DNA from: Clostridia bacterium
Lineage (GTDB): Bacteria; Bacillota; Clostridia; UMGS1883; UMGS1540
NCBI GenBank assembly: GCA_017442155.1
Contig: JAFSAU010000030.1
Coordinates: 49,088 to 113,087 of the forward strand
Length of the DNA stretch: 64,000 nucleotides
Direction: 5' to 3'
Each line of letters opens with the position of its first letter. Positions within the stretch are counted from its first letter, which is position 1. This document shows, piece by piece, positions 1 through 64,000 of this stretch. The translations under genes were made by a program, and so were the position numbers. The notes beneath the pieces were generated by a model, which was given only the letters and a program-made list of their open reading frames with translations, did no database searches and was not told the DNA's origin.

Positions 1-1
1 G

Positions 2-1117
2 ATTGGCTACTGCAGCCCGGTCTACGACCGTTCCCTTCTGGAAGCTTCCTTCAGTCAATATCTGCAGGGTGACGGCATTGGTGACAGCTTTCTGGAAACA
101 CTGTTTGGTATCGACCCGAGCCGGGGGGCGGATCTGCATCTCACCGTAGACCACGACTTACAAAAAAGGGCATACAGTCTCCTTAACGGACGAAAGGGGG
201 CTGTTGTGGCGTTGGATCCTGCCACGGGTGAAGTGCTGTGCATGGCGTCCAACCCCACCTATAATCCAAATACGCTGGAGGAAAATTTCGACTCGTTAGA
301 GGAAAGTGACGGCGAAATCTGGCTCCCACGCGCCACCAGCATTGACTACGTGCCCGGCTCTGTTTTTAAAATTATTACTGCGGCAGCCGCCGTCGAGAAC
401 GGTCTTGATACCCTTGAATACATGGACGAAGGAACTTTTGTGGTGAACGGCCAGGAAATCCACAATTACGGAAACAAAGTGTACGGGGAGTTGGATTTAA
501 AAACGGCTTTCGCCAAATCCTCGAATACATATTTTGCCTATCTGGCTACCGAACTTGGCGCGGATGCTCTGCTGGAAACAGCAAACCGGTTTGGCTTTAA
601 CGCCGACTTTCCCTTCTGTCTCCCCCACTTTAGAAGCACCACCCTTTCCGGAGAAATTTCCGACACCCAGCTGGCTGCAGTGGGTTACGGCCAGGGTGAT
701 ACACTGACAACCCCGCTCCACATGGCTATGATAACTGCCGCCATCGCCAATGACGGACAGATGATGGCCCCCTATGTCGTCAGCCGTGCAGCGCGGGACG
801 GAAAACTCCTGTATGAGAAAAAATCCTCTGTACTGCGCCGTGCCGTTTCTGCTACGACAGCCCAGACGGTGGGAGATTTTATGGTGGAATGTGTAGAAAG
901 CGGTACGGGGACCGGTGCCGCCATCAGCGGCATGGAGGTGGCCGCCAAAACCGGAACCGCTGAAGTGGAAAACAAGGCCGACCACGCCTGGTTTGTTGCC
1001 TACGCCCCTGCCAATAACCCGGAAATTGCCCTGGCAATCGTTTTGGAGAACGCAGGAACCACCGGCTCTGCCTGTGCCCCAATGGCGCGGAATCTGATTC
1101 TGGAATATCTGCAGTAG
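2..1117 (+). CDS. Class B penicillin-binding protein, C-terminal part (5' end outside window)
   Basis: This is the transpeptidase half of a class B PBP of the FtsI/PbpA type, which cross-links peptidoglycan on the outer face of the membrane. The frame is open from base 2, so the start lies upstream of the window. The active-site motifs appear in order: SxxK as SVFK (bases about 352-363, after VPG), SxN as SSN in KSSNTYF, and KTG in AAKTGTAEV. The segment GAVVALDPATGEVLCMASNP is the usual lead-in to the transpeptidase domain. No PASTA domain follows; the protein ends about 50 residues after KTG. The next gene is co-directional but has its own promoter. Family is certain; the paralogue (elongation, division or sporulation type) cannot be decided from this part. 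Confidence 0.93.
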   Translation: MGYCSPVYDRSLLEASFSQYLQGDGIGDSFLETLFGIDPSRGADLHLTVDHDLQKRAYSLLNGRKGAVVALDPATGEVLCMASNPTYNPNTLEENFDSLEESDGEIWLPRATSIDYVPGSVFKIITAAAAVENGLDTLEYMDEGTFVVNGQEIHNYGNKVYGELDLKTAFAKSSNTYFAYLATELGADALLETANRFGFNADFPFCLPHFRSTTLSGEISDTQLAAVGYGQGDTLTTPLHMAMITAAIANDGQMMAPYVVSRAARDGKLLYEKKSSVLRRAVSATTAQTVGDFMVECVESGTGTGAAISGMEVAAKTGTAEVENKADHAWFVAYAPANNPEIALAIVLENAGTTGSACAPMARNLILEYLQ

Positions 1118-1179
1118 TGCGTTTTTTCGGACATTGTAACAATAAACGCAGAAAAATGTAAAGAAAATTTAAAAAACGC

Positions 1180-1208
1180 TTGCTTTTTTTTGTAAATTCA
1201 TGTAGAAT
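1180..1208 (+). promoter_or_regulatory. Promoter of xpt
   Basis: The -35 box is TTGCTT (1180-1185) and the -10 box TAGAAT (1203-1208), with a 17-bp spacer. The predicted 5' untranslated region is only about 30 nt, too short for a purine riboswitch. Confidence 0.7.
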
Positions 1209-1247
1209 AATGATATATTTAAAAGATACATTGGAGGCACTTGGTTT

Positions 1248-1820
1248 ATGCAGCTTTTGAAGGACCGTATTCTGCGGGACGGCAAGGTTTTTCCCGGAAA
1301 TGTTTTAAAGGTTGACAGCTTTCTGAACCACCAGATGGATGTTTCTCTTTTCTGTGCGCTGGGGAAGGAATTCAAACGCCGTTTTGCTGATACGGAAATC
1401 ACAAAAATTCTCACCATCGAAGCCTCCGGCATCGGCATTGCATGTGTTGCGGCTATGTATTTTGACGTGCCGGTTGTTTTCGCAAAGAAAACACAGACGA
1501 AAAACATCGCCGGTGATGTGTACAAAAGCCGGGTGGAATCCTTTACCCACGGCAGAGTATACGATATTATTGTTTCCAAAGAATTTTTACATAAAGAGGA
1601 CAAGGTTCTGCTGATTGACGATTTTCTCGCTAACGGCAGTGCACTTTTAGGTCTGGCCGCACTGGTGCAGGATGCAGGGGCCACGCTCTCCGGTGCCGGT
1701 ATTGTTATTGAAAAGGGCTTCCAGACCGGCGGACAGCTTGTGCGCGATACCGGACTGCGGGTGGAATCGCTGGCCATTGTCTCTTCTATGGATGCGGACG
1801 GCACAGTTCATTTCGCTTAA
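1248..1820 (+). CDS. xpt: Xanthine phosphoribosyltransferase
   Basis: A cytoplasmic purine salvage enzyme that joins xanthine to PRPP to give XMP. The 190-residue length is normal for Xpt, and the N-terminus MQLLKDRILRDGKVFPGNVL is typical of the family. The PRPP-binding loop is VLLIDDFLANGSAL (about residues 122-135). A GGAGG-type RBS precedes the ATG. It heads a co-directional group with a nucleoside ABC transporter, so uptake and salvage of purines are probably coupled. Many Firmicutes control xpt by a guanine riboswitch; the leader here has no room for one. Confidence 0.93.
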   Translation: MQLLKDRILRDGKVFPGNVLKVDSFLNHQMDVSLFCALGKEFKRRFADTEITKILTIEASGIGIACVAAMYFDVPVVFAKKTQTKNIAGDVYKSRVESFTHGRVYDIIVSKEFLHKEDKVLLIDDFLANGSALLGLAALVQDAGATLSGAGIVIEKGFQTGGQLVRDTGLRVESLAIVSSMDADGTVHFA

Positions 1821-1826
1821 TACGTA

Positions 1827-1850
1827 AAATACGGCCAAAGGGGCCGTGTT
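1827..1850 (+). terminator. Hairpin between xpt and the BMP lipoprotein gene
   Basis: An inverted repeat with core ACGGCC (1831-1836) and GGCCGT (1842-1847), extendable by A/T pairs to about 10 bp. Only three T residues follow, so termination would be weak; it may partly separate xpt from the transporter genes. Confidence 0.4.
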
Positions 1851-1890
1851 TATAAAAAAACGCGAAAGCGTAAATTCAAGGAGGAAAACC

Positions 1891-3063
1891 ATGAAGAAAC
1901 ACACCAAACTGCTGGCAGCACTGCTGGCACTGACGCTGGTATTTGCTTTTACCGCGTGCAGCAAGACCGAAACAGGCACGGAAACCGGTACCGGTTCCGA
2001 AACCGCTGTGGACCCGAACTTTAAGGTCGGCGTAATCCACATCAGCGACCCGGCTGAAGGCGCGGGTTACACCTATGCCCACGATCAGGGCATTGTTGCA
2101 ATGCAGGAAGCTCTCGGCCTCTCCGACGAGCAGGTTGTCCGCAAAATTAACATCGACGACACTGACGTTCAGGCAACCAAAATTGCCATTGAAGAGTGCA
2201 TCGACGAGGGCTGCTCCCTCATTTTCGGCACCAGCTTCAACTACATGAACACCATGGAAGAAATGGCTGCCCAGTATCCGGACGTTATCTTCTCTCACGG
2301 CACCGGTTACAAATCCAATGACAGCAACATGAACAACTACTTTGGCCGTATTTATCAGGCCCGTTACCTCACCGGTATTGCCGCAGGTCTCAAGACCCAG
2401 TCCGGCAAGATTGGTTACGTTGCCGCTATGGGCATTGACAACGCCGAAGTTACCGGCGGTATCAATGCATTCGCCATGGGTGTTGCTTCCGTAAACCCGG
2501 ATGCCAAGATTTACGTTGAAGTTACCAACAGCTGGTTCAGCCCGGACCTCGAAAAGAAGGCCGCTGAAGCTCTGCTGGATAAGGGCTGCGACGTTCTGGC
2601 ACAGCACTGTGATACCACCGCTCCCCAGGTTGCTGCAGAAGAACGCGGCGTATGGGGCGTTGGCTATAACTCCGACATGACCAAGGATGCTCCTAAAGCA
2701 CATCTGGTTGCTCCCGTATGGAACTGGGGCGTATACTACACCAAGGCTACCAAGGCTGCTATGGAAGGCAACTGGACCAACGAAAATTACTTTGGTGACA
2801 TGAACGACGGTCTGATTGACCTGTCTCCCCTGTCCGAAAACTGTGCAGAAGGTACCCAGGAAGCCATCGAAGCCGCAAAAGCTATGATTCTTTCCGGCGA
2901 ATACAAAGTATTCGAGGGCAAGGCCATTGTTGACGGCGAACTGGTTGACAAGGACCTGAAGGACAATAAGGGTAACGTTATTGTTCCTGCCGGCGGCGAG
3001 GTACTGGACGATGCAACCATCACCGGTGCGATCAACTGGTACTACGAATCTGTTGTGGCATAA
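1891..3063 (+). CDS. BMP-family nucleoside-binding lipoprotein of an ABC transporter
   Basis: A substrate-binding lipoprotein of the BMP/Med (PnrA-like) family, which binds purine nucleosides outside the membrane and hands them to the permeases encoded downstream. The signal peptide MKKHTKLLAALLALTLVFAF is followed by the lipobox TAC with Cys23 as lipidation site. A Thr/Glu/Gly-rich linker follows, then the periplasmic-type fold starting KVGVIHISDPAEGAGYTYAHDQG. The ATG at 1891 has an AAGGAGG RBS; an earlier in-frame ATG at 1846 would place the signal peptide internally and is rejected. Codon choice is very uniform, which suggests high expression. The next gene is the ATPase, after a 115-bp gap with two strong hairpins. 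Confidence 0.92.
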   Translation: MKKHTKLLAALLALTLVFAFTACSKTETGTETGTGSETAVDPNFKVGVIHISDPAEGAGYTYAHDQGIVAMQEALGLSDEQVVRKINIDDTDVQATKIAIEECIDEGCSLIFGTSFNYMNTMEEMAAQYPDVIFSHGTGYKSNDSNMNNYFGRIYQARYLTGIAAGLKTQSGKIGYVAAMGIDNAEVTGGINAFAMGVASVNPDAKIYVEVTNSWFSPDLEKKAAEALLDKGCDVLAQHCDTTAPQVAAEERGVWGVGYNSDMTKDAPKAHLVAPVWNWGVYYTKATKAAMEGNWTNENYFGDMNDGLIDLSPLSENCAEGTQEAIEAAKAMILSGEYKVFEGKAIVDGELVDKDLKDNKGNVIVPAGGEVLDDATITGAINWYYESVVA

Positions 3064-3077
3064 TTTTTTAAAATGCG

Positions 3078-3150
3078 GGAAGCGGTCGCATGACCGCTTT
3101 CCTTTTACATAAATCTCAAAAGCTTTGTTTGGCATTTATGTAAAAGGAAA
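3078..3150 (+). promoter_or_regulatory. Two overlapping, mutually exclusive hairpins in the transporter operon
   Basis: Hairpin 1 pairs GGAAGCGGTC (3078-3087) with GACCGCTTTCC (3092-3102) and is followed by TTTT, like a weak intrinsic terminator. Hairpin 2 is a perfect 17-bp inverted repeat, TTTCCTTTTACATAAAT (3098-3114) with its complement at 3134-3150. The 3' arm of hairpin 1 and the 5' arm of hairpin 2 share bases 3098-3102, so they cannot both form. Likely roles are stabilising the lipoprotein mRNA, lowering ATPase/permease expression, or regulated attenuation. Confidence 0.65.
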
Positions 3151-3178
3151 AAAACAAAAGAAAGGACTGGTTATTCCC

Positions 3179-4708
3179 GTGAACAAACAGCCCGCCATAA
3201 AGCTTTGCGGCATTACGAAGTCGTTTGACAAGGTAGTTGCCAACGACCACATTGATTTATCTGTACAGCGCGGCGAAATTCTGGCACTTTTAGGCGAAAA
3301 CGGCTCCGGTAAAACAACGCTGATGAACATTCTGGCCGGTATCTACCAGCCGGACAGCGGCGAAATCTTTATTGACGGAGAACGTGTCTCCATCCATGCT
3401 CCGGAGGACGCAAACCGCCTCGGTATCGGCATGATTCACCAGCACTTCAAGCTGGTAGACGTCCACACCGCCGCCGACAATATTATTCTCGGCGCAGAGC
3501 CGAAAGGATTGTTCCTTCGTAAATCCCGGTACGAAAAGGTCCGGGAAATCAGTGAACGCTTTGGCCTCTCTGTTGAGCCGACAAAGAAAATATACAATAT
3601 GTCCGTAGGCGAAAAACAGACTGTAGAAATTCTGAAGGTTCTGTACCGCGGCGCAAACATCCTGATTCTTGACGAGCCTACTGCTGTTCTCACCGTGCAG
3701 GAAATCCGCCGCCTTTTTGACATTCTTCGGCGGATGCGGGATGAAGGCTGTGCGATTATTATTATCACGCATAAACTCGGTGAAGTAATGGAAATCAGCG
3801 ACCGGGTCACCGTCCTGCGCAAGGGCAAAAGCGTGGCCACCGTGGAAACTGCTTCATCTGATATTCACACACTGACGGAGCTTATGGTCGGCAGTTCTGT
3901 GAATCTTTCCATTGAGCGCACTGAGCGGACACACAGCGGAACACTTCTGGAAACACACCACCTTTCCGTGGAATCGGATGACGGTGTGCGTATGCTGGAC
4001 GATGTGTCGATGACACTGGAAAAGGGTGAAATCCTTGGTGTTGCCGGTGTTGCCGGAAGCGGCCAGCGTGAGCTTTGCGAAACCATTGCAGGCCTGATGC
4101 CCATTCGCGAAGGTGCAATTCTTTTTAAGAAAAAAAATATTGAAAATATGACGCCCCGGCAGATTTTCCAGGCCGGCATTTCCATGAGCTTCATTCCGGA
4201 GGATCGGCTTGGCATGGGTCTGGCGGCCTCCATGGGTATTATTGATAACATGCTCCTGAAAACGTATCAGGACGCCAAAGGCCCCTTTGTCCGCAAAAAG
4301 GACGCCCGTCTCAAGGCAGAAACGATTACGGAAAAGCTTCGCATTTCCACATCGGGTATGGATGCTCCCGTCCGGCTGATGTCCGGCGGAAATGTTCAGA
4401 AAGTACTGCTCGGCCGGGAAATCGAGTCCGACCCCCAGGTTCTGATTACCGCATACCCTGTCCGGGGGTTGGATATCAACACATCCTATACCATTTATGA
4501 CGCTTTGAACGAGCAGAAAAAGAAAGGGACCGGCGTTCTCTTTATCTGTGAGGACCTGGACGTAATGCTGGAGCTTTGCGACCGGATAATGGTGCTCTGT
4601 CACGGTAAGGTCACCGGTATTGTGGACGCCGCAAAAACTACGAAAGAGGAGCTCGGTTTACTGATGACCGATGCTGCCGGGAAAGGAGATACGGAAAATG
4701 TTGACTGA
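3179..4708 (+). CDS. Nucleoside ABC transporter ATPase (two fused ATP-binding domains)
   Basis: The energy-coupling subunit of the BMP-type nucleoside importer, similar to B. subtilis NupO/YufO and related to RbsA. The first domain has Walker A GENGSGKT, signature MSVGEKQ and Walker B ILILDEPTAVLT. The second has GVAGSGQRE in the Walker A position, signature MSGGNVQK and LITAYPVRGLD in place of an acidic Walker B; a degenerate second site is usual in this family. I chose GTG 3179, 12 nt after AAAGGA, giving a start VNKQPAIKLCGITKSF; the longer in-frame ATG at 3125 lies inside a hairpin and gives a non-homologous tail. Its 3' end overlaps the permease start by 11 bp. Confidence 0.9.
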   Translation: MNKQPAIKLCGITKSFDKVVANDHIDLSVQRGEILALLGENGSGKTTLMNILAGIYQPDSGEIFIDGERVSIHAPEDANRLGIGMIHQHFKLVDVHTAADNIILGAEPKGLFLRKSRYEKVREISERFGLSVEPTKKIYNMSVGEKQTVEILKVLYRGANILILDEPTAVLTVQEIRRLFDILRRMRDEGCAIIIITHKLGEVMEISDRVTVLRKGKSVATVETASSDIHTLTELMVGSSVNLSIERTERTHSGTLLETHHLSVESDDGVRMLDDVSMTLEKGEILGVAGVAGSGQRELCETIAGLMPIREGAILFKKKNIENMTPRQIFQAGISMSFIPEDRLGMGLAASMGIIDNMLLKTYQDAKGPFVRKKDARLKAETITEKLRISTSGMDAPVRLMSGGNVQKVLLGREIESDPQVLITAYPVRGLDINTSYTIYDALNEQKKKGTGVLFICEDLDVMLELCDRIMVLCHGKVTGIVDAAKTTKEELGLLMTDAAGKGDTENVD

Positions 4709-5783
4709 TTTTTTCTCCCGTTTTCATATTGTTAAAAAGACAAACAGTGCCGGAACAAATCCCCTTCTCCTGTCATTTCTGTCACTGGTGGCAGCCCTCA
4801 TTATCGGCGGTTTATTCATTCTTTGTCTTGGCAAAAACCCATTTGCCGTATACGGCGTAATTATTGAAGGGGCTTTCAAAATCGCCCGCACCGGTGCCTA
4901 TGTATTCAAAACCATCGGGTACGCAATCCCGCTGGTAATTACCTCTATCGCCGTTTCCATCGCTTTTAAAATGAAGTTCTGGAATATCGGTGCAGAAGGT
5001 CAGATGATTGCCGGTGCTATCTTAGCTTCTTACTTTGCCCTTTTCCAGAGCCAGATGCCCCATTGGCTTCTGCTTTTGGTCATGGTCCTCGCCGGTGCTG
5101 TCGGCGGCGGACTTTTAGGGACAATCCCGGCTTTCTTTAAGTGTAAATTTGACACGAACGAAACACTTTTTACACTGATGCTGAATTACATCGCCCTGAG
5201 TGTCATAACCTATTTAAAGGACGGCCCATGGTCGGAGACGCCGGGCTTCCCCGGTATTGCCAAATTCGCAGACAATGCCCGGCTGGACATTGTGGGCGGC
5301 GTACATATCGGCTGGATTTTTACCGTTCTTCTTGTGGTTGCCGCCTTCATTTACATGCGATACACGAAGCACGGATATGAAATCAGCGTCATCGGTGACA
5401 GTATAAATACGGCCCGGTACGCAGGCATGAACGTAAACCGGGTTATTCTGCGCACCATGTTTATCAGCGGTGCCCTCTGCGGCATTGCCGGCATGATTCA
5501 GGTCAGCGGCATTGAGCATACCTTAGGCGAAAGCGTTGCCGGCGGGCGGGGCTTTACAGCCATTATTATCGCCTGGCTCTCACGCCTGAATCCCTTTGTC
5601 TGTGTTCTGTTCTCCATGCTGTTTGCCACACTGCAACAGGGGTGCTCCGGCAGTGCTCTCTTAAAGCTTGGTCTCTCACCCTATGTGGCCGATATCCTGC
5701 AGGGTATTATCCTGTTTGTTATTTTGGCCTTTGACTTCTTTACACAATACAAAATTGTTTGCAGAGGGAGGAAAAATGCATGA
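4698..5783 (+). CDS. Nucleoside ABC transporter permease, first subunit
   Basis: An integral membrane permease of the BPD_transp_2 (RbsC/NupP-like) family, pairing with the next gene to form the channel. About eight to ten hydrophobic segments are visible. Family motifs include AFKMKFWNIGAEGQMIAGAI and the coupling-region stretch EISVIGDSINTARYAGMNV. The ATG at 4698 follows GAAAGGAGAT and overlaps the ATPase stop; an ATG at 4671 is in frame but has no RBS. The stop overlaps the next start as ATGA, so the two permeases are translationally coupled. Confidence 0.9.
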   Translation: MLTDFFSRFHIVKKTNSAGTNPLLLSFLSLVAALIIGGLFILCLGKNPFAVYGVIIEGAFKIARTGAYVFKTIGYAIPLVITSIAVSIAFKMKFWNIGAEGQMIAGAILASYFALFQSQMPHWLLLLVMVLAGAVGGGLLGTIPAFFKCKFDTNETLFTLMLNYIALSVITYLKDGPWSETPGFPGIAKFADNARLDIVGGVHIGWIFTVLLVVAAFIYMRYTKHGYEISVIGDSINTARYAGMNVNRVILRTMFISGALCGIAGMIQVSGIEHTLGESVAGGRGFTAIIIAWLSRLNPFVCVLFSMLFATLQQGCSGSALLKLGLSPYVADILQGIILFVILAFDFFTQYKIVCRGRKNA

Positions 5784-6730
5784 ACGGAATCATAAATCTT
5801 CTCACGGCAGCTATTCGTGCCGGTATCCCCCTCTTGTTCGGCACGACAGGCGAAATTATTACCGAAAAGTCCGGTAATATGAACCTGGGTGTAGAGGGTA
5901 TGATGTGGCTCGGCGCATTCTTTGGGTTTTACGCAGGTTTGCACACCGATAGCCTGATTCTCGCGCTTCTCTGTGCCTTTGCGGCCGGTCTTGGCGGTGC
6001 ATTGATTTACGCGGTGCTCACTGTTTCACTCCGGGCAAACCAGACCGTGGCCGGTCTTGCGCTCACTATTTTCGGTACGGCGTTCGCGAACTTTTTCGGG
6101 CTCCGGATGATTGCGGATAACGGCGGTTTTCTGCCAAAGCTTTCTCCGCGGCTTACCGGTATTCTCGCAGACAAGCCCATTCCGCTCCTCGGCAAAATTC
6201 CATACATAGGAAAACTGCTTTTTTCACATAATATACTTGTCTATCTTGGAATCGGAATTGCGGTGCTCGCTTTTCTGTACATGAACAAAACCCGTGCCGG
6301 GCTCCGGATGCGGGCGGTGGGCGAAGCCCCTGCTACCGCGGATGCGGCCGGCATTAATGTAACGCTCACAAAGTACATTCATATTTTGCTCGGCGGCGGT
6401 GTCTGCGGCCTTGGCGGTGCCTATCTTTCCCTGGCATTTTTCGGAGGCCAATGGCAGAACGCCTGCGTGGACGGGCAGGGCTGGATTGCAGTTGCACTGG
6501 TTATTTTTGCGAACTGGAACCCGGTGAAAGCTATTTTGGGCACACTTCTTTTCGGTATGTTCGAGGTCATCCGTTTCCGGGTAGACTGGCTCAACATCCC
6601 CCCTGCTTTCTGCGATATGTTGCCCTACGTGATTACTACTCTCATTCTGGTAATCGCCTCTATCCGCCGTTCCCGCGAACGCCGGCAGCCGCAGGGGTGT
6701 GGCAACAATTACTTCCGCGAGGACAGATAA
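5780..6730 (+). CDS. Nucleoside ABC transporter permease, second subunit
   Basis: The second BPD_transp_2 permease of the importer. It opens with MNGIINLLTAAIRAGIPLLF, and has TGEIITEKSGNMNLGVEGMM, the typical motif of the NupQ-type subunit, and GLRMRAVGEAPATADAAGINV in the coupling loop. The start ATG at 5780 overlaps the stop of the previous gene by four bases and follows GGGAGG; the longer frame from 5759 is rejected because it lies within the upstream gene without an RBS. The next small membrane protein gene starts 10 bp downstream and is probably in the same transcript. Confidence 0.9.
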   Translation: MNGIINLLTAAIRAGIPLLFGTTGEIITEKSGNMNLGVEGMMWLGAFFGFYAGLHTDSLILALLCAFAAGLGGALIYAVLTVSLRANQTVAGLALTIFGTAFANFFGLRMIADNGGFLPKLSPRLTGILADKPIPLLGKIPYIGKLLFSHNILVYLGIGIAVLAFLYMNKTRAGLRMRAVGEAPATADAAGINVTLTKYIHILLGGGVCGLGGAYLSLAFFGGQWQNACVDGQGWIAVALVIFANWNPVKAILGTLLFGMFEVIRFRVDWLNIPPAFCDMLPYVITTLILVIASIRRSRERRQPQGCGNNYFREDR

Positions 6731-6740
6731 GGAGAAGAAA

Positions 6741-7256
6741 ATGGTAGAAGGTTTTTATGAATCTATGGTAAGACACATTAAAACACCGAAGGAGCATCTT
6801 GTAGACGTCGGTCTGGCCCTGGCCGGTATTTTGGGCGGCATTGTTGTTTTTGTCATGGCAGATCTTATGTCTCTACACGCCATTGGAATTGCCGGAGCAC
6901 TGGCCGCTGTCTTTTTCGGATTCCGGGCTGTTCTTTTCAATAACTGGGAATACGAATACATCGTCACGGATGGTGCAGTGGATATTGACCAGATTATTGC
7001 CCGCCGCAAACGAAAAAGGATGCTTACCTTTGATTGTCGCGACTGCGAAATCATCGCTCCCTTGAACCGGGGTAATTATTATGCCGACTACAAAAGTCTG
7101 CCTGTGCAGAACTTTACAGCTTATACGGAGCATGAAGACAATTTTTTTGCTGTCATCGTGCGGGGCGGTGTTCGCACCTGCATCTTGTTCCAGCCTACCG
7201 AGGATATGGTACACCAGTTTAAGGCCTATAATTCCCGGAACGTTTTTATTTCTTAG
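6741..7256 (+). CDS. Small membrane protein, two TM helices and a PH-like soluble part (DUF6106-like)
   Basis: A 171-residue protein of unknown function. Two adjacent hydrophobic helices (about residues 22-68: LALAGILGGIVVFVMA and IGIAGALAAVFFGFRAVLF) are followed by NNWEYEYIVTDGAVDIDQII, a layout like bacterial PH-domain membrane proteins, and a basic RRKRKRM segment. I tentatively place it in the DUF6106 group, common in Clostridia, from memory of its layout. It begins 10 bp after the second permease with RBS AAGGAG, so it probably shares the nucleoside-uptake transcript. No catalytic motif is visible. Confidence 0.75.
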   Translation: MVEGFYESMVRHIKTPKEHLVDVGLALAGILGGIVVFVMADLMSLHAIGIAGALAAVFFGFRAVLFNNWEYEYIVTDGAVDIDQIIARRKRKRMLTFDCRDCEIIAPLNRGNYYADYKSLPVQNFTAYTEHEDNFFAVIVRGGVRTCILFQPTEDMVHQFKAYNSRNVFIS

Positions 7257-7264
7257 GCTTCACT

Positions 7265-7277
7265 TTTATAGTATAAA
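7265..7277. promoter_or_regulatory. AT-rich palindrome upstream of rubrerythrin (PerR/Fur-like box)
   Basis: TTTATA-G-TATAAA is a perfect 6-1-6 dyad, extendable to an imperfect 7-1-7, the geometry of PerR/Fur sites. It lies 12 bp before the RBS region of rubrerythrin, an enzyme often under PerR control. Position and shape support the idea; identity of the regulator is inference. Confidence 0.4.
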
Positions 7278-7301
7278 TTTTTATTTTAGGAGGTTTTTAT
7301 C

Positions 7302-7841
7302 ATGGCAAATCTGAAAGGAAGCAGAACAGAAGCAAATCTCATGGCCGCCTTTGCAGGCGAATCCCAGGCACGTAATAAGTACACCTATTACGCCTCCAAG
7401 GCTAAAAAGGACGGTTATGAACAGATTGCAGAAATCTTCACGGAAACTGCAAACAACGAAAAAGAACACGCAAAAATCTGGTTTAAGCTCCTGCACGACG
7501 GTATGCCCGACACACTGACAAACCTGAAGGATGCGGCCGCCGGCGAAAAGTACGAATGGACCGAAATGTATGCCGAATTTGCTAAGGTTGCAAAGGAAGA
7601 GGGCTTTGATCACATCGCCTATCTTTTTGATGCCGTCGGCAAAATTGAAAAGGAGCACGAGGAACGCTACAATGCTCTCACTAAGAATGTTGAAGACGGT
7701 ACTGTCTTCAATAAAAACAGCGAGCAGGTCTGGATTTGTGGAAACTGTGGTCACATTCATGTAGGCACCGGAGCTCCCGAAGTTTGCCCTGTCTGCGCAC
7801 ACCCGAAGGCATACTTTAAGATTCTGGCAAAAAACTACTAA
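7302..7841 (+). CDS. rbr: Rubrerythrin
   Basis: A cytoplasmic peroxide-reducing di-iron protein that protects anaerobes from oxidative stress. The N-terminal ferritin-like four-helix part carries the iron ligands in [32 protein letters not shown] and [11 protein letters not shown]. The C-terminal rubredoxin-like domain has its four cysteines in [12 protein letters not shown] and [11 protein letters not shown]. At 179 residues the length is standard. A strong AGGAGG RBS precedes the ATG. It is followed by a GC-rich hairpin that can act as terminator. Electron donors are probably rubredoxin or NADH-dependent reductases encoded elsewhere. Confidence 0.95.
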
Positions 7842-7848
7842 AATGCAT

Positions 7849-7872
7849 GGGGGATTGCTTTGGCAATCCCCC
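7849..7872 (+). terminator. Hairpin after rubrerythrin (copy 1 of a repeated palindrome)
   Basis: A 10-bp perfect stem, GGGGGATTGC (7849-7858) against GCAATCCCCC (7863-7872), with loop TTTG and a short downstream T run. An identical 24-base copy lies at 8111-8134, so it may be the end of a repeat element rather than only a terminator. Confidence 0.6.
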
Positions 7873-8110
7873 CAGATTTTCGAAAAACTTGCTCTACCGC
7901 AAGAATACTTTTATAAACGCTTTTTATTCCATTTTCAATCATTAAACATTTTAATCTTTTCAAGACGGAGATTCATCGAGAATCCCCGTCTTTTCTTGCT
8001 TTTTACGAAATCGTTCTCTGACGTACCATTGTACGCCGACGAAAACGATTTCGTAAAATATACCTACGTTTTTCGATATCTGCCAGTGTGTCGACTTTAT
8101 CGACGCACTG

Positions 8111-8134
8111 GGGGGATTGCTTTGGCAATCCCCC
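8111..8134. repeat. Copy 2 of the 24-base palindrome
   Basis: Identical to 7849-7872 and followed by AATTTTT. It closes the nested-palindrome region just before the tRNA promoter. Confidence 0.6.
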
Positions 8135-8174
8135 CAATTTTTAAAAAAATTTTTATTAAATTTGAAAAAAAAGC

Positions 8175-8203
8175 TTGACAAATATTTATGGACATGCTAT
8201 ACT
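8175..8203 (+). promoter_or_regulatory. Promoter of tRNA-Thr
   Basis: TTGACA (8175-8180), 17-bp spacer, TATACT (8198-8203); near-consensus sigma-A promoter, as expected for a stable RNA. The tRNA starts 20 bp after the -10 box. Confidence 0.85.
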
Positions 8204-8222
8204 ATATAGGTACCTTAAATTT

Positions 8223-8298
<76 letters not shown>

Positions 8299-8307
8299 TA
8301 AAAAACC

Positions 8308-8349
8308 GGCGATGTAAGAAAACTCAGTTTTTTTACATCGCCCTTTTTT
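8308..8349. terminator. Bidirectional terminator between tRNA-Thr and the LprI-like gene
   Basis: GGCGATGTAA (8308-8317) pairs with TTACATCGCC (8333-8342); the inner part adds AAAAC/GTTTT pairs. T runs lie on both outer sides (8344-8349 on plus, 8301-8305 read on minus), so it serves the tRNA and the convergent lipoprotein gene. Confidence 0.85.
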
Positions 8350-8854
8350 AAATCAAATCTATCAATTCATAGCACCGCTCGCGGGTATACGTAGCACCCT
8401 CTCCATAGCGTGCCATCGGCTCGCCCGTGCCGCCCTGCCACTCTACCGAAGCCGCCTCCATTGCCGCCTCTTTTGCGTCAATCCAGTCCAACTGCTCCGC
8501 AAGAAGTGCGTTGTATTCCGCCGTGGGCAAAGTATCCTTCAGATACCCCCACACATCATTGAGAAGCACATCCCATTTTTCATATGCAGCGTATGCCTCT
8601 TGATTGATTTCCATCTGGGTCATGGCCGTTTGCAGATGCTCTGCCTCATAGGCTTCAATTGCAGCCGCACGTTCTAAAAAGGAATCCTTCACAAAACTAA
8701 CTTGCTGCGGCGTTTCTTCCGGCAGTGCTGTTTGTATCGGCGATGCCGTTGGCACCTCCTCAGGTTTTTCGCGCTTTACCTTTGTTTTCTTGAGCATACA
8801 GCCCGTCATACAAAAGCAAACCGCAAGCATTGCTGCTAAAACTCTCTGTTTCAT
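8348..8854 (-). CDS. LprI-like lipoprotein (DUF1311/lysozyme-inhibitor-type domain)
   Basis: A 168-residue surface lipoprotein. The signal peptide MKQRVLAAMLAVCFCM ends in lipobox TGC with Cys19. A Pro/Thr/Glu-rich linker (about residues 25-50) precedes a helical domain with the LprI/YecT pattern: QTAMTQMEINQEAYAAYEKW, then LNDVWGYLKDTL, then LLAEQLDWIDAKEAA. LprI domains inhibit lysozyme in mycobacteria, but most homologues have no proven role; function here is open. It follows polC by 26 bp with RBS AGGAGAAGG, as last gene of a long minus-strand operon. Confidence 0.75.
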   Translation of the reverse strand: MKQRVLAAMLAVCFCMTGCMLKKTKVKREKPEEVPTASPIQTALPEETPQQVSFVKDSFLERAAAIEAYEAEHLQTAMTQMEINQEAYAAYEKWDVLLNDVWGYLKDTLPTAEYNALLAEQLDWIDAKEAAMEAASVEWQGGTGEPMARYGEGATYTRERCYELIDLI

Positions 8855-8880
8855 TTTTCCTTCTCCTTTTTCATGAAAAT

Positions 8881-11800
8881 TTATATGCCAAACAAGGTTG
8901 TTTGGCTAATCTCCGGCAAATCTGCCAGCACGCCGCTTTTCATCATAATTTCAATAACGGACTTATTCGCGCCGCTGCGCTGCACAAGGTCATCAATGGA
9001 GAGAAACGGTCCGTCACGCCTCGCCTCTGCAATGCTCTGGGCGGCAGCGGCCCCCAGCCCCTGCATACTGGACAGCGGCGGCAGTATCTTGCCGTCTACC
9101 TCCCGGAATTTATCAGCAGAAGACGCATAAAGGTCAATCGGACAGAAGGAATAGCCGCGGGCATACATCTCGTCACAAACCTCCAGAATGGACAATACAT
9201 TCTTATCTTTTTGTGTTTTGGTCTCCATTTCGGAAATTTCCTTTATTTTTTCTTTCACCACGCCGTGGCCGTTGGCCATCAGGGCATAATCAAAGTCATC
9301 TGCACGAACGCTGTAATAGGCCATATAAAAGGCCAGCGGATAGTGCACCTTGCAGTAGGCAATGCGAAACGCCATCGTCACATAGGCGGCGGCATGGGCC
9401 TTAGGGAACATGTACTGGATTTTATTACAGGAATCAATATACCACTGCGGCACATCATGCGCCCGCATTTCCTCTTCCCACTCTGGTTTTAGTCCCTTAC
9501 CCTTTCGCACTGCTTCCATAATCGTAAATGCCAGCTTCGGTGCTACGTCCTTGGTAATCAAGTACAGCATAATATCGTCACGGGTACAGATACACCCTGA
9601 GAGGGTCGCCGTCCCGCTTTTTACAATATCTTGGGCATTGCCCAGCCATACGTCCGTTCCGTGGGACAGACCGCTGATACGGATAAGGTCAGAAAATGTT
9701 TTAGGCTTTGTGTCCACCAACATCTGGCGTACAAATCCTGTACCAAACTCCGGAATTGCCAACGTACCTACGGTACTCTTAATGTCCTCCTTCAAATTCA
9801 GCGCACTCTTGCCGGTAAACAGGCTCATGGTTTCCTTGTCGTCCAGCGGGATTTTTTTCGCGTCCAGCCCCGTCAAATCCTCCAGCATACGAATTACCGT
9901 CGGATCGTCGTGTCCGAGAATGTCCAGCTTCAGAAGGTTTTCATCAATGGAATGATAATCGAAGTGGGTGGTTTTTACATCACTGTCACTCTTATCTGCC
10001 GGGTGCTGTACCGGACAAAACTCGTTGATATCCCGTCCTTTTGGCAGAACAACAATCCCGCCCGGATGCTGGCCTGTGGTACGCTTTACACCCGTGCAGC
10101 CTAATGTCAGCCGGTCCAGCTCTGCCTTCCGGAGCGTTTTGCCCCGTTCTTCGAAATATTTCCGTACATAACCGTAAGCCGTTTTTTCAGCCAGCGTGCC
10201 AATAGTGCCGGCTTTATATACGTTTTCCGCACCGAACAGTACCTCTGTGTATTTGTGAGCAGTACCCTGGTAATCACCGGAAAAGTTAAGGTCAATATCC
10301 GGTGCCTTATCCCCGTCAAAACCAAGAAAGGTTTCAAACGGGATGTCATGTCCATCCTTATACAGGGGCACACCGCATTTCGGGCACACTTTATCCGGAA
10401 GGTCACAGCCGGAAATCGCTGCCCCTTCCACAAATTCACTATACTTACATTCCGGGCAGACGTAGTGCGGCGGCAATGCGTTTATTTCCGTAATATCAGA
10501 CAAAAAAGCCACAAAGGAGGAGCCAACCGAGCCACGGGAGCCCACCAGATATCCGTCCTCATTGGATTTCTTTACCAGCTTATGGGCAATCAGATACATA
10601 ACAGCAAAACCATTTGTAATAATGCTGTCCAGCTCCTTATCCATACGTTTCTGCACAATTTCGGGAAGCGGCGTGCCGTAAATACGTTCTGCTTTTTCGC
10701 GGCTCATATTCATGATATCCGTATCCGACCCTTCAATTTCCGGCGGACACTTCTCTTTGGGGACCGGCGGCACATTTTCGATCATATCGGCAATTCGATT
10801 CGGGTTTTCAATCACCACGCGCCGGGCCATTTCATCACCCAGATATCCAAATTCCTCCAGCATTTCGTTCGTGGTGCGGAAGTAAAGCGGTGCCTGATTG
10901 TCGGCATCATCAAATCCCTTACCTGCCATAAGAATACGACGGTACACCTCATCCTCCCGGTTTAAAAAGTGAACGTCACCCGTAGCTACCACCGGCTTGC
11001 CCAGTTTATCTCCCATAGCGATAATCCGGCGGTTATACTCCTGAAGCTGTTCTTCATCTGCAGCCGTGCCGTTTTCTATCATGAACCGGTTGTTGCCAAT
11101 AGGCTGGATTTCCAGATAATCGTAAAACTCTGCAATCTTTAAAAGAGAGTTCTCCGGTTCATCCGCCACCATAGCGCGAAACAGCTCCCCGGCTTCGCAG
11201 GCAGAGCCAATCAAAATCCCTTCCCGGTACCGCACAAGCTCACTTTTCGGAATCCGGGGGGTTTTGTGAAAATACTCCATATGGGACTTTGTAATCAATG
11301 TATAGAGATTAAAAAGTCCCTGGCGATTCTGTGCCAGCAAAATTATATGGTAAGAGGGCAGAGTTTTAATATCCACATTGCCGGCCATTTTTTTATCAAT
11401 ATCTGCAAGGTCAGAAACGCCCATGGCTTCCAGCTGGCGGGACAGAGCCACCCATATCTGGGCACAGACCTGGGCATCGTTCACCGCGCGGTGGTGAGAC
11501 GGATTTTCCACGCCGAAATATTTCGCCATCTTATCAAGGGAATGCTGGCGTTTACTGATAACCATTGCGCGGCAGAATGTCAGCGTATCAATCACGGAAG
11601 GTGTATACGGCTTTTCCATTCTCGTGCAGGCCGCACGGATAAAGCTTGTATCGAAGCCGGCGTTATGGGCGATAATGGGAGCATCACCGCAAAATTCCAG
11701 AAACGCCTGTACGGCCTCTGCCTCACCGGGCGCATCCGCCACCATTGCATCTGTAATTCCTGTCAGTTCCACGATTTTAGCCGGAATTGCTTTGCCGGGA

Positions 11801-13086
11801 TTGACGAAGGTGGAAAACGTATCTACGATCACTCCACCCCGCAGTTTTACGGCACCAATTTCCGTAATCCGTTCTGTTTTCGGGCTTAGTCCTGTGGTTT
11901 CAATGTCAAAAGCCACCATTTCGCCGTCTATGGGCCAGGATTTTCCTCTGTAAAGGGATGCGCCTATGTCGTTGACCAAATACGCCTCTACGCCAAGAAT
12001 AACCTTAATATCCGATCCCTTTGCCGCTTTGAACGCTTCGGGGAAGGCCTGCACCACCCCGTGATCCGTAATCGCAATTGCCGGATGGCCGTACTGTATT
12101 GCCTGTTTCACCAGAGCCGTGGCACTGGACACGCCATCCATACTGGACATCTGTGTATGTACATGAAGCTCCACCCGTTTTTTCTCTGCCGTGTCTGTTT
12201 TTGTACGTTTTGAAGCCGTACCAATGTCATGCACCCGAATCACCACTTCGCCTGCAAAAGAGTCAAAAGTAGCGGTTCCCCGTACCAGCACATACGCACC
12301 CTTTTTCACCGCACTGCTTACCGTTTCATACTTATCCGGCGTAAGAAACAGCTTGCAGGTGATAGAGTCCGTTTTATCCGTTATATTAAAAGTAAATAAT
12401 TTCTTTTCCTTAATGTCCCGTCCTTCTGCGGAGAACACCTCACCGCACACAGTACAGCGGCCACTGCCCTCGTCGATTTCCGCTATCCTCATCGTTTCCG
12501 TGTCGATAACCTTGCCGAGAATTACGCCGCTGGGTAGAACCTCCGCTTCTTTTATCTCTGTGCGGGGCGGACGGGGGGCTACAGGCAGGGGTTTTGCGAC
12601 AATTTCCATTTCTTCCAGCTCTTCCGAAAAATCAACCTGCCGTACACGTCCCGTAAAGCTTTTCCAGGCCCGTGCAATTTCCTGCCCGGCCGAAACGGAC
12701 TGCAATACCTCTTTTCCGCCGTGGTGCAGACAGATGGAAAGGGTATCCGCTGTTTCCTGCCACACGCTGTCCTTCAAAACGTATTCCACTACTGGTAACG
12801 CCTCTGCGATATGGCCGACAACAAAATTCTGCATCGCTTCTGTTTCCGCTCCGGCCTCGGGCGAAAATGTGATTACTGTCTCTATTTCATTTAGAGCATA
12901 GTGGGCTTTTAAAGTCTTTTTCAGCTCCGTAATGACCCTATACTCCGGAACGCGGGACAAAAACAGCCGGGTCCGCATTCTGCGCCCCTGCACATCTATT
13001 TTCAATGCCGTTACACGAAAATCAGCGGCGCCCTTCGGGATGGGTGCGCCGCTGAAAGCTTCTGCAATTGCCTTGCTTACTTCCAC
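8881..13086 (-). CDS. polC: DNA polymerase III alpha subunit, Gram-positive PolC type
   Basis: The replicative polymerase of low-GC Gram-positives, with built-in proofreading. At 1401 residues it is close to the usual 1430-1450. Domains in order: N-terminal domain; OB fold (about 190-290); PHP domain starting KRVELHVHTQMSSMDGV (about 303); DEDD exonuclease inserted with AFDIETTGLSP (about 390) ; zinc-binding cysteines CPEC/CPKC (about 874-905); catalytic palm PDIDLNFSGDYQ (about 928-940). The start ATG overlaps the end of ispG by 10 bp, so translation is coupled. Terminating residues TTLFGI resemble the PolC tail. Confidence 0.96.
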   Translation of the reverse strand: MEVSKAIAEAFSGAPIPKGAADFRVTALKIDVQGRRMRTRLFLSRVPEYRVITELKKTLKAHYALNEIETVITFSPEAGAETEAMQNFVVGHIAEALPVVEYVLKDSVWQETADTLSICLHHGGKEVLQSVSAGQEIARAWKSFTGRVRQVDFSEELEEMEIVAKPLPVAPRPPRTEIKEAEVLPSGVILGKVIDTETMRIAEIDEGSGRCTVCGEVFSAEGRDIKEKKLFTFNITDKTDSITCKLFLTPDKYETVSSAVKKGAYVLVRGTATFDSFAGEVVIRVHDIGTASKRTKTDTAEKKRVELHVHTQMSSMDGVSSATALVKQAIQYGHPAIAITDHGVVQAFPEAFKAAKGSDIKVILGVEAYLVNDIGASLYRGKSWPIDGEMVAFDIETTGLSPKTERITEIGAVKLRGGVIVDTFSTFVNPGKAIPAKIVELTGITDAMVADAPGEAEAVQAFLEFCGDAPIIAHNAGFDTSFIRAACTRMEKPYTPSVIDTLTFCRAMVISKRQHSLDKMAKYFGVENPSHHRAVNDAQVCAQIWVALSRQLEAMGVSDLADIDKKMAGNVDIKTLPSYHIILLAQNRQGLFNLYTLITKSHMEYFHKTPRIPKSELVRYREGILIGSACEAGELFRAMVADEPENSLLKIAEFYDYLEIQPIGNNRFMIENGTAADEEQLQEYNRRIIAMGDKLGKPVVATGDVHFLNREDEVYRRILMAGKGFDDADNQAPLYFRTTNEMLEEFGYLGDEMARRVVIENPNRIADMIENVPPVPKEKCPPEIEGSDTDIMNMSREKAERIYGTPLPEIVQKRMDKELDSIITNGFAVMYLIAHKLVKKSNEDGYLVGSRGSVGSSFVAFLSDITEINALPPHYVCPECKYSEFVEGAAISGCDLPDKVCPKCGVPLYKDGHDIPFETFLGFDGDKAPDIDLNFSGDYQGTAHKYTEVLFGAENVYKAGTIGTLAEKTAYGYVRKYFEERGKTLRKAELDRLTLGCTGVKRTTGQHPGGIVVLPKGRDINEFCPVQHPADKSDSDVKTTHFDYHSIDENLLKLDILGHDDPTVIRMLEDLTGLDAKKIPLDDKETMSLFTGKSALNLKEDIKSTVGTLAIPEFGTGFVRQMLVDTKPKTFSDLIRISGLSHGTDVWLGNAQDIVKSGTATLSGCICTRDDIMLYLITKDVAPKLAFTIMEAVRKGKGLKPEWEEEMRAHDVPQWYIDSCNKIQYMFPKAHAAAYVTMAFRIAYCKVHYPLAFYMAYYSVRADDFDYALMANGHGVVKEKIKEISEMETKTQKDKNVLSILEVCDEMYARGYSFCPIDLYASSADKFREVDGKILPPLSSMQGLGAAAAQSIAEARRDGPFLSIDDLVQRSGANKSVIEIMMKSGVLADLPEISQTTLFGI

Positions 13087-14117
13087 GCTTTTATAATCCT
13101 TTCCACTTCACTTTTGAGAACCGGCAGGATGCTTTCCTCCGGGATGCTTTCCACGATTTCACCATGCCGGAACAATACAGCCTTTCCATCACCGCCCGCG
13201 ACCCCCACATGGGCCTCTCTGGCCTCTCCGGGTCCGTTAACGGCGCAGCCCATCACTGCCACGCGGATGGGAGCATCTATTTTAGCCAGATATGACTCCA
13301 TTTCCTTTGCCACAGGCATCAGATCAATTTTACATCTGCCACAAGTGGGACAAGAAATCAATTCTGCCCCCTGTCGCTTTCCAAGTGCCCGCAGTAGTGC
13401 AATACCGGCACGCACTTCCTCCTCCGGCGGCGCGGAAAGTGAAACCCGGATGGTATCCCCGATGCCATCCAGAAGTAAGCTACCGATACCCGCCGCAGAC
13501 TTAATAAGTCCCGCATACGCAGTCCCCGCCTCTGTTACGCCCACATGGAGCGGATAGGGGCAATCCTGCGCTATCAGCCGGTACGCCTCCACCGTTTTCT
13601 GCACATCCGACGCCTTCAGGCTGATAACAATATCTGAAAACCCTTCCTGTTCCAGAAGCGAAGCATGATATTTCGCGCTTTCAACCATGGCACGGGGCGT
13701 ATTTCCGTATTTCTCGTACATTTCCCTTTCCAAAGAACCGCCATTGACGCCAATACGAATCGGAATTCCAGCCGACTTTGCCGCGGCGGCCACCATACGC
13801 ACCCGCCCGGCATCCCCGATGTTTCCGGGATTCAGCCGTATTTTATCTGCCCCGCCCGCAATGCAGCGAAGCGCAATCCGATAGTCAAAATGGATATCTG
13901 CTACTATAGGAATACTGACCGCTTTTTTTATCCTCTCAAAGCTTTCTGCGGCCTCCATGTCCGGCACGGCAAGACGGACAATATCTGCCCCGGCTTCTTC
14001 TAAAAGGCGAATCTGTGCCACCGTTTCTTCCGTATTTCTCGTATCCGTTGTAGTCATGGTCTGCACGGAGATTGGGCTTCCCTCACCAATGCTGACCTTC
14101 CCTGCTTTAACCTTCAT
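13077..14117 (-). CDS. ispG: 4-hydroxy-3-methylbut-2-enyl diphosphate synthase (IspG/GcpE)
   Basis: Catalyses the penultimate step of the MEP isoprenoid pathway, reducing MEcPP to HMBPP with a [4Fe-4S] cluster and ferredoxin or flavodoxin electrons. The 346-residue protein shows the TIM-barrel start (SVQTMTTTDTRNTEETVAQI) and the C-terminal cluster ligands in LISCPTCGRCKIDL and MGCAVNGPGEA. It overlaps the S41 protease gene upstream by 11 bp and polC downstream by 10 bp. In many Firmicutes ispG sits with dxr, rseP and polC; here dxr and rseP are absent from the window, but the link to polC is kept. Confidence 0.96.
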   Translation of the reverse strand: MKVKAGKVSIGEGSPISVQTMTTTDTRNTEETVAQIRLLEEAGADIVRLAVPDMEAAESFERIKKAVSIPIVADIHFDYRIALRCIAGGADKIRLNPGNIGDAGRVRMVAAAAKSAGIPIRIGVNGGSLEREMYEKYGNTPRAMVESAKYHASLLEQEGFSDIVISLKASDVQKTVEAYRLIAQDCPYPLHVGVTEAGTAYAGLIKSAAGIGSLLLDGIGDTIRVSLSAPPEEEVRAGIALLRALGKRQGAELISCPTCGRCKIDLMPVAKEMESYLAKIDAPIRVAVMGCAVNGPGEAREAHVGVAGGDGKAVLFRHGEIVESIPEESILPVLKSEVERIIKAWK

Positions 14118-15525
14118 TTTTCAAAAACTCCATCGCTGCAGCCAGCTGGTCATCACTTTCAATTTCAATCGCATAATTCACATCATTCAGACGAATCTGG
14201 GTATACACGTCAGCCGTTCCCGTCACCGTCAGGCCATTCTGCACCTGGAAAAGCCGTAAAGCGGTTGCCGTTTCCTCGTCTGCCACTTCATCTGCTTCCT
14301 CCATGTATCCCCAGAAAGCCAGCCGCTGTTCCAGTGCCAGAACGCCCTCGCCCGTATCACCGGCCTTCCACTCTGTTCCAAGCACCATCGGCACCATATA
14401 GGAGGTGTCAGCAATTTTTGTAGTGTTTTCCACTACAATATCCGGTGTGATGCCCTTATGATGCACTGCCCGGCCTCCTGCCGTTTTATATTCTGCCACT
14501 GTCAGCCGGATGCCGCCGCCGGACACGATGGGCATGATTGTCTGCACTGTTCCCTTTCCGAAGGTCCTGGTGCCGATAATCGTACCGGAGGATGTGTCCT
14601 GAATTGCCCCGGTAAAAAGCTCCGATGCCGAGGCACTGCCGCCGTTTACCAGCACTGCAAGATTAAATTTTCCGTTGCTGTCCTCTTCGTTATAAAAAAG
14701 CACATTGTTTTTACTGTTTGCATATTCCACCCGCATAATCACGCCGCTGGGTGTAAACAAGCGACAAATATCCAGTGCCGCATTCATTTCGCCGCCGGGA
14801 TTATTCCGAAGATCCATAATCAGGTCTTTCACGCCGTTTGTTTCAAAGTAGTTAATGGCCTCTTTTACGCCCTCCACGCTGGTCTGGGTAAATCCCGTCA
14901 GTTGCAGATAGCCTATGCCATCCATAATTTCATAATATACCGTTTCTGACGCAATCATGTCACGCATGACCGTAAACGAAAGCAGCTCACTGCCCCGCCG
15001 CACAGTTACTTTCACCGTGGTGCCCACCTGGCCTGTAATCCGTGCCCGTACAGCTTCAAACTCTTCTTCCTCAATATTCTCATCATCCACAGCTACCAGA
15101 ATGTCCCCCGAGACAATTCCGGCTTTCTCTGCCGGCGAACCGGCAATTGCAGAAATCACCACGAAAGCATCGTCCTGAATCGAAATATTTACACCGATAC
15201 CGGCAAACTCGCCGGAAACGCTTTCCTGCATATACGAACGGTAGGTTGTCTCATCCATGTAGCCGCTGTGTTCGTCCAGGCAATCCATAACAGCCTCTAC
15301 CATGCCGTTAAAGCCCGATTCGGGATTCACCAGCCGTTCATGAAAAGCCACATCGAGCAGTTTTTCCTTTTCTTCCGGAAATTTCGCATTTTCATACACA
15401 AAATCCACCAGGTCATGGATAAACAAATACTCCTGTGCACCGCTCAGCTCCAGCGCTGCCGCAGGACTTGCCAGAAGCAGAACACCGCAAACAAGCGCAA
15501 GGATTCGTTTTAGACTTTTTTTCAA
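14107..15525 (-). CDS. S41 family carboxy-terminal processing protease with PDZ and peptidoglycan-binding domains
   Basis: An exported serine protease of the CtpA/CtpB family, 472 residues. Signal peptide at 1-24 (LVCGVLLLASPAAA); PDZ domain about 110-190 (GIGVNISIQDDAFVVISAIAG); S41 core with catalytic Ser in NGGSASASELFTGAI and Lys in GTRTFGKGTVQ; a C-terminal PG_binding_1 repeat about 390-450 (GVLALEQRLAFWGYMEEA). Family members cleave C-terminal tails of secreted regulators or wall enzymes. The gene lies 20 bp after argS and overlaps ispG. The substrate cannot be told. Confidence 0.92.
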   Translation of the reverse strand: MKKSLKRILALVCGVLLLASPAAALELSGAQEYLFIHDLVDFVYENAKFPEEKEKLLDVAFHERLVNPESGFNGMVEAVMDCLDEHSGYMDETTYRSYMQESVSGEFAGIGVNISIQDDAFVVISAIAGSPAEKAGIVSGDILVAVDDENIEEEEFEAVRARITGQVGTTVKVTVRRGSELLSFTVMRDMIASETVYYEIMDGIGYLQLTGFTQTSVEGVKEAINYFETNGVKDLIMDLRNNPGGEMNAALDICRLFTPSGVIMRVEYANSKNNVLFYNEEDSNGKFNLAVLVNGGSASASELFTGAIQDTSSGTIIGTRTFGKGTVQTIMPIVSGGGIRLTVAEYKTAGGRAVHHKGITPDIVVENTTKIADTSYMVPMVLGTEWKAGDTGEGVLALEQRLAFWGYMEEADEVADEETATALRLFQVQNGLTVTGTADVYTQIRLNDVNYAIEIESDDQLAAAMEFLKNEG

Positions 15526-15545
15526 AGGAAATTCCTTCTTTCCAA

Positions 15546-17213
15546 CTACATTTTTTCCGGTGCAGTCACGGCAAGCATCCGCAAAGCGTTTCCAAGCACC
15601 GTGCGGGTGGATTCCACCAGCTTCAGCCGCGCCGCCGTCACAGCAGCATCCTCTGTACGCACATGGCAGGCATTATAGAAGCTATGAAACAGTGCCGCCG
15701 TATCCATAGCATAGCGGGTGATTCTGGAAGGCTCCAGTGCTGATGCCGCCACCCGGATTTCCTCCGGGAAATCTGCCAGCTTTTTGATAAGCGCGCGTTC
15801 ATGCTCGTCCGAAAGAATAGACGCGTCGATTTCCGCAAAGGGGCGCACGCTTGTCCCCTCCTCGGCCAAAAGCCGGAGAATACTGCAGATACGGGCATAG
15901 GCGTACTGTACATAAAATACAGGGTTATCGTTGGACTGCTCTACCGCAAGTCCTAAGTCAAATTCAAAATGACTTCCCGCCTGCCGGAGATTAAAGAAGA
16001 AACGGGCGGCATCTACGCCAATTTCATCCAGAAGATCAGATAGGGTAATCATCTTGCCCGTACGCTTACTCATGCGCACCACCTCGCCGTTTTCCACAAG
16101 GCGTACAAGCTGCATGGTAATCACATGCAGCCGGGCCGGGTCAATTCCCAATGCCTCCATCGCTCCCTTCATACGGGCAATGTGTCCATGGTGGTCTGCC
16201 CCCCAGATGTTAATAGCCATGTCGAAATTCCGGCCAGCCAGCTTATTCCGGTGGTAGGCAATGTCGGCGGCAAAGTAAGTGGGAATCCCGTTTGCACGGA
16301 CAAGAACATCATCCTTTTCCGCTCCGAAGCGGGTGCTCTTAAACCAGATAGCGTTTTCCTTCTCATAAGTCAGTCCCTTTTCGCCGAGAAGTGCGATGGT
16401 TTCCTCCACCTCACCGCTGGCATACAGCGAGCTTTCTCTATACCAGGTGTCATACCGGATTCTGTATTTTTCCAAATCCTTCTGCATTTTATCAATATTT
16501 TTCGGAAGCGCATATTCTACCAGCGCACGACGACGGTCCGCACTCTCTTTTTCCAGAAGTGCACTGCCGTTTTCATCAATATAGGCCTGGGCCAGTTCCG
16601 TAATATCCGCACCCTGATACCCATCCTCGGGAAAATCCTCTTTTCCGGTCAGAATCTGGAGAAAACGGGCCTCCAGACTCATGCCGAACTTTTCAATCTG
16701 TGCTCCGGCGTCATTCAGATAAAACTCACGGCTGACACGCCAGCCCGCCATGTCAAGAAGGGCTGCCAGAGAGTCTCCGATAGCACCTCCGCGCGCGTTA
16801 CCCATGTGCATGGGGCCGGTTGGATTGGCACTCACGAATTCCACCATAACGCTCTTTCCGTTTCCATCTTCCACACGGCCAAAATTTTCTCCGCGTTCTT
16901 CAATATCAGCTAATGTTCCGTAAATCCAGCCGGGATTCAAATAAAAGTTAATAAAGCCGGGGCCGGCCACTTCGGTCCGCTCCACCAACGCGTTCGCAGG
17001 CAGATTTTCTAAAATTGCCGCCGCAATATCCCGCGGGGCGCGGCGCAGGGCCTTTGTCAGCAGCATGGCGGCATTTGTGGAAAAATCACCATGTGCATCT
17101 GCTTTAGGAGCCTCCACCAGGAATGCGGGCATTTCCGCTTCGGGGAATGCTTTTTCAATGGCCTCCTTCACCAGATTTTCTACCGTATGTAAAACTCTTT
17201 CCGCTGTATACAT
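15546..17213 (-). CDS. argS: Arginyl-tRNA synthetase
   Basis: A class I aminoacyl-tRNA synthetase charging tRNA-Arg, 555 residues. Motifs: N-terminal Add-1 domain, HIGH-type SANPTGPMHMGNARGG (His-Met-Gly-Asn), KMSKS-type VVRMSKRTGKMI, and DALR anticodon-binding domain at the end. The start at 17213 follows GGAGGAG; a longer frame reaching 17249 would run through this RBS and is rejected. DUF1934 ends 19 bp upstream, the same pair as ywiB-argS in Bacillus. Confidence 0.96.
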   Translation of the reverse strand: MYTAERVLHTVENLVKEAIEKAFPEAEMPAFLVEAPKADAHGDFSTNAAMLLTKALRRAPRDIAAAILENLPANALVERTEVAGPGFINFYLNPGWIYGTLADIEERGENFGRVEDGNGKSVMVEFVSANPTGPMHMGNARGGAIGDSLAALLDMAGWRVSREFYLNDAGAQIEKFGMSLEARFLQILTGKEDFPEDGYQGADITELAQAYIDENGSALLEKESADRRRALVEYALPKNIDKMQKDLEKYRIRYDTWYRESSLYASGEVEETIALLGEKGLTYEKENAIWFKSTRFGAEKDDVLVRANGIPTYFAADIAYHRNKLAGRNFDMAINIWGADHHGHIARMKGAMEALGIDPARLHVITMQLVRLVENGEVVRMSKRTGKMITLSDLLDEIGVDAARFFFNLRQAGSHFEFDLGLAVEQSNDNPVFYVQYAYARICSILRLLAEEGTSVRPFAEIDASILSDEHERALIKKLADFPEEIRVAASALEPSRITRYAMDTAALFHSFYNACHVRTEDAAVTAARLKLVESTRTVLGNALRMLAVTAPEKM

Positions 17214-17232
17214 TCTTTCTCCTCCAATTATT

Positions 17233-17658
17233 CTATGCTTCCCGCACATTCAGCGAAAGCTTGTGCTCTGCCTTGGTATTATTATCAATTTCCAATAAAT
17301 AGTGAATATCAATCTGTCCGCTTTTCTGGCCAAATTCCACCTTTACGGCATCTGAAACAATCCCCACCGTAAAGCTTCCGTAGGGCGTATCGTAATATCC
17401 GGTGTGTTTTTCGCCCGGCACAAAGACCATATGAGTATTCACCTGACCGGAGCGGGTCAGTGCCACCCGGTTGTTTTCAATTTTCAGGAGTGTGGTTGTT
17501 ACCTCAAAGCCGGTAACCTCCGTCTCCTTGTAGGAAATGTAGTGCTTGTCCCCTTTTTTATAGTACTTCCCTTCCGTCACAAGCTCGGTCACATTTTCCT
17601 CACCCAGATCCGGAAACATTTCCTGCCCTTCAATCGAAATGATAACTTCTTTATTCAT
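17233..17658 (-). CDS. DUF1934 protein (YwiB-like beta-barrel)
   Basis: A 141-residue protein of unknown function in the DUF1934/YwiB family, predicted to form a lipocalin-like beta-barrel: alternating beta strands such as KHYISYKETEVTGFEVTTTLLKI and YDTPYGSFTVGIVSDAV. The start MNKEVIIS at 17658 has RBS GAGGAG. It heads the minus-strand operon ending at the LprI-like gene, right behind a good promoter. Conserved pairing with argS is known; the reason is not. Confidence 0.88.
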   Translation of the reverse strand: MNKEVIISIEGQEMFPDLGEENVTELVTEGKYYKKGDKHYISYKETEVTGFEVTTTLLKIENNRVALTRSGQVNTHMVFVPGEKHTGYYDTPYGSFTVGIVSDAVKVEFGQKSGQIDIHYLLEIDNNTKAEHKLSLNVREA

Positions 17659-17687
17659 GCTTCTGCTCCTCATATGTATTTAAATAA

Positions 17688-17716
17688 AGTATATCATAGT
17701 TTTTTATAAAATGCAA
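17688..17716 (-). promoter_or_regulatory. Promoter of the DUF1934-argS-S41-ispG-polC operon
   Basis: On the minus strand: TTGCAT (17716-17711), 17-bp spacer, TATACT (17693-17688), about 30 bp before the DUF1934 start. No later strong promoter is visible down to the LprI-like gene. Confidence 0.75.
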
Positions 17717-17733
17717 AGTTAAGTTCTGACAAG

Positions 17734-18762
17734 CTATGCAAGTTCTATCAGCCTGTCAATAAGGTCAGCGTACGGTATTCCTGTTGCCTGCCAGAGTTTC
17801 GGGTACATGCTGATATTCGTAAAACCGGGCATCGTATTGATTTCGTTGATAACCACCCTTCCCGTTTTTCTGTCCTTGAAAAAGTCCACTCTGGAAAGGC
17901 CTGCCGCCCCCACTGCCTGAAAAGCCCGCACGGCGTATTCCCGGATTTGCGTGCTCTCTTCTTCTGAAAGCGGTGCCGGAATCAAAAGCCGGGACGTCCC
18001 ATCCACATACTTATCATTATAGTCATAAAATGCCGCAGAGGGCACAATTTCACCAAGCACAGAAGCCTTCGGTTTCTTGTTTCCGAGTACGGCACATTCA
18101 ATTTCCCGTGCATCAATATATTCTTCCACCAGAACCTTTGTGTCGTAGCGGAATGCCTCCTCCAGTGCCACAGGCAGTGCATCCTCCGTCTCCACACGGG
18201 ATGCACCGAGGGAAGAGCCTGCATTCACCGGTTTCACGAACACGGGATATGTAAATTCTGTCCGGATTCTTGCTGCCGCATTCTCTCCCGGTTTTTCGAT
18301 TACAATACCACGGGCAACGGGAATCCCCGCCGCCGCAAACATCTGTTTTGCAAATTCCTTATCCATGCCCACAGCGGAAGCGCATACACCGCAGCCTACA
18401 TACCGGATGCCCGCCAGATCGCAAAGACCCTGCAGACAACCATCTTCGCAGAAATCGCCATGCATAACGGGGAAAATTACATCTACGGGCAAAACGGTTA
18501 CGCCGTCCCCCTCCCACACAAGAAAGCCGTGATGCGCTGTATCGGGAGACAAAACCGCCTTTTGCCTCGGCAAATTTATCCATTCGCCGTTTTTAATCTG
18601 GGCAGGTGTGGCTTCCGTCCGAAACCATTCTCCGTCCTTCGTAATTCCAATTTTCACAATCGAATATTTTTCAGCATGGATGTTTTCCAGTACTGATGCC
18701 GCTGACATGCAGGACACCTCGTGCTCACCGGATTTTCCACCGAATAAAATGGCAACTTGCAT
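17734..18762 (-). CDS. ddl: D-alanine--D-alanine ligase
   Basis: Makes D-Ala-D-Ala for peptidoglycan, an ATP-grasp enzyme in the cytoplasm. The 342-residue protein shows FGGKSGEHEVSCMSAASV at the N-terminus, the omega-loop stretch AAFYDYNDKY whose Tyr marks D-Ala-D-Ala rather than depsipeptide ligases, and the metal site NEINTMPGFT. It starts 12 bp after rsmI with RBS AAAGGA. Not a vancomycin-resistance type by the omega-loop criterion. Confidence 0.94.
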   Translation of the reverse strand: MQVAILFGGKSGEHEVSCMSAASVLENIHAEKYSIVKIGITKDGEWFRTEATPAQIKNGEWINLPRQKAVLSPDTAHHGFLVWEGDGVTVLPVDVIFPVMHGDFCEDGCLQGLCDLAGIRYVGCGVCASAVGMDKEFAKQMFAAAGIPVARGIVIEKPGENAAARIRTEFTYPVFVKPVNAGSSLGASRVETEDALPVALEEAFRYDTKVLVEEYIDAREIECAVLGNKKPKASVLGEIVPSAAFYDYNDKYVDGTSRLLIPAPLSEEESTQIREYAVRAFQAVGAAGLSRVDFFKDRKTGRVVINEINTMPGFTNISMYPKLWQATGIPYADLIDRLIELA

Positions 18763-18774
18763 ACTCTGTTCCTT

Positions 18775-19599
18775 TCACCGCATTACTGCGTCATAAATCT
18801 CACGCTTGGGTACCCCCCGGTCTGCCGCCACACGCTTTATCGCATCCATACGTGGCAGGCCCGTTTGCTCATACATATTTACATGTGCTTCAATGCTGAG
18901 ATCCTCCCAGGATTCCCGAATCTCCGGTGCCCCTTCCACGACCAGGACAAATTCACCCTTCGGCGGCTGGGCCGTGAATCTCTCCAAGGCCTCACCCACG
19001 GTAGTACGGATGATTTCTTCAAAAATTTTTGTCATTTCGCGGCAAAGCGTAATTTTCCGCGCCGGACCGAAAGCCACAGCGAAATCCTCCAGCGTCCTTA
19101 CAAGCTTATGCGGTGCTTCGTAAAATATGATGGTGCGTTCTTCTGTTTTCAACGCTTCCAGTCTGTCCATCCGTCCCTTTTTTTGGGTGGACAAAAACCC
19201 TTCAAACACGAATCGACCCGTAATAAGCCCTGACACCGACAGCGCGCTGATGGCCGCACATGGACCGGGAATGGGAACCGTGGGCACGCCGGCCGCGGCA
19301 CAAAGCTGCACCAGCTCCTCACCGGGGTCACTGATGGCAGGCGTTCCGGCATCACTGACAAGTGCCACATTTTTACCGGACAGCAGTTCTCTTACAATCA
19401 TTTCCCCATGCCCGCGCCGGTTATGGGTAAAATAGCTGATACAGGGCTTCGTAATGCCGAGATGCTGTAATAGCTTTCCGGTGTGCCGCGTATCTTCTGC
19501 CGCCACCAGATCCACGGCTTCCAGTGTCTGACGGAGCCGGTCCGACACATCCGACAAATTCCCTATGGGCGTCGCACAAACATATAGTGTTCCTGTCAT
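18775..19599 (-). CDS. rsmI: 16S rRNA 2'-O-methyltransferase RsmI (C1402)
   Basis: Methylates the 2'-O of C1402 in 16S rRNA. The 274-residue protein has the tetrapyrrole-methylase-like fold with LYVCATPIGNLSDVSDRLRQ at the start and SDAGTPAISDPGEELV and PGPCAAISALSVSG later. The start ATG at 19599 shares a base with the TAA of the upstream methyltransferase gene (TAATG), so an open extension to 19899 is not used. The trmN-like/rsmI pair corresponds to yabB-yabC of Bacillus. Confidence 0.95.
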   Translation of the reverse strand: MTGTLYVCATPIGNLSDVSDRLRQTLEAVDLVAAEDTRHTGKLLQHLGITKPCISYFTHNRRGHGEMIVRELLSGKNVALVSDAGTPAISDPGEELVQLCAAAGVPTVPIPGPCAAISALSVSGLITGRFVFEGFLSTQKKGRMDRLEALKTEERTIIFYEAPHKLVRTLEDFAVAFGPARKITLCREMTKIFEEIIRTTVGEALERFTAQPPKGEFVLVVEGAPEIRESWEDLSIEAHVNMYEQTGLPRMDAIKRVAADRGVPKREIYDAVMR

Positions 19600-20324
19600 T
19601 ACGGTTCCTTTCCGTAGCAGGCAAGGGCCTCCTTTGTGTAGGTCCCGTCTGCATGATATAAAATAAGCGGCGGCATTACATGCATAAAAGTCCCGCCGCC
19701 TTTCGTACCCTCCACAAGGACGAGTGTCGCCTCGTTTCCTTCTTTTGCGTGCACGGTACGAAGCCGTTTCGGCTCCAGTCGGTGCGCCCGCATTTCCTCC
19801 AGAATTTCTGCCAGCCGGTCCGGCCGGTGTACCATATAAAACCGCCCGCCGAAGCGCAGGAGTGCCGATGCGCTCTCCAATACATCGGAAAGCGTACACA
19901 AAATTTCATGCCGGGCAATGGCACGGCTGCGGCTGGGATTCTGAATTCGTCCGTCCCGGATATAAGGCGGATTGCAGGTGATGACGTCAAACCGTCTTCC
20001 TGCGAAAAGCTCCGGTGCTTTTTTCACATCTCCCTCTGTTATTGTCACGTGAGAAAGTCCGTTTTCGGCCGTACTGCGCGCCGCCAGGCGCACCTGCACC
20101 GGATTTATTTCAAGACCCAATATTTCTGCGGCTTCTGTTTTTCCGGCAAGAAGTATAGGAATAATCCCGTTTCCACTACACAAATCCAGCACCGTGTCTC
20201 CCTTTTTCACCTCTGCAAAAGCAGAAAGGAGCACAGCATCCACGCCGAAGCAAAATTCACGCTTGTCCTGCCAGATATGAAGTCCGGAAAGCTGCAGGTC
20301 ATCTTTTCTTTCAAATTCGTTCAT
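19599..20324 (-). CDS. tRNA1(Val) N6-adenine methyltransferase-like protein (YabB/TrmN6 family)
   Basis: A SAM-dependent Rossmann methyltransferase of 241 residues. Motif I is VLDLCSGNGIIPILLA, and motif IV is ITCNPPYI, the NPPY signature for adenine/glutamine N-methylation. The N-terminal LSGLHIWQDKREFCFGVDAVLLSAF is typical of the TrmN6/YabB family, which modifies A37 of tRNA1(Val) in E. coli. It starts with RBS AAAAAGGA right after a hairpin ending the ferredoxin gene and is coupled to rsmI. Substrate in Firmicutes is inferred. Confidence 0.88.
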   Translation of the reverse strand: MNEFERKDDLQLSGLHIWQDKREFCFGVDAVLLSAFAEVKKGDTVLDLCSGNGIIPILLAGKTEAAEILGLEINPVQVRLAARSTAENGLSHVTITEGDVKKAPELFAGRRFDVITCNPPYIRDGRIQNPSRSRAIARHEILCTLSDVLESASALLRFGGRFYMVHRPDRLAEILEEMRAHRLEPKRLRTVHAKEGNEATLVLVEGTKGGGTFMHVMPPLILYHADGTYTKEALACYGKEP

Positions 20325-20342
20325 TTTTCCTTTTTAAAGCAT

Positions 20343-20368
20343 TCGGGGCCGCCCAAAAGCAGCCCCGA
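20343..20368 (-). terminator. Hairpin after the ferredoxin gene
   Basis: TCGGGGC (20343-20349) pairs with GCCCCGA (20362-20368), with further GC pairs inside. The T run on the minus strand is poor, so some read-through into the methyltransferase genes is likely; no other promoter was seen for them. Confidence 0.5.
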
Positions 20369-20382
20369 TTCTTTACCCTTTT

Positions 20383-20553
20383 TTACTGCTCCTGGGGAGC
20401 GGAAACCGGACATACGTTTGCACAGTTACCGCAGCTGATGCAGGTATCCTCGTCGATAACAAATGTGCTGTCGCCTGCGGAAATGCAGGAAACGGGACAT
20501 TCTGCTTCACAAGCACCACAGCTGATGCAGTCTTCAGAAATTCTATATGCCAT
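20383..20553 (-). CDS. Small 2[4Fe-4S] ferredoxin
   Basis: A 56-residue clostridial-type ferredoxin carrying low-potential electrons. Two cluster motifs are visible: CISCGACEAECPVSCI and CISCGNCANVCPV, each CxxCxxCxxxCP. The start MAYRISEDC at 20553 follows AAGGAGG; the longer open frame upstream lies over the promoter. It stands alone, after its own promoter. Likely partners in this window are hydrogenase-related enzymes and IspG, but ferredoxins are general carriers. Confidence 0.95.
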   Translation of the reverse strand: MAYRISEDCISCGACEAECPVSCISAGDSTFVIDEDTCISCGNCANVCPVSAPQEQ

Positions 20554-20584
20554 GTACAATACACCTCCTTTATGTGCTCTGTAT

Positions 20585-20613
20585 ACTTTACCACGTTTTT
20601 CCCGTTTTGGCAA
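20585..20613 (-). promoter_or_regulatory. Promoter of the ferredoxin gene
   Basis: Minus strand: TTGCCA (20613-20608), 17-bp spacer, TAAAGT (20590-20585), with the RBS about 15 bp downstream. Confidence 0.65.
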
Positions 20614-20640
20614 GTGTTTTTTCGTATTTTCTTAAAAAAT

Positions 20641-22914
20641 TTACATTTTTCTTGTTCCGACACAAATTTCGCCCGCCTCACTCGTTACACAAAGCGTGTC
20701 ACCCGGGCCGATTTCGCCTGCAATCAGCATGTACGCTGCACGGTCCTCCAGATATTTGCGGATAGCGCGGCGAAGCGGTCTTGCGCCGTTTTTTATATCA
20801 ATGCCCTTTTCCAGAAGAAGCGTTCGGGCAGCATCGCTAATTTCAAAACGAATTTCCCGGAGGGCCAGCATTTCCTCCAGCTCTCCCAGCATTTTTTCCA
20901 GAATTTCCATCAGCACCGGTTTTTCCAAAGGTTTAAACAGAACAATTTCGTCGATGCGGTTCAAAAACTCAGGACGGAAGAAACCGCGCAGGGCTTTCTC
21001 GGCTTTCTCCATGCCGGCCTTTTCGGGCGAAGCCGTATATCCCGGTGCCGTGCCTTTATAATCGGACCCGGCATTGGATGTCATAATAATTACTGTGTTT
21101 TCAAAGCTGACCGTTTTTCCGTGGCTGTCCGTAACCCGGCCGTCATCCAGAATCTGCAGAAAAACATTCAGGACCTCGGCATGGGCTTTCTCAATTTCAT
21201 CCAGCAAAATCACACTGTAGGGCCGACGACGGATTTTCTCCGTCAGCTGGCCTGCATCATCATACCCCACATATCCGGGCGGTGATCCGATAAGCTTGGA
21301 AACAGCGTGCTTCTCCATATATTCTGACATGTCTACGCGAATCAGGGCATCCTCGGTGTCAAACATAGCCTCCGCCAGCGCACGGGCAAGCTCTGTTTTT
21401 CCGATTCCGGTGGAGCCGGTGAAAATAAAGGATACCGGCCGTCTCACCTTGGAAAGTCCGGCCCGGCCGCGGCGCATGGCTCCGGCCACAGCCGAAATCG
21501 CATCGTCCTGCCCCTTCACCCGCTTTTTCAGTGTGGTTTCCAGCTCCAGGAGGCGTGTGGTTTCTTCCTTGGTAATCTGACCCACCGGAATCTTTGTCCA
21601 CCCGGCAATAACTCTGGCCACATCCTCAAGTGTCAGATGTACGTCGCAGAGCTGGCCCTGAATCTCTTTGATTTTTTCCTCCAGCTGACATTCCTTCATT
21701 TTCAAATCTGCGGCAATCTGGTACGTTTCAATTGAATCCGTCTGGGCGGCAGTTTCCTTAGACTCCTGCACCGCCTCCAGCTCCGAACGAAGACGGGCCA
21801 GCTGGGCAATATACACATTTCTCAGATTCGCCCTTGAAGCTGCCTCGTCTATCACATCAATGGCCTTGTCCGGCAGAAAACGGTCCGTAATATATCGTTC
21901 GCTGAGTTCTGCCGCGGCCCGGATAACGTCTGTGCCGATTTTTACTTTATGGTATTCTTCATAATAATCCTTTATTCCTGTGATAATTTCCACAGTTTCT
22001 TCGATACTGGGTTCTTCCACAACAATAGGCTGGAAACGCCGTTCCAGTGCCGCATCCTTTTCAATATGCTTACGGTACTCCGTGGTTGTGGTTGCACCGA
22101 TAACCTGAATTTCGCCACGTGCCAGCGCAGGTTTTAAGATGTTTGCCGCACTCATGGCACCTTCCGCATCCCCTGCGCCCACAATATTGTGTAATTCGTC
22201 TATAACAAGGATTACATTCCCAAGCTTCTTTACTTCTTCTATAATACTTTTCAGCCGTGCCTCAAACTGGCCGCGAAACTGCGTTCCTGCCACAATGGCC
22301 GTAAAATCCAACAGAAAAATTTCTTTGTCCAGAAGCTTTGCCGGTACATTCCCCTCCACAATCCGAGTGGCAAGTCCCTCTGCAATCGCCGTCTTGCCAA
22401 CGCCCGGCTCGCCGATAAGGCAGGGGTTATTTTTTGTGCGTCGGTTTAAAATTTCCATACAGCGGGTAATTTCCGCGTCACGCCCAATCACCCGGTCCAC
22501 CTCACCGCTTTTAGCACGGGCCGTCAGATTTGAGCCAAACGAATCGAGCATCCGTTTCTTTTTCTTGTTTTCTTTCGGCTTTTTCTCCTGCTTTTCCGCA
22601 TTTTCGTTTGCTTCACTGTTTTTGGGTGCACCGCCCAGAAGACCGAATAAATCACGGAACAAATTGCCCCCCTCAGCCGGAGCTTCTCCGTCCGTATCAA
22701 ACGGCACATCCCCGTCCATCATCTGCATGACCTGTTCTCCGAGATTCTCAAACTCCTCCGGCTCCAGACCCATGTTTCCGGCCAGCTGTCCCATATCCAG
22801 TCCAAGCTGCCGGGCACAGGAAAGACAAAGTCCCTCCGTCTTTTTTTCACCGTTTTCAATTTTTGCAATAAACATCACTGCTACATTTTTATTGCAGCGG
22901 GAACACATTACCAT
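20641..22914 (-). CDS. clpE: ATP-dependent Clp protease ATPase, ClpE type with N-terminal zinc finger
   Basis: A Hsp100 unfoldase of 757 residues that feeds ClpP. The N-terminus has a CxxC/CxxC zinc finger (Cys4, Cys7, Cys30, Cys33) as in ClpE and McsA, and lacks the double Clp_N repeat of ClpC. AAA-1 has Walker A GEPGVGKTAIAE and Walker B VILVIDELHNIVGAG; a coiled middle domain (about 395-445) follows; AAA-2 has GSTGIGKTELAR and VILLDEIEKAH. ClpE is usually a CtsR-controlled stress gene; no clear CtsR heptad repeat was found upstream. It follows a FUSC-like gene by 13 bp. Confidence 0.9.
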   Translation of the reverse strand: MVMCSRCNKNVAVMFIAKIENGEKKTEGLCLSCARQLGLDMGQLAGNMGLEPEEFENLGEQVMQMMDGDVPFDTDGEAPAEGGNLFRDLFGLLGGAPKNSEANENAEKQEKKPKENKKKKRMLDSFGSNLTARAKSGEVDRVIGRDAEITRCMEILNRRTKNNPCLIGEPGVGKTAIAEGLATRIVEGNVPAKLLDKEIFLLDFTAIVAGTQFRGQFEARLKSIIEEVKKLGNVILVIDELHNIVGAGDAEGAMSAANILKPALARGEIQVIGATTTTEYRKHIEKDAALERRFQPIVVEEPSIEETVEIITGIKDYYEEYHKVKIGTDVIRAAAELSERYITDRFLPDKAIDVIDEAASRANLRNVYIAQLARLRSELEAVQESKETAAQTDSIETYQIAADLKMKECQLEEKIKEIQGQLCDVHLTLEDVARVIAGWTKIPVGQITKEETTRLLELETTLKKRVKGQDDAISAVAGAMRRGRAGLSKVRRPVSFIFTGSTGIGKTELARALAEAMFDTEDALIRVDMSEYMEKHAVSKLIGSPPGYVGYDDAGQLTEKIRRRPYSVILLDEIEKAHAEVLNVFLQILDDGRVTDSHGKTVSFENTVIIMTSNAGSDYKGTAPGYTASPEKAGMEKAEKALRGFFRPEFLNRIDEIVLFKPLEKPVLMEILEKMLGELEEMLALREIRFEISDAARTLLLEKGIDIKNGARPLRRAIRKYLEDRAAYMLIAGEIGPGDTLCVTSEAGEICVGTRKM

Positions 22915-22927
22915 CTGTTTTTTCCTT

Positions 22928-23461
22928 TCAGTTGCTTTTTTCTTTATTTTCTGTCACCGGTCGTATCCCGGAGTTTACAAGCCAGGCCGTAAAAACACCA
23001 AGCATTGTTTGTAATGTACGTGTTACAGCGTACAGATACCGGTTCTCATCCACATGCCATACAAGACAAATTACAAAAATAATTGCCGCTACACCGCAAA
23101 AATTTGCACACTTTATCATCTGTGCCATCGTAAGCGTAAGCAGAACACCCGCGCAAATCAGAAGAAGCTCAGTGAGAATCCGGAGAATATCATTCCCGAT
23201 GACAGGAATAATCATTCCTTCCAGCGCGATAAACAGGAGACCTACGCATAATCCCACAAACGTCGCCCGAATCCGGCGCATACCGAACAGCTTTGTTTTT
23301 TCAACTGCTTCCCTCATTTCAATTATAGCATAAATATATGCGAAACCGGGATGAAAATCCAGTCCCGGTAGGAAAATGCGAAGAAGCTGCCACAGTAAAA
23401 AACATAAAACAAGCGCAAGAATACTTTTTATTTTCCGCATACCGATACCCGGAATTTTCAT
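22928..23461 (-). CDS. FUSC/ArAE-like integral membrane protein (half size)
   Basis: A 177-residue membrane protein with about four to five hydrophobic helices. The stretch MREAVEKTKLFGMRRIRATFVGLCVGLLF resembles the conserved S/G-R-RxxGTxxG turn of the aromatic acid exporter/FUSC family, and only the N-terminal membrane half is present. RBS AAAGGG precedes the ATG at 23461. It sits directly behind the terminator of the sugar permeases and 13 bp before clpE. Substrate unknown; weak family call. Confidence 0.6.
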   Translation of the reverse strand: MKIPGIGMRKIKSILALVLCFLLWQLLRIFLPGLDFHPGFAYIYAIIEMREAVEKTKLFGMRRIRATFVGLCVGLLFIALEGMIIPVIGNDILRILTELLLICAGVLLTLTMAQMIKCANFCGVAAIIFVICLVWHVDENRYLYAVTRTLQTMLGVFTAWLVNSGIRPVTENKEKSN

Positions 23462-23498
23462 TGTAAGATCCCTTTCCTTCTCATCACGAAAACCTTAA

Positions 23499-23535
23499 AA
23501 ACAAGCCGTTACACGTATGCTGTAACGGCTTGTTT
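23499..23535. terminator. Strong terminator after the sugar permease genes
   Basis: A 13-bp perfect stem, ACAAGCCGTTACA (23501-23513) with its complement at 23521-23533. Flanking A and T runs make it active in both directions. Confidence 0.85.
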
Positions 23536-23554
23536 TTGTTTGTACTTTTTTGGA

Positions 23555-24448
23555 TTAACCCTTGATAGCAGCGGATGCCATACCGGCAACAAACTGTTTC
23601 TGGGTAAACGCATATACGACTGTTGTAGGAAGCATTGCGATAACTGCCGCTGCCATAAGCAACTGGGTATCACCCGAAGTTTCATACTTTGAATTATAAT
23701 TCGCCAGTGCCAGCGAAATTGTACGCTTATTAAGGCTGGTAATGTAAATCAGAGGGCCGAACAGATTGTTCCAGGCACCGGTAAATGCGCGCAGGGCCAG
23801 TGTCGCAATCATAGGACGGGCCAGAGGCATATAGATTCTTGCATAGATATAGAGCGGGTGCGCTCCGTCTATCAAAGCAGCTTCATAAAGTCCTGCCGGT
23901 AAGCCCTTGAAGCATTGCCGCATCAGGAAGATATTCATTGCCTGACCAAAGAAGCAGCCAATAACGAGCGGAACATATGTATCCGTCAGACCCAGACTAC
24001 TCCAGATAAGAAACATAGGTACTGTCATAACCGTACCGGGCAGGAACATTGTACAAAGTGCCCCGAAAAACAAGGTCTGGGAACCTTTGAAATCATATCT
24101 TGCAAAACCGAAACCAACAAACGTGTTGGAAAGAATACTGCCGATGATATCCAAAGCAGCAATCAGCAAGGTATTACCGGTGTACCGCAGGAAATCCATT
24201 TCCTTGAATACTCTTGCATAATTTCCCCATTCCCATTCAGCGAACCACTTCATGCTATACACACTAAGACCGTTCGACACCAAAGATGCGGAAAACGCGT
24301 AGACAAAGGGGAAAAGCATAACTACCGAGCCGAGAAGCAGAGCGATAAGACCCCAGATGCTGTAATCACGGCGTTTGGTAAAGAAGTTCGGCTTTTTAAT
24401 TTTCTCTGCTGCCGGAGCAGAGTTTACTGCAACATTATTATTAGGCAT
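23555..24448 (-). CDS. Carbohydrate ABC transporter permease, MalG type
   Basis: One of two inner-membrane permeases of a sugar importer. Six helices are visible, with the coupling EAA loop PAGLYEAALIDGAHPLYIYARIYMPLARP (split here at about residues 190-218). The ATG at 24448 overlaps the stop of the partner by 8 bp; a longer frame from 24472 has no better RBS. Terminates with the typical GMASAAIKG tail. No ATPase or solute-binding protein gene is adjacent, so the complex must use a shared ATPase (MsiK-like) and a binding protein from elsewhere. Confidence 0.9.
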   Translation of the reverse strand: MPNNNVAVNSAPAAEKIKKPNFFTKRRDYSIWGLIALLLGSVVMLFPFVYAFSASLVSNGLSVYSMKWFAEWEWGNYARVFKEMDFLRYTGNTLLIAALDIIGSILSNTFVGFGFARYDFKGSQTLFFGALCTMFLPGTVMTVPMFLIWSSLGLTDTYVPLVIGCFFGQAMNIFLMRQCFKGLPAGLYEAALIDGAHPLYIYARIYMPLARPMIATLALRAFTGAWNNLFGPLIYITSLNKRTISLALANYNSKYETSGDTQLLMAAAVIAMLPTTVVYAFTQKQFVAGMASAAIKG

Positions 24449-25319
24449 CGTAGTGCACCCACTTTTTCTCATATTTCTTCTGCAGCCATGTTACCAAAGC
24501 TACGAAGATGAAGCTGACCCAACCAAGGGCAGCGGCCTGACCAACCTGTGGATTTGCCCCCCACATAAGGCTGTAAATTCTGGAGTTAACAACATATACG
24601 TCTGCACCCGTGCTTTCCGTTAACATATAAAAGCTTTCGAAAACCTGCAGTGCGCCGGAAATACCGGTAATCATCAGGAAGAAAATGGTCGGCGTAAGAA
24701 GCGGAACCGTAATGCGGAAAAACTTCTTGACTGCGCTGGCACCGTCAATATCTGCGGCTTCAATAACATCCGTGCTGATAGCCTGCAGACCTGCAATCAG
24801 ATAAATCGTAGCACCGCCGACGCCTTTCCACAACGTCATTAAAACAATACCAACGATAACCTCCACCCAGTTGCCGGAATACGTAAAGGCAAAGGGCCCG
24901 AGGCCGATAAAGCCAAGAATTGTATTCAGCACACCGCCTCTGGGGTTATACATACGGGCCCAAACAAGGGCTGTTGCTGTTGTAGGCGTAAGACCCGGTA
25001 TGTAATAGATAACGCGGAAGACCGAAAGACCTTTTACCTTCTGATTCAGAAGTACAGCGAGTACACAGGCCAGAGATATCTGAAGACTCTCCAGCATAAG
25101 TGCATACACCCATACATTTCGGAAGGCTATCCATGTTTCCGGTTTCGTAACCGTGCCTATGTAGTTACGGAGACCTATCCAGCGTGCCGGACGCATCATG
25201 TCATAGGTCGTGAACGAGTAGTAGATGGAGATAATCAGTGGCACCAACGTAAAGCATAACAAGCTAATGATGTATGGTGATACAAATAGCCATCCCCAGC
25301 GCATGTGTTTTCTGGTCAT
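24441..25319 (-). CDS. Carbohydrate ABC transporter permease, MalF type
   Basis: The second permease of the pair, 292 residues. It opens with the common MalF-like segment WGWLFVSPYIISLLCFTLVPLIISIYYSF and has an EAA loop in AISTDVIEAADIDGASAVKKFFRITVP (about 195-220). It is the first gene of the two-gene operon, with promoter about 170 bp upstream. The missing binding protein is unusual since it normally precedes this gene; the upstream 550 bp hold no remnant of one. Confidence 0.9.
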   Translation of the reverse strand: MTRKHMRWGWLFVSPYIISLLCFTLVPLIISIYYSFTTYDMMRPARWIGLRNYIGTVTKPETWIAFRNVWVYALMLESLQISLACVLAVLLNQKVKGLSVFRVIYYIPGLTPTTATALVWARMYNPRGGVLNTILGFIGLGPFAFTYSGNWVEVIVGIVLMTLWKGVGGATIYLIAGLQAISTDVIEAADIDGASAVKKFFRITVPLLTPTIFFLMITGISGALQVFESFYMLTESTGADVYVVNSRIYSLMWGANPQVGQAAALGWVSFIFVALVTWLQKKYEKKWVHYDA

Positions 25320-25821
25320 TTTTGTACCATAGCCTTTCTGTCCGCTTATTTTTTAGTCAAGTACCGCCCCGGACAAGACAAGCACCCCTTCTCTTGTGTG
25401 TTTTGCATAACGCCGCGCACACAACGCGCTTTGCTTTTTTCACATTTTTGGCATGTACTTATGCACATTCACCATAAAACGTATATTTATTATAGCATAA
25501 GTAGCCATATAATGCAAGAATTTTTTCAAATTTTATTATAAAAATTTTAATATTCTGCCGTCAAACTGTGTAAAACAGCCAGGCCGAGTTTCCCCAGCCC
25601 TTGAAAAACGGCCGTTTCCCTGTTTTGGTAAAATTTTACAACAATGTTTGTTTCTATTTTTTCACCTTAAAACACGGGAAAAATTTAGGCGAAATGCGGT
25701 GCTCTTCGTAGCAGCACCTCCTGTTCGCTCCTGAAGGCAGAAACCTATCCTGACAGGAATTGTCCGAATCTGATTTTATAGCGGTAAATTTTTACTTATA
25801 TTTCGCTAACGCTGAAATTTC
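25320..25821. other. Gene-free interval of about 500 bp with palindromes and possible structured RNA
   Basis: No credible gene on either strand. It holds the permease promoter (25489-25517), a 12-bp palindrome GTAAAATTTTAC (25628-25639) that could be an operator, and two neighbouring hairpins at about 25699-25779 (GGTGC...GCACC, then TCCTGT...ACAGGA) that may be a small RNA. A bidirectional terminator bounds it on the right. Confidence 0.5.
25489..25517 (-). promoter_or_regulatory. Promoter of the sugar permease pair
   Basis: Minus strand: TTGCAT (25517-25512), 17-bp spacer, TATAAT (25494-25489). It leaves a leader of about 165 nt before the MalF-type start. Confidence 0.75.
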
Positions 25822-25855
25822 AAAAGGCTGAACGTGAGTATCCGTTCAGCCTTTT
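25822..25855. terminator. Bidirectional terminator after the CD1247-like gene
   Basis: A 13-bp perfect stem, AAAAGGCTGAACG (25822-25834) and its complement at 25843-25855, with T-rich flanks on both sides. Confidence 0.85.
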
Positions 25856-25875
25856 GGGTTTAAGCTATTTCAAAA

Positions 25876-26301
25876 TTATTCTTCGTCCTCGAAATCGTCA
25901 TCGTAGCAGTCACATTCCAGCTCGATTTCGTGTCCGCAAGCGGGGCAGACGAAAACATCATCATCCAGATCCAGCACATCACTGTCCAGATAGATTTCCT
26001 CGCCGCAGTTCGGGCATTTTATATCTTCGCAGTCGAAATCGCAGCAACCGCAGTCGCAGCCGTCCTCGTCTTCATCATCGCCGTAGAGATCTTCCTCCAC
26101 AAAGCCCAGGTCCTCGTCAATTTCGTCTACCTGTGCCTGCAGTTCTTCATAATCTTCATTCATGCAGGCGATTTCTTCTGCCATGTCGCCCAGTACCTCG
26201 ATAATTTTTGCAAGCAGCTTACCTTCGCCCTTCTCCGTGTCCACATCCATGCCTTCACAAAGACCCTTCAGATATGCTACCTTTTCTTCCAATGCTGCCA
26301 T
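25876..26301 (-). CDS. CD1247-like acidic zinc-ribbon protein
   Basis: A 141-residue protein of unknown function. The N-terminal helix MAALEEKVAYLKGLCEGMDVD is the hallmark of the CD1247 N-terminal domain group in Clostridia. A very acidic middle part follows (GDDEDEDGCDCGCC), then a zinc-ribbon with CPNCGEE and CPACGHE. It starts 24 bp after efp and ends at a terminator, so it is the last gene of an efp transcript. No enzymatic motif. Confidence 0.8.
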   Translation of the reverse strand: MAALEEKVAYLKGLCEGMDVDTEKGEGKLLAKIIEVLGDMAEEIACMNEDYEELQAQVDEIDEDLGFVEEDLYGDDEDEDGCDCGCCDFDCEDIKCPNCGEEIYLDSDVLDLDDDVFVCPACGHEIELECDCYDDDFEDEE

Positions 26302-26325
26302 TTTCGTTCCTCCTTGTTTATAAAT

Positions 26326-26883
26326 TTATGCACGCTCCATATATTCGCCGGTGCGGGTGTCCACGCGGATCATATCGCCCTGGTCAATAAAGAGCGGGAC
26401 ATTTATCTGTGCGCCGGTCTCCAGCGTAGCGGGCTTCTGTGCGCCCGTGGCAGTGTCGCCTTTAACGCCGGGTTCCGTTTCCGTAACCTGCAGTTCAACA
26501 AAGTTCGGCGGCTCAACACCAAAAACATTTCCCTTATAGGACAGAATTTTAACCAGCATATTTTCCTTTACAAAACGGAGCGCATCTCCCAGCTGATCCG
26601 CGTTCAGCGGCATCTGCTCATAGCTTTCCTGGTCCATAAAGTAGTAAAGCTCGCCATCGTTGTACAGATACTCCATATCCTTACGTTCAATATGTGCCTT
26701 GGGCATCTTGTCCGTAGGACGGAAGGTCTTTTCCACAACGCCGCCGTTAATTACATTCTTCAGCTTTGTTCTTACGAACGCCGCACCCTTACCGGGTTTT
26801 ACATGCTGGAATTCCACAATCTGATAGACGTTTCCTTCCATTTCAAATGTAACACCGTTTCTAAAATCTCCTGCACTAATCAT
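26326..26883 (-). CDS. efp: Translation elongation factor P
   Basis: Rescues ribosomes stalled at polyproline stretches. The 185-residue protein has the three-barrel EF-P layout: KOW-like start, the tip loop [15 protein letters not shown] with Lys32 as modification or contact site, and the C-terminal OB domain ending [12 protein letters not shown]. The gene has its own promoter. Usual partner pepQ (Xaa-Pro peptidase) is not adjacent, and no epmA/ymfI-like modification gene is in the window. Confidence 0.96.
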
Positions 26884-26918
26884 CCTATGTTTCCATTCCT
26901 TTCCGTTTTTATACTTCT

Positions 26919-26947
26919 ATTGTATCTTATATTGCGAATTTTTGCAA
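26919..26947 (-). promoter_or_regulatory. Promoter of efp
   Basis: Minus strand: TTGCAA (26947-26942), 17-bp spacer, TACAAT (26924-26919). Confidence 0.7.
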
Positions 26948-26976
26948 GAACTTTTTTGTTTTCTTCTTAAAATATT

Positions 26977-27744
26977 TTAATCAATTGCCGCCACCAGGTC
27001 CCGCATGGCATACATTCCGGCCGGCTTGTCCTTTATAAATGCGGCCGCGCGGATAGCACCCACGGCGAAAATATCACGGCTTCCGGCACTGTGCTGCACG
27101 GAAATCACCTCATCCTGTCCGGCAAAGATCACCGTGTGTTCCCCGACGATGGTGCCGCCGCGGACAGCGTGGATGCCGATTTCCTGTTTGCCGCGCGGAC
27201 GGCGGACGCTGTGTCTGTCATACACATATTCCTTCGTCCCCTCTGCCGCTTCGCTTATCGCGTCAGCAATAGCCATGGCCGTACCGCTGGGCGCATCCAG
27301 CTTGCGGTTATGGTGCTTTTCAATAATTTCAATATCAAAACCGTCCCCCAGTACTGCCGTTGCCCTCTGCACGAGTTCCGTCAGAAGGCTGACGCCGATG
27401 GACATATTGGCAGAAAAGAAAACCGGAATTTCCTTTGATGCCGCTTCCAGAAGGCTTTTATGTTCATTTCCGAGCCCCGTTGTGCACACTACCGCAGGAA
27501 TTTTATTTTCCATCGCGTAAGGCATAAGATCCAAAAGTGCGGCGGGATTTGAAAAATCAATAATCACATCCCCGCCCGGCGGAAGCTGACGCGGCTTTTC
27601 CACGATAGGAAAGTCTGCATACTGTGCCGTGTAGACGTCTACGCCGGCACAAACGGAAAATTCCGGCATATCTGCAAGAAGTCCTGCCACTGTTTTGCCC
27701 ATTTTTCCGTTTGCACCGCTGAGAATTACATTTATCATTGGCAT
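26977..27744 (-). CDS. dapB: 4-hydroxy-tetrahydrodipicolinate reductase
   Basis: Reduces HTPA to tetrahydrodipicolinate with NAD(P)H in the diaminopimelate/lysine route. The 255-residue protein starts MPMINVILSGANGKMGKTV (nucleotide-binding glycines), and carries the substrate motif EKHHNRKLDAPSGTA. The ATG at 27744 follows AAGGA by 5 bp; a second ATG two codons later is possible. It is the last gene after asd and dapA. Confidence 0.95.
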   Translation of the reverse strand: MPMINVILSGANGKMGKTVAGLLADMPEFSVCAGVDVYTAQYADFPIVEKPRQLPPGGDVIIDFSNPAALLDLMPYAMENKIPAVVCTTGLGNEHKSLLEAASKEIPVFFSANMSIGVSLLTELVQRATAVLGDGFDIEIIEKHHNRKLDAPSGTAMAIADAISEAAEGTKEYVYDRHSVRRPRGKQEIGIHAVRGGTIVGEHTVIFAGQDEVISVQHSAGSRDIFAVGAIRAAAFIKDKPAGMYAMRDLVAAID

Positions 27745-27761
27745 TTCATTCCTTTTCCAAA

Positions 27762-28655
27762 TTATGCTTTCAGTGCAATGCCCGCTTTTTCCATTTCTGC
27801 ACGAAGAACCGCCAGATTCTTTTCCTCCATCTCACAAAGCGGCAGACGAAGCTCCCCTACATCAAATCCCATGAGATTCAACGCCGTTTTTACGGGAATG
27901 GGATTCACCTCAATAAAGAGTGCCTTGATAAGGTCATACAGCTTCAGCTGAATCTGACGTGCGCTCACATAATCTCCCGCCAGGCAGTGTGCAGTAATAT
28001 CATGCGTCTCCTTCGGCAGAATATTCGCCAGAACAGAAATTACACCGGCACCGCCAAGAGACATTACCGGCACGATCATATCATCATCACCGGAATAAAT
28101 TGCCATTTTATCGCCGCAGAGGGAAGCAATTTTTGCTACCTGGGAAATATTGCCGCCCGCCTCCTTCACACCGACGATATTGTCGATTTCCGAAAGCTTC
28201 AGAAGTGTTTCCGGCAACATGTTTACGCCGGTCCGTGACGGTACATTGTACAGAATAATCGGAATATCCACTGCGGAAGCTATGGCACTGTAATGCATGA
28301 CAAGCCCCTTTTGGGTAGCCTTGTTGTAATAGGGTGTTACAGAGAGAAGTGCATCCGCGCCCACTCTCTGGGCGTCCCTGGATAGATTTACGCCATGGTG
28401 TGTATCATTGGAGCCGGCCCCGGCAACAACGGGAATTCGTCCGGCCACCTTCTGCACTGTGTACTCGATCGCGGAAATATGTTCTGCATCAGGCATGGCG
28501 GCGGATTCCCCCGTCGTGCCGCAGATGATAATGGCATCGGTGCTGTTGGCGATATGGAATTCAATAAGCTCGCCCAGCTTATCAAAATTTATCTTGCCGT
28601 TCTTAAACGGTGTTACAATGGCAACACCACTGCCTGTAAAAGGCAACTTACTCAT
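27762..28655 (-). CDS. dapA: 4-hydroxy-tetrahydrodipicolinate synthase
   Basis: Condenses pyruvate with aspartate semialdehyde, the first committed step to diaminopimelate. TIM-barrel aldolase of 297 residues; GTTGESAAM binds substrate, [11 protein letters not shown] holds the catalytic Tyr, and Lys in GVKEAGGNI forms the Schiff base. It lies between asd and dapB, 17 bp before dapB. Confidence 0.96.
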
Positions 28656-28678
28656 AAAAATGGCCTCACTTTCTGGTT

Positions 28679-29677
28679 TTATTCACTGTCAAGTTCAATA
28701 AACTTCCGTGCAATCTGCACCGCATTGGATGCCGCGCCTTTACGGATGTTATCGGCAACAACCCAAAGGTTTACACCGTTTTCCACACTCTCATCCCGGC
28801 GAATACGGCCCACAAAGGTCTCGTCATGGCCGGTAGCACTGATGGGCATAGGATACACATTGTTTGCCGGATCGTCCTGTACCACAATACCCGGTGCATT
28901 TTTCAGTACCTCCACCAGCTCCTGAAGCTCGAAAGGCTTCTCCAGCTCCACATTGATGGACTCGCTGTGTCCGTTAAACACCGGCACGCGTACTGTGGTT
29001 GCAGTAATACGAAGGGAATCATCGCCCAGAATTTTCCGGGTTTCGTTTACCATCTTCATCTCTTCTTTTGTATATCCATTGTCCAGAAAAACATCAATGT
29101 GCGGCAGGCAGTTCCCTGCAATAGGATATGGGAATTTCTTCGGAGCTTCCCCCTTCATTCCGTTTTCCAGATCATCCCAGCCTGCGCGGCCTGCGCCGGA
29201 AACGGCCTGATATGTGGAATAGACGATACGTTTGATACCGTAGGCCTTCTGCAAAGGACGCAGAGCAACCATAGCCTGAATGGTAGAGCAGTTGGGGTTT
29301 GCAATAATACCCTTATGCTTCTTGATGTCCTCCGGGTTTACTTCCGGCACCACCAGCGGCACTTCCGGATCCATGCGCCATGCGCTGGAATTATCTATAA
29401 CAAGACAACCATGCTTTGCCGCAATGGGGGCAAATTTTTCACTGGTGCTGCCGCCTGCAGAAAAGAGTGCAATATCAAAGCCCTCGTCAAAGGAGGTTTC
29501 GGTCAGCTCCTGTACCGTATATTCCTCTCCCATGAACTTCAGCTTGCTGCCTGCAGATTTTGCAGACGAAAATAAGGTATAGCTTTCTGCCGGAAGCTTA
29601 TACTCCTCCAGAACGTTCAGAAACGTTCTTCCCACCATTCCCGTGGCTCCCACCACTGCAATTTTGTACTTTTTCAT
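28679..29677 (-). CDS. asd: Aspartate-semialdehyde dehydrogenase
   Basis: Makes aspartate semialdehyde from aspartyl phosphate, feeding DapA. The 332-residue protein has the NADP motif [12 protein letters not shown], active-site Cys in [10 protein letters not shown], and [15 protein letters not shown] near the catalytic His. RBS AGGAGG. It begins 11 bp after the SLH-protein gene, so the wall-anchored protein and the diaminopimelate genes probably share a transcript. Confidence 0.96.
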
Positions 29678-29688
29678 TGTCTTTCCTC

Positions 29689-31110
29689 CTAATTTATCCT
29701 TGCTTTTTCTGTTGCGTTATTGGAAAATCTGTAAATTCCGCCTTCCGCATCCAGTGCATATACATAATCATCATATGTGTTGATATTCACATATGTGCCT
29801 GTATCCATTTTAATATTGTACCGTCCGCTGTAGTCCACCTTATAAACAGCACTGTCTTCCCGGCCGATGGCCACCAGGCAGTCCCGGGTGAAGCAGAAGC
29901 TTTTCACCGCAATGCCGGAAACAACCGCAGGGGTCCCCCCCTCCAGCGGCAGACTGCAAATCAGGCCTTCTTCATTTAAAAAGTAAAACATCTCGCCGTT
30001 CAGACACAGATATGCATTTTTGCCCTCATACAGCTTCGTGGTCGTTTTGTCTTTTTCCATCTTATAAATTGCCGTACCATCCGTATAGAATGTGCCCTCA
30101 TTTGCAATAACAGGCAGCTCCGCACTGCCGGGTGTAATCGCCACGGATTCATAGGTGCTCAGGCTCATTTCATAAATCCGGCCACCGTCGTTTAAATTCC
30201 GGTAGTAGATGCAGTTATTAAAAGCAGAGAATGAATCCGTCACCGTATCTACCAACTTCCGTTCCTCTCCGGAGGCAATCTGCATCAGATAAATAGCACC
30301 GTCCTCGCCAATATAATAGATAGCTTTTTCAAACGCCACCATGTTTTTGGCCGGTTTTTCCATAACAGGAGTTTCCGAATCCATCTTCCGTATGCCTGTC
30401 TGACCGGAATAGTACACTGTTCCGCCGGACATTCCTACCACAAAGGCTCCGCCCAGCATATTGTCATGGGTATTGCCGCTTACCGGCATGAAAAACTGCT
30501 CTACCAGCTCTGTAAGGGTGTGTGTCTGGGTTTTCATCAGCCGGTATGCCAGCAGAATGGCCTGTTCTCTCGTAGTATTTGCCAGCGGATTGATATTGCC
30601 GTTTTCATCGCCCAGCATTACCGCAAACAAATTCATGGACTTCACTGCCGAAACCGCCCAGTCCGCAACAGTTGCTTCGTCCGGGAAGGTATTTGCATAT
30701 TCTGCCGGGAATGTCACCTCCGGCTTTGCCGCCGCCAGTGCATTCTGAAGCATCACGCACATTTCCTGTCTCGTCACAAGGTTATTCGGAGAAAACTGCG
30801 TCTCACTTTCGCCCCGGACAATTCCCAGGCTCTGCGCTGCCGCCACGGAAGCGTTCTGCGTGTCTGCAAAGGTAGATTCCACAACCGGCATTTCTTTTTC
30901 CGTCAGCTTGCACCAAAGCAGCATCGCCATTTCGCAGAATTCCTCACGGGTTACCGGATTCTGGTACTCGCTCTGCAATCTTTCGGGTACAATCCCTGCG
31001 TTTTGTGCAGCTGTAACTTCCGCTTGTGCCCAACTGCTGGGTGCAGCCGCCACCGGCACGGAAAAGGCCAACAACCCCGCCAGTGCAATGGTCAGTATTT
31101 TTTTATACAT
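29689..31110 (-). CDS. S-layer-homology protein with a beta-propeller-like C-terminus (DUF5050-like)
   Basis: A 473-residue exported protein. Signal peptide 1-22 (LTIALAGLLAFSVPVAA). Three SLH repeats occupy about residues 28-200, with motifs TREEFCEMAMLLW, TRQEMCVMLQNAL and TREQAILLAYRL; these bind secondary wall polymers. From about 215 on there are repeated strand pairs of the kind GTVYYSGQTGIRKMD and GAIYLMQIASGEE, as in the DUF5050 propeller group. It probably is a surface protein of unknown ligand. It stands first in the asd-dapA-dapB operon. Confidence 0.88.
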   Translation of the reverse strand: MYKKILTIALAGLLAFSVPVAAAPSSWAQAEVTAAQNAGIVPERLQSEYQNPVTREEFCEMAMLLWCKLTEKEMPVVESTFADTQNASVAAAQSLGIVRGESETQFSPNNLVTRQEMCVMLQNALAAAKPEVTFPAEYANTFPDEATVADWAVSAVKSMNLFAVMLGDENGNINPLANTTREQAILLAYRLMKTQTHTLTELVEQFFMPVSGNTHDNMLGGAFVVGMSGGTVYYSGQTGIRKMDSETPVMEKPAKNMVAFEKAIYYIGEDGAIYLMQIASGEERKLVDTVTDSFSAFNNCIYYRNLNDGGRIYEMSLSTYESVAITPGSAELPVIANEGTFYTDGTAIYKMEKDKTTTKLYEGKNAYLCLNGEMFYFLNEEGLICSLPLEGGTPAVVSGIAVKSFCFTRDCLVAIGREDSAVYKVDYSGRYNIKMDTGTYVNINTYDDYVYALDAEGGIYRFSNNATEKARIN

Positions 31111-31157
31111 TTGTATTCCTCCTTGCTTTCTGGGACTTTCTGTCCTGTATTCAATAT

Positions 31158-31186
31158 ATTATATCATATCTTGTCCCATTTGACAA
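31158..31186 (-). promoter_or_regulatory. Promoter of the SLH-asd-dapA-dapB operon
   Basis: Minus strand: TTGTCA (31186-31181), 17-bp spacer, TATAAT (31163-31158). Confidence 0.8.
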
Positions 31187-31199
31187 CCACTTTTTTGAT

Positions 31200-32999
31200 T
31201 TAATTTTGTGACCAGACAAAATCCACTGCAAAAAGGTCACCGTGTTCCGGGTAAAGCTTGTTAAAATGCTCTTGTACACGATTTAAAAAATCCTCTGTAT
31301 ATCCACTGTTCCTGCGATAAATGTGGGCTGTGACTCCGTCCGTAATCCGTATGCTCTCTATCCGCTCCAGATTTGGCGTGTGGTGCCCGTCCAGAATCTC
31401 CCGTGCAAAAAAGTCCACCACCTGCTGGCTGTCTGCCCCGAGATGCACCTGCACCGGTTCTGTCACCGCCACATATTTGCAGACAAGCAGATGATTCGGA
31501 ATGCCGTCCCGTTTATCCACATGGTTTGTTCCAAGCAGCGACGGCATAGCATTGTCCGCACCCGGCAGCATGGAATTCACCAGCATATCATCGTTCAGAG
31601 TTTCGGAGCTGGCCAACACATAAGCATAACTGCCATCTGCTTTTGTTAATTCGTTCAGCCGGTCGCGAAGCGCAAGCACGCCTTCCGTTTCCATCGTTTT
31701 CGGGGCAAAGCGCACACTTGAAAACACGTCCCGTAAAGGATTGCCTCCGGCGACCGGAAGATACACATATGCAAACGCTATTGCCAGTACCGCAGTATAT
31801 ACCGCAAGTGCCTTTCCGTTCCATTTCGGCAAGGAAGAAACGCCTATAACACCCATCAGAAAAACCGACGGGGCAAACAGATACTGATGATGATAACTCA
31901 CGGTCTGAATCCGGGTAAACAAGAAAAACATAATAGGAATCTGAAACAACAGAAACAGCGTGAATTGCCGGTACTGCTTTCTCCGGAGACCGCAGAGCCC
32001 CAGTGCTGACAAAAGAGCCGGCAGAAATCCATAGTACCGGATGAAATATTTAATATTCCACCAGAAATCTCCGAACATATAAGCAGAGTAAGCATCGGCC
32101 ATGTTGTTTCCAAACAGTCTGCGGAGATACGGAAAAAAGAACACTATAACTATCAGAAGCGTTGTACCGCCCACAACAAGCAGGTTTTGCAGCAATATCC
32201 CAAGCGAAATTTTCTTACGAAAAAGCCAGAAAAAACCGCAGGACAGAGCCAGTGCCGCCATAGTCCCTACAAGGAAAAACAGATACCAGCGACGTGTGAA
32301 CACCAAAAGCACCGACAAAAGCCCCAGAACAACATCTTCCCGCACAGCCAGACGGCGGAACGTGCCTTTATAAATCAGATACAGCCACGTCGTCGTATAG
32401 ATAAGCCCTGCACCGTCCAGATAGCCACGGAGAGCCGGACTTAAAAAAGGTGTAAAAAGAAATACCAGCGGCACACATTTTGGATTCATTTCATTAACGA
32501 GAAGAGAAAACAAAATGAAAAAGGGCACCAGAAACACATTATAAATCAGCAGAATGTACATCCCGTAGCTACCACCAAGCAATCGGTGCAGGGGTGCTAT
32601 AAACAGTGTAGGCAAAAGCGTATAGTCACTGTTTAACATACTCTGATACAGCTCGCCGAAAAAGGCCGGGACGTTCTCTGCCATAAGGTTACCGCACCGC
32701 AGCGTTTCCTTATAATACCCCGCATAATCCCAAAATGGAATGAAATTCTGTGCCACAGTGTACGCCGCAATAAAAATATTACCGAGTAAAATACCGATTA
32801 CTATGCTTTTTTTACACCGGTATGTTGGCTTAGAACCGCGGAAAAGGTACTTTATTGCCAGAAAAAGTAAATTCCATGCCGCCAGCGATACTGCAAGCGA
32901 TGGCGAAAACACTGCTAAAAGCAGAAGCAGTGCAACCGAAATCCCTATGTACTTCACCGTAGGAGGTGCCGTCTTTGTCCAGCCAATTATTCTTTCCAT
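31200..32999 (-). CDS. Polytopic membrane protein, GT39/ArnT-like glycosyltransferase candidate
   Basis: A 599-residue membrane protein with about 12 hydrophobic helices in the first 400 residues and a soluble C-terminal part. The first external loop has the acidic-aromatic stretch FIPFWDYAGYYKETLRC, comparable to the catalytic loop of GT-C glycosyltransferases. That points to sugar transfer from a lipid carrier, but no exact family was recognised. RBS GGAG lies in the tail of the 6S RNA terminator and no promoter was seen between, so expression may depend on read-through from ruvX/6S. Confidence 0.6.
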   Translation of the reverse strand: MERIIGWTKTAPPTVKYIGISVALLLLLAVFSPSLAVSLAAWNLLFLAIKYLFRGSKPTYRCKKSIVIGILLGNIFIAAYTVAQNFIPFWDYAGYYKETLRCGNLMAENVPAFFGELYQSMLNSDYTLLPTLFIAPLHRLLGGSYGMYILLIYNVFLVPFFILFSLLVNEMNPKCVPLVFLFTPFLSPALRGYLDGAGLIYTTTWLYLIYKGTFRRLAVREDVVLGLLSVLLVFTRRWYLFFLVGTMAALALSCGFFWLFRKKISLGILLQNLLVVGGTTLLIVIVFFFPYLRRLFGNNMADAYSAYMFGDFWWNIKYFIRYYGFLPALLSALGLCGLRRKQYRQFTLFLLFQIPIMFFLFTRIQTVSYHHQYLFAPSVFLMGVIGVSSLPKWNGKALAVYTAVLAIAFAYVYLPVAGGNPLRDVFSSVRFAPKTMETEGVLALRDRLNELTKADGSYAYVLASSETLNDDMLVNSMLPGADNAMPSLLGTNHVDKRDGIPNHLLVCKYVAVTEPVQVHLGADSQQVVDFFAREILDGHHTPNLERIESIRITDGVTAHIYRRNSGYTEDFLNRVQEHFNKLYPEHGDLFAVDFVWSQN

Positions 33000-33012
33000 A
33001 TGTCACTCCATA

Positions 33013-33052
33013 ATAAAAGAAAACGGGGCCGCCGCGTTTTGCAGCTGCCCCG
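33013..33052 (-). terminator. Intrinsic terminator of the 6S RNA gene
   Basis: Minus strand: CGGGGC (33052-33047) pairs with GCCCCG (33029-33024), an inner GCTGC/GCGGC stem continues it, and TTTTCTTTTATT follows. It ends only about 14 bp before the start codon of the membrane protein gene. Confidence 0.85.
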
Positions 33053-33062
33053 CCTTGTTTTC

Positions 33063-33258
33063 TATTCCCCCGCGATTGCCGTCCGACAGCAAAATTTCAA
33101 CCTGCACGGCAGGTGGGTGGTATAGTTTCTGCTTACGGGTTACCCTCATACCGGCCTTTCGGGCGGGGGGCCTACACACCACAGAAACGGTCTGCCTCCC
33201 TTTCATTTTAGTGTTGGCTAAAATTCAATACCGAGGCTAACGAACACCGCAGGGATTA
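33063..33258 (-). ncRNA. ssrS: 6S RNA
   Basis: A global regulator RNA that mimics an open promoter and binds sigma-A RNA polymerase. The closing stem pairs AATCCCTGCGGT at the 5' end with ATCGCGGGGGAAT at the 3' end. The 5' side continues as UGUUCGUUAGCC, like UGUUCGCAAGCGGGCC in E. coli 6S, and the 3' side reads GUCGGACGGCAAUCGC, like CUGCGGCGGCAUCUC there. The length of about 196 nt, a large central region and a strong terminator all fit. Its promoter lies in the end of DUF1292. It sits between DUF1292 and a membrane protein gene; E. coli ssrS likewise has a gene (ygfA) behind it. Exact ends are estimates; a covariance-model search was not possible. Confidence 0.8.
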
Positions 33259-33269
33259 CAGTGGGGCGT

Positions 33270-33298
33270 AATTTACGCCTCTGCATCCTCATCTTCAA
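33270..33298 (-). promoter_or_regulatory. Promoter of 6S RNA, inside the end of DUF1292
   Basis: Minus strand: TTGAAG (33298-33293), 17-bp spacer, TAAATT (33275-33270). Its -10 box covers the DUF1292 stop codon; transcription would start near 33263. Confidence 0.55.
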
Positions 33299-33572
33299 AC
33301 TCAAATTCTTCTTCCATACGGGTTTTGAAAATTTCAAAAACCTTCTCCAGCTCTGCCTGATCCTCAATCGGCTCCAGAATATCTTCCTCGTCGTTTGCCG
33401 GAACAATCCGCATAATCAGAACAGTACCTTCCTCGGCATCGTCCTCAGCTTCCTCTGCCGGTATGCCCACAGCATAGCGTTTTTCATCTTCTTCAATGAT
33501 ATCCAGCACTTCAAAAGGAAACTCCTTGCCCTCATCATCTATGAGGATAATTACGTTCTCTCTTTCTTCCAT
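33273..33572 (-). CDS. DUF1292 protein (YrzB-like)
   Basis: A 99-residue acidic protein of the DUF1292/YrzB family, conserved beside ruvX in Firmicutes and without known role. It reads MEERENVIILIDDEGKEFPF, then several beta strands and a Glu-rich tail EEEFEFEDEDAEA. The start at 33572 is set by AAAGGAG; an in-frame ATG at 33590 is itself part of that RBS. Its last codons overlap the likely 6S promoter. Confidence 0.9.
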   Translation of the reverse strand: MEERENVIILIDDEGKEFPFEVLDIIEEDEKRYAVGIPAEEAEDDAEEGTVLIMRIVPANDEEDILEPIEDQAELEKVFEIFKTRMEEEFEFEDEDAEA

Positions 33573-33586
33573 TTTTTGTTCTCCTT

Positions 33587-33994
33587 TCATTTTTGCAAGC
33601 TATCAAGATATCCCTGCAGAATAAACACCGCCGCAAGCATATCTACCTTGCCTTTTTTATTTCGTACCTGTCCCTCATCCAGTGCCCTGTGCGCGGCCAC
33701 AGAGGAAAGCCTCTCATCCCATTCTGTTACGGGAAGTCCCGTCTTTTCCTGAAGAAATTCAGAAAACTTTCGTGTGATTTCTCCCCGCTCTCCCACGCTT
33801 CCGTTCATATTCCGCGGCATTCCGATAACAAAACCTTCGGCACCGTATTCCTGTACAATTGCCGCCAGCTTTTCCAGCTGCTTTGTCCAGGTTTTCTCCG
33901 AAAGTGTTCCGACAGGCTGGGCCGTAAGCCCCAAAGCGTCGCTCATTGCCACGCCAATCCGGCTGTCGCCGTAATCCAGACCGATTAAACGCAT
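33587..33994 (-). CDS. ruvX: Holliday junction resolvase-like protein RuvX (YqgF)
   Basis: An RNase H-fold nuclease of 135 residues, linked to rRNA processing and to junction resolution. LIGLDYGDSRIGVAMSD carries the first catalytic Asp; EGFVIGMPRNMNGSVGERG and DERLSSVAAHRAL carry the other conserved motifs. It comes first in the transcript, behind a consensus promoter, and precedes DUF1292 by 14 bp. The often adjacent alaS and DUF965 are absent here. Confidence 0.94.
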   Translation of the reverse strand: MRLIGLDYGDSRIGVAMSDALGLTAQPVGTLSEKTWTKQLEKLAAIVQEYGAEGFVIGMPRNMNGSVGERGEITRKFSEFLQEKTGLPVTEWDERLSSVAAHRALDEGQVRNKKGKVDMLAAVFILQGYLDSLQK

Positions 33995-34010
33995 TTAACT
34001 CACCTTTCCC

Positions 34011-34039
34011 ATTATACACGTATTTTATTATAAAATCAA
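34011..34039 (-). promoter_or_regulatory. Promoter of ruvX-DUF1292
   Basis: Minus strand: TTGATT (34039-34034), 17-bp spacer, TATAAT (34016-34011). It is divergent from the phosphodiesterase promoter 40 bp away. Confidence 0.8.
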
Positions 34040-34079
34040 GTATTTTTTTATTTTAAACTTCTACTTTGTCTGCAAAGTC

Positions 34080-34108
34080 TTGACAAATGGGGGTTTTTCA
34101 TATATACT
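34080..34108 (+). promoter_or_regulatory. Promoter of the phosphodiesterase-esterase-dehydrogenase genes
   Basis: TTGACA (34080-34085), 17-bp spacer, TATACT (34103-34108). Confidence 0.85.
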
Positions 34109-34132
34109 ATTGGCAAAGAAAGGAAGGATTTT

Positions 34133-34600
34133 ATGCGAATTGCCATTTTCAGCGACAGTCACGGCCGCATGCACAACTGTCTCAGTGCCCTGGATGCCGC
34201 CGGTCCCATAGACCATATTATACACCTTGGGGACACCATGCGGGATGCCGAGGATCTGGGAATTATCTGTCCGAACACGCCTATCACCTATGTATGCGGC
34301 AACTGCGATTTCTGTTCCTCCTGCGACACTGAAAAATGGGTGGAACTGGCCGGAAAGAAGCTGTTTCTGTGTCATGGCCACACACGAAGTGTTAAACGCG
34401 GGCTTTCTGAATTGGCGTATGCCGCAAAAGGGGCTGACCTTGCGCTGTTCGGTCACACCCATGAAGCTTTTGACGGTGAAGAGAACGGCGTACACCTTTT
34501 TAACCCCGGCAGTATTTCTCTTCCTGCCAGCGGCCGCCCGTCCTTCGGGATTCTGACCATTACAGAGGATACGCTGATTACAGAACACAAAATCATATAA
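34133..34600 (+). CDS. YfcE/MJ0936-family metallophosphoesterase
   Basis: A 155-residue phosphodiesterase of the calcineurin-like fold. The metal ligands are all visible: IFSDSHGR, IIHLGD, CGNCD, LCHGHTR and FGHTHE. Family members hydrolyse model phosphodiesters with Mn2+; the natural substrate is unsure. It starts a three-gene group with an esterase and a dehydrogenase, 31 bp before the next gene. Confidence 0.92.
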   Translation: MRIAIFSDSHGRMHNCLSALDAAGPIDHIIHLGDTMRDAEDLGIICPNTPITYVCGNCDFCSSCDTEKWVELAGKKLFLCHGHTRSVKRGLSELAYAAKGADLALFGHTHEAFDGEENGVHLFNPGSISLPASGRPSFGILTITEDTLITEHKII

Positions 34601-34631
34601 ATACTTCATATAAAGAGAGAGGATAAAAACA

Positions 34632-35564
34632 ATGGATATGGATTTTATTCCGGTGCTTTATAAAGAACCGGATTTTGAATCATTCTGGCAAAAAACCAGG
34701 GAGCAAAGTGACGCCCAGCCGCTAAGCCCCGCTTTTGAGCCGTATCCCTTTCACGACGGGATTGCCGACATACAGCGCATCTATTACAGCGGCTTTGACG
34801 GCGGCAGAATCGAAGGGCTACTTCTTCGTCCGGTTTCTCCCAAAAAAGCCACGCCGGCCCTTCTGTTTACCCATGGATACGGAAAATGTGTGGAGGCTGT
34901 CACGTATTATCTGAAATGGGTCCTGGCCGGGTTTACGGTGCTGGCACTGAATATGCGTGTGGAAATTCCGATGCGGAACGAGGATACGCCTACCCATCGC
35001 GTACCGAAGGGTATAATGGTCCGGGGCACAGAAAGTCCCGAAACGTATATGTACCGTTATGTTTATACGGACATGTACCGGGCCATACAGCTTCTCCGCA
35101 CCATAGACGGCGTGGATCCGGACCGCATTGGCATCTGGGGTGCAAGCCAGGGGGCAGCGGTTGCTATTGCGGCGGCCGCGCTGGACGGAAACATTGCTTT
35201 TCTCTCCCTTCTCTATCCGTTTATGACAAACATCAAAAACGCCGTTGAAAGAGGCTCCGACGGGCCGTATCAGGAATTCTGGCGTTATTTCCGTCTCTAC
35301 GACCCGCAGCTGAAAACAATGCCTGCACTTGTACAAATGCTTTCCTATTTTGACACCATGCATTTTGCGGAAAAGCTCCGCTGCCCTGTTCTGCTGGGTG
35401 CCGGGCTTAAGGATACCTGTTGTATTCCGCAAAACACCGTGGGCTTTTACAATCTGCTTTCCTGCCCGAAGCAGCTGGAGCTGTATCACACGCACGGTCA
35501 TGAGGATATTCCCGCTTTTGAAGACCTCTCTTACCTTTTCTGTGTGGATAAGGCTTTTAAATAA
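34632..35564 (+). CDS. Acetyl xylan esterase/cephalosporin-C deacetylase family (CE7) hydrolase
   Basis: An alpha/beta hydrolase of 310 residues, probably cytoplasmic as no signal peptide is seen. The nucleophile elbow is IWGASQGAAVAIAAA; the charge relay Asp is in GAGLKDTCC and His in HGHEDIPAF. CE7 enzymes remove acetyl groups from short xylo-oligosaccharides and similar compounds. RBS AGAGAGGA. It lies between a phosphodiesterase and a dehydrogenase; a sugar-acetate role is inferred only from the family. Confidence 0.9.
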   Translation: MDMDFIPVLYKEPDFESFWQKTREQSDAQPLSPAFEPYPFHDGIADIQRIYYSGFDGGRIEGLLLRPVSPKKATPALLFTHGYGKCVEAVTYYLKWVLAGFTVLALNMRVEIPMRNEDTPTHRVPKGIMVRGTESPETYMYRYVYTDMYRAIQLLRTIDGVDPDRIGIWGASQGAAVAIAAAALDGNIAFLSLLYPFMTNIKNAVERGSDGPYQEFWRYFRLYDPQLKTMPALVQMLSYFDTMHFAEKLRCPVLLGAGLKDTCCIPQNTVGFYNLLSCPKQLELYHTHGHEDIPAFEDLSYLFCVDKAFK

Positions 35565-35582
35565 AGAAAGGATATGAATGAA

Positions 35583-36554
35583 ATGAAAATTGTAATGCTC
35601 GACAGAATGGGTACAGATTTCACACTGGAAAAAAAGGCCTTCCGCGATGCCGGTGCCACTTTTCTCGTTACCTATTTCCGGGATGCGGACGATTTGCGTT
35701 CCATTGTGCGGGATGCAGATGTACTCATGTTCAACGATGCGAATATTTCTGCTGATGTAATCAGTGCACTCGAAAAATGCAAGATGATTATCCGGTACGG
35801 TATCGGCTACGACAATGTGGATCTGGAAGCCGCCGGAAAGAAGGGAATTTACGTCTGCAATGCACCCTCCTACGGTACATACGATGTGGCAGAGCACACG
35901 ATGGCACTGCTTCTTTCTGTCTGCAAACACATTCCCCTGGCAGACAAATGCGCACGTACCGGCCAGTGGAACGCAGACCGGGTTGGCAAAGTACGTCGCC
36001 TCTGTGGCAAAACCCTGGGCCTCGTAGGCTTTGGACGGATTGCCCAGAAGGTAGCGGCCCGCGCCCGTGCCTTTGAAATGGATCTTCTTGTCTACGACCC
36101 TTATGTGAATGCCGATGCAGCTACCGCACTCGGCGCACAATGTGTAGATTTCCCCACCCTTTTAGAGCAGTCCGACTATGTAACGCTCCATTCTCCCTTA
36201 AATGAAGAAACGCATCACATGATGGGGATGCTGCAGTTTAAGCTGATGAAAAAAGATGCTGTACTCATCAATACCGGCCGGGGCGGTCTTGTAAATGAAA
36301 AGGAACTGACCTTTGCTCTCCTTTCCGGTGAAATTGCCGGAGCGGCACTGGATGTATTTGAAGAGGAGCCCCTCCCCCCGACCAGTAAATTACGGGATAT
36401 GGAAAACGTGGTGCTCACGCCCCATGTGGCCTGGAATTCCTTTGAAGGGACGGACGATTTGCACGCAGAAGTGACTGATAATGTTCTCCGCGTCCTCCGG
36501 GGTGAAGCTCCCATAAATGTTGTAAACCATAAATTTTTAGGCAGTAAATTCTGA
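35583..36554 (+). CDS. D-isomer specific 2-hydroxyacid dehydrogenase
   Basis: An NAD-dependent dehydrogenase of 323 residues in the SerA/hydroxypyruvate reductase family. The Rossmann motif is LGLVGFGRIAQKVAARA; the catalytic Arg, Glu and His lie in INTGRGGLVNE, DVFEEEPLP and VVLTPHVAWNS. ATG 35583 is preferred over ATG 35574, which is only about 2 bp from GAAAGGA. No ACT domain, so serine feedback control is unlikely. It is the last gene before a strong terminator. The substrate may be phosphoglycerate, glyoxylate or another 2-keto acid. Confidence 0.87.
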   Translation: MKIVMLDRMGTDFTLEKKAFRDAGATFLVTYFRDADDLRSIVRDADVLMFNDANISADVISALEKCKMIIRYGIGYDNVDLEAAGKKGIYVCNAPSYGTYDVAEHTMALLLSVCKHIPLADKCARTGQWNADRVGKVRRLCGKTLGLVGFGRIAQKVAARARAFEMDLLVYDPYVNADAATALGAQCVDFPTLLEQSDYVTLHSPLNEETHHMMGMLQFKLMKKDAVLINTGRGGLVNEKELTFALLSGEIAGAALDVFEEEPLPPTSKLRDMENVVLTPHVAWNSFEGTDDLHAEVTDNVLRVLRGEAPINVVNHKFLGSKF

Positions 36555-36565
36555 AAAAGCTTCCG

Positions 36566-36600
36566 AAAAGAACAAAAAAGCTTTGCTTTTTTGTTCTTTT
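36566..36600. terminator. Strong terminator after the dehydrogenase gene
   Basis: A 16-bp perfect stem, AAAAGAACAAAAAAGC (36566-36581) with its complement at 36585-36600 and a TTT loop. The 3' arm also holds the -35 box of the next promoter. Confidence 0.85.
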
Positions 36601-36611
36601 TATGTTATACT
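36583..36611 (+). promoter_or_regulatory. Promoter of the DUF4886-darA-holB-ricT-degV-smc group
   Basis: TTGCTT (36583-36588), 17-bp spacer, TATACT (36606-36611). The -35 box is inside the 3' arm of the upstream terminator. Confidence 0.65.
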
Positions 36612-36653
36612 GTATAAAAGGGAAGCAAAAATACAAACAGGAGTTAGGCATAT

Positions 36654-37385
36654 ATGAACATTTTGGCTATTGGAAACAGCTATTCCCAGGACGCAACCCG
36701 TTATCTTGCACAGATGGCCGCCTGCGCAGATATCAACGCTACGGTTGTCAATCTTTATATCGGGGGCTGTTCTCTGGAAACACATTTCAATAACCTCATC
36801 GCAGAAAAACCTTCCTATGCGTATGAACTGAACGGCGAAAGAACAGAGCGTATGGTTTCAATTCAGGAAGCAGTGGGCGAAAGAGCATGGGATGTGATCA
36901 CAATGCAGCAGGTCAGCAACCAGAGCGTTGATTATGCTACATATCAGCCTCACCTTGGTATCCTCTCCGCCTATCTGAAAAAGAATGCACCTGCGGCACG
37001 GCAGGCCCTGCACCAGACCTGGGGCTACGCACCGGGCACGGAGCATATTCTTTCCCTCGGCTTTAAAACGCCTCCGGAAATGTTTGAAAAATCCGAAGCG
37101 GCATACCGGGAAGCAGCAGATGAGACAGGCATTGACATTTTGATTCCCGCAGGGCGTGCTTTATGCAAAGCCTATGAAGCAGGGCTCTCCCCCTTGTACC
37201 GGGATGACATTCATGCTTCCTTGGGGCTTGGGCGTTATATTCTCGGCGGTGTATGGTACGAAATATTATTTGGTAAAGATTTCCGAGAAAATCCGTTTTC
37301 AGATACGGATGAACCCATTACAGAAGCAATCCGGGCACAGGCTACAGAAATTGTACATACTGTGACCCGTGCTTATAAAAAATAA
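36654..37385 (+). CDS. DUF4886 protein (SGNH-hydrolase-like)
   Basis: A 243-residue protein of the DUF4886 family. It begins ILAIGNSYSQDATRYLAQ, a GNS(Y/F)S motif with the possible nucleophile Ser, and ends with DDIHASLGLGRYILGGVWYEIL, an Asp-x-x-His pair, as in SGNH esterases. IGGCSLETHFNN is another conserved block. No signal peptide. Likely an esterase on carbohydrate or lipid esters; no substrate known. It precedes darA by 15 bp. Confidence 0.85.
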   Translation: MNILAIGNSYSQDATRYLAQMAACADINATVVNLYIGGCSLETHFNNLIAEKPSYAYELNGERTERMVSIQEAVGERAWDVITMQQVSNQSVDYATYQPHLGILSAYLKKNAPAARQALHQTWGYAPGTEHILSLGFKTPPEMFEKSEAAYREAADETGIDILIPAGRALCKAYEAGLSPLYRDDIHASLGLGRYILGGVWYEILFGKDFRENPFSDTDEPITEAIRAQATEIVHTVTRAYKK

Positions 37386-37400
37386 AAGGAGGATTTCTCT

Positions 37401-37727
37401 ATGAAGCTTATTCTGGCAATTTTACACAGTGAGGACGGTAACAAGGTTCTTGGTACATTAAACGATGCAGGCTTCAGCGTAACGAAGCTTGCAACCACCG
37501 GTGGTTTTCTCCGCGCAGGCAATGTCACACTGATTGTGGGTACGGAAGAAGAGCGGGTAGAGGAAGCAATTCAGATTTTTAAGGAAAGGTGCCGCACCCG
37601 TAAGCATATTATGACAACGCCTATTTCTGCCGGTATAGCGGGCATGTACACACCCCAGCCCATTGAAGTGGAAGTGGGCGGTGCCACAATATTTGTTCTG
37701 GATGTAGACAGGTTTGAAAAAGTTTGA
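37401..37727 (+). CDS. darA: Cyclic-di-AMP receptor, PII-like (DarA/PstA/YaaQ)
   Basis: A 108-residue trimeric PII-like protein that binds c-di-AMP. MKLILAILHSEDGNKVLGTLNDAGFSVTKLATTGGFLRAGNVTL matches the conserved first half (here residues 1-44, quoted in part), and GGATIFVLDVDRFEKV the end. RBS AAAGGAGG. It overlaps holB by four bases. The order darA-holB-ricT is the yaaQ-holB-yaaT order of Bacillus, without tmk and yaaR. Target of the sensor is unknown. Confidence 0.93.
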   Translation: MKLILAILHSEDGNKVLGTLNDAGFSVTKLATTGGFLRAGNVTLIVGTEEERVEEAIQIFKERCRTRKHIMTTPISAGIAGMYTPQPIEVEVGGATIFVLDVDRFEKV

Positions 37728-38716
37728 AGCTGTACGGTAAGGACATACTGACTGCATACTTTAAAACGGCACTCCGAAAGCATACACTCGGACACCTGTA
37801 TATTTTCGAGGGTGCTGTTGGTATGGGCAAAAAAACGCTGTGCCGGCATCTTGCCGGAATGATTCAGTGCGAGAGTACGGACAGCCCCCCCTGCGGCACA
37901 TGCAGTGCGTGTGTAAAAACGCAAAGTGGCAACCACCCGGATATTGTATTTGTTGAAGCGGATGCAAAAAATCCCCTTAACGTGGAGCGGGCACGGTCAC
38001 TGGTGGCCGACATGTATGTAAAGCCTTTTTTGTCTGAACGGAAAATCATCATAATTCCAAACGGGGAAACACTGTCTCCCGCCGTTCAGAATACGCTTTT
38101 AAAAGCCTTTGAGGAGCCTCCCTCCTATATCACGATTTTTCTGACAGCGACAAACCGGGACGCGCTTCTCAAAACGGTTCTTTCCCGGGCCATTGTACTG
38201 CAGCTACCCGGCTGCAGTACCGGAGAACTGGCCGCGTATATCCGGGAAAATTTCCCGGGCAGGGCCGCGGACGCTTCCTTTCTGGCCGGCAGTGCCGGCG
38301 GCAGTATCGGAAAGGCGCGTTTTCTCGCCGAGGACGAGGGATATCTCGCCATGCGCAGTGCGCTTTTTAGTGTTCTGCCCCGTCTTACCGCTTCCCGTTC
38401 CGGCATCTATGCCGTCCGCAAATGCTTTGAGGAATATAAGGACGCCCTTCCCCAGCTTCTTTCTTTTTTCTCCTCCTGGATGCGGGACTGTATTTTCCTG
38501 CAGATTTCTGATGATGCTGTACTCCTGAATCAGGACGTGCATTCTGCGCTTTCGGAATTTGCATTTTCTGTGTCCCCGGAAGCAGCCGTACGCTGTCACG
38601 AAGCGGCAGTCTCCCTTGCATCTTCTCTTGGTAAGGGCTCAAATTATACACTTTGGATTACAGATTTTTTAACAGAATGTTGGAGGTATTGTCATGATAC
38701 GAATCGTAGGTGTTAA
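37724..38716 (+). CDS. holB: DNA polymerase III delta' subunit
   Basis: A clamp-loader subunit of 330 residues. It has HLYIFEGAVGMGKKTLCRHLA (Walker A-like), a zinc-binding stretch CGTCSACVKTQSGNHPD and the sensor region NTLLKAFEEPPSYITIFL. The start is a TTG at 37724 overlapping the darA stop (TTGA); no ATG is near and the frame is fixed by homology in the next 20 residues. The RBS is weak, fitting translational coupling. The 3' end overlaps ricT by 23 bp. Confidence 0.9.
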   Translation: MKLYGKDILTAYFKTALRKHTLGHLYIFEGAVGMGKKTLCRHLAGMIQCESTDSPPCGTCSACVKTQSGNHPDIVFVEADAKNPLNVERARSLVADMYVKPFLSERKIIIIPNGETLSPAVQNTLLKAFEEPPSYITIFLTATNRDALLKTVLSRAIVLQLPGCSTGELAAYIRENFPGRAADASFLAGSAGGSIGKARFLAEDEGYLAMRSALFSVLPRLTASRSGIYAVRKCFEEYKDALPQLLSFFSSWMRDCIFLQISDDAVLLNQDVHSALSEFAFSVSPEAAVRCHEAAVSLASSLGKGSNYTLWITDFLTECWRYCHDTNRRC

Positions 38717-39575
38717 ATTTAAAGATACTGGTAAGATATACCATTTCGACCCGGCTGATCTCCCACTGAAGGTAGGCATGGATGTCATTGTCGATACAGC
38801 CCGGGGCCTCGAGTACGGGCAGATTGCTTCGCCCATCGCCGATATCCCGGATGAAGAACTGATTTCGCCCCTGAAAAAGGTTGTGCGGGTTGCCACTGCC
38901 ATCGATAAGCGACAAGTGGAGTCTAACCGCCGCAAGGAAAAAGAGGCGTTTTCCATATGCCTTGAAAAAATTGAAAAGCACCATCTGGAAATGAAGCTGA
39001 TTCGCGTGGAGTATTCCTTTGACGCCAATAAAATTCTTTTTTACTTTACAGCAAACGGCCGTGTGGATTTCCGTGAGCTTGTGAAGGACCTGGCCGGCGT
39101 ATTCCGCACCCGCATCGAACTGCGCCAGGTAGGCGTCCGGGATGAATCAAAAATGATGGGGGGACTGTGCGTCTGCGGACGTCCCTTGTGTTGTTCCACG
39201 TTTTTGAGCGATTTCCAGCCCGTTTCTATTAAAATGGCGAAAGAGCAGGGTCTTTCCCTAAATCCCACAAAAATCTCCGGCACCTGCGGCAGACTCATGT
39301 GCTGTCTGAAATATGAGCAGGATTGCTATGAGGAACTGCATAAAACCACCCCCGGCGTCGGTGCTCTTGTGAAAACGCCCCGTGGAAACGGAACAGTGGT
39401 CCAGGTTGCCATTTTGTCCGGAAAACTGAAAGTGCGTTTAGATGGTGCAGAGGATGGCATAATTGCAGATTTTACCAAAGATGACGTAAAGCTTCTCCGT
39501 CGTGGTCATCATCGCAACGACAAAGACCGGATGGATGACAAGGATATGGCAGAGCTGAAAAAACTGGAAGAATAG
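38694..39575 (+). CDS. ricT: RicT/YaaT, PSP1-domain protein
   Basis: A 293-residue PSP1-domain protein. In Bacillus RicT works with RicA and RicF as an iron-sulphur complex that stimulates RNase Y processing of mRNA and phosphorelay. Conserved cysteines are seen in GGLCVCGRPLCCSTFL and GTCGRLMCCLKYE. Start MIRIVGVKFKDTGKIYHFD, with RBS GGAGG inside holB. A basic-acidic tail (HHRNDKDRMDDKDMAELKK) ends it. Confidence 0.94.
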   Translation: MIRIVGVKFKDTGKIYHFDPADLPLKVGMDVIVDTARGLEYGQIASPIADIPDEELISPLKKVVRVATAIDKRQVESNRRKEKEAFSICLEKIEKHHLEMKLIRVEYSFDANKILFYFTANGRVDFRELVKDLAGVFRTRIELRQVGVRDESKMMGGLCVCGRPLCCSTFLSDFQPVSIKMAKEQGLSLNPTKISGTCGRLMCCLKYEQDCYEELHKTTPGVGALVKTPRGNGTVVQVAILSGKLKVRLDGAEDGIIADFTKDDVKLLRRGHHRNDKDRMDDKDMAELKKLEE

Positions 39576-39590
39576 AAAGGATTGTGCAGT

Positions 39591-40433
39591 ATGGAAAAAA
39601 TCATTCTTGCTGTGGACAGTGCCTGTGACATCCCCGCACGGTTTCTGGAGGAAAACGAAATCACCGTTCTCCCTTTCCATATCACTCTCGGTGCGGATGA
39701 TTTCATTGACGGCGTAACAATTACACGGGATGTATTATACGAAAAAGTAGAGAAAACCGGGCTTCTGCCGAAGACAGCGGCCATTTCCCCGGCAGATTTT
39801 ACCGACTTTTTTTCCTCGCTTCTCCAAAAAGGAGATGCAGTGGTGTACTTTTCTCTCGGTGCCAAATTTTCTTCGGCCTGTCAGAATGCCCGGCTTGCCG
39901 CCGAAGATCTGAACAACGTTTTTGTTGTGGATACCGCTTCTCTCTCCTCCGGTGAAGCACTGGTGCTGCTTCACGGTGCCGCTCTCCGGAAAGAGGGGAA
40001 ATCCGCCGCAGAAATTGCCGCCGACTGCAGTGCCTACGCGGCCCGGTGTGACGCCAGCTTCGTTCTGGACCGGCTGGACTATATGCACCGCGGCGGCCGC
40101 TGTAGCGGCGTTGCAGCTCTCGGTGCAAACCTTCTTGGCATCAAGCCCAGCCTCGGTGTTTCCGAAGGCTCGCTTGGCCTGGAAAAGAAATATCGGGGGA
40201 AGCTGAAAATTGTTGTCTCCAAATATATCCGTGAACGCCTGGAAAACGTACAGGCGGTACCCGATTATGTTTTTCTGACTGATGCCGGCGTAGACCCGGA
40301 GGTACGGGAGGCCGCTTACGAAACATTGCAGGCACTGGGTATTTTTAAAGAAATTTACCGGACAGATGCCGGGTGTGTGATTTCCTCCCACTGTGGGCCG
40401 GGCACTTTAGGCATTTTGTTTGTACGGCAATAA
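39591..40433 (+). CDS. DegV family fatty-acid-binding protein
   Basis: A 280-residue DegV-fold protein; relatives (FakB) bind a fatty acid for phosphorylation by FakA. Conserved: AVDSACDIPARFLEE, ILPFHITLGADDFIDG-like strand, TAAISPADFTDFF, and the C-terminal HCGPGTLGILF. Start 39591 is set by AAAGGA; an ATG three codons upstream is closer to that RBS than normal. It lies between ricT and smc; no fakA is in the window. Confidence 0.9.
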   Translation: MEKIILAVDSACDIPARFLEENEITVLPFHITLGADDFIDGVTITRDVLYEKVEKTGLLPKTAAISPADFTDFFSSLLQKGDAVVYFSLGAKFSSACQNARLAAEDLNNVFVVDTASLSSGEALVLLHGAALRKEGKSAAEIAADCSAYAARCDASFVLDRLDYMHRGGRCSGVAALGANLLGIKPSLGVSEGSLGLEKKYRGKLKIVVSKYIRERLENVQAVPDYVFLTDAGVDPEVREAAYETLQALGIFKEIYRTDAGCVISSHCGPGTLGILFVRQ

Positions 40434-40465
40434 TTTAAATCCTGACTAAAAAGGTGGTGATGGCA

Positions 40466-43400
40466 TTGTACTTAAAGCAGTTGCATCTATACGGTTTCAA
40501 GTCCTTCATGGATAAGCTGACCGTTTCCTTTGACTATGCCATCACGGCCATTGTCGGCCCCAACGGCAGCGGTAAAAGCAATATTACCGACGCTATCCGC
40601 TGGGTCCTTGGTGAACAAAGCGTTAAATCTCTTCGCGGAAGCCGAATGGAGGATGTTATCTTTGCCGGCACCGCCAAACACAAACCCGTCAGTTTTGCTG
40701 AGGTGTCTCTGGTCCTCGACAATTCCACCGGGCTTTTTTCAAGTCCGTATTCGGAACTTACGGTCACGCGGAGGGTCTACCGCAGCGGCGAAAGTGAATA
40801 CCTGATTAACAAGGCCCCCTGCCGTCTGCGTGATATACATGAACTTTTTATGGACACCGGTCTCGGACGGGACGGATATTCCATTATCAGTCAGGGACAA
40901 ATTGATTCGATTTTGTCCCAAAAATCCGAGGACCGCCGGCAGATTTTTGAAGAAGCTGCCGGCATTTCCAAATACAAATACAAAAAAAACGAGGCTGTAC
41001 GAAAGCTGGCAACAACCGAAGAAAATCTGGTGAGGGTCCGGGATATCCAAAGTGAACTGGCCGCCCGGCTCGGTCCCTTGGAAACCCAGTCCCGTAAGGC
41101 CCGGGAATATCTGGACCTATACGAAAAACTGAAAACACTGGAAATTAACCTTTCCATTCTTACCATCGAAGCGATGCAGGAAACAAAAAAAGCGTCTGCC
41201 GCCCTCTTTGCGACGGTAACAAGAGACCTGGAAACCGCATCAGCCCGGCTGGAAGCACTGAAAGCGGAGGAAACGTCTCTCTATGGTGAAATCCGGGACC
41301 GGGATGCGGAAATTGATGCTGTGCGTTCCCGTCTCCACAGTGCCGACCTTTCCGTTAAAGGCTGGGAGGGTGATAATGCACTCCTTCTCCAGCGCATGGA
41401 AACAGAAGAGAATACAGCTGCAGACCGCGAAGCCGAAAAAATCGCTATCGAAGAAGAAATCGCCCGGCTGGAAGCGGATAAAACGGCAGCTGAAGCCCAT
41501 ATTGAGGCCTGCCGTACTGCTGTTTCGGAAGCCGAAAAAGCCGTAGAGACCGGACGAGGTAAGCTGGAGGAATCAGCCGGTGCTATCCGTGTCCAGACCC
41601 ATGCTGTGGAAGCTCTCGCTGCGGCGGCCACGCAGCTTCTGACGCAGGCTGAGGAGACGGCAAAACATATTGCTTCCCTTTCCGACTACGATTTAAATAC
41701 AAGAATACAGGAACTCAGCGAAGAAATCACCCGTGCGGAACATCTGCTTTCCAAATACGCCGCCGAAGCAGAAAAACTGCAAAAGGAAAAAGAAACACGG
41801 ATTTCCGCGGTCAATGCAGCGGCGGAAGCTTTCCGAAAGCTTTCCGAGGAACGTCCGCAGGTACAGGCCGAGCTTGCAGCACAGAAAAATACATACAATG
41901 ACACCATGCGGACATATAACCAGCGTCTTTCCCGAAAAAATGCCCTTTCCGATATGGAGCAGAATATGGAGGGGTACGGCCGGGGCGTCCGCGCCGTTAT
42001 CGGTGCCCGGCTTCCGGCAGATATCCGGGGGGTGCTCTCCCAGCTTATCCATGTGGAACCGGCGTTTGTTACAGCCATTGAAACCGCCCTTGGCGGTGCA
42101 CTGCAAAATATTGTTGTCGGCAGTGAAGAAGACGCTAAAACGGCCATTGAATTTTTAAAACGTACCCGAGAGGGCAGGGCCACCTTTCTCCCCCTCTCCG
42201 CCATGCGGGGGCGACGGCTGGAAAATGAACGGCAGGTTTCTGCCTGTGCCGGTTTCATAGGCCTTGCGTGCGACCTTGTGGAGGCGGCCGGTGAATACCG
42301 GGATATCCTCTTACATCTTCTTGGCACCACAGTGGTGATGGACAATATGGACAACGCCATACGAGCCGCCCGAAAATTTTCGCACCAGTTCCGCATTGTA
42401 ACCACCGATGGTGAGGTCCTCATGCGCGGCGGTTCCATGTCCGGCGGCAGCCGAAGCGGACAGGCAGGACTTTTGGGAAGAAGCGATGAAATTGCCGCGC
42501 TGGAAAAGGAATGCCAGACCCTTTCTGAAAGACTATCGAAAATAGAGGATGCTATTGACGATAAAACAGACCGTATCGCAGAAATCACAGAAGAAATGGA
42601 AGCCCTCCGCACCCGGCACTCCGGAGAAAAGGCGGCCGTTATGCAGTGCGACGGAAGTATACAGCTTTGCCAAAGTCGGCAGGAAAACGAAGTCCAGCAC
42701 CTCCAGCGTCTGCAGGCAGATTTGGATAGTGCCCGTGCCCAGGTTCAAAATGCCGACCTCGAACGGACACGTCTGCGGGAATCGGAGGCCGATTTGCGCG
42801 CCCGACACAGTGAAGCCACTGTACGGACGGAGGAAGCCCGGGTGCTTCTGCACCAGTATATGGAAGAACAAAGTCGGCGGCGCGATGCCCTGGCCGACCT
42901 GCAGGTTGCTGTCAATTCCGCGGAAAATGACTTGTCAGCGGCCTATGCCGCCCGGGAACAGCTGCAGCTTACCATCCAGCAAAAGCGAGGCGATATCGCC
43001 GAAAAAGAAAACCTCCGCACCCTCGCCCTTCAGAATGCAGAGGAACTGCGTCTGCGCCACCGTGCCCGCCAGACGGATATAGAAGAAGCAAAGAAACAGG
43101 CTCTTTCCATGCAGGAAAGCCTGGATAAAATGGCCATAGAAAAAGGTACCGCTGCCACTCGTGCCGAACAGATGCGCGCAGAAATCCAGTCCCAGACGGA
43201 GACGGTATACGCCCTGCAGGGCGAACGCGATCGTCTGGAAGCGAAGGTGGAAAAGGCACAAAACGAGCTGGATGATACGGTCACCCACCTCTGGGATGCC
43301 TATGAGCTGACTTTTTCTGCAGCAGATGCGTATCGGAAAGACATCGGCCCCGTCGGCCCTGCAAAGGCAGAGGCCGCACAACTACGGCGGTCTATCCGTG

Positions 43401-44017
43401 CGCTTGGAAGCGTAAATGTGGACGCCGTGACAGAATATGCTGTGGTCCGGGAGCGGCACGATTTTCTGTCCGGACAGATTACAGACCTGGAAAAAGCCAT
43501 GGCTGAACTGCAGAAAATCATCTCGGATATGACGCGGGTCATGACGGAGACCTTTGCACAGCGATTTGCCGAAATTGCGGAACATTTCAAGGATACCTTC
43601 CGCGCTCTCTTTGGCGGCGGCACAGGCCGTCTTTCTCTGGCAGACCCGGATAATATCCTGGAAAGCGGTATCGAAATTGACGTACAGCCTCCGGGCAAGA
43701 AGCTGCAAAGTCTGTCCCTTCTCTCCGGCGGCGAGAAGGCACTCACGGCCATTGCTATTTTATTTTCCGTGCTCCGTGTGCGCCCCGCGCCCTTCTGTAT
43801 TCTGGACGAAATTGAATCGGCACTGGATGACCATAATATTGACCGCTTTGCGGCCTATCTGCGCGATTATGCCGATACCCAGTTTATCATTGTTACCCAC
43901 CGCCGCGGCACGATGGAGGCCGCAGATGTGCTGTACGGCGTAACCATGCAGGAAAAAGGCGTTTCCAAGCTTCTCACCATGCAGCTGGACGATATAAAAA
44001 AGGAAACAAATCCATAA
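40466..44017 (+). CDS. smc: Chromosome segregation protein SMC
   Basis: The condensin ATPase, 1183 residues. Head motifs: Walker A GPNGSGKS (about 31-38) at the N-terminus; signature LSLLSGGEKALTAIA (about 1080) and Walker B FCILDEIESALDD (about 1112) at the C-terminus. Two long coiled coils flank the hinge (about 505-650, with GYGRGVRAVIGARLP and GALQNIVVGSEEDA). I place the start at TTG 40466: it gives the canonical YLKQLHLYGFKSF start and sits 8 bp after AAGGTGG; the ATG at 40460 is too close to that RBS. scpA, scpB and ftsY are not adjacent. Confidence 0.95.
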   Translation: MYLKQLHLYGFKSFMDKLTVSFDYAITAIVGPNGSGKSNITDAIRWVLGEQSVKSLRGSRMEDVIFAGTAKHKPVSFAEVSLVLDNSTGLFSSPYSELTVTRRVYRSGESEYLINKAPCRLRDIHELFMDTGLGRDGYSIISQGQIDSILSQKSEDRRQIFEEAAGISKYKYKKNEAVRKLATTEENLVRVRDIQSELAARLGPLETQSRKAREYLDLYEKLKTLEINLSILTIEAMQETKKASAALFATVTRDLETASARLEALKAEETSLYGEIRDRDAEIDAVRSRLHSADLSVKGWEGDNALLLQRMETEENTAADREAEKIAIEEEIARLEADKTAAEAHIEACRTAVSEAEKAVETGRGKLEESAGAIRVQTHAVEALAAAATQLLTQAEETAKHIASLSDYDLNTRIQELSEEITRAEHLLSKYAAEAEKLQKEKETRISAVNAAAEAFRKLSEERPQVQAELAAQKNTYNDTMRTYNQRLSRKNALSDMEQNMEGYGRGVRAVIGARLPADIRGVLSQLIHVEPAFVTAIETALGGALQNIVVGSEEDAKTAIEFLKRTREGRATFLPLSAMRGRRLENERQVSACAGFIGLACDLVEAAGEYRDILLHLLGTTVVMDNMDNAIRAARKFSHQFRIVTTDGEVLMRGGSMSGGSRSGQAGLLGRSDEIAALEKECQTLSERLSKIEDAIDDKTDRIAEITEEMEALRTRHSGEKAAVMQCDGSIQLCQSRQENEVQHLQRLQADLDSARAQVQNADLERTRLRESEADLRARHSEATVRTEEARVLLHQYMEEQSRRRDALADLQVAVNSAENDLSAAYAAREQLQLTIQQKRGDIAEKENLRTLALQNAEELRLRHRARQTDIEEAKKQALSMQESLDKMAIEKGTAATRAEQMRAEIQSQTETVYALQGERDRLEAKVEKAQNELDDTVTHLWDAYELTFSAADAYRKDIGPVGPAKAEAAQLRRSIRALGSVNVDAVTEYAVVRERHDFLSGQITDLEKAMAELQKIISDMTRVMTETFAQRFAEIAEHFKDTFRALFGGGTGRLSLADPDNILESGIEIDVQPPGKKLQSLSLLSGGEKALTAIAILFSVLRVRPAPFCILDEIESALDDHNIDRFAAYLRDYADTQFIIVTHRRGTMEAADVLYGVTMQEKGVSKLLTMQLDDIKKETNP

Positions 44018-44039
44018 GTTTATCACAACAATATGACCG

Positions 44040-44074
44040 GGGCTGTCTCACTAAATGCGCGAGACAGCCCTTTT
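44040..44074. terminator. Terminator after smc
   Basis: A 10-bp perfect stem, GGGCTGTCTC (44040-44049) with its complement at 44061-44070, then TTTT. It also lies beyond the end of the convergent XRE gene. Confidence 0.85.
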
Positions 44075-44088
44075 GCCTCTGTCTGTCT

Positions 44089-44310
44089 TTATTGTCTGAA
44101 ATCAAATAATTGACCTACATGGATTCCCAATGCCTCACTGATACTGAAAAGCACATCCAGTGAAACGGCGCATTCCGCATTTTCAATTCTGTTCATATGC
44201 GTTCTGCTGATGTCAATAATTTCCGCAAATTTCATCTGGGAGAATCCCTTACTTTTTCTGTAATATGCAATATTCAGCCCCAAAAGCTTATATTGCTCTC
44301 TGTATCGCAT
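44089..44310 (-). CDS. XRE-family helix-turn-helix regulator
   Basis: A 73-residue DNA-binding protein that is almost only an HTH_3 domain: LGLNIAYYRKSKGFSQMKFAEIIDISRTHMNRIENAE, then SLDVLFSISEALGIHVGQLFD. Start at ATG 44310 after AAAGG; a GTG two codons upstream is possible. It is divergent from the LytTR regulator, with 145 bp between, so it may repress that gene, itself, or both. No sensor or catalytic domain. Confidence 0.9.
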   Translation of the reverse strand: MRYREQYKLLGLNIAYYRKSKGFSQMKFAEIIDISRTHMNRIENAECAVSLDVLFSISEALGIHVGQLFDFRQ

Positions 44311-44366
44311 TTCCACCCTTTCACCCCCATCCTCTTAAGTTTACGGCTTCCTCCCAGTCAGTGCAA

Positions 44367-44401
44367 CAACTTGTAATGTTATTTTTGCAACTTGACATGT
44401 T
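44367..44401. promoter_or_regulatory. Direct repeat operator candidate over the LytTR promoter
   Basis: CAACTTGTAATGTT (44367-44380) and CAACTTGACATGTT (44388-44401) match at 12 of 14 positions and start exactly 21 bp apart, two helical turns. The second copy covers the -35 box. LytTR regulators such as AgrA bind direct repeats with this spacing, so autoregulation by the LytTR protein is likely; the XRE protein is the alternative. Confidence 0.6.
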
Positions 44402-44420
44402 GCATATGTTGTGTTATACT
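44392..44420 (+). promoter_or_regulatory. Promoter of the LytTR regulator gene
   Basis: TTGACA (44392-44397), 17-bp spacer, TATACT (44415-44420); overlapped by the direct repeat. Confidence 0.85.
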
Positions 44421-44455
44421 TATATAAAGTATCAATGATAAAGGGAGGGGCGCAG

Positions 44456-45160
44456 ATGCATATTTTTTATATGGACAGTGACGTGGATACATTAAATGTT
44501 TTCCACTCTATCATACCGTTACTTCAAAGCGAAACCTGCACCTTCCGCATAAACGTTTCCAAAAAAGAACTTTTTGACACACTACTGTCTGAAAAAACTT
44601 CTATTATTTTCCTGGATACCCGTCATGATGACGGCGGCTTCTCCCTGGCTAAAGCCATACGTGAATTTTCTGAGACCTGTCATATTGTATTTTTGTCTGA
44701 CCACGTGGAGGATATGAGCTTCTGCTTCAAAAATCTCATCCGTCCCTCCGGATTTATTTTAAAGCCTGCCGGAGAAGCAGAGTTTCTGGAGATTATCCGC
44801 TCTGTTTTACAACAAAACTGCGGTACGGTCGCCGCACGGGTGGACAAAATCTGTCTTTCCGCACAGAATTTTCAGCGCATTCTGGCGGTAGGAGATATTT
44901 TATATTTTTCCACCCGGGGCAAAAAGCTTGTCTGCCGTACCCGTGAAGGGGAGAATATCGAATTTTACGGTACCATCAAAAACCTTTCCTCTCGCTATGC
45001 CGGAAATTTCATCCGCTGCCACAGCGGTTTTCTGGCTAACCGGGATTATATCCGCGGCATGCATAAAGGAATGCTGGAATTAAAAAACTGTACGGAGCTT
45101 CTGCCCATTTCCAAGCGGCACCGGGCCGAAATCAGTGCTTTTCTCCGTCACGGTGCCTGA
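44456..45160 (+). CDS. LytTR-family response regulator
   Basis: A 234-residue regulator. The N-terminal receiver-like domain (about 1-120) has the acidic pair in MDSDVD, a phosphorylatable Asp in IIFLDTRHDDGG and Lys in FILKPAGE. The C-terminal LytTR DNA-binding domain (about 135-230) shows RILAVGDILYFSTRGKKL and FIRCHSGFLANRDYIRGM. Start 44456 follows GGGAGGGG; an open extension to 44411 crosses the promoter. No histidine kinase is adjacent. Next gene downstream on the same strand is the secreted protein, its likely target. Confidence 0.9.
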   Translation: MHIFYMDSDVDTLNVFHSIIPLLQSETCTFRINVSKKELFDTLLSEKTSIIFLDTRHDDGGFSLAKAIREFSETCHIVFLSDHVEDMSFCFKNLIRPSGFILKPAGEAEFLEIIRSVLQQNCGTVAARVDKICLSAQNFQRILAVGDILYFSTRGKKLVCRTREGENIEFYGTIKNLSSRYAGNFIRCHSGFLANRDYIRGMHKGMLELKNCTELLPISKRHRAEISAFLRHGA

Positions 45161-45207
45161 AATCCACCCGTTTATCCGACAAAATCCCCGATTATCAGCC
45201 ATGCAAT

Positions 45208-45251
45208 CCGGAAAAGTGGCACGAATACGCCCAATTAACCGGAAAAATGGC
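45208..45251. promoter_or_regulatory. Direct repeat upstream of the secreted-protein promoter
   Basis: CCGGAAAAGTGGC (45208-45220) and CCGGAAAAATGGC (45239-45251) differ at one base and start 31 bp apart, about three helical turns, ending 17 bp before the -35 box. A good activator-site candidate. It does not match the repeat upstream of the LytTR gene. Confidence 0.5.
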
Positions 45252-45267
45252 TGTTTTTCATAACATA

Positions 45268-45297
45268 TTGACTTCATTTTCTTCCGGGCGATATAAT
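45268..45297 (+). promoter_or_regulatory. Promoter of the secreted-protein gene
   Basis: TTGACT (45268-45273), 18-bp spacer, TATAAT (45292-45297). Leader about 40 nt with RBS AAAGGAG. Confidence 0.75.
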
Positions 45298-45344
45298 AAA
45301 AAACGTGTAAACTACAAATTTATTTTAAAGGAGTTGGTTTGAAA

Positions 45345-47009
45345 ATGAAGTACTTCAAACGCATTGCGGGAATTGCCCTTTCCGCAGCAGTAGTTCTCAC
45401 ATCTATGACAGCATTGGCCGCCGGGCAGGTTACATGGCAGGTCAAGGATTACATCGACCTTGGCAGTGGTGCCGCTTTCGAGATTGCATATGAGCAGTAT
45501 CTTGACGGCGTTGCCACCGGGTACGTTGTCAGCGGCAACACGGCCAGAGATTATGGCCTGAAGGGCTTTGCTTCCAGCATTACTCACCCCGTAAACTGGT
45601 ATGATTCTGCATATCCGAATCTCCAGTACCGTGAAGTCTGGGCAGACGGTCAGTACACGGGCCTTGTACAGGCCACCGGTGCACACCTCCCCTATACCGC
45701 CTATAAGAATTTCCCCTATGCCTGGGAAGTGGGCGGCACACACAAGATTCTGGCAGAAACCCGCGCAAACTTTGGCGGCACCTATATCGGTAACGCAAAC
45801 GGCGGCGCAAACTATCCCACTGTGTACACAGGTGCAAATGCAGACGTTATTGAAGAAAACGTCTACTATGGCTTCGACGTATTCGAGGTGTATGCAAACG
45901 GCAAGGCCAGAGACGTAGAGGTTGTTCTGGACACCGAGGGCAACGGTGTTAACGGCTCTAACCCCATAAAGGCCAACCTCATGACCGCCGCAGCAAACGA
46001 AAACACTGTAAACGGCAATATTACCGGCCTGGTAAATTCCGGTGCAGGTGTTAACAGTGCTTTCTATGCAAAGCTTGCGGCAGATTCTGCCTGGGCGTAT
46101 GCCGGTCAGCGCAGCAACACCGACCGTCTTGGTCAGAAGCATGAAGTTCCGATGTTCAATTACACCGACGCTGCAGCAAACACCTTCGATAATCTGCTTT
46201 CCGTAACCCATTCCTTCCAGCTTACCGGTCCCGTTTTCGGTCAGGACGGCACCATTGCAGCCGGCAACGAATATGCACTGAAGATTGACGCATATGAGGA
46301 TGTTGTTTCCGCAGACAAAGAGGTAATTGATGCAGCAGCCGAAAATAACGGCGACAAATCCTCCGGCGACTGGGACTATGCCGTAGACGCTACACGCTAC
46401 AGCTACTACACCAATAACCTTGTTACCACCGCTCCCGCAAAGGCTACAGCAGACTGGGTATATGCCGGTTATGAGCTGGAGGCTCCGTACCGCATGTTTG
46501 AATACCTTTCTGTTGAAGGAATCATTTTTGACGGTGACATTGATAATGACGGAAACTTTGATACTCCCGTTATCTTCCGCTACCTCAAGAACAATGCAAA
46601 CGGTGACTATGCTCTTGCAAATCCGAAGGTAGAATGGAACTACGCCTTTGTCGATGCTACCTATCCCCATGAAATCTACATGCAGAAGTCTGTGGAAGAT
46701 ATGAACGGCAACATGGTGAAAACCGGTGAACTCCGCGGCACTGACAAGTACGCCAAGGCAAACTATGCAGCAGAAATTCACCCTGCAAACGGCGTAAACA
46801 GCGGTGATAAGCATGTCCAGGCCAGACTGGAATGGAGAGCCAATAACGGCGACCTCTATATGACCCCCTACTTTGACATTAACAACTACGTAGGTTCCTA
46901 TATAGAGCTGTCCTCTTCTCCCGACCCGGATTATATCGGTGCCTACAACTTTGTTGTTCCCGGTACCCCGGTTGTGCTGGACCCGGCTACTATCATCTCC
47001 ATAAACTAA
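45345..47009 (+). CDS. Large secreted protein of unknown family
   Basis: A 554-residue exported protein that I do not recognise. Signal peptide MKYFKRIAGIALSAAVVLTS with probable cleavage after ALA (about residue 23). The mature part has no cysteine and no membrane helix, sortase motif, SLH repeat or other anchor, and is rich in Asn, Ala, Tyr and Gly. One EF-hand-like acidic loop, GDIDNDGNFDTP (about residue 398), could bind calcium. Codon use is very uniform, as in highly expressed genes. ATG 45345 is preferred to a TTG two codons upstream. It has its own promoter and terminator, next to the LytTR regulator, and may be a major surface or matrix protein. Confidence 0.8.
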   Translation: MKYFKRIAGIALSAAVVLTSMTALAAGQVTWQVKDYIDLGSGAAFEIAYEQYLDGVATGYVVSGNTARDYGLKGFASSITHPVNWYDSAYPNLQYREVWADGQYTGLVQATGAHLPYTAYKNFPYAWEVGGTHKILAETRANFGGTYIGNANGGANYPTVYTGANADVIEENVYYGFDVFEVYANGKARDVEVVLDTEGNGVNGSNPIKANLMTAAANENTVNGNITGLVNSGAGVNSAFYAKLAADSAWAYAGQRSNTDRLGQKHEVPMFNYTDAAANTFDNLLSVTHSFQLTGPVFGQDGTIAAGNEYALKIDAYEDVVSADKEVIDAAAENNGDKSSGDWDYAVDATRYSYYTNNLVTTAPAKATADWVYAGYELEAPYRMFEYLSVEGIIFDGDIDNDGNFDTPVIFRYLKNNANGDYALANPKVEWNYAFVDATYPHEIYMQKSVEDMNGNMVKTGELRGTDKYAKANYAAEIHPANGVNSGDKHVQARLEWRANNGDLYMTPYFDINNYVGSYIELSSSPDPDYIGAYNFVVPGTPVVLDPATIISIN

Positions 47010-47043
47010 TACATACTGTGTACTGCTGAAAAACACATAAATC

Positions 47044-47080
47044 AGGGACTGTAAAAAACTTCGGTTTTTTTACAGTCCCT
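47044..47080 (+). terminator. Terminator after the secreted-protein gene
   Basis: AGGGACTGTA (47044-47053) pairs with its complement at 47071-47080; between them an A run and T run pair around a CTTCGG loop. A near-copy of the inner part lies at 60106-60131. Confidence 0.85.
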
Positions 47081-47125
47081 ACTTTTAGGGAGTGACGTAT
47101 TTTCAGTACCGCCGCACACTTCACT

Positions 47126-48478
47126 CTATGTCTCAAACGTATAATACACGTCTACAACATCGTCCGTAATCACAATTTTTTCCACACAACTACGCACTAC
47201 CTTTTTCTTTTCGCGCATGGAAAGCAGCGGCCAGCTTTCCCGCACGGCACGGATTTCCTGCCGGGTTTTGTCTGCCTCAGCCGCTTTTTTCTCCACATCC
47301 TGTTCATCCCGGATTCGTATTGTCAGCGTTTCCAACGTTTTTTTCTGGGCCGCAATCGCTTCCAAAAGCATTTCGTCACCGCTGTCGCCGTATAAATCGT
47401 ACAGCCGCCGCAATTTCGCTTTTGCCGCACCCTCCTGGCTTTTTAAAAGCTCCAGCACGCCTTCCGTTTTCTTTTCCGGCACCTCTCTGTCTGCCGAAAG
47501 CGAAAACAAATCCTGCAGTACAATATCTTCAATTTCCCAGGCACTGTGCCGCTTATTTTCACAGTTCGGGTCACGCACCAGATGACGTTTGGCCTTATCG
47601 GCCGAGTAGCACACGATTTTGCAGTCCTTCTTTCCCCACTTCTGATACCGCATTTTTGCTCCGCATTTCCCGCAAACAAGAAGCCCCGTCAGAAGATAGC
47701 CGCCGCCGGAAGCAGGTTTACGCGACCGCTCCCGCATAGCCGCCATGGTTTTTTCATACGTTTCCAGGCTGACAATCGGCTCGTGCCTTCCTTTATATTC
47801 CACGCCGTTGTACACAATAAATCCGGCGTTTGTTTTCCGTTTCAGAATCTGTAATGCCAGATGCTCGTACCTGAGGCCCAGCATTTCGGCAATTCTATCC
47901 GTAGAATACCCGGCCAGATACAAATCATACGCGCGCCGCACCGTATCCGCGTCCCCATTCGGCACTAAAATCCCCTGCGCCCGATCGTAGTCGTACCCGA
48001 AGGGGATCCGTCCGCCGCCGGGCCAGTAGCCGTTTTTCACCCTCTCCTGCATCCCCATCCGGGTGCGCTCCCGTATTGTTTCCCGCTCCAGCTGGGCAAA
48101 CGCGGACATAATGCCCAGCATCGCCCTACCGATAGGCGTTGAGGTGTCCATATTTTCGTTCATGGAAACGAAGGTCACGCCGGCAGGATTGAATACATCT
48201 TCTATCAGATACAGGGTATCCTTCTGGCTACGGGAAAGGCGGTCCAACTTGTACACGATCACATGAGAAATCTCGCCCCGCTGTATATCTGCAATCAGCC
48301 GTGTCATGGCAGGCCGGTCAATGTTACTCCCCGTATACCCGCCGTCAATATAAAACTCCCGTGCTTTGATTTCACGGGAGGTGCAGTAAGCGGAAAGCAG
48401 TTCTTTCTGCGCATCGATGGAATATCCCTCATCCCGCTGTCCTTCAGTGGATACGCGGATATATATAGCCGCCCGCAT
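47126..48478 (-). CDS. Large serine recombinase
   Basis: A site-specific recombinase of 450 residues. The resolvase domain starts MRAAIYIRVSTEGQRDEGYS with catalytic Ser10 and has YKLDRLSRSQKDT; the Recombinase domain follows (about 155-260, with GYWPGGGRIPFGYDYD); a zinc ribbon LLVCGKCGAKMRYQ with its second pair of cysteines about residue 300-320; then a coiled coil and the tail VEKIVITDDVVDVYYTF. Such proteins integrate phages and conjugative elements. The ATG at 48478 follows the stop of a 42-residue gene by one base; an open frame upstream to 48526 runs through that gene. No other element genes flank it, so it looks like a remnant or a single-gene mobile unit. Confidence 0.9.
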   Translation of the reverse strand: MRAAIYIRVSTEGQRDEGYSIDAQKELLSAYCTSREIKAREFYIDGGYTGSNIDRPAMTRLIADIQRGEISHVIVYKLDRLSRSQKDTLYLIEDVFNPAGVTFVSMNENMDTSTPIGRAMLGIMSAFAQLERETIRERTRMGMQERVKNGYWPGGGRIPFGYDYDRAQGILVPNGDADTVRRAYDLYLAGYSTDRIAEMLGLRYEHLALQILKRKTNAGFIVYNGVEYKGRHEPIVSLETYEKTMAAMRERSRKPASGGGYLLTGLLVCGKCGAKMRYQKWGKKDCKIVCYSADKAKRHLVRDPNCENKRHSAWEIEDIVLQDLFSLSADREVPEKKTEGVLELLKSQEGAAKAKLRRLYDLYGDSGDEMLLEAIAAQKKTLETLTIRIRDEQDVEKKAAEADKTRQEIRAVRESWPLLSMREKKKVVRSCVEKIVITDDVVDVYYTFET

Positions 48479-48479
48479 C

Positions 48480-48608
48480 CTATGCTTTTCCCTCTGCCGC
48501 GCGGCGGCGGCGTTCTGCCTCGGCAATCGCTTCCTTTACGGCCTCGTTTTCCACTTTTTTCGGTATCGTCTTTGCTTTTTCACCGTTTACAAACCGGTTT
48601 ATCTGCAT
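48480..48608 (-). CDS. 42-residue basic/acidic small protein upstream of the recombinase
   Basis: A short gene translated MQINRFVNGEKAKTIPKKVE followed by an Ala/Glu/Arg helix (NEAVKEAIAEAERRRRAAEGKA). It has a good RBS (AAAGGGG, 8 bp before the ATG), and its TAG is followed after one base by the recombinase ATG (TAGGATG), so the two are surely translated together. No family recognised; it may be an accessory or regulator of the recombinase. The RBS is buried in the 3' arm of a stem. Confidence 0.7.
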   Translation of the reverse strand: MQINRFVNGEKAKTIPKKVENEAVKEAIAEAERRRRAAEGKA

Positions 48609-48613
48609 AAAAA

Positions 48614-48654
48614 CAGCCCCTTTCTTTTCCAGTTTACCCAGAAAACGGGGGCTG
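48614..48654 (-). terminator. Stem overlapping the RBS of the 42-residue gene
   Basis: On the minus strand CAGCCCC (48654-48648) pairs with GGGGCTG (48620-48614) and is followed by TTTTT. It fits an intrinsic terminator for the dCMP deaminase gene, but its 3' arm also contains the AAAGGGG RBS (48623-48617), so it can close translation of the small gene. Confidence 0.6.
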
Positions 48655-48662
48655 TATGCAGT

Positions 48663-49154
48663 TTACTGCTCTACTTCAAAATTTACGGTCAGGTTTTTAC
48701 ATGTCGGGTACAGGCGTGTCAGCTTGACACCGGCGGCCCGGAGCATCCGCTTGGAGGCGCGTGTCCCCTCTGTTTCCGCATATTTATCGGAAAGATATAC
48801 CACCTCGCGTATACCGCTCTGAATAATCGCCTTGGCACACTCATTGCAGGGGAACAGGGCCACATATATCCTTGCCCCTACCAGATTCTTTCCGTGCGCG
48901 TTCAGAATCGCATTCAGCTCCGCATGGACCACAAAAGGATACTTTGTTTCTGCAAACTCTCCGTCCCTCTCCCAGGGAAACTCGTCGTCAGAACAGCCGC
49001 TGGGAAATCCATTGTACCCTGTGGACAAAATCCGGTTTTCGCCGTCCACAATGCAGGCCCCCACTTGGGTGTTCGGATCCTTCGACCGCATGGCCGCCAG
49101 AAGTGCTACCCCCATAAAATATTCATCCCACGATATGTATTTCTCCCTTTTCAT
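48663..49154 (-). CDS. dCMP deaminase (ComEB family)
   Basis: A zinc-dependent deaminase of 163 residues converting dCMP to dUMP for thymidylate synthesis. Zinc ligands lie in VVHAELNAILNA and LFPCNECAKAI; the second-site loop DPNTQVGACIVDGENRILSTGYN is typical. Start 49154 follows GAGGGAAG; the longer frame to 49208 has no RBS. It has its own promoter and a stem-type terminator next to the recombinase unit. Confidence 0.93.
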   Translation of the reverse strand: MKREKYISWDEYFMGVALLAAMRSKDPNTQVGACIVDGENRILSTGYNGFPSGCSDDEFPWERDGEFAETKYPFVVHAELNAILNAHGKNLVGARIYVALFPCNECAKAIIQSGIREVVYLSDKYAETEGTRASKRMLRAAGVKLTRLYPTCKNLTVNFEVEQ

Positions 49155-49179
49155 TTTTCTTCCCTCTCTTTCCTTTTTT

Positions 49180-49208
49180 ATTATATAATAGTTCAGGCAA
49201 AAAAGCAA
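49180..49208 (-). promoter_or_regulatory. Promoter of the dCMP deaminase gene
   Basis: Minus strand: TTGCTT (49208-49203), 17-bp spacer, TATAAT (49185-49180). Confidence 0.8.
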
Positions 49209-49285
49209 GTGTATTTTTCAAACCTTGCAAAAAACCCATCTTTTTTTGCAAAAGAGAGAATGTAGCAAAAATCCCTTAAAAAGGG

Positions 49286-49315
49286 TTGACACACGGCTGT
49301 AAAGTATGATATAAT
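49286..49315 (+). promoter_or_regulatory. Promoter of gnd
   Basis: TTGACA (49286-49291), 18-bp spacer, TATAAT (49310-49315). Confidence 0.85.
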
Positions 49316-49352
49316 GCAGAAAAATATAACTTTCCGGAAAGGATGAAAGAAT

Positions 49353-50804
49353 ATGAAAAAAGCAGACATCGGTCTCGTCGGTCTCGCCGTTATGGGCGAA
49401 AATCTGGTTATGAACATGGAAAGCAAGGGCTTCACCGTTGCCGTTTATAACCGTACGGCTGACAAGGTCAAAAATTTTGTGGAAGGCCGCGCAGCCGGCA
49501 AGAACATTATCGGCACCTACTCTCTGGAGGAACTGGCCGAAAATCTGGCAAAACCCCGCAAGGTTATGCTGATGGTAAAAGCAGGACAGGCAGTTGACAC
49601 CATTATTGAACAGCTCCTTCCCTATCTTGAGGAAGGCGATATCATCATCGACGGCGGTAACTCCCACTTCCCGGATACCATCCGTCGTTGTGAGTACGTA
49701 GAAAGCAAAGGCCTTCTGTATGTCGGCACGGGTGTTTCCGGCGGCGAAGAAGGCGCACTGAAGGGCCCCAGCATGATGCCCGGCGGTTCTCCGGCAGCCT
49801 GGGAATATGTAAAGCCGATTTTCCAGGGCATCTGTGCGAAAGTGGAAGATGGCAGCCCCTGCTGTGACTGGGTTGGCGAAGGCGGCGCAGGCCACTTTGT
49901 CAAAATGGTTCATAACGGCATTGAGTACGGCGACATGCAGCTGATTTGCGAAGCTTACCAGCTCATGCGTGACTACCTCGGCATGACAGCAGACGAAATG
50001 CACGAGGTTTTTGCCGAGTGGAACAAAGCTGAGCTTGACAGCTACCTCATCGAAATCACCCGCGATATTCTCGCATTCAAGGACGAAGACGGCGCACCCA
50101 TCGTGGACAAAATCCTTGACACCGCCGGCCAGAAGGGTACCGGCAAATGGACCGGCATTGCGGCTCTTGATGAAGGTGTACCGCTTACACTTATCGGCGA
50201 AGCCGTATTTGCACGTTGCCTCTCCGCAATCAAAGAAGAACGTGTTGCGGCCTCTAAGGTTTTGGAAGGTCCCACACCCAAATTTGAAGGCGATAAGAAA
50301 GCATTTATCAATGATATCAGAAAAGCTCTCTTTGCCGCAAAGATTGTTTCTTATGCACAGGGCTATACGCTGATGCGCGCAGCTGCAAAGACCTACGGCT
50401 GGAATCTCAACTACGGCGGCATCGCTCTGATGTGGCGCGGCGGTTGCATTATCCGCAGCGTATTCCTCGGAAAAATCAAGGATGCATTTGATAAGAATCC
50501 TGAACTCACAAACCTTCTCCTTGATCCCTATTTCAAGGGCATCATCGACGAAGCACAGGCAGGCTGGCGCCGCGTTTGTGCCGCAGCTATGACAAACGGA
50601 ATTCCCGTTCCTGCTATGAGCACAGCACTTTCTTACTATGATGGTTACCGCTGTGAAAAGTTGCCGGCAAACCTGCTGCAGGCCCAGCGCGATTACTTCG
50701 GTGCACATACCTACGAACGTCTGGACAAGGAAAGAGGAGAATTCTTCCACACCAACTGGACCGGACACGGCGGCAGCACATCGGCATCCACCTACACCGC
50801 ATAA
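49353..50804 (+). CDS. gnd: 6-phosphogluconate dehydrogenase (decarboxylating)
   Basis: Oxidises and decarboxylates 6-phosphogluconate to ribulose 5-phosphate, giving NADPH. 483 residues, the long form. GLAVMGENLVMNMESKGF is the nucleotide motif; GTGVSGGEEGALKGPSMMPGG and KMVHNGIEYGDMQLICEAYQ are the catalytic blocks; the C-terminal helices end FHTNWTGHGGSTSASTY. Very uniform codon use suggests high expression. Monocistronic, ended by a terminator. zwf and pgl are not in the window. Confidence 0.96.
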   Translation: MKKADIGLVGLAVMGENLVMNMESKGFTVAVYNRTADKVKNFVEGRAAGKNIIGTYSLEELAENLAKPRKVMLMVKAGQAVDTIIEQLLPYLEEGDIIIDGGNSHFPDTIRRCEYVESKGLLYVGTGVSGGEEGALKGPSMMPGGSPAAWEYVKPIFQGICAKVEDGSPCCDWVGEGGAGHFVKMVHNGIEYGDMQLICEAYQLMRDYLGMTADEMHEVFAEWNKAELDSYLIEITRDILAFKDEDGAPIVDKILDTAGQKGTGKWTGIAALDEGVPLTLIGEAVFARCLSAIKEERVAASKVLEGPTPKFEGDKKAFINDIRKALFAAKIVSYAQGYTLMRAAAKTYGWNLNYGGIALMWRGGCIIRSVFLGKIKDAFDKNPELTNLLLDPYFKGIIDEAQAGWRRVCAAAMTNGIPVPAMSTALSYYDGYRCEKLPANLLQAQRDYFGAHTYERLDKERGEFFHTNWTGHGGSTSASTYTA

Positions 50805-50823
50805 TCCAATTTGTAATATATCG

Positions 50824-50850
50824 AAAAATCCGCAGTTTCTGCGGATTTTT
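50824..50850 (+). terminator. Terminator after gnd
   Basis: A 12-bp perfect stem, AAAAATCCGCAG (50824-50835) with its complement at 50839-50850, TTT loop, T run in the 3' arm. holA starts 19 bp beyond, with no promoter seen between, so partial read-through is likely. Confidence 0.85.
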
Positions 50851-50868
50851 CAGTAAAGGTGCTTTGTT

Positions 50869-51864
50869 ATGAGCTATCAGACCCTAAAGGAACAACTGAA
50901 AACAGGTACGCTTTCTCCCTGCTTTCACTTTTTCGGTGAGGAACAGTATCTGAAAAACCATTATATCGCTCTTGTAAAAAACAAGGTGGTAGACGAGTCG
51001 ATGGCAACCTTCAACTACACTGTTTTTGAAGGAAGCGTTTCTGCCGAAAGCCTCATTACCGCCCTGCAAACTCCGCCGATGATGGCCGAAAAAAAGCTGA
51101 TTCTTTTGAAAGATACCGGTATTTTCACGCCGGGTGTCGCCGGAAAAGAACAGCTTGCGGCAATGTTTGACGATTGGCCCCCCTACGCCCATCTTCTTGC
51201 CGCAGAGGATCGGTTTGACAAACGCAGTGCCGTCTACAAGGCCTTTTGCAAGATTGGTCTTGTCGTGGAATTTGCTTACCGGACCCGGGCAGACATCCGG
51301 GCCTGGGTGGTGAAAATTCTGAAGCAGAACGGTAAAAGCATGAAGGCAGACACAATGGAAACATTTCTGGATGCCGCAGGCGTGGATATGCACGGTGTTC
51401 TGGGACATCTGGAAAAGCTGATTGCCTACGCCGGCGACCACACTGAAATAAAAAAGGAGGACGTAGAAGCCCTCCTGGTCCGCTCGGTGATGACAAAGGA
51501 ATATGTGCTGACTGACGCTCTTCTTGCAAAAAACCATTCTGCCGCCCATACCGCGCTTGCAGAGCTTTGGGAAATGCAGATGGATCCCATACGGATTCTC
51601 ACTGTAATTGCCTCAAACTTTTTGTCTGTAGCCCACGCCCGCGCTCTTTTAGATGACAAAGTGCCCTATCCGGCCATTGTCGATGCACTTCGGCTGCCTG
51701 TGGCCTTTCTGGCGAAAAAAACGGTGGAAGCCGCTTCAAAAACCGACAGCCGACGCATGGATGCCGCCATTCACGCTATCCGGGAAATGGACTATAAAAT
51801 GAAGCTGGGGCTGGTGGAGCCGAAAACGGGCATTACATTGCTTTGTGAAACACTTTTAAAATAA
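50869..51864 (+). CDS. holA: DNA polymerase III delta subunit
   Basis: The clamp-loader wrench subunit, 331 residues. Start MSYQTLKEQLKTGTLSPCFHFFGEEQYLKNH, then the family blocks FNYTVFEGS, PPMMAEKKLILLKD, and LEKLIAYAGDHTEIKKEDVEALL. It lies behind the gnd terminator with RBS AAAGGT. holB is 13 kb upstream on the same strand; rpsT, often after holA, is not seen. Confidence 0.92.
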   Translation: MSYQTLKEQLKTGTLSPCFHFFGEEQYLKNHYIALVKNKVVDESMATFNYTVFEGSVSAESLITALQTPPMMAEKKLILLKDTGIFTPGVAGKEQLAAMFDDWPPYAHLLAAEDRFDKRSAVYKAFCKIGLVVEFAYRTRADIRAWVVKILKQNGKSMKADTMETFLDAAGVDMHGVLGHLEKLIAYAGDHTEIKKEDVEALLVRSVMTKEYVLTDALLAKNHSAAHTALAELWEMQMDPIRILTVIASNFLSVAHARALLDDKVPYPAIVDALRLPVAFLAKKTVEAASKTDSRRMDAAIHAIREMDYKMKLGLVEPKTGITLLCETLLK

Positions 51865-51880
51865 GAATCCTATAAGAAAA

Positions 51881-51921
51881 CTGCAGGAGAGATTCATTTC
51901 GTTCTTCCTGCAGCTTTTTTT
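51881..51921. terminator. Terminator between convergent holA and hydF
   Basis: CTGCAGGA (51881-51888) pairs with its complement at 51906-51913, followed by a 7-T run. Reading on minus, a TTTTC follows, so it may work both ways. Confidence 0.8.
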
Positions 51922-51929
51922 ATTAAATG

Positions 51930-53114
51930 TTATTCTCTTCCGGGAATAACTACTTTATCTAAAATCCCGGTGAGCTTTGCTATAGTCATGCCGTAATTGG
52001 TAATCGGCACGCCTGCAGCCTCTGCCGCCGCTATCCTGGAAAGCACATGCCGACGGTTAAACATGCAAGCTCCGCAGTGAATTATCAGGCTGTAGGGCGA
52101 CAAATCTGCGGGGAAATCCTCTCCGCTAACCACGTCGACCCCAAGCCCCTGTCCCACTTTTTTCCGGAGAAGTGCCGGTATTTTTACCCGCCCGATATCC
52201 TCCGAGGCCGGGGCATGGGTGCAGGCCTCCGCAATCAATACTCTATCCTCTTCCTGCAGTTTCTCAATTCTCTCTGCTCCACGCATGAAAATTTCTGCAT
52301 CCCCTTTTACATCTGCCAGCAAAACTGAAAAAGAGGTCAGTGCAACGCCCCGGGGCGTTTTTTCATACACTGTTTTAAACACCTGGGAATCCGTAATAAT
52401 CAGGTCCGGCTTTTTCGCGCACCTTTCAAGAGCCGCCTCCATTGTCTCCGGTGTGACAGCTGTAGCAATACAGCCCCGGTCCAAAAGTTCCCGTATCGTC
52501 TGTACCTGGGGCAGAATCAGCCGCCCCTTCGGTGCCGAATCGTCCTGGGGCATTACCAGCATTACATGGTCGCCGCTTTTGCAGACCCGGCCCGTAATGC
52601 TCCGTTCCTCTGCACTAAAGGGCATAAGTGCTTTTCTTACAGCTTCAAACCCTGTTTTTTCTGCGGCACTGACCCGCAGCACCGCCCTGCCGCATGCGGC
52701 CTCTGCCGCTTCAGCCACGCCCTCCGTCTCCCCGACATCCGTTTTATTCAAAACGGGCAGGACGGGGATTTTTCGTGTTCTGCACTTATCTGCCCACGCG
52801 GCATCCTCTTCACTGAACACCCCGGCAAAAACCAATATAGCCACATCGGTTTTCTCCAATGCCTTTTCCGTCTTTTCCACGCGCCGGAGTCCTAACACTC
52901 CCGTGTCATCAAATCCGGCAGTATCAATCAGCACACAAGGGCCGACACCCCGGATTTCCATGTTTTTATACACCGGGTCCGCAGTCGTGCCCAAAACGTC
53001 CGACACGATCGCCACATCCTGCTCTGTAAGTGCATTGATAAATGAAGATTTTCCGGCATTTCGCCGTCCGAATATCCCGATATGCAGCCTTGTACCTCTC
53101 GGTGCCTGTTCCAT
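51930..53114 (-). CDS. hydF: [FeFe]-hydrogenase maturation GTPase HydF
   Basis: The scaffold that carries the diiron subcluster to the hydrogenase. 394 residues. GTPase domain at the start: P-loop GIFGRRNAGKSSFINAL, GTTADPVYKN, DTAGFDD and LNKTD. The C-terminal cluster-binding domain has EACTHAP and IIHCGACMFNRR, the CxH...HCxxC ligands. Start at 53114 after GGGAGGGG; the open extension upstream is not used. It is the last gene of the operon, 13 bp after hydG. Confidence 0.94.
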   Translation of the reverse strand: MEQAPRGTRLHIGIFGRRNAGKSSFINALTEQDVAIVSDVLGTTADPVYKNMEIRGVGPCVLIDTAGFDDTGVLGLRRVEKTEKALEKTDVAILVFAGVFSEEDAAWADKCRTRKIPVLPVLNKTDVGETEGVAEAAEAACGRAVLRVSAAEKTGFEAVRKALMPFSAEERSITGRVCKSGDHVMLVMPQDDSAPKGRLILPQVQTIRELLDRGCIATAVTPETMEAALERCAKKPDLIITDSQVFKTVYEKTPRGVALTSFSVLLADVKGDAEIFMRGAERIEKLQEEDRVLIAEACTHAPASEDIGRVKIPALLRKKVGQGLGVDVVSGEDFPADLSPYSLIIHCGACMFNRRHVLSRIAAAEAAGVPITNYGMTIAKLTGILDKVVIPGRE

Positions 53115-53127
53115 AGCTTCCCCTCCC

Positions 53128-54540
53128 TCAGAACCGGAAATCACGACTGCCCTCGTGCATCCGGGCAATATTCTCTTCCGCAATTTTCCGCACCTTTTCG
53201 TTCGGAATCTGCGTAAGCTCCTTCTGTATCAAGGCTTCACCGATTTTCCTTGTTTCGGGAGAAGCATAGTCCTCCAGATATTCCTGCAGTGTCATCAACG
53301 CATTGGGTTGACAGCAGTTTGCAATCTGTCCTGCCTTCACTAACTGCATAAACCGGTCTCCGGTGCGGTTTTCCCGGTAACATGCTGTACAGAAGCTTGG
53401 AATATACCCCTGCTTCATCAGCCAGTTTACCACCTCATCCAGCGTCCGTCTGTCTTCAATTTCAAACTGAATGGATTCATTATCCTCTTCTGCATACCCG
53501 CCGACACTGGTGCGTGAACCGCCGGAAAGCTGGGATATGCCGATTTTCAGGAGCTTTGCACGGGTCTCTGCCGACTCACGGGTGGACACAATCATACCGG
53601 TGTAAGGCACGGCCAGACGAATCACCGCCACGATTTTTTCAAAAATATCATCAGCCACAGCATTGGAGAATTTATCTACTTCCACGCCGTTTGCCGGACG
53701 AATACGGGGTACGCTGATGGTGTGCGGCCCCACACCCATTGCCGCCTCCAGGTGCTCCGCATGCATCAGAAGGCCCACGAAATCATACCGGTAGAGATTG
53801 AGCCCAAACAACACGCCCAGACCCACGTCATCAATCCCGCCCTGCATCGCCCGGTCCATAGCCTCCGTGTGATAGGCATAGTCGCTCTTCGGTCCGGTGG
53901 GATGCAACATTTCATAGTTTTCCTTGTGATATGTCTCCTGGAACAGAATATACGTGCCGATTTTTGCTTCGTGCAACGCCCGGTAATTCTCCACCGTCGT
54001 CGCGGCAATATTGACGTTAACCCGGCGGATAGCACCGTTTTTATGTTTAATGCTGTAAATGGTATCAATGCTTTCCAGTACATAGGAAATAGGGCTGTAG
54101 ACCGGATGCTCACCGGTTTCCAGTGCCAGCCGCTTGTGTCCCATATCCTGCAGGGCAATGACCTCCCGGCGTATCTCCTCCTGCGTCAGCTTTTTCCTTG
54201 GAATTTCCTTATTTGACATATGGTACGGACAATAGGTACAGCCGTTCACGCAATAATTGGAAAGGTAAAGAGGCGCAAACATGACAATGCGGTTTCCGTA
54301 TAGCCGCATTTTCAGCTCGTTTGCCACCTTGAAAATCCGGGCATTTCTGTCCTCTAAGGTGCATTCCAGAAGCACTGCCGCCTCCCGATGGTCCAGGCCG
54401 CCTCCCTTTTCCGCCTTATCAATCAGCTTGTCAATGAGCGCACCGTCTTCCTTGTGCAACGCCGCATACTTCAGCGTCTCCTCTATTTCCGTATGGTTAA
54501 TAAATTCCTCCGCCCGCGGCGATTTTACATCATATTTCAT
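53128..54540 (-). CDS. hydG: [FeFe]-hydrogenase maturase HydG (tyrosine lyase)
   Basis: A radical-SAM enzyme that splits tyrosine to give the CO and cyanide ligands of the H-cluster. 470 residues. The SAM cluster is CVNGCTYC (CX3CX2C) and the C-terminal auxiliary cluster ligands are in FCTACYRENRTGDRF. Adjacent to ThiH in family, but the C-terminal cysteines fix HydG. It overlaps hydE by four bases. Confidence 0.95.
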   Translation of the reverse strand: MKYDVKSPRAEEFINHTEIEETLKYAALHKEDGALIDKLIDKAEKGGGLDHREAAVLLECTLEDRNARIFKVANELKMRLYGNRIVMFAPLYLSNYCVNGCTYCPYHMSNKEIPRKKLTQEEIRREVIALQDMGHKRLALETGEHPVYSPISYVLESIDTIYSIKHKNGAIRRVNVNIAATTVENYRALHEAKIGTYILFQETYHKENYEMLHPTGPKSDYAYHTEAMDRAMQGGIDDVGLGVLFGLNLYRYDFVGLLMHAEHLEAAMGVGPHTISVPRIRPANGVEVDKFSNAVADDIFEKIVAVIRLAVPYTGMIVSTRESAETRAKLLKIGISQLSGGSRTSVGGYAEEDNESIQFEIEDRRTLDEVVNWLMKQGYIPSFCTACYRENRTGDRFMQLVKAGQIANCCQPNALMTLQEYLEDYASPETRKIGEALIQKELTQIPNEKVRKIAEENIARMHEGSRDFRF

Positions 54541-55550
54541 TGATAATCTCCCCTTACATTTTTTATTTCATATCCGATATCCTGTATCCTTTTACGGACC
54601 GTATCTATCGTTTCAAAGGCCTTATTGTCATAAATGGCATACTTTCCGCGCACACACGGCGGCGAAAGGTTGGGCATTACCACATTCGCCCCCGCCCGGA
54701 TTCCTTCCTCCCGCCCGTCAGGCGAAAGCGTTGCCAGAGCTGTTGTTGCAGGCAGTAATGCCCGCGGGTGCATCAGGCGCAAGATGGAAAGCAGCTTCAG
54801 CGTATCTTCCAGCCGCCCCGCCGAAAACCCGGCAAAGGGTGTTTTTGACTGGGGAATGAACGGCCCTATGCCTATCATATGGGGCCGGAACTCCTGTAGA
54901 AACAGTAAGTCCTCGGCTATGGTTTCCACCGTCTGATACGGTGACCCCACCATGAAGCCTGCGCCCACCTGATATCCCAGCTCCTTCAGATTCCGCAGAC
55001 ATTCCATCCGGGAGGAAAGCGTCATTTCGGGCGGATGCAATTTTTCGTAATGGTCCGGACTCGCCGTTTCATGCCGCAGAAGATACCGGTCTGCCCCTGC
55101 CTCCCGCAGTCGTGCGTAGGATTCCCGGCTGCGTTCCCCTAATGAAAGCGTCACTGCCGCCTCCGGAAACCGCTGTTTCAGACCCGAAACAATGCGGCAG
55201 ACCCGTTCATCCGTAAAGTAGCCGTCCTCTCCCCCCTGCAAGACAAACGTGCGTATGCCGTCTTCGTAGCCTGCCGCACATGCGGCAAAGATATCCTCAT
55301 CAGAGAGCCGGTACCGTGCCGCCTCGGCCGAACGCCGCAGGCCGCAATACAGGCAGTTATTTTTGCAGTAGCTGCTGATTTCTACAAGGCCACGCAGATA
55401 TATGGTCTTTCCAAACACACTGTCTGCCCTTTTCCTTGCCTCTATGCGTAGAAAAGCATTTTCCGTATCCGTTTGCAGTAAACACAGAATTTCCGCTTTC
55501 GCAAGTGCATCTCCCTGTACCAGCCGCTCTGCCACCGCCCGGGTCGTCAT
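54537..55550 (-). CDS. hydE: [FeFe]-hydrogenase maturase HydE (radical SAM)
   Basis: A radical-SAM enzyme making the dithiolate-bridge precursor of the H-cluster. 337 residues. SAM cluster motif CKNNCLYC in the block LVEISSYCKNNCLYCGLRR, and the conserved FVLQGGEDGYFTDERV. It overlaps both the small regulator gene upstream and hydG downstream by four bases. The hydrogenase structural gene hydA is not within the window. Confidence 0.94.
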   Translation of the reverse strand: MTTRAVAERLVQGDALAKAEILCLLQTDTENAFLRIEARKRADSVFGKTIYLRGLVEISSYCKNNCLYCGLRRSAEAARYRLSDEDIFAACAAGYEDGIRTFVLQGGEDGYFTDERVCRIVSGLKQRFPEAAVTLSLGERSRESYARLREAGADRYLLRHETASPDHYEKLHPPEMTLSSRMECLRNLKELGYQVGAGFMVGSPYQTVETIAEDLLFLQEFRPHMIGIGPFIPQSKTPFAGFSAGRLEDTLKLLSILRLMHPRALLPATTALATLSPDGREEGIRAGANVVMPNLSPPCVRGKYAIYDNKAFETIDTVRKRIQDIGYEIKNVRGDYQ

Positions 55551-55792
55551 AGTTTCGCGTAAACGGTTTTAGCCGTTACGCCCTCCAGCATCCCAAGCTT
55601 CCCGGAAATAGCCGCCGTCACAGACTCCGGTGCATCCACCACCACACTGATGACGGATACCTTCTTTTCCCTGTACGGGATTCCCATTCTTCCCACAATA
55701 TAGTCGCCTGCTTCGTGCAGGATATGATTGATTTTTTCTGCCGATTCCGTATCTTCTACAATAATGCCGATATGGGCAAGCCTATTTTCCAT
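55547..55792 (-). CDS. TM1266-like putative regulator of the [FeFe]-hydrogenase system
   Basis: An 81-residue ACT-like protein of the TM1266/iron-only hydrogenase system regulator family, found beside hydEFG genes. It reads MENRLAHIGIIVEDTESAEK, with GMPYREKKVSVISVVVDAP-like strands following (here MGIPYREKK). Start 55792 is set by AGGAGG. A longer frame to 55894 is open but runs through a terminator hairpin. It is the first gene after the operon promoter and leader. Biochemical role unknown. Confidence 0.88.
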   Translation of the reverse strand: MENRLAHIGIIVEDTESAEKINHILHEAGDYIVGRMGIPYREKKVSVISVVVDAPESVTAAISGKLGMLEGVTAKTVYAKL

Positions 55793-55958
55793 GTTGTTTC
55801 CTCCTATACAAAAACCGCTCCATCTTTGAAAGACGGAGCGGCCGGATCGCCGTACAAAAACAGAATCCCAATACACCAGATAACGGTGCACCATGTTCGT
55901 TTTCTATGTTTTTCCGCCTTTCAGGTAGGGACGAACCCGCGCTGTCAGGTTTTACATC
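55793..55958 (-). promoter_or_regulatory. Leader of about 165 nt of the hydrogenase maturation operon, candidate riboregulator
   Basis: Between the start point near 55955 and the first gene. It has a GTTCGT...ACGAAC pair enclosing CCCTACCTGAAAGGCGG, a CACC...GGTG pair, an AAAAACA/TGTTTTT pair that spans them, and the terminal terminator. It does not match the riboswitch consensus patterns I could recall. Function as attenuator is inference from layout. Confidence 0.5.
55815..55841 (-). terminator. Intrinsic terminator within the leader of the hyd operon
   Basis: On the minus strand CCGCTCC (55841-55835) pairs with GGAGCGG (55821-55815), with more pairs from TCTTT/AAAGA inside, followed by TTTTTG. 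It stands between the operon promoter (55962-55991) and the first RBS (55804-55799), the classic place for a transcription attenuator. Confidence 0.75.
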
Positions 55959-55961
55959 TAT

Positions 55962-55991
55962 AGTATACCATACCGTTGCACAGTTTGTCAA
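55962..55991 (-). promoter_or_regulatory. Promoter of the hydrogenase maturation operon
   Basis: Minus strand: TTGACA (55991-55986), 18-bp spacer, TATACT (55967-55962), with an extended -10 TGG before it. Confidence 0.8.
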
Positions 55992-56061
55992 CGGTTTTAT
56001 TCGTGCAAGAGTGTTTTCAGAAAAATCCAAAACAGTTTTTTATCCCTGCTTTGTTAAAATA

Positions 56062-57003
56062 CTAATATCCGATTTGTCTTGCCAGCTGCCGAAGTCTGTC
56101 CGCACCCCGGCGCAGTGCCGCAATTTCCCCGTCGGAAAGAGGGATTTCCACGCTTCGGGCAATTCCGTGAGACCCTATGGCTCTGGGGATGCTCAGACAG
56201 ACATCCCGGATGTCATATTCACCGTCACAAAGTCCCGATACGGTCAGAATTGAATTTTCTCCGCCACCAAGTGCACGGACAATACGCTCTGCCGCCAGCG
56301 ACACCGCATAATATGTGGCCCCCTTCTTCTCAACGATTTCATAGGCCGCATTTTTCACGCTCTGTCGGATTTCTTCAAGGCTCGCACCGCTGCACTGTCC
56401 GCACCGATTGCAAAACTCGCCGATTGGAAGTCCGGCAATCATAGCGGAATGCCACGCCGTCACCTCACTGTCCCCATGCTCTCCCAGGACGTAGGCATGG
56501 ATGTTCCGCGCATCAATATGGGTATGCTCCGAAAGCCGGGCCCGAAGCCGGGCCGTGTCCAACACTGTGCCGCTTCCGATTACCCTTACCGGAGACAACC
56601 CCGTGATTTTCAGTGTAATATACGTCAGAATATCCACCGGATTTGTCACCGCCAGCAGCAGCACCTCTTTGGGACAGTACCGCATAACCTCTTGGAGAAT
56701 ACTTTTAAAAACAGAAGCATTCCGCGACAGCAAATCCGTTCGGGATTCCCCCGGCTTTTGTGCCGCGCCGGCCGCCAAAATAATAATATCCGCATCCTTA
56801 CAATCCCGGTACTCTCCGGCGTACACCTGCATGGGACGAACAAAGGGAACGCCATGTCCGATGTCCATAGCCTCCCCTTCTGCTTTGTCTTTATCAATAT
56901 CAATCAGAACGATTTCCCGTACACTTTCTTTTACCAGAAGTGTATATCCGATAGTAGCACCCACAAAGCCCGTTCCGATAATTACAACCTTTCTGTCTTT
57001 CAA
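56062..57003 (-). CDS. ldh: L-lactate dehydrogenase
   Basis: Reduces pyruvate to L-lactate with NADH in fermentation. 313 residues. NAD motif IIGTGFVGATIGYTLL; the substrate loop is GAAQKPGESR with Gln at the position that separates lactate from malate dehydrogenases (Arg in the latter); catalytic His is in LGEHGDSE. It is the third gene of an amidohydrolase-AEC-ldh group, 16 bp after the transporter. No clear terminator before the next promoter. Confidence 0.92.
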   Translation of the reverse strand: MKDRKVVIIGTGFVGATIGYTLLVKESVREIVLIDIDKDKAEGEAMDIGHGVPFVRPMQVYAGEYRDCKDADIIILAAGAAQKPGESRTDLLSRNASVFKSILQEVMRYCPKEVLLLAVTNPVDILTYITLKITGLSPVRVIGSGTVLDTARLRARLSEHTHIDARNIHAYVLGEHGDSEVTAWHSAMIAGLPIGEFCNRCGQCSGASLEEIRQSVKNAAYEIVEKKGATYYAVSLAAERIVRALGGGENSILTVSGLCDGEYDIRDVCLSIPRAIGSHGIARSVEIPLSDGEIAALRRGADRLRQLARQIGY

Positions 57004-57019
57004 GTCAATTCACCTCATA

Positions 57020-57961
57020 TCAGAGGATACCCAGATTCTTGAGAATAAATACGCCAAAAAAGACAAATACAAAACTCATAAATGTACTGATTAAAATAAT
57101 GTTGCCGTACATATCATAATCGCCGTTCATGTTGCGCGTCATGGCATAGCCTGCCACCGCCGCAGGGGAAGCCCAGAACACGAATAGTGTGCCGAGTCCC
57201 TCGCCCCGTATGCCCAAAAGATATGCAATCCATGTAAAAATCACTGTAAAAACAATGGTTTTCAGCGCCGATGCCCCGAAGGATAATCCGAAAGTTTCTT
57301 TGAGGTTTGCGTATTTCATGGAAATCCCGATGGTAATCAGCGAAAGCGGTACACACATATCGCTGATATATGTAAGAGTTTTGTCAATGGCAACCGGCAG
57401 ATGTAGTTTACAAAGATACGCAAGCGTACCTGCCATTGCCGACAGAATAATCGGGTTTTTCGCAATGCCGATAAGGGTTTTCTTTATACCGCCGCCATGA
57501 TTTAAAAAGCTTTCCAGACAAATAACGGAAAAAACATTCAGAAGAATCATGCCGACCGCCAAAATCACCGTGCCGTTTGTCGCCGCCACACTGCCGAACA
57601 AGGCTTTTGTAAGGGGCAGACCGAGTATGGCGTAATTGGCGCGGAACGCCCCTTGGGAAAACGCCGCCCGGCGGCGGTTATCCTTTGTGACAACATGTGC
57701 CAGTAGCCAGGAGGCAATGAACATAACCGCAATGGAAATGACCGCAATCAGAAGAAGTCTTCCGTCAAAACTGGTGCCGATTTCAGAATTTGCAATGTCC
57801 TGAAAAATCATAATGGGCAAAACAAATCGAAATACAACCGTTGTGGCCTTCTCCGCAAAAGTATCATCTGCAATTTTCCATTTCCGAAGGAGGATTCCCA
57901 GTCCCACCAAAAGGAATATGGGCACTACGCCGTTAATGCAAACCATTAAATTTTCTGTCAT
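57020..57961 (-). CDS. AEC-family transporter (auxin efflux carrier type)
   Basis: A membrane carrier of 313 residues with about ten helices, PF03547-type. Conserved segments: VPIFLLVGLGILLRKW at the start, FRANYAILGLPLTKALFG in the first half, and FWASPAAVAGYAMTRNMNGD near the end. Relatives move organic acids such as malate or lactate. Between an amidohydrolase and lactate dehydrogenase genes, a carboxylate substrate is likely. Start overlaps the amidohydrolase stop (ATGA). Confidence 0.88.
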   Translation of the reverse strand: MTENLMVCINGVVPIFLLVGLGILLRKWKIADDTFAEKATTVVFRFVLPIMIFQDIANSEIGTSFDGRLLLIAVISIAVMFIASWLLAHVVTKDNRRRAAFSQGAFRANYAILGLPLTKALFGSVAATNGTVILAVGMILLNVFSVICLESFLNHGGGIKKTLIGIAKNPIILSAMAGTLAYLCKLHLPVAIDKTLTYISDMCVPLSLITIGISMKYANLKETFGLSFGASALKTIVFTVIFTWIAYLLGIRGEGLGTLFVFWASPAAVAGYAMTRNMNGDYDMYGNIILISTFMSFVFVFFGVFILKNLGIL

Positions 57962-58716
57962 CTTCCTAATAACCTTTCTGCATTTTTATAGGCCACCTTT
58001 TCAAGCACGGCAACCGGCAGATTCTCAAACAACACACCGCCGGTGTACACACCCGGATTGCAGACCGGGAAATCGGAGCCAAAGAGAACTCTGTCCGCCC
58101 CCACCCGGTCGGTAATGAAACGGAGCATCCCATTCCGGAAAATACCCGTACCGGAAATGTCCAGATACGCATTTTCGTACTTTTTCATTCGCTCTATGTG
58201 CGCGAGTACCGAATCCGCTTCGCCCGGATGGGCAAACACGAAAGAAAGACGCGGAAACAGCTCACACACCCTGTCCATATCCGCACCGTCAGTAGGATGA
58301 CAGCTGACAATCATCCCTTTTTCCTGCGCCAGCTCAAAAATCTCACCACAATCGCAGTACTTCCAACCACCGGATGCATAGGGCGTCAGCTCCCCTATAA
58401 GGCGCACACCGCGCGCATAGGCTTCCTCCACGGCTTCACAGCTTTCCTTCATATACTGCGGATTGATTCTGAGCCCCGGAATATAAAAATCACCGTGTTC
58501 TTCATAAAGACGGTACATCACTGCATTTTCCCGGTGCATTTTTTCCAGTTCATTCCCCCCTGCTTTTGTAAGGACAGACCCGGCGGTTGCGAAAATGCCC
58601 AGCCCCTCCAGTTCTGTCCGCTGAAAGTCGTATCCCACATCCTCAGGCCGGGGATAGCGTTTGATACTCTCCGTCATTTCTATGTAAGGATGCGTATGAA
58701 AATCTAAAAATTGCAT
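57958..58716 (-). CDS. Amidohydrolase-2 family protein (TIM barrel)
   Basis: A metal-dependent hydrolase or decarboxylase of 252 residues (PF04909 type). Metal or catalytic residues: FLDFHTHPY (HxH) at the start, VSCHPTDG, VFAHPGEAD and VLFGSDFPV near the end. Start at 58716 follows AAAAAGGA; the longer frame to 58746 lacks an RBS. The family covers hydrolases and 2-pyrone/aromatic decarboxylases, so the substrate is open. First gene of the ldh group. Confidence 0.85.
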   Translation of the reverse strand: MQFLDFHTHPYIEMTESIKRYPRPEDVGYDFQRTELEGLGIFATAGSVLTKAGGNELEKMHRENAVMYRLYEEHGDFYIPGLRINPQYMKESCEAVEEAYARGVRLIGELTPYASGGWKYCDCGEIFELAQEKGMIVSCHPTDGADMDRVCELFPRLSFVFAHPGEADSVLAHIERMKKYENAYLDISGTGIFRNGMLRFITDRVGADRVLFGSDFPVCNPGVYTGGVLFENLPVAVLEKVAYKNAERLLGR

Positions 58717-58744
58717 AACACTGTTCCTTTTTCTTTTTTTGTTC

Positions 58745-58773
58745 ATTATACTATATTTTTATTGTAAATGCAA
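58745..58773 (-). promoter_or_regulatory. Promoter of the amidohydrolase-AEC-ldh operon
   Basis: Minus strand: TTGCAT (58773-58768), 17-bp spacer, TATAAT (58750-58745). Divergent from dinB, about 30 bp away. Confidence 0.8.
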
Positions 58774-58803
58774 GAAAAAAGAGAATTTAATCTGTCTGCA
58801 GGA

Positions 58804-58833
58804 TTGACTTTCCGGACACTCCGGGTGTATAAT
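58804..58833 (+). promoter_or_regulatory. Promoter of dinB, with a palindrome in the spacer
   Basis: TTGACT (58804-58809), 18-bp spacer, TATAAT (58828-58833). The spacer contains the perfect dyad CCGGA-CAC-TCCGG (58812-58824), a possible operator; it is not the LexA box known in Bacillus. Confidence 0.75.
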
Positions 58834-58853
58834 AAAAGAAAAGGAGGTGCCTC

Positions 58854-60098
58854 ATGGAAAGACTGATTTTTCATCTTGACGTAAACAGTGCATTTTTATC
58901 CTGGGAAGCCGTGCGGCATCTCAGCCACACAGGAGAGGACCTGCGTCTGATTCCCTCCGCCATCGGCGGCAACCCGGAAAAACGGACAGGTATTATTCTT
59001 GCGAAATCAATTCCGGCCAAAAAAATGGGGATTAAAACGGGCGAACCGGTTTCCATGGCCCTCCGGAAATGTCCTGAATTAGTCCTGCATCCCCCGGATT
59101 TTCATTTGTACCAACGAAATTCCAATGCTTTTATGCGCATCTGTCACGCCTACGCACCCGTGATTGAAAAATTTTCCATTGACGAGTGCTTTATGGATAT
59201 GACCGGCACCGGCCTTCTGTATCCGGACCCGGTAGCTCTCGCCTGCGAAATCAAGGATAAAATCCGGACGGAGCTGGGCTTTACGGTTAATATCGGTATC
59301 GCAAATAATAAGCTCTGCGCCAAAATGGCCAGTGATTTTGAAAAGCCTGACCGGGTACACACGCTTTTCCGGCATGAAATCCCGGAAAAGCTTTGGACGC
59401 TTCCGGTGGACGAATTGTTTATGACGGGCCGGGCAACGGTAGAAAAACTCCGGAAAATAAACGTCCGCACCATAGGCCAGCTGGCGGCTATGGATGTAAC
59501 CAGTCTGCAGACCCTGTTCGGCCAAAAGCACGGCTCCTCTCTCCATGCCCGCGCCCGGGGTGAGGATGATTCTCCTGTGCTGGCCGTGCCTGAAGAGGCC
59601 AAGGGGTACAGCATCTCCACCACCTTAGAGGAGGATGTGACCGCCTCCGAAGACGCCAGACGGATTCTTCTGGCCCTTGCCGACAGTGTGGCCGCCCGTA
59701 TGCGGGCCGATGGTGCCCGGACCGCCTGCGTTGCCGTTACCATCCGGGCCAACGACTTTAAAAACCACTCCCATCAGCAAAGTCTTTCTGCGCCTACGGA
59801 CGGCACTATGGAAATTTATGATATTTCCTGTCGTTTGTTCGATGCGCTGTGGGACAAAAATACGCCGCTCCGTCTTCTTGGCATTTCCCTGACACAGCTT
59901 TCCCGCGAGGAGGGTGGACAACTCACCTTTTTTAATGACGCCAAACGGGAAAAGGAAGAAAAAATTGATAAAACCGTGGACGGTATCCGCGCCCGTTTCG
60001 GGACAGGTGCTGTGGTACGCGGCGCAGTGTATAAAACCCCGCTTAACGTAGGCCGGAAATATAAAGCCCAGCTGGAAAGCAAAAAAGAAACGCGATAA
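58854..60098 (+). CDS. dinB: DNA polymerase IV (Y family)
   Basis: A translesion polymerase of 414 residues. The first catalytic Asp is in IFHLDVNSAFLSWEAV, a variant of DMDAFFASVE common in Clostridia, and the Asp-Glu pair in FSIDECFMDMTG. KKMGIKTGEPVSMALRKCP, VNIGIANNKLCAKMASDFEKP and a C-terminal little-finger domain follow. No obvious beta-clamp motif beyond LTFFND-like QLTFFND (about residue 360), which fits a QLxLF-type clamp-binding site. RBS AAGGAGG. Monocistronic. Confidence 0.94.
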   Translation: MERLIFHLDVNSAFLSWEAVRHLSHTGEDLRLIPSAIGGNPEKRTGIILAKSIPAKKMGIKTGEPVSMALRKCPELVLHPPDFHLYQRNSNAFMRICHAYAPVIEKFSIDECFMDMTGTGLLYPDPVALACEIKDKIRTELGFTVNIGIANNKLCAKMASDFEKPDRVHTLFRHEIPEKLWTLPVDELFMTGRATVEKLRKINVRTIGQLAAMDVTSLQTLFGQKHGSSLHARARGEDDSPVLAVPEEAKGYSISTTLEEDVTASEDARRILLALADSVAARMRADGARTACVAVTIRANDFKNHSHQQSLSAPTDGTMEIYDISCRLFDALWDKNTPLRLLGISLTQLSREEGGQLTFFNDAKREKEEKIDKTVDGIRARFGTGAVVRGAVYKTPLNVGRKYKAQLESKKETR

Positions 60099-60105
60099 AA
60101 TGGAC

Positions 60106-60131
60106 TGTAAAAAAACTTCGGTTTTTTTACA
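60106..60131. terminator. Terminator between convergent dinB and the SLC13-like gene
   Basis: An 11-bp perfect stem, TGTAAAAAAAC (60106-60116) with its complement at 60121-60131 and a TTCG loop. It overlaps the stop codon of the minus-strand gene (60129-60127) and serves both genes. Closely like the terminator at 47044-47080. Confidence 0.85.
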
Positions 60132-61233
60132 TCTTTACAACAAGCATAATTCCTGCCAAAAGTATCAAAAACCCAAAATTAAATACTGAAAACAACTCTA
60201 TATAATACTTTGTTTTTCCAGTATTATGCTTTGTGTACTCCCGGAAGGTGATGAGGCTCGCCAGCGACGAAATCAGCGTCCCCACGCCACCTATATTCAC
60301 CCCGACCAGCAAATCAGCATAATTTTGCGTAAACTGCGAAAGCAGTATAGCCGACGGCACATTACTGATGACCTGGCAGGAAAATATGCTGAAAAGCAGT
60401 GTGCTCTTATCTAAAAGCATCGAAAAAAGCAAACGCACTGCCTCTATCCGGGCCATATTCCCTGCAAAAATGAAGAAAAAAACAAAGGTAAAAAGGAGAG
60501 GATAATCCACCATTTTCAGTGCTTTTCTGTCAGCAAAAAACAAAACGGCCGGAATCAGCACCAGACCAATGCCATAAGGAATCCCACGGAACACAATCAG
60601 AATGGACACTGCAAACAGCACTAAATACAATGCGGTTTTCCCGGGGTTTACTACCATCCTTTCCTCTTCCATCTCCAGCGGCTCCGGTCTTACAAACACG
60701 AGACAGCACACGGTAATCAACAGTACCGATACCAAAAACGGCAGGGCCATAATCCGCACGAATTCCAGATTCGGAATGGAATACGCGGAATACAAATATA
60801 AATTCTGCGGATTGCCGAAGGGTGTCAGCATCCCGCCCAGATTAGCGGCAATATTCTGCATGACAAAAGTGAATGCCATATATTTTTCTTTTCCTGTCGA
60901 CGAAAGGGCCAGATACCCCAGCGGCAGAAACGTCAGAAGTGCCATGTCATTGGCAATAAGCATAGAACCGATAAAGGTTATGTACACAAGGGCCAGAACG
61001 GCCATCCTCGCGTTTTTAAACAGCTGTACAACCTTCCGTGCCAGCATATAGAAAAAATGGATATTTTTCAGCGCGCAGACCACAGCAAGCACACAGAACA
61101 GACAAGCCAATGTCTTATAGTCAAAATACCCCAGGTACTCTTTATCCACCGGAACGAGCATGGAAGTTATTACCGCCGCCAGAAGTGCGATAACCATCAC
61201 CGTGTTTTTCTTGATAAAGCCTTTTATTTTCAT
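60127..61233 (-). CDS. SLC13/CitM-ArsB-type ion transporter
   Basis: A membrane carrier of 368 residues with about ten helices. LGGMLTPFGNPQNLYLYS resembles the first hairpin motif (SNPT-type, here GNPQN), and SCQVISNVPSAILLSQFT the second (SNVP), of the ion transporter superfamily. Substrates in this group are dicarboxylates, citrate, arsenite or Na+/H+. It has its own promoter. No neighbour hints at the substrate. Confidence 0.85.
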   Translation of the reverse strand: MKIKGFIKKNTVMVIALLAAVITSMLVPVDKEYLGYFDYKTLACLFCVLAVVCALKNIHFFYMLARKVVQLFKNARMAVLALVYITFIGSMLIANDMALLTFLPLGYLALSSTGKEKYMAFTFVMQNIAANLGGMLTPFGNPQNLYLYSAYSIPNLEFVRIMALPFLVSVLLITVCCLVFVRPEPLEMEEERMVVNPGKTALYLVLFAVSILIVFRGIPYGIGLVLIPAVLFFADRKALKMVDYPLLFTFVFFFIFAGNMARIEAVRLLFSMLLDKSTLLFSIFSCQVISNVPSAILLSQFTQNYADLLVGVNIGGVGTLISSLASLITFREYTKHNTGKTKYYIELFSVFNFGFLILLAGIMLVVKM

Positions 61234-61268
61234 GCCACTTTTTTCCTTTGTATTTTTTGTCCAGTACT

Positions 61269-61296
61269 ATTATACGCAAAATCACGAAAATGTCAA
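61269..61296 (-). promoter_or_regulatory. Promoter of the SLC13-like gene
   Basis: Minus strand: TTGACA (61296-61291), 16-bp spacer, TATAAT (61274-61269). Confidence 0.8.
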
Positions 61297-61332
61297 GCTT
61301 TTTTCAAAAATATATTTCCTTTATATTGCAGA

Positions 61333-61361
61333 AAAAGCGACGTGGATTCCACATCGCTTTT
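61333..61361 (-). terminator. Terminator after the coiled-coil protein gene
   Basis: AAAAGCGACGTGG (61333-61345) pairs with CCACATCGCTTTT (61349-61361), one mismatch. On the minus strand TTTTTC follows. Confidence 0.8.
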
Positions 61362-61382
61362 GCTTCTCTTAAAATTATGTAC

Positions 61383-61823
61383 CTATTTCCGCAGCTCTTC
61401 TCTGCCGGCATGAATTTCTGTTGCCAGATTTCCGAGACGGCTTTCAATGCCTGCCAGCACATCATCTGCATACTGTCTTGCCCCGAGACGGATTTCCCGT
61501 GCATTCTTCTGCGCATTTGCCAGCACCTCATTTGCCTGGTCATACGCCTTTTTCGTAATTTCATGCTCATTCACAAGCTGCTGCTTCTGCTCCTCCGCGC
61601 CGCGGATAATGTCAGCAGCCTCCTTGTGTGCTTCTTCCATAATCTGGGTACGCTGTTCCGTAACCCACTTTGCCTTTTTCAGGTCCTCAGGCAGCCGGAG
61701 ACGAATATCGCTGATGAGCTCCATGAAGTCCTCTTTATCAATCATCGTCTTGTGTAAAATGGGCCAGGTAAAACTGCTTTCGATTAAATCCTCCAGCTGG
61801 TCAATTACATCAAAAATTTCCAT
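61383..61823 (-). CDS. Coiled-coil protein (DivIVA/ATPase-like helix protein)
   Basis: A 146-residue, almost wholly helical protein. It starts MEIFDVIDQLEDLIESSF and then has a long amphipathic coil (about 55-140) rich in Glu, Gln, Ala and Lys. The family is common in Clostridia and is often annotated only as ATPase or DivIVA-like from coiled-coil matches; no P-loop is present. A role in cell shape or division is a guess. RBS GGGAGG, own promoter and terminator. Confidence 0.75.
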   Translation of the reverse strand: MEIFDVIDQLEDLIESSFTWPILHKTMIDKEDFMELISDIRLRLPEDLKKAKWVTEQRTQIMEEAHKEAADIIRGAEEQKQQLVNEHEITKKAYDQANEVLANAQKNAREIRLGARQYADDVLAGIESRLGNLATEIHAGREELRK

Positions 61824-61875
61824 GCGCTGGTTTCCTCCCTTGTATAAAATACGACATTATTCTACTTGTATATGT

Positions 61876-61904
61876 ATTTTATCATATCCGCGCGGCATTG
61901 TCAA
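61876..61904 (-). promoter_or_regulatory. Promoter of the coiled-coil protein gene
   Basis: Minus strand: TTGACA (61904-61899), 17-bp spacer, TAAAAT (61881-61876). Confidence 0.75.
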
Positions 61905-61951
61905 CATATTTTCGTCAAATTTTTGTCACTTTTTCGCTTTTCACTTTATAA

Positions 61952-61980
61952 TTGACTTTTCCGGCCGTCTGTGGTACAAT
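61952..61980 (+). promoter_or_regulatory. Promoter of the HAD-GtrA gene
   Basis: TTGACT (61952-61957), 17-bp spacer, TACAAT (61975-61980). Confidence 0.8.
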
Positions 61981-62011
61981 ATCTTAAGGAAAAAAGGAGG
62001 ATTTTTCTTAC

Positions 62012-62974
62012 ATGAATGTATATGATTTTGACGAAACAATTTACGATGGAGACAGTACGCGTGATTTTTATTTCTACTGTCTGAAAACATATCCACGCAT
62101 CCTCCTGGACCTGCCTGTCCAGGGATGGAATTTTCTGTTTTTTGCTCTGGGGCTTATGCCTAAAACGGCGTTTAAAGAACGTTTTTACCGCTTTTTCCGC
62201 CGCATCCCGGATATGGACACGGCTGTTTCAGATTTCTGGGACAAAAATTTCTGTAAAATCAAGCCCTGGTATCTTGTGCAAAAACGTTCCGACGATGTGA
62301 TTGTTTCTGCCTCCCCCGCTTTTCTTCTGGGAATCCCCTGCAAAAAGCTCGGTATTGCACCGCCCATTGCCTCCCGGGTGGATATGCACACAGGAAAATA
62401 TACAGGCGAAAACTGCTACGGAGAGGAGAAACCGCCCCGCTTTGCCGAAAAGCATCCGGACGGAAAAATTGAAGCTTTTTTCTCCGATTCGCTTTCTGAC
62501 ACGCCCCTGTCGCTTCTTGCCGAGGAGCGATTTATCGTCCGCGGAGACCGCCTGGTTCCCTGGAACGAATATACCCCTTCAGTTTTTTCCCGTATAAAGC
62601 GTACCTTTCTTTCTCCTTCGTTTTTCCGCTTTTTACTGATCGGCGTATTAAACACAGCGGCGACAACCGTGTTTTCCGTACTTTATAACCGCCTGATTCC
62701 GTCGGCAGTGCCCGCTTTTGCCCTCGGTTATGTGACGACAAACGTGCTTGCCTTTCTTCTGAACTGCCGGTTTACATTCAAGAAAAGACCCACCCTCGGG
62801 CGTTTTCTGAAATTTGCGCTCTCCTATGTACCGAATTTTCTGATTCAGTGCGCCTGTGTCTGGCTGCTTTGCGGCGTCTTCGGTCTGCCTGAAACTTTAT
62901 CCTACGCCGCCGCTGCAGTAATTGGCGTGCCGGTAACATTTATCCTTATGAAACTATTTGCTTTTAAAAAGTAG
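62012..62974 (+). CDS. HAD-type phosphatase fused to a GtrA-like membrane domain
   Basis: A 320-residue two-domain protein. N-terminal HAD part (about 1-195): catalytic motif VYDFDETIYDGDST with Asp5, Asp7 and Thr9, motif II-like VIVSASPAFLL, and motif IV-like EAFFSDSLSD. C-terminal GtrA part (about 205-320) has four helices, starting FFRFLLIGVLNTAATTVFSVLYN and with NCRFTFKKR, the GtrA signature. GtrA proteins act with undecaprenyl-linked sugars, so the phosphatase may work on a lipid-linked or sugar phosphate. RBS AAAGGAGG. Monocistronic. Confidence 0.88.
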   Translation: MNVYDFDETIYDGDSTRDFYFYCLKTYPRILLDLPVQGWNFLFFALGLMPKTAFKERFYRFFRRIPDMDTAVSDFWDKNFCKIKPWYLVQKRSDDVIVSASPAFLLGIPCKKLGIAPPIASRVDMHTGKYTGENCYGEEKPPRFAEKHPDGKIEAFFSDSLSDTPLSLLAEERFIVRGDRLVPWNEYTPSVFSRIKRTFLSPSFFRFLLIGVLNTAATTVFSVLYNRLIPSAVPAFALGYVTTNVLAFLLNCRFTFKKRPTLGRFLKFALSYVPNFLIQCACVWLLCGVFGLPETLSYAAAAVIGVPVTFILMKLFAFKK

Positions 62975-62975
62975 T

Positions 62976-63010
62976 GAAACGGGGCGATGGAATTTCCATC
63001 GCCCCGTTTC
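62976..63010. terminator. Bidirectional terminator between the HAD-GtrA gene and nagB
   Basis: A perfect stem of at least 15 bp, from GAAACGGGGCGATGG (62976-62990) to its complement ending at 63010. It lies between convergent genes. Confidence 0.85.
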
Positions 63011-63046
63011 TGCGGATTATAATGATAATAAAAGAACAGGCTGATT

Positions 63047-63784
63047 TTAGAAGGATTCGTGCATCTTTGCCGCCGTTGCCTCATCAGTCACAACCGTAAC
63101 ATCGTTGTGCATCTGCAGCATAGTTGCAGGAATCTGCGTAGTAATCTTGCCGCTGGCCAGTGCGTCCAGAATCGGCACCTTGTTTTCGCCGTTTATCAAA
63201 ATAATGATTTTCTTAGCTTTCAGAATCGGTGCCATGCCCATGGTAATTGCAAAACGTGGCACGTCCTCAATTTTTTCAAAAAATCTGGAATTTACCTCAA
63301 TTGTGTTCTCTGTCAGAGCTGTTTTGTGGGTACCGGCCACAAGCTCGGCATCCGGCTCATTAAAGCCAATATGACCGTTTACACCGCTTCCCAGAAACTG
63401 GAAGTCCAGTCCACCGGCTTCTTCAATCATGCGGTCATACTTTTTGCCCTCCGCGTCCGGGTCCTCACAGTTGCCGCAAGGAACATGCACGTTCTCCGGA
63501 AGAATGTTGATATGTCCGTGCAGATTCTGGTACATAAAGTACCGGTAGCTCTGGTCGTTGGCCGGGTCGATGGGATAATATTCGTCCAGATTAAATGTAG
63601 TAACCTTGGAAAAATCAATTTCCCCCGCCTTATTCATTTCCACCAGCCGGTTATACATCCCCACCGGTGTGGAGCCGGTCGCAAGCCCCAGAACTGCTGT
63701 GGGCTTATTGTTCACAATTTCCTTTACAACCTGGGCAGCCCATTCGCTCATGGCCGCATAATCTTTGCATACTAAAAACTTCAT
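63047..63784 (-). CDS. nagB: Glucosamine-6-phosphate deaminase
   Basis: Converts glucosamine 6-phosphate to fructose 6-phosphate and ammonia in amino-sugar use. 245 residues. LGLATGSTPVGMYNRLVE binds phosphate; FNLDEYYPI has the catalytic Asp-Glu; GSGVNGHIGFNEPDAE holds the His of the active site. RBS AAGGAG. It stands behind a promoter with a NagR/DasR-like operator. nagA is not seen before the window edge. Confidence 0.95.
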   Translation of the reverse strand: MKFLVCKDYAAMSEWAAQVVKEIVNNKPTAVLGLATGSTPVGMYNRLVEMNKAGEIDFSKVTTFNLDEYYPIDPANDQSYRYFMYQNLHGHINILPENVHVPCGNCEDPDAEGKKYDRMIEEAGGLDFQFLGSGVNGHIGFNEPDAELVAGTHKTALTENTIEVNSRFFEKIEDVPRFAITMGMAPILKAKKIIILINGENKVPILDALASGKITTQIPATMLQMHNDVTVVTDEATAAKMHESF

Positions 63785-63801
63785 TTTTATTCATCTCCTT
63801 A

Positions 63802-63817
63802 ACTGGTCTATACAAGT
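63802..63817. promoter_or_regulatory. NagR/DasR-type operator at nagB
   Basis: ACTGGTCTATACAAGT closely follows the dre consensus of GntR-family NagR (YvoA)/DasR regulators, A(C/G)TGGTCTAGACCA(C/G)T, and touches the -10 box. Binding would block nagB until glucosamine 6-phosphate or a related signal is present. The regulator gene is not in the window. Confidence 0.7.
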
Positions 63818-63843
63818 ATACCACAGTTTTTCCAATTATGCAA
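63815..63843 (-). promoter_or_regulatory. Promoter of nagB
   Basis: Minus strand: TTGCAT (63843-63838), 17-bp spacer, TATACT (63820-63815). Confidence 0.8.
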
Positions 63844-63896
63844 GAATTTTTTTGAAATTTGTAATGTAGGTTTACAATAGATGTGTTACACTACAC

Positions 63897-63934
63897 GCAA
63901 TTTTGTTACGAGCAAAGCTCATAACAGAAATTGC
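63897..63934. repeat. Imperfect inverted repeat near the window end
   Basis: GCAATTT (63897-63903) and AAATTGC (63928-63934) enclose GTTA-GAGC / GCTC-TAAC arms around an AAA loop. Long stem with a few mismatches and no T run; it may be an operator or RNA structure for a gene beyond the window. Confidence 0.45.
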
Positions 63935-64000
63935 ATGTTCTACAAAAAAATATACGGAACCTCTTAAATTTGTGTTATAGTTAAGTCACCACAACCAAAA

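Follow-up and report, generated by a model that had tools for sequence, protein, structure and literature searches.

The window analysed here, a stretch of 64,000 nt from a Clostridia bacterium contig, carries on its minus strand an operon in the order TM1266-hydE-hydG-hydF, each product of which scores above its own NCBIfam cut-off, with ldh located upstream of the operon's leader on the same strand (Table 1). The predicted promoter, TTGACA-18-TATACT, matches the consensus at 11 of 12 positions and has TG ahead of the -10. Beyond it come a leader of about 163 nt and a terminator-like hairpin of 14 pairs, seven of them G-C, which runs into TTTGTATAGG and then AGGAGG. The first-pass annotation had described this arrangement as a near-consensus extended -10 promoter, a leader of about 165 nt, an intrinsic terminator adjoining a ribosome-binding site, and a hydrogenase maturation operon, and each of these elements was confirmed. 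A candidate leader peptide, read from an ATG at 55894 in a frame that continues into TM1266, was rejected on inspection, as no Shine-Dalgarno was seen for it and the conserved element described below lies upstream.

Table 1. Features of the TM1266-hydE-hydG-hydF locus, in window coordinates.
Feature	Positions	Strand	Basis
Sigma-70-type promoter, extended -10 (predicted)	55962..55991	-	Consensus scan, 11/12 matches
Conserved 38-nt hairpin	55912..55949	-	R1 37 bits, R2 32.9 bits, class covariation
GAAAGGCGGA, predicted antiterminator 5' strand, overlapping P1 3' arm	55913..55922	-	Complementary to 55837-55828; conserved across leaders; partial-transcript fold
UCCGUCUUUC, predicted antiterminator 3' strand within terminator 5' arm	55828..55837	-	Sequence, arm comparison, partial-transcript fold
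Intrinsic terminator (predicted): stem 55843-55813 and U-rich tail	55808..55843	-	Hairpin scan, folding
TM1266-family gene, 81 aa, putative RNA-binding regulator	55547..55792	-	PF21699, TIGR03959; NikR C-terminal-like fold
hydE	54537..55550	-	TIGR03956
hydG	53128..54540	-	TIGR03955
hydF	51930..53183	-	TIGR03918

Pattern scans of the region give numbers near chance (12 terminator-like sites against 10.2 expected, and 16 promoter-like sites against 10.5), and the leader stretch, with the terminator included, folds with a z of -2.74, three of 200 shuffles being equally good. The feature stands out from chance because the same element recurs and covaries in relatives. The first 38 nt of the window leader form a hairpin composed of P1 (CCU/AGG), a GA/AA loop, P2 (CAG/CUG), an upper loop, P3 (GGG/CCC) and a terminal loop UUCGU, and the same element is visible by reading in the upstream DNA of many relatives. 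Leaders were collected from TM1266 loci of 60 relatives (30 loci), from 80 named records and from 391 genomes of the class, for which 30 of the many TM1266 matches were taken as loci. A covariance model of 38 positions (R1) was built from 18 leaders and gives 37 bits to the window copy, itself one of the 18 seed sequences; a second model (R2), built from 79 hits, gives it 32.9 bits with filters off. Matches to R2 were also found in records named Clostridium frigoris, Acetobacterium bakii, Sporomusa, Victivallis and Lentisphaeria, and in an alphaproteobacterial MAG.

Across this widespread class the element follows the pattern YCUGA-P2-RA-P3-loop-P3'-GA-P2'-RA-AGG, in which two UGA/RAA internal loops, in a pseudo-two-fold arrangement, separate three short helices that covary. 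The two internal loops are one loop turned round: UGA lies on the 5' strand in the lower loop and on the 3' strand in the upper one, with RA opposite in each. Among the 77 distinct rows of our alignment (A6), GA occurs in 66 and 50 of the two loops and RA in 74 and 60, with all four features present in 31; the window copy has the canonical GA/AA in its lower loop and GC/UA, not RA/GA, in its upper one. Pairing cells make up 89.1% in these rows compared with 66.7% (sd 1.0) after shuffling, and the covariation score is 0.633 compared with 0.205 (sd 0.015), with none of 500 shuffles as high and a slid partner reaching at most 0.18, in an alignment that was fitted to the structure and whose seed was chosen partly by pairing. 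For that reason we also made a selection by sequence only (CTGA, then 20-32 nt, then RAAGR), which retained 73 of the 133 distinct leaders, and examined the 4-nt arms adjoining these words: 2.62 of four arm positions pair, compared with 1.80 when arms are re-dealt (sd 0.097; maximum 2.18 in 5000), and perfect arm pairings number 25 compared with a re-dealt mean of 3.9. A first MAFFT alignment (A1), in which the hairpin arms were misaligned, was left out. The conservation check proposed in the first-pass annotation, alignment of leaders from relatives, thus finds a conserved, covarying element.

No Rfam 15 family matches the hairpin class at its gathering score, either in the window, in 12 loci or in the L082 and L046 leaders, under strict and permissive thresholds alike. 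The single match in the 12-locus search is a TPP riboswitch away from the leader, and the only two gathering hits in the window are a 6S RNA (33063-33258, minus strand) and a tRNA (8223-8295, plus strand). The best sub-threshold match is the PyrR binding site RF00515, with 25.1 bits in L046 and 16.3 in the window against a gathering score of 54; membership of that family was rejected because what matches is the overall layout and the terminator.

The 3' end of the hairpin, GAAAGGCGGA, is complementary to UCCGUCUUUC in the 5' arm of the terminator, and this exclusive pairing, either terminator or antiterminator, is kept in relatives. In a scan of the 133 distinct leaders the motif was found in 64, a few of them (for example L041) without R2 confirmation, and a terminator follows it in 50. 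In these 50 the predicted antiterminator duplex averages -12.97 kcal/mol with the leaders' own arms compared with -10.05 for re-dealt arms (sd 0.36; best of 300, -11.05), and control duplexes from windows upstream of the motif average -5.6 (49 leaders). Partial transcripts ending in the terminator loop are predicted to hold the AGG in the antiterminator in 42 of 50 leaders and to keep P1 in two, the antiterminator not being the favoured partial fold in eight; for full transcripts the mean probabilities are 0.71 for the terminator, 0.53 for P1 and 0.22 for the antiterminator. Given the shared strand and the partial folds, anything that binds the hairpin would be expected to favour termination. 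The attenuator half of the earlier reading as 'attenuator or riboswitch' is therefore supported and taken further, with a conserved 5' element and an antiterminator that excludes the terminator; the small-molecule half is, on the evidence below, not favoured over a protein sensor. Comparison of sequences gives good support to the RNA class and to the attenuator logic predicted for it. Separately, the antiterminator duplex predicted to overlap the terminator of one leader (L016 1749-1823, minus strand) is unusually strong, at -25.9 kcal/mol.

The hairpin occurs at two kinds of site within one regulon, before TM1266 and before hydG. R2 matches at E up to 0.5 number 111 in the 133 TM1266 loci, 103 of them upstream of TM1266 or hydG and eight elsewhere. 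At hydG in relatives the hairpin lies directly before the gene and runs into the Shine-Dalgarno, typically ACUGACGGGGAAGnnnnnCUGACCCnAAAGAAAGGA: among 18 sites listed, 16 abut the hydG Shine-Dalgarno, one (L027) has a terminator-like hairpin between the site and hydG, and the last (L016) directly adjoins the start of a gene for an ABC-transporter lipoprotein. Eleven of the 133 TM1266 loci have an R2 hydG site, and further ones were seen by eye; in the window itself neither the R2 search nor inspection revealed a hairpin directly before hydG. We predict from these positions that hydG provides a second, translational platform for the hairpin. A scan of whole genomes with the RNA model found matches in at least 11 of 291 genomes, ten upstream of TM1266 and one upstream of hydG; this is a lower bound because the scan's first look was too lossy, only 150 or 21 candidates being scored per genome and the known site in the window genome being missed.

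Several other placements were observed. In genome G039 the hairpin (31.1 bits; L016 1374-1411 and L236 7045-7082, both minus strand) lies at the ABC-transporter lipoprotein gene directly after TM1266, which is followed by permease- and ATPase-like genes and may offer a clue to the signal. In L099 (2919-3350), L241, L242 and, weakly, L243, the hairpin and hydG are separated by a TM1266 gene of opposite orientation, and the predicted hydG leader therefore runs antisense through TM1266. In Faecalicatena contorta an R2 match of 23.7 bits after TM1266 (L067 3408-3445, plus strand), which may be due to chance, precedes a gene resembling the gamma subunit of 2-oxoacid:ferredoxin oxidoreductases. Two weaker R2 matches in the window, at 25032-25101 (16.5 bits) and across the ldh start at 56991-57024 on the minus strand (14.3 bits, E 0.29), were taken as chance. 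At hydrogenase structural loci, of which 30 were searched out of 64 PF02906 matches, R2 found nothing with an E of up to 1.

The first gene of the operon encodes a protein of a family long annotated as a putative regulator. Its assignment is clear (TIGR03959, 109.5 bits against a cut-off of 60.8; PF21699, 108.3 against 27), and PF21699 is the only domain match in its 81 aa, no DNA-binding domain being recognised. The predicted model (mean pLDDT 93.8) has a beta-alpha-beta-beta-alpha-beta order, and its nearest solved structures are 2nzc, four chains of TM1266 from Thermotoga maritima released in 2006, and the C-terminal domains of NikR; for 2y3y, a NikR C-terminal nickel-binding domain, the match has E 4.5e-6 and a TM-score of 0.86, and for 2bj1 sequence similarity is marginal (E 0.14). 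TM1266 thus has the fold of the NikR nickel-binding domain but lacks the ribbon-helix-helix DNA-binding domain, and so does not qualify as a NikR. Among 180 distinct TM1266 sequences R35, G37, P39, G67 and K75 are invariant, and positions 4, 43 and 65 are basic in 97-99%, making five near-invariant basic residues; the same sequences contain no conserved cysteine column. A small regulator of this kind would fit a pseudo-symmetric RNA target, and we infer that it binds RNA.

The distribution of the hairpin follows that of TM1266. It lies near TM1266 or hydG at 84 of the 133 TM1266 loci, many of which are rows of the model, and was seen near neither gene at 49; among 40 further TM1266 loci, 20 have an R2 match at E up to 0.05 and 20 have none. 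A set lacking TM1266 was formed from the 154 of 391 genomes without a PF21699 match, 153 of which were searched for HydG. Here R2 matched at three (L183, L193 and L195) of 38 full-length HydG loci (HydG E up to 1.1e-200), and these were also the sole matches among all 50 HydG-like loci fetched from the set. Even a sensitive search did not find TM1266 in these three genomes, whose incompleteness may explain the discrepancy: in G040 the contig ends 296 nt after hydG, and in G275, of the same genus, TM1266 lies about 2.7 kb beyond the start of hydG, while G010 and G022 are incomplete drafts from genera in which TM1266 is often apart from hydG.

The converse case is given by 30 TM1266-positive genomes without a clear hairpin near TM1266, in which a search for HydG gave 16 loci at E up to 1e-170, ten of them with an R2 match at E up to 0.05. 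In the eight genomes with TM1266 on another contig, the hairpin was found at hydG or hydE in all eight, two of them weak (19.2 and 17.2 bits). In G021, where TM1266 shares the contig at a distance of about 2 kb, R2 finds no match and a long-loop variant is visible; L281, L282, L294, L295 and L296 gave no R2 hit. Fisher's test of eight of eight (TM1266 unlinked) against three of 38 (none detected) gives p = 6e-7, and within the same four families (eight of eight against two of 18) p = 3e-5, values that are only indicative because the genomes are related. We regard this association as a strong statistical lead, and because the hairpin co-occurs with TM1266 even when the two are not adjacent, a small molecule is not favoured over a protein sensor.

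We therefore propose, with moderate confidence, that TM1266 is an RNA-binding autogenous regulator of PyrR-like logic, stabilising the hairpin so as to bring about termination and to block hydG translation; the proposal builds on the hairpin, its covariation, the two kinds of site, the exclusive pairing and the co-occurrence with TM1266, all seen in comparisons of sequence. In the absence of a binder, GAAAGGCGGA would form the antiterminator with the terminator's 5' arm, and transcription would continue into the operon. Bound TM1266, probably a symmetric oligomer seated on the pseudo-two-fold UGA/RAA loops, would hold the hairpin, allowing the terminator to form and switching the operon off, and at hydG in relatives the held hairpin would mask the Shine-Dalgarno region, preventing translation. 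The affinity of TM1266 for RNA is probably set by a maturation-pathway signal that it senses, such as a metal, a precursor of the H-cluster or some other ligand of its NikR-like domain. The binding, the direction of the switch and the signal are what we infer.

The main rival, which we consider unlikely, is that the hairpin is the aptamer of a small-molecule or metal riboswitch, in which a ligand stabilises it to cause termination or Shine-Dalgarno occlusion and TM1266 merely co-travels. The same anatomy would serve; two hits occur in tandem before TM1266 at 13 of the 133 loci, an arrangement known for riboswitches, and the hairpin persists in the three genomes where TM1266 was not detected. 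Such a riboswitch leaves unexplained, however, why the hairpin follows an unlinked TM1266, conserved positions are few and mostly in the UGA/RAA loops and P1, and no Rfam riboswitch matches. More improbable still is the opposite sign, whereby binding of the element by TM1266, or by a different RNA-binding protein, would activate through antitermination in the manner of LicT or SacY. The element does overlap the antiterminator strand, and BglG-type targets are likewise short hairpins with two internal loops and an overlapping terminator, but TM1266 lies outside that protein family, and the hairpin and antiterminator use the same AGG, so that a held hairpin removes the antiterminator; location on the hydG Shine-Dalgarno likewise suggests repression, the sign expected for the hyd leader being opposite to that of LicT and SacY. 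That the leader is no switch, and only a constitutive terminator or a control on ldh read-through, we consider very improbable: single-sequence scans do give about as many terminator-like sites as shuffles, but the hairpin and its exclusive pairing are conserved, and ldh read-through is not needed because a predicted promoter of the leader's own has its -10 ending 12 nt before the conserved element.

Returning to TM1266 as a proposed repressor, the nearest precedent is PyrR attenuation, with which the leader would share a regulator encoded by the operon's first gene, a hairpin competing with an antiterminator, and both leader and intergenic sites. The leader is predicted to work in that way, but it is not a member of the PyrR RNA family: the window operon has no pyr genes, the helices and loops differ, and TM1266 is unrelated to PyrR, a protein of phosphoribosyltransferase fold. 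Rex controls the same genes in C. bescii and C. thermocellum (PMC6391272, PMC8457756), but acts on DNA at the promoter. In the C. bescii account Rex acts upstream of hydG and the preceding gene, and the gene at the TM1266 position is called a CopG family transcription factor whose regulon its authors describe as unknown and unpredicted (PMC6391272); the C. thermocellum study lists both hydG and the TM1266-position gene as Rex targets (PMC8457756). In Thermotoga neapolitana a TM1266-type gene, hydE and hydG are listed among expression changes under CO2 (PMC7039931). Attenuation in acetogenesis genes was sought and not clearly seen in the A. bakii transcriptome, the available sections of which contain no mention of a TM1266 leader that we saw (PMC6239172). 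A term search of four further papers (PMC11109978, PMC6429828, PMC8632094, PMC7266159) found no report of an RNA element at TM1266 or the hyd maturation genes. Nor did we find a report of one before these genes in the literature searched, in which few subscription papers were covered.

The iron unit of [FeFe]-hydrogenases that carries CO and cyanide is made by HydG and HydE, and its supply should therefore match demand; to our knowledge, the H-cluster maturation pathway has no known regulator beyond Rex at the DNA level. With the hairpin, TM1266 gains a precise candidate target, a 38-nt RNA at about a hundred loci, in hosts that include acetogens and other hydrogen-metabolising bacteria. We tentatively suggest that TM1266 could be the founder of a new family of RNA-binding regulators, in which a NikR-type ligand domain without the DNA-binding part would read the UGA/RAA hairpin and sense an H-cluster precursor (for example the HydG product) or iron, exerting feedback on [FeFe]-hydrogenase assembly through operon transcription and hydG translation. 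If the riboswitch alternative were right, the element would be a new orphan riboswitch for H-cluster assembly; if the TM1266 proposal is true, the hairpin would stand for a new class of attenuator and its regulator for a new family of RNA-binding proteins.
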